IMG/VR virus record: IMGVR_UViG_3300042305_000092
Span: 1-24,974 of that record
Source of the DNA: a virus
Length of the DNA stretch: 24,974 nucleotides
Direction: 5' to 3' (one strand)
This document shows, in pieces, positions 1-24,974 of the stretch (its first letter is position 1; the number at the start of each line of letters is the position of its first letter). The notes under the pieces were generated by a model. The model saw nothing but the letters and a program-made list of their open reading frames with translations. It did not search any database and was not told the DNA's origin. A program made the translations under genes and the position numbers.

Positions 1-72
1 AGAGCTAGATCCAAAAGAAAAAGCCCAGGAACGCACACCAAAAAAGTGCATAGATTTATGCGTAAATAATGC

Positions 73-111
73 AAGAAAAAAGAGAGAGAAAAAAAGAGAA
101 AGAGAGAGAAA
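73..111 (+). repeat. 39-base homopurine tract
   Basis: Every base from 73 to 111 is A or G, with AGAGAGAG-type runs that are nearly mirror-symmetric. Such tracts can form triplex (H-DNA) structures or act as bent or unwinding elements. The opposite strand is pure pyrimidine, which creates a spurious hydrophobic Phe/Ser-rich frame there. No function is shown. Confidence 0.75.
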
Positions 112-162
112 CCCGAAAAACGCAAAACCTCGAAAGTGTTGCGTAATTCCCCCAAAGCACCA

Positions 163-202
163 GAAGCCCGAAGCCCGAAGCCTCGAAGGATACGGGAAGC
201 CC
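163..202 (+). repeat. GAAGCCC heptamer direct repeats
   Basis: Three tandem heptamers GAAGCCC, GAAGCCC and GAAGCCT occupy 163-183, and a fourth GAAGCCC lies at 196-202. A related CCGAAGGAT occurs again near 243. Short direct repeats like these could be iterons or terminase recognition repeats, but four copies are few and the role is unknown. Confidence 0.55.
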
Positions 203-259
203 CGAACGAATAGCCCCCGCAGATAGTCGCACCAACACAAACCCGAAGGATTACCAGCA

Positions 260-439
260 CGCGAAAAATCGCGCCTCGCTTCGCTCGGAAAAAGATTAAA
301 TGTGCTACGCACAGTTTATTAAAGACGGGCAGGGCCAGCCCTGCACCCGCCGCTCGCCGCGGAGGCACGCGTTCAATCGCCACGCGTGGCTAGAACGGAG
401 TCGCTGCGCGACCCCAGTTATTATAGCGCTGGCGCGCTA
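260..439 (+). repeat. Run of short GC-rich hairpins
   Basis: Six small perfect inverted repeats fall within 180 bases: CGCGA/TCGCG (260-273), TGTGC/GCACA (301-313), GCAGGG/CCCTGC (329-344), the 12-base palindrome GCCACGCGTGGC (379-390), GTCGC/GCGAC (400-412) and TAGCGC/GCGCTA (424-439). Apart from the palindrome, loops are 3 to 4 bases. Local GC is far higher than in the flanking coding sequence. None is followed by a T-run, so they are not intrinsic terminators. They could be protein-binding sites for packaging or replication, or RNA structures if transcribed. Confidence 0.6.
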
Positions 440-522
440 AGTTATATACTATCAGGAGAAAATATTTTACCAGTATTTAGGTTAGATGTCCCGTATTGTC
501 CGTATTTGTACACATAATTACA

Positions 523-536
523 GTGACCTTGGTCAC
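523..536. promoter_or_regulatory. Operator-like dyad
   Basis: GTGACC and GGTCAC form a perfect 6-base inverted repeat separated by TT. The size and spacing suit a dimeric helix-turn-helix repressor site or a weak hairpin. An AT-rich TATATAT follows at 582-588 and could belong to a promoter reading toward the terminase, but I find no good -35 partner. Function is inferred. Confidence 0.35.
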
Positions 537-661
537 ATTCTGCACATCAGTGCGTTCGTTTTTCTATTCTGAACGGGTTAGTATATATGTAACGATAAAC
601 GAACGACTAGTACAGAGTGAGTTTATCTAACTGTGAGTGGGTGGCTAAGACAGACCGTAAG

Positions 662-743
662 GGCTGGCTTGGATGCCAGCCACGAACACACGAGGGGGTA
701 GCGAGGCTCGTAAACGAGCCGAGCGATAAGGGGGATAATCCCC
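662..743 (+). ncRNA. Structured leader of the terminase mRNA (putative)
   Basis: Three successive hairpins precede the terminase start. The first has a 7-bp stem GGCTGGC/GCCAGCC (662-681, 6-base loop). The second has a 6-bp stem GGCTCG/CGAGCC (705-720, TAAA loop). The third has a 5-bp stem GGGGA/TCCCC (731-743, TAA loop). A further GGGG at 755-758, just ahead of the AGGAG ribosome binding site at 766-770, can compete for the same CCCC (740-743), so two alternative folds exist near the start codon. I do not recognise a known riboswitch or ribozyme. It could be a translation control element, a processing site or part of a packaging site. Confidence 0.4.
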
Positions 744-774
744 AGGTTTTATATGGGGAAGTATTAGGAGTGTT

Positions 775-2646
775 ATGGCTGCGGGTAAAGGTTCTGAGCA
801 TCACAATGTTAAGGCTTTACGGGAGGCCAAGGCTAAGGTTCTAGAGTATGTCAGCCAAGGTTTATCCCTTGATGACTCTATTGCTAGGTCTGGTCGTAAG
901 CCTGATGTCATGAAAACATGGCGCCAGGATGACCGCTTTATGAAGGATCTTGAGAAGGCCCGCTCTGAAGGTGAGAAGGTTCTAACCCTTACCACAGGTG
1001 ATGCCAAGTATAAGATTGGCTTTGAGCAGTTCTCAGCCGAGTTCCTTGATAGCCCTATCTTCCCTCATCACCGCTCTTGGATTGACATCCTTGAAGGTAG
1101 TGAGCCAAGTTACATCCATCCTTCCATGGTCTACGAGCCTGCTAGCAAGAAGCGCCTTCTTCTGAATGTGCCTCCTGAGCATGCCAAGTCTACTGTAATC
1201 ACAGTTAACTACTGTGTCTACCGTATTGCCATGGATCCCAATATTAAAATTACCATCGTCTCAAAGACTCAAGAGCGCGCCAAAGAATACTTATACTCAA
1301 TTAAGCAGCGCCTGTCTCATGAGCGGTGGGCTAAAATGCAATCTGTCTATGGCTCTGCTGGTGGATGGAAAGAAGATGCTGATACCTGGAAGGCTGATAG
1401 GATTTATCTCAGCCGCGATTCCACAGAGAAGGACCCGACTGTTCAGGCTCTGGGTGTCGGTGGTCAAATCACTGGTGCGCGTTCTAACCTTATTATTCTG
1501 GATGACGTCGTTACTACCTCAAATGCCCATGAGTGGGAGAAACAACTCACATGGCTGCAAAGAGACGTCGTTACACGTCTAGGTGACTCTGGTAAGTTAC
1601 TAATCGTAGGAACGCGTATCGCGGCTAACGATCTCTACCGTGAAATTAAAAACCCTGACCACTGGACTGGTGGTAAGACTCCGTTTACATATATGTCAAT
1701 GCCAGCAGTATTGGAGTATGACGATGATCCAGAGAAGTGGGTCACTCTGTGGCCTAAGTCAAACATACCCTGGGAAGGTTCAGATGAAGATATCCTTCCA
1801 GATGATGAAGGTCTTTATCCTAAGTGGGACGGGCCCGCGCTGTTTCGCAGACGATCTGAGGTCTCTCCGAGTGCGTGGGCATTGGTTTATCAGCAACAGG
1901 ATGTCCAAGAGGACTCCATCTTTCCACCTTCGTGTGTCCAAGGTTCAATCAACAGGATGCGTAAGCGTGGATCTCTAAAGCCTGGGACTCCTGGTCACCC
2001 CAAGGAGCAAGGTCAGTGGTACACCATCATGGGACTAGATCCTGCGATGACTGGTAATACCGCTGCTGTTATTATGACAGTGGATAGGCAAACGCGTCAC
2101 CGCTACGTTTTAGATGTAGAGAATATGCAAGAGCCTACACCACAGAAGATTCAAAATTTGATTGAGGCATGGGTCGAAAAGTATCGACCTCAGGAACTAC
2201 GTATCGAAACCAATGCACATCAGAAGGCTTACGCCTTAGATGAGGTTCTACGTAATTACCTAGCCTCGGCGGGGGTCAGATTCTCTAGTCAGTTCACTGG
2301 CAGAAATAAGTGGGACACAGGTTTTGGTGTTGCTGCTATGTCTGGACTGTTTGGAACTATGCGTGGCAACTCACATCAAAATGATAACCTGCTAGAACTT
2401 CCTTCACAGGATGGCTCAGAAGGTGTCAAGGCTTTGATTCAGCAGTTGATTACTTGGAAGCCTGACACTAAAGGTAAGACTGACTGTGTGATGGCTTTAT
2501 GGTTTTGTGAACTACGCGCAAGAGAACTTATTGGGACTACTCGAATGAATCAGAGTCACATTGAAAACAAGTGGGCGACTAAACGCCAAAGAGATACTCG
2601 ATACATGGTCAACTTGAATGACTATGAATTTGGTCAAGACGAATAG
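775..2646 (+). CDS. terL: Terminase large subunit
   Basis: This is the packaging motor: an ATPase that pumps DNA through the portal and a nuclease that cuts the concatemer. The N-terminal ATPase carries a Walker A-like PPEHAKST (residues 133-140), a Walker B LIILDD (239-244) and a coupling-type LLIVGTR (275-281). The C-terminal RNase H-like nuclease shows candidate acidic residues D422 (in GLDPAMTG), E478 (in IETN) and D570 (in TDCVMA). The first ~65 residues, with SLDDSIARSGRKPDVMKTWR (31-50) as the core, read like the helix-turn-helix of small terminase subunits, and no separate small subunit gene is visible. The length of 623 residues is normal to slightly long for the family. AGGAG at 766-770 lies 4 bases before the ATG. 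It heads the + strand late block. Confidence 0.95.
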   Translation: MAAGKGSEHHNVKALREAKAKVLEYVSQGLSLDDSIARSGRKPDVMKTWRQDDRFMKDLEKARSEGEKVLTLTTGDAKYKIGFEQFSAEFLDSPIFPHHRSWIDILEGSEPSYIHPSMVYEPASKKRLLLNVPPEHAKSTVITVNYCVYRIAMDPNIKITIVSKTQERAKEYLYSIKQRLSHERWAKMQSVYGSAGGWKEDADTWKADRIYLSRDSTEKDPTVQALGVGGQITGARSNLIILDDVVTTSNAHEWEKQLTWLQRDVVTRLGDSGKLLIVGTRIAANDLYREIKNPDHWTGGKTPFTYMSMPAVLEYDDDPEKWVTLWPKSNIPWEGSDEDILPDDEGLYPKWDGPALFRRRSEVSPSAWALVYQQQDVQEDSIFPPSCVQGSINRMRKRGSLKPGTPGHPKEQGQWYTIMGLDPAMTGNTAAVIMTVDRQTRHRYVLDVENMQEPTPQKIQNLIEAWVEKYRPQELRIETNAHQKAYALDEVLRNYLASAGVRFSSQFTGRNKWDTGFGVAAMSGLFGTMRGNSHQNDNLLELPSQDGSEGVKALIQQLITWKPDTKGKTDCVMALWFCELRARELIGTTRMNQSHIENKWATKRQRDTRYMVNLNDYEFGQDE

Positions 2647-2655
2647 GAGACAAGA

Positions 2656-2862
2656 ATGCCAAATATTGGAACTGGCCCAAACAAGGTTAGAATTGATCCA
2701 AAGGCTTACGCTGCAAGAATCACTAGGGCTAAGAAAACTGTAGCGTCAATTGATCCTGGTACAAAAGCAAAACTAAAGGAAATGTACCCAAGTACTCCAA
2801 AAGCACCAGTTGCTAAAAAGGCTGTTGCTAAAAAAGCAGTTGCTAAAAAAATCATTAAGTAA
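2656..2862 (+). CDS. Small lysine-rich basic protein
   Basis: A 68-residue protein with no recognised family. The last third is Lys/Ala-rich, with the unit VAKKA repeated (AKKAVAKKAVAKKIIK at the end), like the tails of histone H1-type proteins, which suggests binding to DNA or another polyanion. Its ribosome binding site AGGAG (2645-2649) overlaps the terminase stop codon, so the two genes are probably translationally coupled. It resembles in composition the group of tiny basic proteins behind the capsid gene (16759-18364). The role is unknown; DNA condensation during packaging or an accessory packaging factor are possibilities. Confidence 0.75.
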   Translation: MPNIGTGPNKVRIDPKAYAARITRAKKTVASIDPGTKAKLKEMYPSTPKAPVAKKAVAKKAVAKKIIK

Positions 2863-2887
2863 TTTTTAATTAATCGTTAGGATAACA

Positions 2888-4639
2888 ATGGCAGACATTA
2901 AGATTATCGCGCGCCGCGTTGAGGCTATGAAGCATCGCGCAGCAGAACGCGATAGCAACATGGCTAACATTCTTGCCGTACGTCAGGGAAAGATGGTTCA
3001 GGTATTCCCTGACCTATTCCCTGAAGGCATGGATCACGCAATGGTCGCCAACTTTGTCGACGTCGCAGCACGCGACCTTGCAGAGGTTCTAGCACCGCTA
3101 CCTTCAATTAACTGCACCGCTGTGAATGTAACATCAGATCGTGGTCGTCAGTTTGCTGACAAGCGTTCTATGATTGCTAACAACTATGTCTACAACTCTC
3201 GCTTGCAGACTCAGATGTATCCAGGTTCAGACCAGTACTTCTCCTATGGTTTCTTGCCTATTCACGTTGAGCCAGACTGGGAGAATAATCTTCCACGTAT
3301 CCGTGTAGAAGATCCTCTAGGTGTGTACTACGAGAATGACCGCTTTGGTCGTGTAGTTGCCTATGCTAAGCGCTACTCAAAGACTGTTGCTGAACTTGTA
3401 AATGAGTTCCCTGAGAACGCAGATCGTATTATGGGACGCTGGGGTACTGAGCAGAACCTCAATGCACCAATTGACATCATCCGCTATATGGATAAAGAAT
3501 CAATTGTTCTGTACATGCCTGCTCGTGATAATTTAATTTTGTCATCTGCTAAGAACCCTATGGGTAAGATGACTGTGCGTATCGCAATTCGTCCATCACT
3601 AGATGGCGAACCACGCGGTCAGTTTGACGATGTACTTTTTGTACAACTTGCACGTGCTCGTTTTGCTAACCTTGCTATGGAAGCAGCGGAAAAAGCAATT
3701 CAAGCACCACTTGTTGTACCTGATGATGTACTAGATATGCCGATGGGTCCTGATGCGATTATCAGAACCAACCAACCAAACGCTGTCGGGCGTGTCCGTT
3801 TGGATATTCCCGCTGCTACTTTCCAGGAGCAAGCAGCACTCCAATCTGAGTTAAGACTCGGTGCTCGTTATCCAGAAGGTAGAACAGGTAACATCGATGC
3901 CAGCATTATTACTGGCCAAGGTGTTCAAGCACTTCTAGGCGCCTTCGACTCTCAAATCAAGGCTGGTCAAACCATCCTTGCTGAGGTGTTTGAAGATGTC
4001 TTGAAGTTGTGCTTTGAAATGGACGAGATCCTTTTCAATGAAGAGAAAAGCGTCAGAGGTGTAGCGCAAGGCACACCGTACGAGTTAAAGTACTTGCCAA
4101 GCAAGGACATTAAGGGCGATACTTCGGTAGAAGTCCGATATGGCTTGATGGCTGGATTAGACCCTTCGCGCGCTCTGATTTTCTCACTACAAGCACTAGG
4201 TGCTGACTTGGTATCTAAGGACTTCATTCGTCGTGAACTTCCATGGAGCGTAAACGTTTCACAAGAAGAACAACGTATTGAAATTGAAAAAATGCGGGAA
4301 AACTTAACTGCTGCTATTACAGCAAGTGCGCAGGCAATCCCTGCCATGGCAGCCCAAGGTCAAGACCCATCTCCGTTAATTAAGAATATTGCTGACATCA
4401 TTGAGCGTCGTCGCAAAGGTGAAAGCATAGAGGCTGCTGCATTGGCCGTGTTCACTCCTCCCGAGCCTGAACAACCAGTACAGCCAGAGATGGCTCCACC
4501 AGGTTCACAGGGCCCAGTTGAGAATGCGCCCCCGTCCCCAGCAACTCCTGGACAACCCTCTGGTGGGGCCCCTCAACAAGGCGCACCACCTCAAGGTGGC
4601 GCTCCAGATCTAGCATCAATTCTAGCAGGCTTAGGATAA
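2888..4639 (+). CDS. Portal (head-tail connector) protein, probable
   Basis: A 583-residue protein between the terminase and the large virion proteins, the usual place and size for the portal, the dodecameric ring through which DNA enters and leaves the head. The N-terminal half has the mixed helical and strand pattern of portals (for example RIRVEDPLGVYYEND, about residues 138-152). A long helical segment follows near residues 465-515. The last ~60 residues are a Pro/Gln/Gly-rich low-complexity tail (about 523-575) ending in DLASILAGLG. No single signature motif is decisive, so the call rests on context, size and overall resemblance. The start ATG follows AGGA at 2879-2882. Confidence 0.75.
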   Translation: MADIKIIARRVEAMKHRAAERDSNMANILAVRQGKMVQVFPDLFPEGMDHAMVANFVDVAARDLAEVLAPLPSINCTAVNVTSDRGRQFADKRSMIANNYVYNSRLQTQMYPGSDQYFSYGFLPIHVEPDWENNLPRIRVEDPLGVYYENDRFGRVVAYAKRYSKTVAELVNEFPENADRIMGRWGTEQNLNAPIDIIRYMDKESIVLYMPARDNLILSSAKNPMGKMTVRIAIRPSLDGEPRGQFDDVLFVQLARARFANLAMEAAEKAIQAPLVVPDDVLDMPMGPDAIIRTNQPNAVGRVRLDIPAATFQEQAALQSELRLGARYPEGRTGNIDASIITGQGVQALLGAFDSQIKAGQTILAEVFEDVLKLCFEMDEILFNEEKSVRGVAQGTPYELKYLPSKDIKGDTSVEVRYGLMAGLDPSRALIFSLQALGADLVSKDFIRRELPWSVNVSQEEQRIEIEKMRENLTAAITASAQAIPAMAAQGQDPSPLIKNIADIIERRRKGESIEAAALAVFTPPEPEQPVQPEMAPPGSQGPVENAPPSPATPGQPSGGAPQQGAPPQGGAPDLASILAGLG

Positions 4640-4648
4640 GGAAAAAAA

Positions 4649-4867
4649 ATGGCTACAAGGAAGAAGCAGGTAGTTGATGAAGACTACTCAAAACTAGACC
4701 AGTACGCTATTGAGTTACACGAATTTTATAAGTCCTTGCGTAAAGCAGGATTTACAACTGACAATGCATTATGGATTTTATCTGCAACAGAGATGCGTCC
4801 TAAATGGATGGTGTCAGCACCAACACTAGAAGATGTTAGACGACACTTAGACGAAGACGAGGACTAA
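4649..4867 (+). CDS. Small hypothetical phage protein
   Basis: A 72-residue soluble protein, highly charged at both ends: a basic start (MATRKKQ) and an acidic DEDED end. The middle (about residues 17-50) should form two or three helices and ends in a WILSATEMRPKW segment. I do not recognise its function. It lies between the portal and the large virion proteins, so a head or connector accessory role is likely. The TAAGGA ribosome binding site (4637-4642) overlaps the portal stop codon, and the next gene starts one base after its own stop, so the three are a coupled unit. Confidence 0.7.
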   Translation: MATRKKQVVDEDYSKLDQYAIELHEFYKSLRKAGFTTDNALWILSATEMRPKWMVSAPTLEDVRRHLDEDED

Positions 4868-4868
4868 A

Positions 4869-5276
4869 ATGGCAACAGATGTACCTGGAGGTCCAGGAAA
4901 GTTCGCTCGTCGTGATGACTTGGGTAACGTAAAAAAGATTCAGCGTGATGCAAAAATTCAAGAATCTTCTGGTGGTGCCTATGGGCAACGCGCAGAACTA
5001 CAAGGATTAGCATCTGGCGCACCTATGCAGCAGGCTGCTCCTCAACAGAGTATGGCTTCTTCTTTTCCTGTAGTAGGAGCATTTGAACCTACACGTCGTC
5101 CTGATGAGGCAGTAACTGCTGGCGTTAACGCTGGAGATGGTCCTGGCTCAGAAGTATTGATGACACCTATCGATGCACCTGATCAACTATCAGTTCTTGC
5201 GCGCGCTATGTACATGGCTAATCCGACTCCACAACTTCGACGTATCGTAGAAGCATTCGACGAAGAGGGGCGCTAA
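4869..5276 (+). CDS. Hypothetical virion-region protein
   Basis: A 135-residue protein without a recognised domain. The first ~80 residues are rich in Gly, Gln, Ala and Pro and probably disordered. The C-terminal part, from about residue 98, has a predicted helix (DAPDQLSVLARAMYMANPTP) and ends acidic (DEEGR). It starts one base after the preceding stop, with GAGG at 4859-4862 as ribosome binding site. Its own end supplies the GAGGGG ribosome binding site for the giant gene downstream. The position suggests a small structural or assembly protein; nothing more specific can be supported. Confidence 0.7.
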   Translation: MATDVPGGPGKFARRDDLGNVKKIQRDAKIQESSGGAYGQRAELQGLASGAPMQQAAPQQSMASSFPVVGAFEPTRRPDEAVTAGVNAGDGPGSEVLMTPIDAPDQLSVLARAMYMANPTPQLRRIVEAFDEEGR

Positions 5277-5279
5277 TTG
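5265..5279 (+). promoter_or_regulatory. Ribosome binding site with TTG start of the giant gene
   Basis: GAGGGG (5265-5270) lies 6 bases before TTG (5277-5279), which directly follows the preceding TAA stop (5274-5276). The next in-frame ATG is about 80 bases further in and has no comparable ribosome binding site. TTG is therefore the likely start. A weak start codon on a 5.8-kb gene may set low output. Confidence 0.65.
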
Positions 5280-8200
5280 CCGTCTTTAGATTACTGGAAT
5301 CCTGAGAAGAATAAGAAACTTAAAACAACAAGTATCTTTAACAATCCTCAGGTGCAGATGGACCGTTTGATTGAAAGCGAGATGAGCACGCTCACTCCTG
5401 CCCAATATCAGACATTCTCATCTTTCATGTCGCGTTATCCTAATCAGAGCAAAGACTTTATCATGTCTGCTGTTCGTATGGGTTTCTCACCTGAAACTCC
5501 AGGCATCGGCAAACTTGCATCTATTGATGGACTTGCACAACTTAAGCAGGACTTGACAAATCAAAAAAATATCAAGTCTAGCGTTGATAAGGATAAGTCA
5601 CTACTAGGTGATATCCGTGATGGTCTATACTCTTCACTTAAGGGAACTACACGCGTTGGCTTTATTGCTACACGTTCTATCTATGATTCTCTTACTACAC
5701 TTGGTCGAGATGCTTATGCTATCTCTACAGGTAAGCGAGAGCCAGATTTTAATCAGGTTCTAAAGGATGTTGGACAAGGTATCTTTGGTGAATCTACCCA
5801 ACTAGGACAATTGGGTCGTGCATTCTTAGCAGATCCTACTAAGGTTGATACTGGTTCAGGTTTCTTCATCTCAGATGACTCAAAGGTTTCTAAAGCACAG
5901 GCTAAGGCTATGGCTGCTTATGGACAGATCAATGGTAAGTCCTTCACGCTAGGTCGTGGATTGATGACTACTGTTGGTGCAGATCCAAACAGCACTTCAT
6001 ACCGTGTAATGTCAGGTATTGTTGATGCAACACTCAACCTTGCTACTGACCCACTTACATACCTTGGACCTGGTGCACTTACAAAGATTGGCCGTGGCGG
6101 AAAAGAACTTAAGGCTGCTAAGGCTGCAGCACAACGCGAAGATGCACGTATTGCTGCTAACTTCAAAGAGCGTACAGGTTTAAGCAAGGATGAGAAGGCT
6201 CTTATTAAGGAGCGTACTGCTGGTGCTAAAGAAATTATTCGCCAAAGCGAAGTAAAGTACCTAAAGGACGAAGAAAAACTAGCCAAGGCAATTGAAGCAA
6301 GAAACGCAGCAGAGACTTCTAAGGCTCAAAAGCGTCTTACTGCTGGTACAAAGAACGAAGAGAACCTTGTTAGCGCAGGCGGTCAAGCCGTAAACGAACA
6401 AGCAGTTGCTGAGTTCGTCTTTGACGCTATGAATACAGGTAAGCAGGGCGATACAGTTGATCGACTCAGCAGACTATCTGCAGATTACTTCAACACGGGT
6501 GAAGGTTTTACCGCTGCCGTATTCTTTGATGAGATTCCAGAGGCAGGTAAACTAACATTTGCTACTCGTGGTAACGATGAATTTGTAGCACAATTGATTC
6601 CTGGCAAGAAAGCACCAGTTATTGTAGACATGGCTGCTGACTTTACACAGGTAACTGGTAAGGCTGCACAGAAGGAACTTAAGAACCGTACCGCTTTGCG
6701 TGATGTTCTTCTAGAAAAGTCTAACGACTTCTCACTTCCTGGTCCTACACGCGATGCGTTTAGTGCAATTGCTAGCGATATTGATGAGTCACTACGCTTG
6801 ATTGATAGCGTACTAGGTGGTTCACCTGAGTCACTAGGTGCATTTGTAGGTAAGATTGCTGCTGCAAAGGTACCACAGGCTACAGAAATTATTGTTGATG
6901 CTATTCAAGACATATACAAGGCTGACATCTTTACAAACATCCGTTCCATTTATGGTGAAATGGGTGGAGTAGCAGTCACTAATGGTGACCTTCTTGCTGC
7001 TCGTACAGTAAAGGCTAGCGAAGTACTTGCTGATTCTACAAAGACTGGCGCTGCTGCAGCACTTAACATCACTAAGTCGATGGAAAAGTCTGATGCAACT
7101 ATCCGTAAGTTACAGGCTGCTGTAGAAAAGTCACAAAAAGCACTAGAAAGCACCAAGACACGCCTAGGTGATATCACACAGTTGCGTACATTCGCACAAC
7201 GTGACCCTGAATTGGTAGCAAGACTAGTTAATGACCCTGATAATGCTGGTCTACAGAAGATTATTGACCTAGAACTCAAGATTGGCGAAGCACGCTTTGC
7301 TGATGAATGGACTCGTGCAGAGGTTGGACTAGTAGACACCTTCGGTGGTGGACTATCTGCTGATGGAACTAAGGCTATGAAGTATCTATTCGGCCGTAAG
7401 TTCCAAGCAATCGCAGAAGTTGTTGCTGGTGAGACTAATGCTATGCGTGTACACCGCCTATTTGGTCGTAAACTAGATGTAGACCTTACTCGTGAACTAG
7501 CAGATGCTACAACATCTGACCAAGTTATCTCAATCTTCTTGCGTCACCTTGCATCTCCTGAGACAGATCCTATTATTGCACGTTCTATGCTTATGCGTAC
7601 TGAACTTGCGCTAGGTACCAAGTCTCCTATCATCAAGGTTACAGATAAAATTAACATTGATGCAGTCAAGTGGGTAGAAAAGGCTGAAAAGGCATTTAGT
7701 AATATCTATGTACGTTCTACAGTGCTACCTTTAGGTGACCTAGATCGACTAGTTCCTGGTCTTAATGACTGGTTTACTACTGCTAAAGTACCTCAGAATG
7801 TAGTGGATGATATCCTTAATAAGGTCATCCGTGAGTCAGATTATACCTCTCGTTCTAAGATAATCATGGACGGAATGAAGGTTGCACAGAAGGCTCTTGT
7901 AGATTTTCATGGCAAGGGCGATGCTGAACTAGCAAAAGTCCTAGATGATGTACTTAAGGTTGCAGGTAAAGAACAAGCAATCGTTAAGCAGTACAACTAT
8001 GCTAAATTGGCTACTGGTACTACACCTACAATGATGCTACATGATGGCTCTTTGCTACCTATGACTGGTGCTAACTATGCTCACCAGTTCCTAGATGATG
8101 TTATTCAGTTGCGTGATACCAAGCCAATTGTACAGGCTATCAACAACTATGATAAGAACAGCGCTATATTTGGCAAGGCTCGTGCTGCGAAAGTAGCAGC

Positions 8201-11069
8201 AGATGAGATTGGTGACTACTGGCGTACTGCTCAGTTGGCATTCCGTATATCTTATACAATGCGTAACATTGGTGAAATGCAACTTCGTCAGTTCTTCTCA
8301 GGACACGACAGCATCTTTAAGAACCCTTTGAGTTATATTGCTATGGCAATGGCTAATCCTGAGGGTACTGCTATGCAGAAGTTGGCTGCTCGCTATGGTA
8401 AGTACCAGAACGATATCTTTGGCACTAACTTTAAGAACCCTCAAGATGATGCTTTGTTCACAGAAGCAGTCGATGAGTACCTACAGTTTGTAAAGCGTAG
8501 CATCTCTGCAGGAGATCCACGTACAGCATTCGTTGGTAAGGTCTATGAAGTTATTGACAACATGCACCCAGACTATTACAAGGGTCTATCTGTAAGCCTG
8601 ATGCGATTTGCATCTGATGATTTAATGCCTTTAGTAGCACGTGCTCGTACACCTGAACTACAGAGCGCTACTATCAAGTACCTTACAGAAGACAAAGCAG
8701 GATTAGAAATCCTACAAAAAATTCAAAAGGGTGCTCGTCTAAGCAAGGAAGAAGGACGCGGAGTCGTCTCCGACTTCGATAAGATTCTACTTAAGGATCC
8801 ATCAAAGCCTTTCTCCAAGGACAACATTAACCCTGAAAACCTTTTCAACTATCTGTTTGATGACCAATCAACTGCTAGTTACATGTATGCACTCAATGCC
8901 CTTGCAGGCAACGGTGGCAAAGCAGATAACATTCGTTCATTACTTGCTGGCGAAAGATTAATCTTTGGCTCAGGTGAAGACGCAATTGCTATGGCAATTC
9001 CTTCATACAAGCGTGTTAAGAACATGGATGAAATGGCTAGCCTAAATCTTCCGTTCAATAAGCAACTAGAGCGTTTCTTCCCACGTGAAGAGATGACTGG
9101 TGGTAGCGCATTGATGGCAACATCTAAGCGTTTTGCTGATGCTGATGAGAAGCAACTAACTAAGGCTGTCGACTGGTTCTTCGATCTTAACACTAAGATT
9201 GAGAACGTTGTCAACTTTGGACCTGAATATCGTATGGCATACTGGGACCACGTAGGTCGTTATGCAAACATGCTTGATACTCCAGACCTAAAGAAGGCAC
9301 TACAACTTGCTCGCAAGAATCTTGATGGAATCAAGGTTGGTGGAAAGCCTCTTAAGAAGCATCCAACAATTAAGTTCATTGAAAAGGAACTGTCTCGTCG
9401 TGGAGATAACTATGTACACGAAGCAGGCATTTCACTTAATCAGTTGAACTCTATGTCTGCTAAGAACGCATCTGTTTATACAAAGGGATTGTTCTACGAT
9501 GCATCTAAGCAACTACAGTCTGCACAGGCTCTACGCTTAGTATTCCCTTTCATTCAGGCACAGTTTAATACTATTAACAAGTGGGGCGAACTATTCGTTA
9601 AGAACCCTGTTAACTTCTACAAGGTGGGTCGTGCGTACAACGCACTAACCAAAGAAGGCACAAGCGCTATCTATGATATCACTGGTGTCGAGTATGATGA
9701 AGGACAAGGCTTTATCTACGAAGATGAGTTTGGCGAGAAGCGTTTCCGCTATCCAATCGCAGGTAGTTTCATTGGTGGTCTAGTTGGTGGTATGGTAGGC
9801 GTTGAAAACGGTGCTATGTCTAAACTAGAAATCACAGCACCTGTACAGGCTCTTAACCTTGCATTCGGTAACGTGAACCCTGGTGTTCCTGGATTCGGAC
9901 CTGCAGCACAGTTTGCTTATCAAGCAACTGGCAAGTCTGGAGCATTTGGACCTGTATGGGATACTATCCGTAACGTTGTAATGCCATTTGGTCAGACAGA
10001 AGATCCATTCGGTTCTTTGGCTCCAGCATGGTTGCGTAAGACTTTCTACTATGCAATTAATGACCAGAAGACTGTTGGACGTGGCGTTAAGGACTGGGCA
10101 TCATACCTAGCCGCTACTGGTGAGTATGGAGAGAATCCACTTGCTGATGACGTTGCACGTAATGACTTATTTAATGATGCTGCAGCGATGTCTCGTGGTG
10201 TTGGTATTCTACAGGCACTATTCCAGAGCATCGCACCTGCTACACCTTCTAGTGAAATCTTTACAAAGATTCCTACAAACAAGGGTAAGTTGGACTTTGC
10301 TAGCATGACAATGCTATACAGTGCATGGGACCAGATTAGCAAGAACCATCCTGGTGATTACATGAAGGCAGTAACTGAATTTTCTCAAGAGTTTGGTGAG
10401 AAGAACCTTCTAGCAATCATGGGTGGGTCATCTCGCTCTGTTACTGGTACTGCTGATGCATGGTCTTTCCTGAATAACAACCCTGATGTAGCAGATACAT
10501 ACGCTACAAAGAGTGGCGATATTATCCCATTCTTCTTCCCTGGTGGAGAGGCTGCTACAGCCTACTACTCATGGCAGAAGGCTACAGGACGCCGTGAGGT
10601 TCTTAGCCGTGAAGAACTTGAAGCAGCAGCAGAAGAACTTGTTTACAAAATGGCTAAGTCTCAGATCTCTGAGATACAGGCTGCTAGTGGATACTCTGAT
10701 GTCTGGTATGCAGGAGAAGTTAATGCTCTTAACCAGCGTTTCGGTGGGGCTGCACCTGCATCATTAGTTGTTGTTGGAACAGATCAAGAGCGTATTTCTA
10801 ATGTGGCTAAGGCTCTTAAAGATGAGCGTTTCCAGCAGTCACCTATTTATGATGAGACTCGACAGTTCTACACCGCTTATTCAGAGGCAGTAGAACTATT
10901 AAAGTCTACACGCATTACAGCAGAACCCGATCTAGGAAGTTCACACTGGTATGCATCTAGTTTACGTGCAAACCTGGAGATACTAGGAAACCAACTAGTA
11001 TTACAAAATCCAGCATTTGCACCAATGTATTACCGTGTATTCGCAGGAACTATGAAGGCAAAGGACTAA
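5277..11069 (+). CDS. Giant virion-associated protein, putative internal/DNA-ejection protein
   Basis: This 1930-residue protein takes up nearly a quarter of the window. It is mostly helical, with charged coiled-coil-like stretches near residues 275-355 and 602-650. A conserved-looking RISYTMRNIGEMQLRQF lies near residue 990. A PFIQAQFN...NPVNFY segment lies near 1425-1450. A glycine-zipper hydrophobic stretch (AGSFIGGLVGGMVGV, about 1493-1508) could insert into a membrane. Very large helical proteins next to the portal are typical of internal core or ejection proteins of short-tailed phages and of polyvalent proteins injected with the DNA. I see no HEXXH protease motif, lytic transglycosylase signature or RNA polymerase motif. 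The gene uses a TTG start. A tape-measure-like role is an alternative, but no tail-tube genes accompany it. Confidence 0.7.
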   Translation: MPSLDYWNPEKNKKLKTTSIFNNPQVQMDRLIESEMSTLTPAQYQTFSSFMSRYPNQSKDFIMSAVRMGFSPETPGIGKLASIDGLAQLKQDLTNQKNIKSSVDKDKSLLGDIRDGLYSSLKGTTRVGFIATRSIYDSLTTLGRDAYAISTGKREPDFNQVLKDVGQGIFGESTQLGQLGRAFLADPTKVDTGSGFFISDDSKVSKAQAKAMAAYGQINGKSFTLGRGLMTTVGADPNSTSYRVMSGIVDATLNLATDPLTYLGPGALTKIGRGGKELKAAKAAAQREDARIAANFKERTGLSKDEKALIKERTAGAKEIIRQSEVKYLKDEEKLAKAIEARNAAETSKAQKRLTAGTKNEENLVSAGGQAVNEQAVAEFVFDAMNTGKQGDTVDRLSRLSADYFNTGEGFTAAVFFDEIPEAGKLTFATRGNDEFVAQLIPGKKAPVIVDMAADFTQVTGKAAQKELKNRTALRDVLLEKSNDFSLPGPTRDAFSAIASDIDESLRLIDSVLGGSPESLGAFVGKIAAAKVPQATEIIVDAIQDIYKADIFTNIRSIYGEMGGVAVTNGDLLAARTVKASEVLADSTKTGAAAALNITKSMEKSDATIRKLQAAVEKSQKALESTKTRLGDITQLRTFAQRDPELVARLVNDPDNAGLQKIIDLELKIGEARFADEWTRAEVGLVDTFGGGLSADGTKAMKYLFGRKFQAIAEVVAGETNAMRVHRLFGRKLDVDLTRELADATTSDQVISIFLRHLASPETDPIIARSMLMRTELALGTKSPIIKVTDKINIDAVKWVEKAEKAFSNIYVRSTVLPLGDLDRLVPGLNDWFTTAKVPQNVVDDILNKVIRESDYTSRSKIIMDGMKVAQKALVDFHGKGDAELAKVLDDVLKVAGKEQAIVKQYNYAKLATGTTPTMMLHDGSLLPMTGANYAHQFLDDVIQLRDTKPIVQAINNYDKNSAIFGKARAAKVAADEIGDYWRTAQLAFRISYTMRNIGEMQLRQFFSGHDSIFKNPLSYIAMAMANPEGTAMQKLAARYGKYQNDIFGTNFKNPQDDALFTEAVDEYLQFVKRSISAGDPRTAFVGKVYEVIDNMHPDYYKGLSVSLMRFASDDLMPLVARARTPELQSATIKYLTEDKAGLEILQKIQKGARLSKEEGRGVVSDFDKILLKDPSKPFSKDNINPENLFNYLFDDQSTASYMYALNALAGNGGKADNIRSLLAGERLIFGSGEDAIAMAIPSYKRVKNMDEMASLNLPFNKQLERFFPREEMTGGSALMATSKRFADADEKQLTKAVDWFFDLNTKIENVVNFGPEYRMAYWDHVGRYANMLDTPDLKKALQLARKNLDGIKVGGKPLKKHPTIKFIEKELSRRGDNYVHEAGISLNQLNSMSAKNASVYTKGLFYDASKQLQSAQALRLVFPFIQAQFNTINKWGELFVKNPVNFYKVGRAYNALTKEGTSAIYDITGVEYDEGQGFIYEDEFGEKRFRYPIAGSFIGGLVGGMVGVENGAMSKLEITAPVQALNLAFGNVNPGVPGFGPAAQFAYQATGKSGAFGPVWDTIRNVVMPFGQTEDPFGSLAPAWLRKTFYYAINDQKTVGRGVKDWASYLAATGEYGENPLADDVARNDLFNDAAAMSRGVGILQALFQSIAPATPSSEIFTKIPTNKGKLDFASMTMLYSAWDQISKNHPGDYMKAVTEFSQEFGEKNLLAIMGGSSRSVTGTADAWSFLNNNPDVADTYATKSGDIIPFFFPGGEAATAYYSWQKATGRREVLSREELEAAAEELVYKMAKSQISEIQAASGYSDVWYAGEVNALNQRFGGAAPASLVVVGTDQERISNVAKALKDERFQQSPIYDETRQFYTAYSEAVELLKSTRITAEPDLGSSHWYASSLRANLEILGNQLVLQNPAFAPMYYRVFAGTMKAKD

Positions 11070-11070
11070 A

Positions 11071-12294
11071 GTGGCTGAAAAAGTAGTATACCCAACAGCA
11101 GACTCTGCTCGCGCAGCAGCAAACACAGCCTATTACTCTATGGGCAATATGGCTAACAGTAATGCTGCAGCCGTTGCTGCAAGAGTGCGTGCAGAAGGTT
11201 CTTTATACACTAGAACACTTGCTACTGCAGATAGCGTTGCATTCAGTAATATCATTGCATCAGAGTTAGACCGTCTTCGTAACACATCTCGTACAGATGG
11301 TTTCAAGAATAACCTCAACTACTTGCAGGCTTTACTTCGCTCTTCAGGTGGTTCAAAAGGTACTAGTGCACTAGGTGCTTTTGATCTAGATGACACTAAG
11401 GCTCTTCGTGAGGCTATCGTAAATGCACGCCTTAATGGTGTTGAATACTTTACATGGCTAGAAGATCTTAATAAGACAGGGCTAGGCTCTGGTGGTCCTA
11501 AGACTAAGTTTAGCAAGGATGCATCTACTGCTATCAACTTGATTGATAAGACAGATGCTTATACTGCTTACAGTAAGGGCTACTACACAGCCTACGGCAA
11601 GATGCCAAGCAATACTCAGGTTACTGCTTTCATGGAAAAATTTAACGCTCAGGCAAAGAAGGAAGCAGTTACAACAAGGTCTTCTGGAACTACCACAACA
11701 TCTACTGCTGGTAGCACAGGCAAGAGCACAATTACTCGTAGTGGACTTGGATTCACAGAGGAAGAGCAGGCTAACTACCTTGCTAAGTACCTATCTCGTG
11801 ACTACCAGATGACACCTGAACTTGGTGGCGCAGCAAAGACTATCTTTGATGAGATTCGCAATACCTACAAGAACAATGGCTTGAAGGAGCCTGAGTTTGA
11901 GTCTATTGCTGGAATCATTACATCAATCATTGGTACTGGTGATGCAGAGATGGCTAAGCAGAAGATTGCTACTGAGAAGCAAAAGATCCGTACACTTGCA
12001 GCCAAGTTAAACCCTGGTGTTGCAGACCTTCTCAACTCTGGTGAAGATATGAAGACACTATCTGACCAGTACATTAAACTTGCTCAATCAGTCACTAAGA
12101 AAAAGTACACAATGGATTCCCCAATTATTAAGCAAATGATGAACGTTAAAGACGATAAGGGTGTTATCCGTACAGCAACTGATTGGGAAGCACTTGGAAT
12201 TATTCGTGGGAGCAATGACTGGATGGAAAGTTCTGACGCGTTCTCAACATTTAGCAACATCGGTGATGTTTTGACATCTAAGTTAGGACTATAA
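11071..12294 (+). CDS. Virion protein of unknown function, Ala/Ser/Thr-rich
   Basis: A 407-residue protein starting with GTG one base after the giant gene's stop, with AAGGA at 11061-11065. The N-terminus carries TADSARAAANTA, a motif echoed in two other genes of the window. A Ser/Thr/Gly-rich linker (about residues 203-222) separates an N-terminal helical region, which includes a YYTAYGKMPSNTQV segment, from a helical C-terminal domain. No enzyme motif is seen. Tight spacing with the 1930- and 673-residue proteins suggests the three act in one structure, perhaps an internal core. Confidence 0.65.
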   Translation: MAEKVVYPTADSARAAANTAYYSMGNMANSNAAAVAARVRAEGSLYTRTLATADSVAFSNIIASELDRLRNTSRTDGFKNNLNYLQALLRSSGGSKGTSALGAFDLDDTKALREAIVNARLNGVEYFTWLEDLNKTGLGSGGPKTKFSKDASTAINLIDKTDAYTAYSKGYYTAYGKMPSNTQVTAFMEKFNAQAKKEAVTTRSSGTTTTSTAGSTGKSTITRSGLGFTEEEQANYLAKYLSRDYQMTPELGGAAKTIFDEIRNTYKNNGLKEPEFESIAGIITSIIGTGDAEMAKQKIATEKQKIRTLAAKLNPGVADLLNSGEDMKTLSDQYIKLAQSVTKKKYTMDSPIIKQMMNVKDDKGVIRTATDWEALGIIRGSNDWMESSDAFSTFSNIGDVLTSKLGL

Positions 12295-12296
12295 TC

Positions 12297-14318
12297 ATGG
12301 CACCTAAACTCCCTAAACTTCCTTTAGTTACAGCAATTGAAGCAGTTGTAAAATCAGTACCTAAGGCTATTGCTGCTAATAAGGCTGTTACAGAAGCAAA
12401 GGCAATTGAAACTCAGATTGCTAAGATTCTTGATAAGCCTAAGGTTACTGCTACAGATGTTAAGAAGGCTCAAGCGCTTCAAAAAGAAGCAACTCAAGTT
12501 CTTAAAGATGGTGGCGTTGGTAACAAGAAAGTTGTTGCTGATGTTACTACTGCAATCAAAGCGAAGGTTGCCGATGTAGCCGCTGCTGCGCCTAAAAAGG
12601 CTTTGCCTACTTCTGGAGCAGATGCTGCTAGAGCAGCCGCTGAGGCAAAGGCTGCTGCTACTGCTGCTAAGGCTACACCTGCTAAACCTACTACTACAGT
12701 TAAGACTCCAACTGCTGATGCAGCCAAGGCTGCTGCAGAGGCTAAAGCGGTTTCTGCCGCTAAGACTGCGGCTAAGGCTCCAGAACCAGTTGTTACTCCT
12801 AAGGCTACAACTCCTAAAGCCACAACTCCTAAGGCTACTACTCCTAAGGCTACTACAGCAAAGACTGCAGATGACGATGCAGCCGCTGCTGCTGCTGCAC
12901 GCAAAAAAGCATCTGATGATGAATTAGCAGCAAAATCCGCTGCACGTAAAGCAGAAGTTGCTGCAAAGGCTAAGGCTCGTCAAGATGCTACCGATGCTGC
13001 ACGAGCAGCAGCCAAGGCTGCAACTGCTGCAAAAGCAGCAGCGCGTGCTACAGCAGGTGGTGCAGTTGCTGGTGGAGTTGCTGGTGGTACTCTTGCAATT
13101 GATGGCGGAGATACTGGTGAAGGCGCTGGTGACGGTACTGGAGACGGTACTGGAGACGGCGCTGGCGATGGTACTGGTGGCGGTGGCGGTGGTGCTGGTG
13201 ACGGTGCTGGCGGTGGCGACGGCGGTGCTGGTGGCGGTGGAGGCGGAGACGGCTCTGGCGGTGGCGGAGGTGGCGGAGGCGGCGGCGGAGGCGGCGGCGG
13301 TGGAGGCGGTGGTGGTGGCGGAGACGACACACCAGATGATACTCCAGTAGAAGAACCTCCAGCAGAACCAACTGAAACTCCAGAACAGAAGTTTGATAAG
13401 ACTTGGTTAATCCTTCGTGCAAAGTTAATTGCTGCAGGACTTCCAGTCAAGACTGTTGATGATAGCGTGACTTACTTCCGTACAATCATCAAGGATGGAA
13501 CTTTCCAGGGAGATAACGAAATCAGCGATGTTGTTGATCAGTATCTATATCTTCCTACATACAAGAGCAAGTCTGGTACAGATATTGAGTCACCTTACTA
13601 TCGTGACTTTGGTTCATATAATGACAAACTTAAGGTTCCAAAGAAGCCAAGCGAACTAGTTCCTTTGGTTCTTGGATATCAGAAGTTGGTTGACAAGTAT
13701 CAGGTTTCTACAAAGTTTAGCGAAAAAGATTCTATCCAAAAGTATCTACAGAACGATGTATCTGTTGCCGAACTAGATGAGCGTATGAACTCTGCTCGTC
13801 TTCGTGGTATCGATGCTGACCCTAAGTATCTACAAACACTTAAGGATCTAGGATACATCTCAGGTGGTGCAGACTTAACAAGTTTCTTCTTGGCTCCTGA
13901 AATCGGAACTGTAGAACTTGAGTCTCGTCGTAAGACTGCAGCATTTGCAGTTGAAGCAGTTCGTCGTAGCAACGCTGGTATCAAACTTGATACAGCAACT
14001 GCTCAGGCTAACGCTGCTCGTCTATCAGCACTTGGATACTCAGAAGCACAGGTTACTAACCTTGCAGGTCAAGGATATGAAAACATTGCAGAACAGTTGA
14101 ATCCAACTACAGCCCTTTCAGGTATCTATGAAAAGACTGGTGAAAATGCTGATGTTCTTGCTCCTGTTATCCAGAAGGAACTAGAAGCAGAACAGTTCTT
14201 AGGAATGGCTTCACAGCGTCGTAAGAGACTATCTGAGCAGAACATTCGTGCCTTCCAAGGTGCGTCTGGTATGAGCCGTTATGGACTAATGGGCTCTACT
14301 GCTAACACAGCAATATAA
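12297..14318 (+). CDS. Virion protein with Ala/Lys repeats, poly-glycine hinge and C-terminal domain
   Basis: A 673-residue protein in three parts. Residues ~1-265 are Ala/Lys-rich helix-forming sequence with repeated ADAARAAAEAK-type motifs and four tandem PKATT units. Residues ~269-342 are a Gly/Asp linker ending in 22 consecutive glycines, followed by an acidic Pro/Glu/Thr segment. Residues ~365-673 are an ordinary, probably folded helical domain (from FDKTWLILRAKLIAAGLP). The basic N-terminal arm could hold DNA, with the glycine run as a flexible hinge. It closes the block that starts with the giant protein; TAGGA (12284-12288) precedes the ATG. The function is unknown. The low-complexity part is likely to vary in length between relatives. 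Confidence 0.7.
   Translation: MAPKLPKLPLVTAIEAVVKSVPKAIAANKAVTEAKAIETQIAKILDKPKVTATDVKKAQALQKEATQVLKDGGVGNKKVVADVTTAIKAKVADVAAAAPKKALPTSGADAARAAAEAKAAATAAKATPAKPTTTVKTPTADAAKAAAEAKAVSAAKTAAKAPEPVVTPKATTPKATTPKATTPKATTAKTADDDAAAAAAARKKASDDELAAKSAARKAEVAAKAKARQDATDAARAAAKAATAAKAAARATAGGAVAGGVAGGTLAIDGGDTGEGAGDGTGDGTGDGAGDGTGGGGGGAGDGAGGGDGGAGGGGGGDGSGGGGGGGGGGGGGGGGGGGGGGDDTPDDTPVEEPPAEPTETPEQKFDKTWLILRAKLIAAGLPVKTVDDSVTYFRTIIKDGTFQGDNEISDVVDQYLYLPTYKSKSGTDIESPYYRDFGSYNDKLKVPKKPSELVPLVLGYQKLVDKYQVSTKFSEKDSIQKYLQNDVSVAELDERMNSARLRGIDADPKYLQTLKDLGYISGGADLTSFFLAPEIGTVELESRRKTAAFAVEAVRRSNAGIKLDTATAQANAARLSALGYSEAQVTNLAGQGYENIAEQLNPTTALSGIYEKTGENADVLAPVIQKELEAEQFLGMASQRRKRLSEQNIRAFQGASGMSRYGLMGSTANTAI
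12798..12857 (+). repeat. Four tandem 15-base repeats (PKATT)
   Basis: Four in-frame 15-base units encode PKATT four times, differing only at third codon positions. Silent differences between units suggest the repeat is old or selected at protein level rather than a recent slip. Confidence 0.85.
13102..13322 (+). repeat. Glycine-codon tract
   Basis: A run of mostly GGN codons encodes a Gly/Asp-rich linker; 13257-13322 are 22 glycine codons without a break. GGC, GGT and GGA are mixed, so replication slippage is partly damped. The G-rich strand could form quadruplex-like structures. The opposite strand gives a spurious poly-proline frame. Confidence 0.85.
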
Positions 14319-14323
14319 GAATC

Positions 14324-14398
14324 CTTTGCGGATCTATCGGCCCCGCAAAGTGTACAAGACCGATAGTACAAGCCAATACAGATCCCCGTCTGTGATTG
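14324..14398 (+). ncRNA. Putative pseudoknot RNA element before the scaffold gene
   Basis: Stem 1 pairs CTTTGCGG (14324-14331) with CCGCAAAG (14343-14350), 8 bp. Its 11-base loop contains CTATCGG (14334-14340), fully complementary to CCGATAG (14360-14366) downstream, giving a 7-bp H-type pseudoknot. A third stem follows: CAATACAGA (14374-14382) with TCTGT/ATTG (14389-14398), 9 bp with one bulged G. The element starts 6 bases after a stop codon and ends about 38 bases before the scaffold ATG. No T-run follows, so it is not an intrinsic terminator. A pistol-type ribozyme also has a loop-to-junction pseudoknot, but the junction here is too short. It could be a riboswitch, an RNase site or a translational control element for the head genes. 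Confidence 0.55.
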
Positions 14399-14435
14399 AG
14401 GTGTGCGACAACTACTAATAAAGGGAGAACGTGCT

Positions 14436-14906
14436 ATGAGCACAGACCGCGACAACATCTGGGATGACGAAGAAGATAACGATTTTGAATCGTTTGACGC
14501 TGATACCGACCTAGTTAAGAAACTTCGTAAAGCCCTCAAGGCTGAGCAGAAGCGTAACAAGGAGTTAGAGACAACTATGGGTGATCTAACTAAGTCCCAA
14601 AAAGAGCGGATTTTGAAGGATGTACTTACATCCAGAGGTGTCAATCCTAAGATTGCACAATTCATTCCATCAGATATCGAAGCATCTGAAGATGCTATTG
14701 GAGCATGGCTAGATAACAATGGTGACGTATTTGGTTACACACCATCAGAAAAGCCTAGAGTTGCTCAACAAGATATTGCAGCGATGCAGCGTATGGATAG
14801 TGCACTCACAGGAGCAGAGACACCAGCCTCATCAGATGACCTGTTAAATCGCATTGCGAATGCAGGTTCAGAAGATGAGATTTTATCCATTCTCAGCGGT
14901 AACTAA
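14436..14906 (+). CDS. Capsid scaffolding protein, probable
   Basis: A 156-residue acidic, helical protein immediately upstream of the major capsid gene, the standard place for the scaffold that templates prohead assembly and then leaves. Residues 1-25 are strongly acidic (DDEEDNDFESFDAD). About 26-60 form a charged coiled-coil-like helix. A conserved-looking RGVNPKIAQFIPSDIEASED (67-86) and WLDNNGDVFG (91-100) follow, and the C-terminal ~25 residues form a helix that could contact the capsid. I chose the ATG at 14436, preceded by AAGGGAG (14421-14427), over an in-frame GTG at 14403 that has no such site and lies next to the RNA hairpin. Confidence 0.8.
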   Translation: MSTDRDNIWDDEEDNDFESFDADTDLVKKLRKALKAEQKRNKELETTMGDLTKSQKERILKDVLTSRGVNPKIAQFIPSDIEASEDAIGAWLDNNGDVFGYTPSEKPRVAQQDIAAMQRMDSALTGAETPASSDDLLNRIANAGSEDEILSILSGN

Positions 14907-14939
14907 ACCGCACACTAACCAGAAAGGGGATATCAGCAA

Positions 14940-16127
14940 ATGCCTGATGTCTTTTCAACCACAACCTCTGGGTTAGGTTCCAATCTTGTAACTTTGGCGT
15001 ACGACAAGTTGATCGAAATCAACTTGCGTTCAATGCCACAGTTCCGCGCTATCGCGGACAAGAAGGTCGGAAACCCAACTCACGACGGTTCTTCAATCCG
15101 TTTCCAGTTCCACAACGATATTGCTGACACCTCAATTGCAGGTGCAACACTCGCTGAAACTGTAGACCCAGATGCAGTAGCACTTCCAGCAACTACAACA
15201 CTAGATGTCACACAGACAGAACTAGGTCGCGTAGTACTTCCAACACGTAAGATGTCACTAATGAGTCTTGCTGATGTTGATCCATGGATTGCTAACGCAG
15301 TTGCATTCAACATGGCAACTACACTAGACAATGGTGTTGCTGCTATTCTTGATGCAGGTACAAATGTCATCCGTGAGGCTGGCGGAGCACTATCAACAAC
15401 TGCTGCTAAGACTTCAATCGTAGCATCAGACACATTTAAGGGACGCGACGTACGTTACGCTGTAACAAAGTTGCGCGCTGCTAATGTTGTTCCTCGTGGC
15501 GGAATGTATGTTTCATACATCCACCCAGAAGTTTCACATGATCTCCGTACAGAGACAGGTAACAACATCTGGCGTACACCACACGAGTACCAGAATGTTG
15601 GTCCACTACTTGCTGGTGAACTTGGCGCATGGGAAGGTGTCCGTTTCATCGAGACACCACGCATGACCAACTCAATCTCAGGTGGAGACCTAACAGCACT
15701 TGCTACTGCTCCTGCAGTAAGCGGTGTATCTGGTGAATTCACAATCGTAGTAGCAAATGCTGCTTTCGGTGGCCTACAAGAAGTTGGAGATAAGATCTCT
15801 GGTACTAACGTAGGTACAGGCGCTAAGATCACAGCAATCTCAGTTGGTACAACAAACACAACACTTACAGTGTCTGTTGCTAACTCAGGAACTGTTGGAA
15901 CTAATACTCTAACAGTAACACCTGCTGCTCGCGTTTACAACACTTACGTACTAGGACAGCAAGCACTTGCTGAAGCAGTATGGAAGGAACCAGGCATTGA
16001 GTTTGGTAACGTTGTAGACAAGTTGAACCGTTTCCGCCCAGTCGGCTGGCACGGTATCATCAACTGGTCAATCTACCGTCAAGAGGCGCTATACCGCATC
16101 GAGACTGCTTCATCAGTTCGCGCATAA
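14940..16127 (+). CDS. Major capsid protein, N4-gp56-like
   Basis: The main shell protein, 395 residues. The pattern resembles the N4-gp56 branch of HK97-fold capsids: an N-terminal arm, then FRAIADKKVGNPTHDGSSIR (35-54), a GRVVLPTRK strand (96-104), YIHPEVSHDLR (193-203), ELGAWEGVRFIETPR (227-241) and a closing GWHGIINWSIYRQEALYRIE. Residues ~245-330 are Gly/Thr/Val-rich and strand-forming, and look like an inserted beta domain, perhaps exposed on the shell. It directly follows the scaffold and is followed by a long hairpin. AAAGGGGA (14923-14930) is the ribosome binding site. The family assignment is by recognition, not by a search. Confidence 0.88.
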   Translation: MPDVFSTTTSGLGSNLVTLAYDKLIEINLRSMPQFRAIADKKVGNPTHDGSSIRFQFHNDIADTSIAGATLAETVDPDAVALPATTTLDVTQTELGRVVLPTRKMSLMSLADVDPWIANAVAFNMATTLDNGVAAILDAGTNVIREAGGALSTTAAKTSIVASDTFKGRDVRYAVTKLRAANVVPRGGMYVSYIHPEVSHDLRTETGNNIWRTPHEYQNVGPLLAGELGAWEGVRFIETPRMTNSISGGDLTALATAPAVSGVSGEFTIVVANAAFGGLQEVGDKISGTNVGTGAKITAISVGTTNTTLTVSVANSGTVGTNTLTVTPAARVYNTYVLGQQALAEAVWKEPGIEFGNVVDKLNRFRPVGWHGIINWSIYRQEALYRIETASSVRA

Positions 16128-16176
16128 TCTAAGTATTTAGATGGGTGGGGCAGGGGGAAACTCCTGCTCTATCCAT
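16128..16176 (+). promoter_or_regulatory. Long hairpin behind the capsid gene
   Basis: After the capsid stop comes a 5-bp hairpin TCTAA/TTAGA (16128-16141). It overlaps by one base a 16-bp stem that pairs 16141-16156 with 16161-16176 around a GAAA tetraloop, with four G-U pairs and no mismatch. No T-run follows; AAAACGG comes next. It is therefore more likely an RNA-stabilising or processing structure that separates abundant capsid mRNA from the downstream genes than a classic terminator. Confidence 0.55.
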
Positions 16177-16196
16177 AAAACGGCTTAGGAGGCTAT

Positions 16197-16448
16197 ATGG
16201 CATACAGATTCACAACACCTACAATAAGCGAAGGCCCTGCAGGTGAAGGTCGTTTATTCAGCCGTTACAGGCTTGTAAGAGGCATCACAGTTCTCAAGAT
16301 AGATGGCGAATACTTTGAACTTCGCTATCCCTCATCTGAAGAGGTAGAGGCTGCTCAAGAGGCATACATGGGCGGATATTCCTATGAAGTCAGTCCAGGG
16401 GAGAAGGCAGACCTTGAGGCTGCAGGATACACAGTGGAGACGATATGA
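16197..16448 (+). CDS. Small conserved head-region protein
   Basis: An 83-residue protein that begins MAYRFTTPTISEGPAGEGRL, followed by a strand-rich segment (RLVRGITVLKIDGEYFELRYP) and an acidic C-terminal half. I recall similar short proteins beside capsid genes of actinobacterial and aquatic phages but know no function. TAGGAGG (16186-16192) is a near-perfect ribosome binding site, the strongest in the window, so expression may be high. It overlaps the next gene by ATGA. A head decoration or head-completion role is possible by position only. Confidence 0.75.
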   Translation: MAYRFTTPTISEGPAGEGRLFSRYRLVRGITVLKIDGEYFELRYPSSEEVEAAQEAYMGGYSYEVSPGEKADLEAAGYTVETI

Positions 16449-16759
16449 GACACAGATTAGATCATCCAGAGGATGTTGAAGGTTGCTTTGGGTGCAAGGT
16501 TATTGGACTTCAAATGAGTCCAGGAGATGCATCATCTCAGAAGATGGTAAGTAACAAGAAGTGGGACGGTGAGTTAGAAGCCTATCGCTCAGCACGCGCT
16601 GATGGCATTCAACCTGCTGGCACTAGCATGAAGAAAATTCAGGAAGCACGACGTGCCTCTGATGTCATGGGTAAAGCATTTGATGCTAACACCATGGGAG
16701 ATAGCAAGATAATTCAAAAGAAAACAGTAGCCACACTCAAGGAAGTAGGAGCAATATAA
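16445..16759 (+). CDS. Small CxxC protein
   Basis: A 104-residue protein with the N-terminal motif GCFGCK (cysteines 14 and 17). The CxxC could bind a metal or form a disulfide, though a second cysteine pair is absent, so a full zinc ribbon would need a dimer. The middle is basic and helical (KKWDGELEAYRSARADGIQP, about 38-57). The start overlaps the previous gene by ATGA, with GGAG at 16436-16439, and its stop overlaps the next start in TAATG. Similar CxxC proteins sit next to capsid genes in other phages as I recall them; the function is unknown. Confidence 0.75.
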   Translation: MRHRLDHPEDVEGCFGCKVIGLQMSPGDASSQKMVSNKKWDGELEAYRSARADGIQPAGTSMKKIQEARRASDVMGKAFDANTMGDSKIIQKKTVATLKEVGAI

Positions 16760-16914
16760 TGCCAATGGTCGGAAAAAAAGAATATCCATACACAGCAAAA
16801 GGAATGGCAATGGCTAAGGCTGATGCTAAGAAGTCTGGCAAGCCAATGAAGAAGGCTGCTAAGAAAGTTGCTAAGAAGAAGACTGCACGTCGTGGATTGT
16901 TTGGTGCTAAATAA
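16759..16914 (+). CDS. Tiny lysine-rich protein
   Basis: A 51-residue protein (start MPMVGKKEYPYTAKGMAMAK, end ARRGLFGAK) in which about one residue in three is Lys or Arg (15 Lys, 2 Arg). It starts at the TAATG junction with the preceding stop, with TAGGAGC (16746-16751) as ribosome binding site, and ends in another TAATG junction. The YPYTAKGMA segment is of a type I associate with small phage proteins. The charge suggests binding to DNA or to the acidic inside of the capsid. The function is unknown. Confidence 0.7.
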   Translation: MPMVGKKEYPYTAKGMAMAKADAKKSGKPMKKAAKKVAKKKTARRGLFGAK

Positions 16915-17183
16915 TGGCACAAATGAAGCGCGTACCAGCAAAGCAACTTAAAAAAGCAGCAGAAAAAATGCAGTCTAATCCAAAGCCAAAGATCACTGGT
17001 AGTGCTAGTTCTACTATCCGTGTTTCTTCTTCAATGATTAAATCTCAACCAAAGGTTGTTTCAAAGCCAAAGGCTCCAGCAATTTCAAGAACAGTTACTA
17101 GCACACCATCAGCACGTCCTAAGACTACAGCGCCTAAGAAGCCAACTGGTACTCGTGCACGTAGAGTAATTGGTGGTATGTAA
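16914..17183 (+). CDS. Small basic, probably disordered protein
   Basis: An 89-residue protein rich in Lys, Ser, Thr, Pro and Arg, with few hydrophobic residues and so probably unstructured. It ends in TRARRVIGGM. It begins in a TAATG overlap with the previous gene and ends the same way. No strong ribosome binding site is visible before it, so translation probably depends on re-initiation. The family is not recognised. It may bind DNA or the virion interior, like its neighbours. Confidence 0.65.
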   Translation: MAQMKRVPAKQLKKAAEKMQSNPKPKITGSASSTIRVSSSMIKSQPKVVSKPKAPAISRTVTSTPSARPKTTAPKKPTGTRARRVIGGM

Positions 17184-17416
17184 TGGCTAAGAAATTATCA
17201 TACTTAGATAACCTGGCTAAGGAAGTTGGACAGACAGCAAGCGCATGGAAGAAAGCATTCAACGCATCTGCTGATTACAATCCAGGTGCTAATGCTCGTG
17301 CTCGTTCTGCTAATAAAAATTACGATGCACAAAAGGGACAAGTCTTTGGTGCGCTGCTACAAGGTCGTCGTTATGACGATAAGACTGGCAAGCAAATCAA
17401 GGCAAAAAAGAAGTAA
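17183..17416 (+). CDS. Small basic protein
   Basis: A 77-residue protein starting MAKKLSYLDNLAKEVGQTAS, with a helical first half and a Lys-rich end (KQIKAKKK). The middle has Asn/Ala/Arg-rich sequence and a QVFGALLQGRRYDDKTGK segment. TAATG junctions link it to both neighbours. I do not recognise it. It is compositionally part of the basic cluster behind the capsid gene. Confidence 0.65.
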   Translation: MAKKLSYLDNLAKEVGQTASAWKKAFNASADYNPGANARARSANKNYDAQKGQVFGALLQGRRYDDKTGKQIKAKKK

Positions 17417-17574
17417 TGAAAAAGAAAGCGTTCTGGGATAAGCCAAATCCTAAAAAGAAATCAACACCCTTAACGCCAGCACAGAAGGCTAGGGCTAAGG
17501 CAATGGCTAGAGCAGCAGGTCGTCCATATCCTAATTTGGTTGACAACGCTGCAGCAAAAAGGAAGAAAAGATGA
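17416..17574 (+). CDS. Tiny arginine/lysine-rich protein
   Basis: A 52-residue protein with 12 Lys and 5 Arg. It contains LTPAQKARAKAMARAAGRPY (19-38) followed by PNLVDNAA, a segment I recall from many small phage proteins, and ends AKRKKR. It starts at a TAATG junction and overlaps the next gene by ATGA. Conservation of the LTPAQKA...AGRPYPNLVDN core in my memory argues for a real gene despite its size. The function is unknown. Confidence 0.7.
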   Translation: MKKKAFWDKPNPKKKSTPLTPAQKARAKAMARAAGRPYPNLVDNAAAKRKKR

Positions 17575-17849
17575 AAGACTCAAGATTAACTCGGGCAGGA
17601 GTCGCAGGCTTTAACAAGCCTAAGCGTACTCCGAGTCACCCTACTAAGTCACACGTAGTTGTGGCTAAGGTAGGTAGCCAGGTAAAAACCATTCGCTTTG
17701 GACAACAAGGCGTTTCTGGCTCACCTAAAAAAGCAGGAGAGTCTGCATCATATGCAGCGCGTCGCAAATCCTTTAAGGCGCGTCATGCAAGCAATATCAA
17801 TAAAGGAAAAATGAGTGCCGCATATTGGGCAGATAAGGTGAAATGGTAA
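17571..17849 (+). CDS. Small conserved basic phage protein
   Basis: A 92-residue protein with a strongly patterned sequence: SRLTRAGVAGFNKPKRTPSH (4-23), then SHVVVAK, IRFGQQG, and a C-terminal SFKARHASNI...SAAYWADKVKW. I recognise this as a family of small basic proteins found in phages of many environments and with no assigned function. The many Lys, Arg and His residues and the KARH segment suggest nucleic-acid contact. AAGGAAG (17559-17565) precedes the ATG, which overlaps the previous stop. Confidence 0.78.
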   Translation: MKDSRLTRAGVAGFNKPKRTPSHPTKSHVVVAKVGSQVKTIRFGQQGVSGSPKKAGESASYAARRKSFKARHASNINKGKMSAAYWADKVKW

Positions 17850-18364
17850 TGGCAAAAACAGCAGATGAGGCTCGCAAGTCAGCAATGGCTAAGAAGCCCG
17901 CAACACGTTCAGCAGGTAAGTTACCTAAGGGTGGCGGAAAAGGTCTCTCAGGAGATGCACTTGTAGGAAACGTATCAGCAGCAACAATTAAAGATATTAA
18001 GCGTATGGGTATGACAGCAGCACTTAAGTTGGCTGGTACCAACAATAAGACCGCTGGTGGAGTAGCACGCGAGTTCCAAGAAGGTGTACGCCGTATGTAT
18101 GGCGCTGATCGTCTTGCAGCAGCAAAGGCTAAGTACGGGAAGCCAGTTGCATCCTCAGCAGATGCAGCACGCGCAGGTGCAAGAAAGCCTTCAAAGCCAG
18201 TTGCTAAGTCAGCAGACGCTGCTCGTGCAGCCGCTAACAAGACATCAACTAAGTCAGCAAAGCCAATGGCTAAGAAGTCAGGAACAACTGACCCATTTGC
18301 TAAATTTGTATTTGGTGTTGGCCGTGCTGCGAAAGAACCGTTTACTTCAAAGAAAAATAAGTAA
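17849..18364 (+). CDS. Basic Ala/Lys-rich protein with duplicated motif
   Basis: I start this at 17849 (171 residues), where ATG overlaps the previous TAA and AAGGTG (17835-17840) lies 8 bases upstream. The ATG at 17843 is in frame but only 2 bases from that site. Residues ~28-95 look folded (SGDALVGNVSAATIKDIKRM and EFQEGVRRMYGADRL). The last half is low-complexity, with KPVASSADAARA repeated as KPVAKSADAARA (18140-18175 and 18194-18229). It ends Lys-rich. The ADAARAAA motif also occurs in the 407- and 673-residue virion proteins. The function is unknown; it is probably a virion or DNA-associated protein. Confidence 0.65.
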   Translation: MAKTADEARKSAMAKKPATRSAGKLPKGGGKGLSGDALVGNVSAATIKDIKRMGMTAALKLAGTNNKTAGGVAREFQEGVRRMYGADRLAAAKAKYGKPVASSADAARAGARKPSKPVAKSADAARAAANKTSTKSAKPMAKKSGTTDPFAKFVFGVGRAAKEPFTSKKNK

Positions 18365-18383
18365 TTCAAACTAAAGGACAAAA

Positions 18384-19289
18384 ATGACAACCACCTACGC
18401 CAATTTGGTAGATGAGGTTATCCTCAATCTATCAGGCTATACATTGAGGCAAGACCGTACTACGCACCTCACGCAAGATGTGAACTCTACTGCTCTTACC
18501 TTAAATCTTGGTAATACTACCAATATTGGTAAAGGTGTTGTCGAAATTGATGATGAATTGATCTGGCTAGATAACTATGATCGTGTTTCATCTACTGCAA
18601 CTGCAGCACCTTATGGCCGTGGATACCACGGTACTGCTAAGGCTAGCCACACAGCAAACACTAAGGTCACAGTTGCACCAGCATTTCCTAAGGCTACAGT
18701 TAAGAAGGCTATCAACGATACTATCGATGCAGTCTTTCCGAACCTGTTTGGCGTAGGCATTTATACATTTAACTATAACTCAGTCAAGACTGCTTATTCA
18801 ATTCCTGCTGAGGTTCAAACAGTTCTGTACGTATCTTGGAAGACAACTGGACCCACAGAAGAATGGCTACCTATGAAGGGGTGGCGTCATGACCCTCTTG
18901 CAAACTCTACTGCATTTACCACTGCTAACAGTATTTCAATCTATGATCGTATTGAAGCAGGTCGTACTGTACAGGTTTACTACACTAAGAAGCCTTCTAC
19001 GTTAGCAGCAGCAGCACCTACTGACGTATTCGAGACTGTTACAGGATTGCCTTCATCTTGCAAAGATGTGATCCTTTACGGCGCAGCATATCGCCTGGCA
19101 TCATTTATTGACCCAGGTCGCCTCAACTATTCATCTGCAGAAGCAGACAACGCCGATACCAAGATTCAGTATGGCTCTGGTGCTTCTACAACTCGCTTCC
19201 TTCTTGCTCTTTATCAGCAGAGACTGAATGAGGAGACCAAGAAACTCCGTGACGTTTACCCAACCCGAATCCATTACACGAGGTACTAA
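18384..19289 (+). CDS. Putative head-tail adaptor / connector protein
   Basis: A 301-residue protein between the capsid cluster and the fibre genes. The N-terminal ~20 residues (TTTYANLVDEVILNLSGYTL) form a helix. Residues ~28-98 form a strand-rich module with EIDDELIWLDN and GRGYHGTAKASH. After that come a helix (KATVKKAINDTIDAVFPNLF), more strands, and a C-terminal helical pair (LALYQQRLNEETKKLRD). Its size and place suit a tail-tube-A-like ring that docks under the portal, but no signature motif proves this. AAAGGA at 18373-18378 is the ribosome binding site. An alternative is a plain neck protein. Confidence 0.55.
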   Translation: MTTTYANLVDEVILNLSGYTLRQDRTTHLTQDVNSTALTLNLGNTTNIGKGVVEIDDELIWLDNYDRVSSTATAAPYGRGYHGTAKASHTANTKVTVAPAFPKATVKKAINDTIDAVFPNLFGVGIYTFNYNSVKTAYSIPAEVQTVLYVSWKTTGPTEEWLPMKGWRHDPLANSTAFTTANSISIYDRIEAGRTVQVYYTKKPSTLAAAAPTDVFETVTGLPSSCKDVILYGAAYRLASFIDPGRLNYSSAEADNADTKIQYGSGASTTRFLLALYQQRLNEETKKLRDVYPTRIHYTRY

Positions 19290-19292
19290 TAA

Positions 19293-21518
19293 ATGACAGT
19301 TCGCCGCTATTCATCCATCTCACAAGAGACAACTCTAGTATCAGCACTCAACACTACTGCTACAACTATGGTAGTAAACTCAGCAGCGGTTCTTGGCAGC
19401 ATTACGCCTGGCACTGGTGAACGCTTTACGCTTGTCATTGACCCAGATACAGCCCTTGAAGAAATTGTCTATGCCGTATCTCCTACCTCTCCTTCCAGCA
19501 CAACAATCACAATCATCCGTGGTGTTGATGGAACTGGTACAGAAGGTGTCTCAGGTATTGCTCACTCAGCAGGTGCCAAGGTTCGTCATATGGCTATTGC
19601 CGTGGACTTCCGCGAGGCTAACAACCACATCAAAAATGAAACAACTGCTCACGGACTGACTATTGCTAACGTCCTAGAGACAACCGACACAAACATGATT
19701 ACCACAGCGATGCTTCAATCAAACGCTGTGACTACTGCAAAGATTACAGATGCAAATGTAACTGCTGCTAAGTTGGCTTCTGATTCCGTTACTACAGCCA
19801 AGATTCTTGATGCTAATGTGACTACAGCCAAGATAGCAGACCTTAACGTCACTACTGGCAAGTTAGCAGACTCAGCAGTAACCTCAGCCAAAATTGCTGA
19901 TGGAACAATTGCTACAGGAAATATTGCAGATAGCGCTATTACTTCGGCTAAGATTGCTGATGGCACTATTGTTGCTGGTGACCTAGCAGATGGTGCAGTA
20001 ACATCAGCAAAGATTCTAGATGGCACAATCGTCAATGCTGACATCAATGCATCAGCAGCAATTGACAAGACTAAGATTTCAGGTACAGCAATTACTGCTG
20101 GAGATACTGGAACAGTAACTAGCACAATAATTGCTAACGATACAATTGTCAATGCAGATATTAACTCCGCTGCAGCAATTGCCTACAGCAAGTTAAACCT
20201 TGCAGGTTCGATTACCTCAGCAGATATTGCTAATGGCACTATCGTTGACGCTGACGTTTCTGGCACTGCTGCCATTGCTTATGGTAAGTTGTCTCTTGGT
20301 GGAACAATTACATCTGCTGACTTGGTAGATGGAACTATTGTCAACTCAGATATCAACGCCTCTGCTGGTATTGCGTTGAGCAAGTTGGCAATAGACCCAC
20401 TAGCCCGTGCTAACCACACTGGTACACAGACAGCCAGTACTATCTCAGACTTTGACACACAGGTTCGTACCTCTAAGGTAACTGATCTTGCAGCACCTAC
20501 TGGTTCATTCTCAATGAACAGCCAGAAGATCACATCTCTTGCAACTCCAACTACTGGCACAGATGCTTCTACTAAAGCATATGTTGACGCACAGATTACT
20601 GCCCTAGTTGGTGGTGCTCCAGGAACACTAGATACACTCAAGGAAATTGCAGATGCAATCTCTAGTGGTGGTTCATTTGAATCAACTGTAGTACTTAAGT
20701 CAGGAAGCACTATGACTGGTGCTCTTACACTTTCAGGTGCTCCAACTGTAGACCTACACGCTGCAACTAAGGCGTATGTAGATACAGTTGCTGGCTCTGC
20801 TACTGCTGCTGCAGCCAGCGCATCTGCTGCTGCAACAACTTACGACAACTTTGATGACAGATACCTAGGCGCTAAAAGCACACCACCAACACTAGACAAT
20901 GACGGCAACGCAATTATTGAAGGTGCTCTCTACTGGAACTCAGTAGACAATGCTATGTATGCTTGGGATGGTGCTGCTTGGGGTTCAATTTCCTCAACTG
21001 CAGCAATCTATCGCTACCGCTACACAGCATCTGGCGGAGAAACATCAGTATCAGGAACAGATGCTAATGGATTAACTCTTTCATACCTTGCTGGTAAAGA
21101 GCAGGTATATCTTAATGGTGTACTTCTTGCTCGCACATCTGACTACACAGCAACTGATGGAACAAGCATTACTTCTCTTGCTGCTCTTGCAGTCAATGAT
21201 GTAGTAGAGATTATCACCTTTACAGCATTTGACTTGGCTACAGCAATCCCTAACACAGTTATGGACGCTAAGGGTGACCTTATTGTAGGAACTGCAGCAG
21301 ATACTGTAGGTAAGTTAACAGTAGGAACTAACGGTTATTACCTAAAGGCTGACTCATCAACTGCAACAGGTCTTACTTGGTCAGCAGTAGACGCTTTACC
21401 ATCACAGACAAGTAACTCAGGAAAATATTTAACTACCGACGGCACATCAGCAAGTTGGGAAACATTATCCGTAGACACAACATCAATCGAAATAAACGCC
21501 GTAATGGGCGTTTACTAA
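19293..21518 (+). CDS. Tail fibre protein with VTTAKI/DGTI repeats
   Basis: A 741-residue fibre. Residues ~10-105 form a beta module with EEIVYAV and a RGVDGTGTEG turn. Residues ~144-370 are degenerate repeats of ~10-20 residues (VTTAKIxDxN, DGTIVNADINASAAI), typical of trimeric beta-stalks. Then come NHTGTQTASTISDFD, two TKAYVD segments (near 427 and 492), EGALYWNSVDNAMYAWDGAAW and a C-terminal AKGDLIVGTA...VGTNGYYLKADSS segment (about 658-690). These are standard tail-fibre building blocks, so the role in reaching the host receptor is well supported. CGAGG at 19279-19283 precedes the ATG. The last codons form a hairpin. Confidence 0.88.
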   Translation: MTVRRYSSISQETTLVSALNTTATTMVVNSAAVLGSITPGTGERFTLVIDPDTALEEIVYAVSPTSPSSTTITIIRGVDGTGTEGVSGIAHSAGAKVRHMAIAVDFREANNHIKNETTAHGLTIANVLETTDTNMITTAMLQSNAVTTAKITDANVTAAKLASDSVTTAKILDANVTTAKIADLNVTTGKLADSAVTSAKIADGTIATGNIADSAITSAKIADGTIVAGDLADGAVTSAKILDGTIVNADINASAAIDKTKISGTAITAGDTGTVTSTIIANDTIVNADINSAAAIAYSKLNLAGSITSADIANGTIVDADVSGTAAIAYGKLSLGGTITSADLVDGTIVNSDINASAGIALSKLAIDPLARANHTGTQTASTISDFDTQVRTSKVTDLAAPTGSFSMNSQKITSLATPTTGTDASTKAYVDAQITALVGGAPGTLDTLKEIADAISSGGSFESTVVLKSGSTMTGALTLSGAPTVDLHAATKAYVDTVAGSATAAAASASAAATTYDNFDDRYLGAKSTPPTLDNDGNAIIEGALYWNSVDNAMYAWDGAAWGSISSTAAIYRYRYTASGGETSVSGTDANGLTLSYLAGKEQVYLNGVLLARTSDYTATDGTSITSLAALAVNDVVEIITFTAFDLATAIPNTVMDAKGDLIVGTAADTVGKLTVGTNGYYLKADSSTATGLTWSAVDALPSQTSNSGKYLTTDGTSASWETLSVDTTSIEINAVMGVY
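19722..20399 (+). repeat. Degenerate repeats encoding the fibre stalk
   Basis: Repeated codon blocks for VTTAKI, ADGTI and VNADIN-type units occur about a dozen times. DNA identity between units is partial, so the repeat is best seen at protein level. Such arrays often change length by recombination, altering fibre length. Confidence 0.75.
21493..21514 (+). promoter_or_regulatory. Hairpin at the 3' end of the fibre gene
   Basis: TAAACGCC (21493-21500) pairs perfectly with GGCGTTTA (21507-21514) around a 6-base loop, inside the last codons of the fibre gene. No T-run follows. It may stabilise the mRNA end or slow ribosomes, or it may be coincidental. Confidence 0.4.
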
Positions 21519-21538
21519 CAAGAAAGGTACAGTAACTA

Positions 21539-21841
21539 ATGGCTGTAACATCAAAAGTCCTAGCCCGTACAGCGGCTGCGACATCAAGCACAACACTATA
21601 TACAGTTCCTGCATCAACTACTGCTGTAGTAACTAATATAGTAGTAACAAATTCAGCAGCAACCGCTGCTACCTTTACAATCACCCTTGATAGCGTTGAT
21701 TTATTTAAGGATGTAGCAATTGCAGCAAATTCAACAGCAATGTTTGATTTGAAACAAGTACTTGCAACAACAAAAATTGTTGCTGGCCTTGCATCTGCAG
21801 TTACAGTTAGATTTCATATCAGTGGAGTGGAGATAGTATAA
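21539..21841 (+). CDS. Small beta-rich fibre-associated protein
   Basis: A 100-residue Thr/Ala/Val-rich protein with alternating hydrophobic strands (TTLYTVPAS, TAVVTNIVVTNS, ATFTITLDS, AVTVRFHISGVEIV), the look of a small beta-sandwich. It lies between two fibre genes, preceded by AGAAAGG (21521-21527), and its stop overlaps the next start in TAATG. A fibre-attachment or decoration unit is the most likely role, by context. No enzyme motif is seen. Confidence 0.65.
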   Translation: MAVTSKVLARTAAATSSTTLYTVPASTTAVVTNIVVTNSAATAATFTITLDSVDLFKDVAIAANSTAMFDLKQVLATTKIVAGLASAVTVRFHISGVEIV

Positions 21842-23058
21842 TGGGACAATCAGTATTTCCTACTCGTAATTATCCTGAGTATCCTACTCATACAACAGCA
21901 AGTCGTAAGTCTACAACTGGACTTCCAATAGGATACACAGTCTATAATGAAACTTCTAAAAAATTAGAACTTTGGAACGGTACATTATGGTACGGTTTTG
22001 ATGGTCAACTAGCAGCAGGCGTAGTTCCTTGGGCGCCAGATGCGTTTACTTTTTCTGGTGGAAATGTTTCTTCAACACAAATTGCTGCTGTTGGAAAAAG
22101 TATGGCAAACGCTAGTGCGGCATCTACGCCTACGGCTGGTGGAACATTAACAATTGACAGTCAGGCACTTGGTTCATATGATTATGTAATTAAAAGCGGT
22201 GACCAAACTGTTTCTTCATTTACCAACTCTGATTGGTTTACAACCACTGCAGATACTCGTTCTGCTTTCGTGGTAGTACAAGGTAACTTGACAATTAATT
22301 CTGGTCAAACATTCATACCAAGCAATCGCAAATTATTTACTTGTATATATGTAACTGGAAACTTGACACTTAATGGAACAATATCAATGTCAGGTCGCGG
22401 TGCCAATCACAGCGCAACTACTGCTGCTGCAATTCGTATTGTAAACGGAACTTACTCATCAATCACAAACCCATCAGTTCCTGCTGCAGGTGGTGCTGCT
22501 GTTGCTACTTCTACCAATGGTAATGCTGGAACAAACGGTGGAACTGGCTCGGGTGGTGGTGGGCAAAACGATGTTTCAGTAGCAGCCCCACACGGTACCG
22601 CAGGAACATCATTTACTGGTGGAACAGGCGGTGGCGGTGGTCGTAATCACAGCGGTCTTAGCCTTTCTGGAACTGCTGGTACTGCTAATGGTGGCGCTGG
22701 TGGAAATGCAATTCCTGCTGGTGGACCATACCCAACTGCTAACCCTTCATCTGGTGGTTCTGGTAACCCTGCAGGTTCTGGTGGTGAAAATCCTGGTGGT
22801 ACTGGTACAGGTGGAGTGTTGTTTATTATTGTAGAAGGAACAATTTCTGGTTCAGGAACTATTACTGTTAATGGAATTAATCCTGGTTCAGCATCTGAGC
22901 GCCCTGGTGGCGGTTCTGGTGGAGGAAGTTGTACAGTTCTATATATGACAGATACATCAACTATTACACCTACTGCAACTGGTGGTCAAGGTAATGGTAT
23001 TTATGGTGCTACTACAAATGGTGGCACAGGAACTGCTAGAAAGTTGGCAATTGCATAA
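21841..23058 (+). CDS. Glycine-rich receptor-binding fibre/tip protein, putative
   Basis: A 405-residue protein. Residues ~23-62 hold TTGLPIGYTVYNETSKKLEL and WNGTLWYGFDG, a common fibre module. The middle is strand-rich, with FVVVQGNLTINSGQTFIP and IYVTGNLTLNGTISMSGRG. About 205-345 and the extreme C-terminus are very rich in Gly with Asn, Thr and Ser (GGTGGGGGRNHSG and similar). Gly-rich tips built of packed polyglycine-II helices are known from T4-like gp38 adhesins, and this composition fits that idea without proving it. It is linked by TAATG to both neighbours, consistent with one fibre unit. Confidence 0.7.
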   Translation: MGQSVFPTRNYPEYPTHTTASRKSTTGLPIGYTVYNETSKKLELWNGTLWYGFDGQLAAGVVPWAPDAFTFSGGNVSSTQIAAVGKSMANASAASTPTAGGTLTIDSQALGSYDYVIKSGDQTVSSFTNSDWFTTTADTRSAFVVVQGNLTINSGQTFIPSNRKLFTCIYVTGNLTLNGTISMSGRGANHSATTAAAIRIVNGTYSSITNPSVPAAGGAAVATSTNGNAGTNGGTGSGGGGQNDVSVAAPHGTAGTSFTGGTGGGGGRNHSGLSLSGTAGTANGGAGGNAIPAGGPYPTANPSSGGSGNPAGSGGENPGGTGTGGVLFIIVEGTISGSGTITVNGINPGSASERPGGGSGGGSCTVLYMTDTSTITPTATGGQGNGIYGATTNGGTGTARKLAIA

Positions 23059-23405
23059 TGACTACACAAAAATATTTATTTCATAATATCTACGGCGATG
23101 CTCAAACTTTAATTGACACAAAGCCAAATGATGTCACTGCAGTTCCATTTGGTTGGGACCCACATACAGAAACAATTAGAAACTCAATCTTAAATCTTCT
23201 TGGAGTTTCTATTGCTGGGCTTCCAGCAGTAGTTGCTTGGCGAGAAGAATACATAACAACATCACCAGACCCACTTGACCCACCAAAGACAATGCCCGCT
23301 GGGTGGTTTGTACTACATCTTAATGATGTGCCACAATCAGACTGGAACTGGGGTTATATTCAATCAGTCATTGACGGATGGGGTGACGAGTTAGATTACT
23401 TGTAA
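23058..23405 (+). CDS. Small hypothetical protein, possible fibre assembly factor
   Basis: A 115-residue acidic, Trp-rich protein starting at a TAATG junction directly behind the Gly-rich fibre gene. The C-terminal half has PAGWFVLHLNDVPQSDWNWG and ends WGDELDYL. Fibre-specific chaperones often occupy this position, but the sequence shows no family I can name. Its end overlaps the convergent minus-strand gene by 10 bases, and a terminator-like hairpin starts at its stop codon. Confidence 0.6.
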   Translation: MTTQKYLFHNIYGDAQTLIDTKPNDVTAVPFGWDPHTETIRNSILNLLGVSIAGLPAVVAWREEYITTSPDPLDPPKTMPAGWFVLHLNDVPQSDWNWGYIQSVIDGWGDELDYL

Positions 23406-24115
23406 GACTTCTTTGACCAGAAGTTTTTAATGTAGTGGTTGATCAAAGTTGAGTTAAAGGTTTTATCCTCAAGCAACTTATGCTCACCTTCTGCATAGAA
23501 ATCAAACTCCGCTTTCCAGTCAGTTCTTTTGAAAGGAATAAGTTGCACTAAAGGTGTTCCTTTTTCTATAACTCCTTCAAAGCCTTCTTTTAACCACATT
23601 GGAAACAATGGTTCAAGGCTTGCCTTGTCACTATCAAGCACTGCTTCAATAGCCCTAAATGGTAAATTTTTATGACCTACTGGTGGTAGTGCTAAAACAG
23701 AATAACCTTTTGGTGTATTGGGAATCCACTTGTTCATAAACTTAAATACTGAGTTAGTGTATCCAGGTGGATTTTCAATATGCTGAGAGTTTTCTCCGTG
23801 TTGTTCAAATACTTCAAGGCTTGAACGCCAAGTTAATCGTGGACCCATAGGAGTTTGCTTAACTTGAACATCAGACCATAATGGAATTATGTACCCAGAA
23901 GTAAGGGCATCTAACATTGGCACACATTTTTTAAATGTTGCATTAGAGATACGGTTCTCAAGAATAAACTTTTTACCATCTGGATTATCAGGAGAAACCT
24001 GATAAGGAGTCATCTCCTTGTGCCACTTAGGTAATGCCTGAGAAGCAGGAAATGGACGGTCACATAAATCGTATGTGTACTTGTCTTTAGCAATAAATGT
24101 AATTTTTTGAGTCAT
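23396..24115 (-). CDS. Reversed gene of unknown function in the fibre cassette (moron-like)
   Basis: A 239-residue soluble protein on the minus strand. I start it at 24115, where GAAAGG lies 6 bases upstream; a longer frame from 24160 lacks a good site. Patterned segments include FPASQALPKWHKEMTPY, FKKCVPMLDALTSGYIIPLW, TPKGYSVLALPP and EGVIEKGTPLVQLIPFKRTD. I recall this family from cyanophages and other aquatic phages with no known function. No signal peptide, membrane span or catalytic motif is evident. Being the only minus-strand gene and flanked by fibre genes, it looks like an independently transcribed moron. Its 3' end overlaps the preceding + gene by 10 bases. Confidence 0.82.
   Translation of the reverse strand: MTQKITFIAKDKYTYDLCDRPFPASQALPKWHKEMTPYQVSPDNPDGKKFILENRISNATFKKCVPMLDALTSGYIIPLWSDVQVKQTPMGPRLTWRSSLEVFEQHGENSQHIENPPGYTNSVFKFMNKWIPNTPKGYSVLALPPVGHKNLPFRAIEAVLDSDKASLEPLFPMWLKEGFEGVIEKGTPLVQLIPFKRTDWKAEFDFYAEGEHKLLEDKTFNSTLINHYIKNFWSKKSYK
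23404..23428 (+). terminator. Intrinsic terminator-like hairpin (+ strand)
   Basis: A stem AAGACTTCT (23404-23412) pairs with AGAAGTTTT (23419-23427) around TTGACC, 9 bp with one G-U pair, and the 3' side merges into a run of five T (23424-23428). It starts at the stop codon of the + strand gene and lies inside the last codons of the minus-strand gene. The stem is AT-rich, so termination may be partial. Confidence 0.5.
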
Positions 24116-24171
24116 CTTATGCCTTTCGTAGGTATAAAAAGTGTACCATATATCAATCAATAAGGAGCAAT
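24116..24171. promoter_or_regulatory. Divergent intergenic region, presumed promoters
   Basis: These 56 bases separate two outward-reading genes, so at least the minus-strand gene needs a promoter here or a little beyond. The stretch is AT-rich. On the + strand TATAAA (24133-24138) could be a -10, with TTGAGT (24107-24112) as a poor -35 at 20 bases. No convincing -35/-10 pair exists for the minus strand. Both ribosome binding sites are here: AAGGAG (24162-24167) for + and GAAAGG (24127-24122) for -. Confidence 0.35.
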
Positions 24172-24974
24172 ATGACTAAATCCCGTGACCTAGCCAATGC
24201 AGCAACGGCACTCAACGCCGTGACTGCAACCGAACTAGGATTTGTAGACGGTGTTACCTCTGCTATCCAGACACAGTTAGATGCTAAGTTGGCATCATCT
24301 ACTGCAGCAACTACCTATGTAGCCAACTCCTTGGCTGATGCCAAAGGAGATTTACTGACTGCTACTGCAGACAATACCCCTGCCCGTTTAGCCGTTGGCT
24401 CTAACGGAGATACACTTGTAGCAGATAGTTCCACATCAACAGGCTTGCGCTATAGTCCAGCCCCAGCACTTGGTAACCCAGTCTTAAACTCAGCGTTTCA
24501 GATTTGGCAACGTGGTACTTCAATAACTAATGGAACTGTTGTTTATGCTGCTGATAGATGGCAGGCATATGGAAGCGGTAACGCGACACTATCACGTCAA
24601 TCAACAGGTGACTCAACCAATCTTCCGAACATCCAATATTGTGCTAGATATCAAAGAACAAATGGAAGCACTGATGCTAACTATATGTATCTTGCTCAAA
24701 ACTTTGAAACAATAAATTCTATTCCTTATGCTGGCAAGACTGTAACAATGTCTTTTTATGCCAGAAAGGGTGCTAATTATTCTCAAGCAAACAGCGGATT
24801 AAACGTTGGATTAGCGACTGGAACAGGCGTAGATGAAAAATTTAATGGTTATACAAATACGTCTTATCCAATAAATACAACTGTAACCTTAACATCAACT
24901 TGGCAAAGGTTTACATTGACTGGAACCATTGCTTCAAACGTAACTGAGATTGCTCCTGTGTTTGTTGAGTTAGC
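24172..24974 (+). CDS. Tail fibre / carbohydrate-binding protein, 3' end beyond the window
   Basis: 267 codons are readable and the frame is open at the window edge. The N-terminal ~50 residues (ATELGFVDGVTSAIQTQLDA) are a common fibre module. Residues ~54-95 (AKGDLLTATADNTPARLAVG and ADSSTSTGL) repeat a segment found at the end of the 741-residue fibre. From about 100 on, NPVLNSAFQIWQRGTS, YAADRWQAYG and GKTVTMSFYARKG match the jelly-roll, carbohydrate-binding-like module of many phage fibres. It probably binds host surface sugars. AAGGAG (24162-24167) precedes the ATG by 4 bases. Confidence 0.85.
   Translation, partial: MTKSRDLANAATALNAVTATELGFVDGVTSAIQTQLDAKLASSTAATTYVANSLADAKGDLLTATADNTPARLAVGSNGDTLVADSSTSTGLRYSPAPALGNPVLNSAFQIWQRGTSITNGTVVYAADRWQAYGSGNATLSRQSTGDSTNLPNIQYCARYQRTNGSTDANYMYLAQNFETINSIPYAGKTVTMSFYARKGANYSQANSGLNVGLATGTGVDEKFNGYTNTSYPINTTVTLTSTWQRFTLTGTIASNVTEIAPVFVEL

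Follow-up and report, generated by a model that had tools for sequence, protein, structure and literature searches.

The window, that is, the whole stretch of DNA analysed here, is a virus record of 24,974 bases in which the genes are ordered as large terminase, portal, a 1,930-residue protein, virion proteins, scaffold, major capsid, small proteins and fibres. The scaffold gene (14436–14906, + strand, 156 aa) matches the PHROG head scaffolding protein family phrog_648 (4.8e-7), and the next gene of the operon (14940–16127, + strand) encodes a major capsid protein of the N4-gp56 family (TIGR04387, 8.6e-23; phrog_1357, 2.2e-58). The upstream gene (12297–14318) encodes a protein with a long low-complexity middle, Gly-rich and Lys-Ala-rich (tandem repeats at 12794–13323), the conserved C-terminal part of which corresponds to phrog_8424. 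No PHROG family matches the 1,930-aa virion-region protein (5277–11069), and a Pfam search with each of its halves gave nothing above cut-off. The stop codon of the upstream gene (TAA, 14316–14318) and the scaffold ATG (14436) are separated by a gap of 117 bp, and it is in this otherwise empty sequence, as an earlier note based on the DNA letters correctly described it, that the RNA element studied here is found.

The element (14324–14407, + strand, as are its parts) consists of an H-type pseudoknot, made of an 8-bp stem (P1) and a loop helix of 5–7 bp, followed by an extended P2/P3 hairpin whose tip is C-rich; 3′ of this arm come an unpaired stretch, the Shine-Dalgarno (SD) sequence of the scaffold gene and its ATG. 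P1 is formed by CTTTGCGG (14324–14331) and CCGCAAAG (14343–14350), which pair exactly as the earlier note had it, and the P1 loop holds CTATCGG (14334–14340), complementary to CCGATAG (14360–14366), 9 bases past the stem. A stem of 8 exact pairs together with a 7-base loop pairing, likewise exact, is found at a single place in the window when both strands are scanned and in 0 of 20,000 dinucleotide shuffles, which bears out the claim that it is unlikely to arise by chance. The minimum free energy of the element is only mildly unusual (z −1.9), as expected since the folding program cannot score a pseudoknot. A promoter and terminator scan of positions 13900–16300, which showed no excess over shuffles, gave nothing near the element, which the earlier note had said is not a terminator. 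That the RNA at 14324–14407 is real is confirmed, and the case for it is stronger than was first claimed.

Comparison with relatives refines the fold in two places. Of the 7-base loop pairing, the conserved core is of 5 bp (14336–14340 with 14360–14364), and G14366, first counted in this pairing, is rather assigned to P2, a helix which had been missed and in which GTACA (14366–14370) pairs with TGTGC (14402–14406). The bulged hairpin reported before, CAAU-ACAGA (from 14374) with UCUGU-G-AUUG (to 14398), is present and forms the top of the larger P2/P3 arm. In this arm, an AG bulge (14371–14372) and a GA bulge (14398–14399) flank a CC (14373–14374), invariant in the freshwater alignment, that pairs with GG (14400–14401); above it stands the P3 hairpin (14375–14397), defined by folding and alignment, with CCCC (14384–14387) in its apical loop. 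The apical C run is nearly invariant, being altered in L134 and L137 and in soil forms that have CCCUA. The linker GUGUANNAGA (14351–14359), which is L3 of the H-type pseudoknot, is conserved in the freshwater and soil alignments, and the unpaired spacer ACAACUACUAAU (14408–14419), conserved in the freshwater group, lies ahead of the SD AGGGAGA (14422–14428). On the other side, the A/U-rich 5′ flank of AGAAUC type (14319–14323) is nearly invariant among freshwater relatives and may be a processing site.

In the consensus pseudoknot, P1 is of 8 bp, often with one bulged A in the relatives, the loop measures about 11 nt and the loop helix is of 5 bp; the remaining parts are some 2 nt (CC or CA) and a linker, about 10 nt long, with a conserved GUA..AG. 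The consensus arm has a 5-bp P2, the AG bulge, the CC/GG pairs, a G(A/U) bulge and P3 with its C-rich tip, and in freshwater phages a ACAACUACUAA-like unpaired spacer separates it from the SD.

Relatives were fetched by their scaffold and capsid proteins, and one gene-independent scan used the DNA pattern of the element. In the fetched loci, the element stands before the scaffold gene wherever the contig covers that region. The nhmmer survey returned 320 copies of the freshwater type, at most one per locus and none elsewhere; 313 of the 313 testable copies directly precede the scaffold ORF, the other 7 being too truncated to tell. At the nucleotide level the phage-isolate collection showed no similarity to the element, and homologues there were reached via the capsid protein. 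The closest cultured phage records by this protein are OX376640 and OX376641, labelled LanE43-AprE7, and the homologues of the element include a phage isolated on Ca. Planktophila; phages E7 and F5 were isolated on Ca. Planktophila LanE-43 (PMC10202952). The next closest are Streptomyces phages of the Beephvirinae, podoviruses such as Abafar (PMC11536984). Streptomyces and soil phages have a diverged form of the element ahead of the scaffold gene. A covariance model built from freshwater sequences only detects soil copies upstream of the scaffold gene with E values of 8e-15, 4e-13 and down to about 1e-3 (several further soil copies score above 0.01 only), which indicates that the two groups are homologous. 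A diverged freshwater clade (L046–L067) keeps the same pseudoknot plan and is matched by the model with E values of 3e-6 and 3e-8; its members have an additional small hairpin (ACCC..GGGT) ahead of the SD.

The earlier note had asked for covariation of P1 and the pseudoknot helix upstream of the scaffold genes of relatives, and both clearly show it in two separate alignments. In the first, of 48 non-redundant freshwater-type sequences, the covariation score is 0.432 against 0.184 in shuffles, none of 500 shuffles scored as high, and controls in which the pairing was slid gave at most 0.113. In the second, of 32 soil and Streptomyces sequences, 96.3% of the cells are paired and the score is 0.503 against 0.198 in shuffles (again 0/500 as high). 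Seven of the eight P1 pairs have changed on both sides in the freshwater set, and the P1 sequences of the soil/Streptomyces set are wholly different. The pseudoknot helix is 93.8% paired in the freshwater set, with exchanges between UA and CG (26/22) and between GC and AU (27/21) that are unbroken at those positions. The loop helices of the relatives read AUCGG/CCGAU, ACCAG/CUGGU, ACUAG/CUAG, GCUGG/CCAGC, GUCAG/CUGAC and others; those of the soil/Streptomyces set read GCUGG/CCAGC, GCCAG/CUGGC, GUCAG/CUGAC, GUCGG/CCGAC, ACCGG/CCGGU, UCCGG/CCGGA and ACUGG/CCAGU. P2 covaries in both alignments, e.g., CG/AU/GC/UA at columns 55–94 and GC/AU/UA at columns 56–93, with zero unpaired cells in the freshwater set. 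RNAalifold, which cannot draw a pseudoknot, recovers P1 and P2 unaided. This shows that P1, the pseudoknot helix and P2 have each been maintained through many compensatory changes and that the fold is under selection: across hundreds of relatives from lakes and soils, evolution has preserved the shape of this RNA and not its letters.

The G-U and A-C mismatches tell which strand matters. On the + strand, 33 G-U are counted against 2 A-C in the well-aligned pairs (8 against 2 after removal of one G-U-rich pair), which indicates that the + strand acts as RNA, rather than as a DNA signal. A DNA-level signal, such as a promoter hairpin or a packaging site, had been worth considering given that the capsid genes are N4-like and that N4 uses DNA hairpin promoters; it is grouped here with the idea that the pseudoknot stimulates readthrough or frameshifting of the upstream gene, since in the window it begins only about 6 nt past the upstream stop codon. 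Both are largely refuted, the former by the asymmetry just described. For the latter, the distance and the frame to the stop codon vary among relatives and up to 21 tRNA genes are inserted between the upstream gene and the element in soil phages, so that a coding or readthrough role is rejected. The comparisons thus show a pseudoknotted RNA of the + strand, under selection and attached to the scaffold ribosome-binding site in all testable relatives.

The soil phages give further information about the 5′ edge of the element. In 43 of 56 soil loci, the gap between the upstream gene and the scaffold gene is occupied by 1 to 21 tRNA genes. In each of these 43, the 3′ end of the last tRNA falls at the element, 110–129 nt before the scaffold ATG, and in none is there a tRNA between the element and the scaffold gene. 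The species of this last tRNA varies (Val, Pro, Met, Ile, Asn, Asp, Phe, Tyr). P1 could be placed by script in 40 of the 43 loci, and in 30 of these its first base directly follows the tRNA end. Of the 43 last tRNAs, 40 carry an encoded CC or CCA, compared to about 16% of the tRNAs elsewhere in the arrays. Since the tRNAs are always upstream of, and never inside, the segment formed by the element and the scaffold gene, these two form a unit, the element belonging to the 5′ leader of the scaffold mRNA. The 5′ edge of the element looks like a processing boundary; the abutment of tRNA 3′ ends on P1 makes processing at this edge more likely, even if the zero spacer may in part simply reflect the tight packing of the arrays, in which 83 of 364 inter-tRNA spacers are of zero length.

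In L263 (positions 823–2836, Streptomyces phage Kumquat), L364, L387, L401 and other soil loci, the interval from the upstream virion gene to the element is exactly occupied by arrays of 12–21 tRNAs. In arrays of this type there is often zero or one base between tRNAs, and the last one is mostly tRNA-Val, with an encoded CC or CCA that abuts the pseudoknot. In another soil phage array (L374, 657–918), ARAGORN calls a tmRNA overlapping tRNA genes, which is probably spurious.

A cut at the 5′ edge could be made by a host nuclease as well as by a ribozyme. The element might be no more than a structure that processing nucleases recognise or are blocked by, which would give the head mRNA a protected 5′ end with no regulation of translation; RNase P (attracted by a tRNA-like stack of the 8 bp of P1 on the 5 bp of the loop helix), RNase Z and RNase E/J are candidate nucleases. 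The 43/43 junctions with different tRNA species and the zero spacer in 30 of the 40 placed loci fit this idea, and T4 offers a precedent: RNase E cuts its gene 32 mRNA at −71, slightly upstream of a pseudoknot at −67 (PMC3014915). It leaves the conserved P2/P3 arm, the C-rich tip and the unpaired spacer up to the SD unexplained, and the arrays are tightly packed anyway (83/364), so we regard it as possible and on the unlikely side.

Another proposal, an improbable one, is that the element is a new self-cleaving ribozyme whose cut immediately 5′ of P1 would generate the 5′ end of the scaffold mRNA in all the phages and, in those from soil, also mature the 3′ end of the tRNA. The zero-spacer CCA|P1 junctions speak for it, a candidate HDV-like cleavage site directly 5′ of P1 would fit in the soil loci, and the theta (HDV-like) ribozymes of gut phages are likewise structured RNAs placed directly 3′ of phage tRNAs (PMC10879173). 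Unlike them, the element precedes the scaffold gene also where there is no tRNA, as in the freshwater phages, in which the first P1 pair is C-G. It also lacks the nested double pseudoknot of the HDV type: where that fold has its P3 hairpin, between the 5′ strand of P2 and the 3′ strand of P1, the window and the aligned relatives have about 2 nt. Pistol (RF02679) resembles the element in having a hairpin loop that pairs with a downstream strand and then another hairpin. The strand order differs, the pseudoknot strand lying after the 5′ strand of P2 in the Pistol fold and before both P2 strands in the element, and cmscan gave no match to RF02679 up to E 10. More generally, Rfam 15 has no match at the gathering threshold, ribozyme or riboswitch, over the element in the window or in diverse relatives, in agreement with the earlier note; a permissive search returned a chance match (E 8.2) elsewhere in the window stretch only, and none over the element in soil loci.

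At the other end of the element, the apical C run is complementary to the G run of the SD (UCCC/GGGA in the window). Among 58 soil elements, 31 combine a CCCUA loop with a UAGGAG SD and 27 combine CCCC with GGGAG, with zero mixed cases. On the capsid tree, 4 joint changes of loop and SD are needed, 2 of them on strongly supported branches, and there are single cases that seem to be compensated: CCUAA/UUAGG in L379, and a CCUC loop with a GAGAG SD (CUC/GAG) in L137 and L134, which share the same form. In freshwater phages, the base flanking the C run makes a Watson-Crick pair in 19 of 61 cases compared to 13.7 expected (p 0.003, by a statistic that ignores kinship). A general permutation test of loop–SD complementarity gave no significant signal (p 0.33 over all soil forms and 0.15 within the GGG class), and many freshwater forms have a match of 3 bp only (CCC/GGG). 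Recombination that moves the loop and the SD together as a block could give the same pattern as coevolution, and the C-rich loop might just as well bind a protein or help ribosomes to bind. A helix between the apical loop and the SD is therefore plausible, and the evidence for it is suggestive only. Two other pairings were rejected: that of the 5′ AAUCCC with the SD is not conserved in elements of the L121/L134 type (GAAUUCC), and that of UAGUA in the pseudoknot strand with UACUA in the unpaired spacer is lost in L044 and L174.

The earlier note had proposed a cis-acting RNA for the head genes. The comparisons bear out a cis-acting, covarying RNA upstream of the scaffold gene, and from its position and anatomy we infer that it controls expression. 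The explanation that we favour, with a confidence somewhat above even, is that the element is a cis-acting structured leader that controls the translation of the scaffold, or scaffold and capsid, message. A cut at the 5′ edge, at tRNA 3′ ends in soil phages and perhaps in the A/U-rich AGAAU flank in the window phage, would make the pseudoknot the 5′-terminal structure of the scaffold message. The C-rich tip may then, more tentatively, pair with the SD, and the leader would switch the access of ribosomes. A binder, most economically the scaffold or the capsid protein itself, would set the state of the leader and hence the amount of scaffold made.

The closest analogue in mechanism is the operator of gene 32 in T4, T2 and RB69. 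It too is an H-type pseudoknot in the leader of a phage message; it lies at or near a processed 5′ end, some 65–110 nt before the start codon, and is followed by an unpaired stretch and then the SD (PMC3014915). In T4, the distance from the pseudoknot to the start is about 67 nt, RNase E cleaves at −71 and the control is an autogenous repression (PMC3014915). The element differs in that it precedes a scaffold gene (313/313) and not that of a ssDNA-binding protein, in its extra P2/P3 hairpin and C-rich tip, and in being found in many metagenomic phages of Actinobacteria; no shared sequence is expected. Operators of the gene 32 type are bound at the pseudoknot by the product of their own gene, which blocks the SD. 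In phage P22, the scaffolding protein (gene 8) regulates its own amount post-transcriptionally. The likeness of the element to this system would be one of function only, and we know of no pseudoknot involved in it.

Two further readings may be set beside translational control of the scaffold message by a structured leader. The size and the compactness of the element are like those of small pseudoknotted aptamers, which might suggest a metabolite riboswitch. It is strictly tied to one structural gene of phages, with no association to metabolic genes and no Rfam riboswitch match, and we consider this highly improbable. The most elaborate reading, which is unlikely to hold in full, is that of a new class of phage RNA: the pseudoknot, whether itself a ribozyme or a tRNA-like substrate of RNase P, would undergo cleavage at its own 5′ edge; a single cut would thereby mature the last tRNA of the array and create the 5′ end of the scaffold mRNA, on which the pseudoknot would then act as a scaffold-sensed translational switch closed by the loop–SD pairing.

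No description of this RNA was found in the open literature (most subscription journals lying outside the search). Leader pseudoknots are of a known kind; this RNA family, the gene it precedes and its tRNA junction are new with respect to the sources searched. A 2010 review considered the T4 gene 32 pseudoknot as possibly the only viral pseudoknot in translational autoregulation (PMC3014915); the element could be a second one, on a structural gene. The assembly of phage heads requires set proportions of scaffold and capsid proteins, and the mechanism that sets them is known in few phages. The carriers of the element are phages of two very abundant actinobacterial groups. Some of them are in culture, namely E7 and F5 on Ca. 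Planktophila (PMC10202952) and Streptomyces phages such as Abafar, so the element can be tested at the bench at once. The new covariance model is available for the annotation of phage genomes.

Two other features of the window may be mentioned. A GC-rich inverted repeat (GCAGGGGGAAACTCCTGC) is present between the capsid gene and the next gene (16127–16196), and a very similar one is found at the same place in relatives (e.g., L076 and L085); it could be a terminator-like or mRNA 3′-end structure. Further downstream, a 254-aa ORF is encoded on the − strand (23396–24160) among fibre-like genes which are otherwise all on the + strand.
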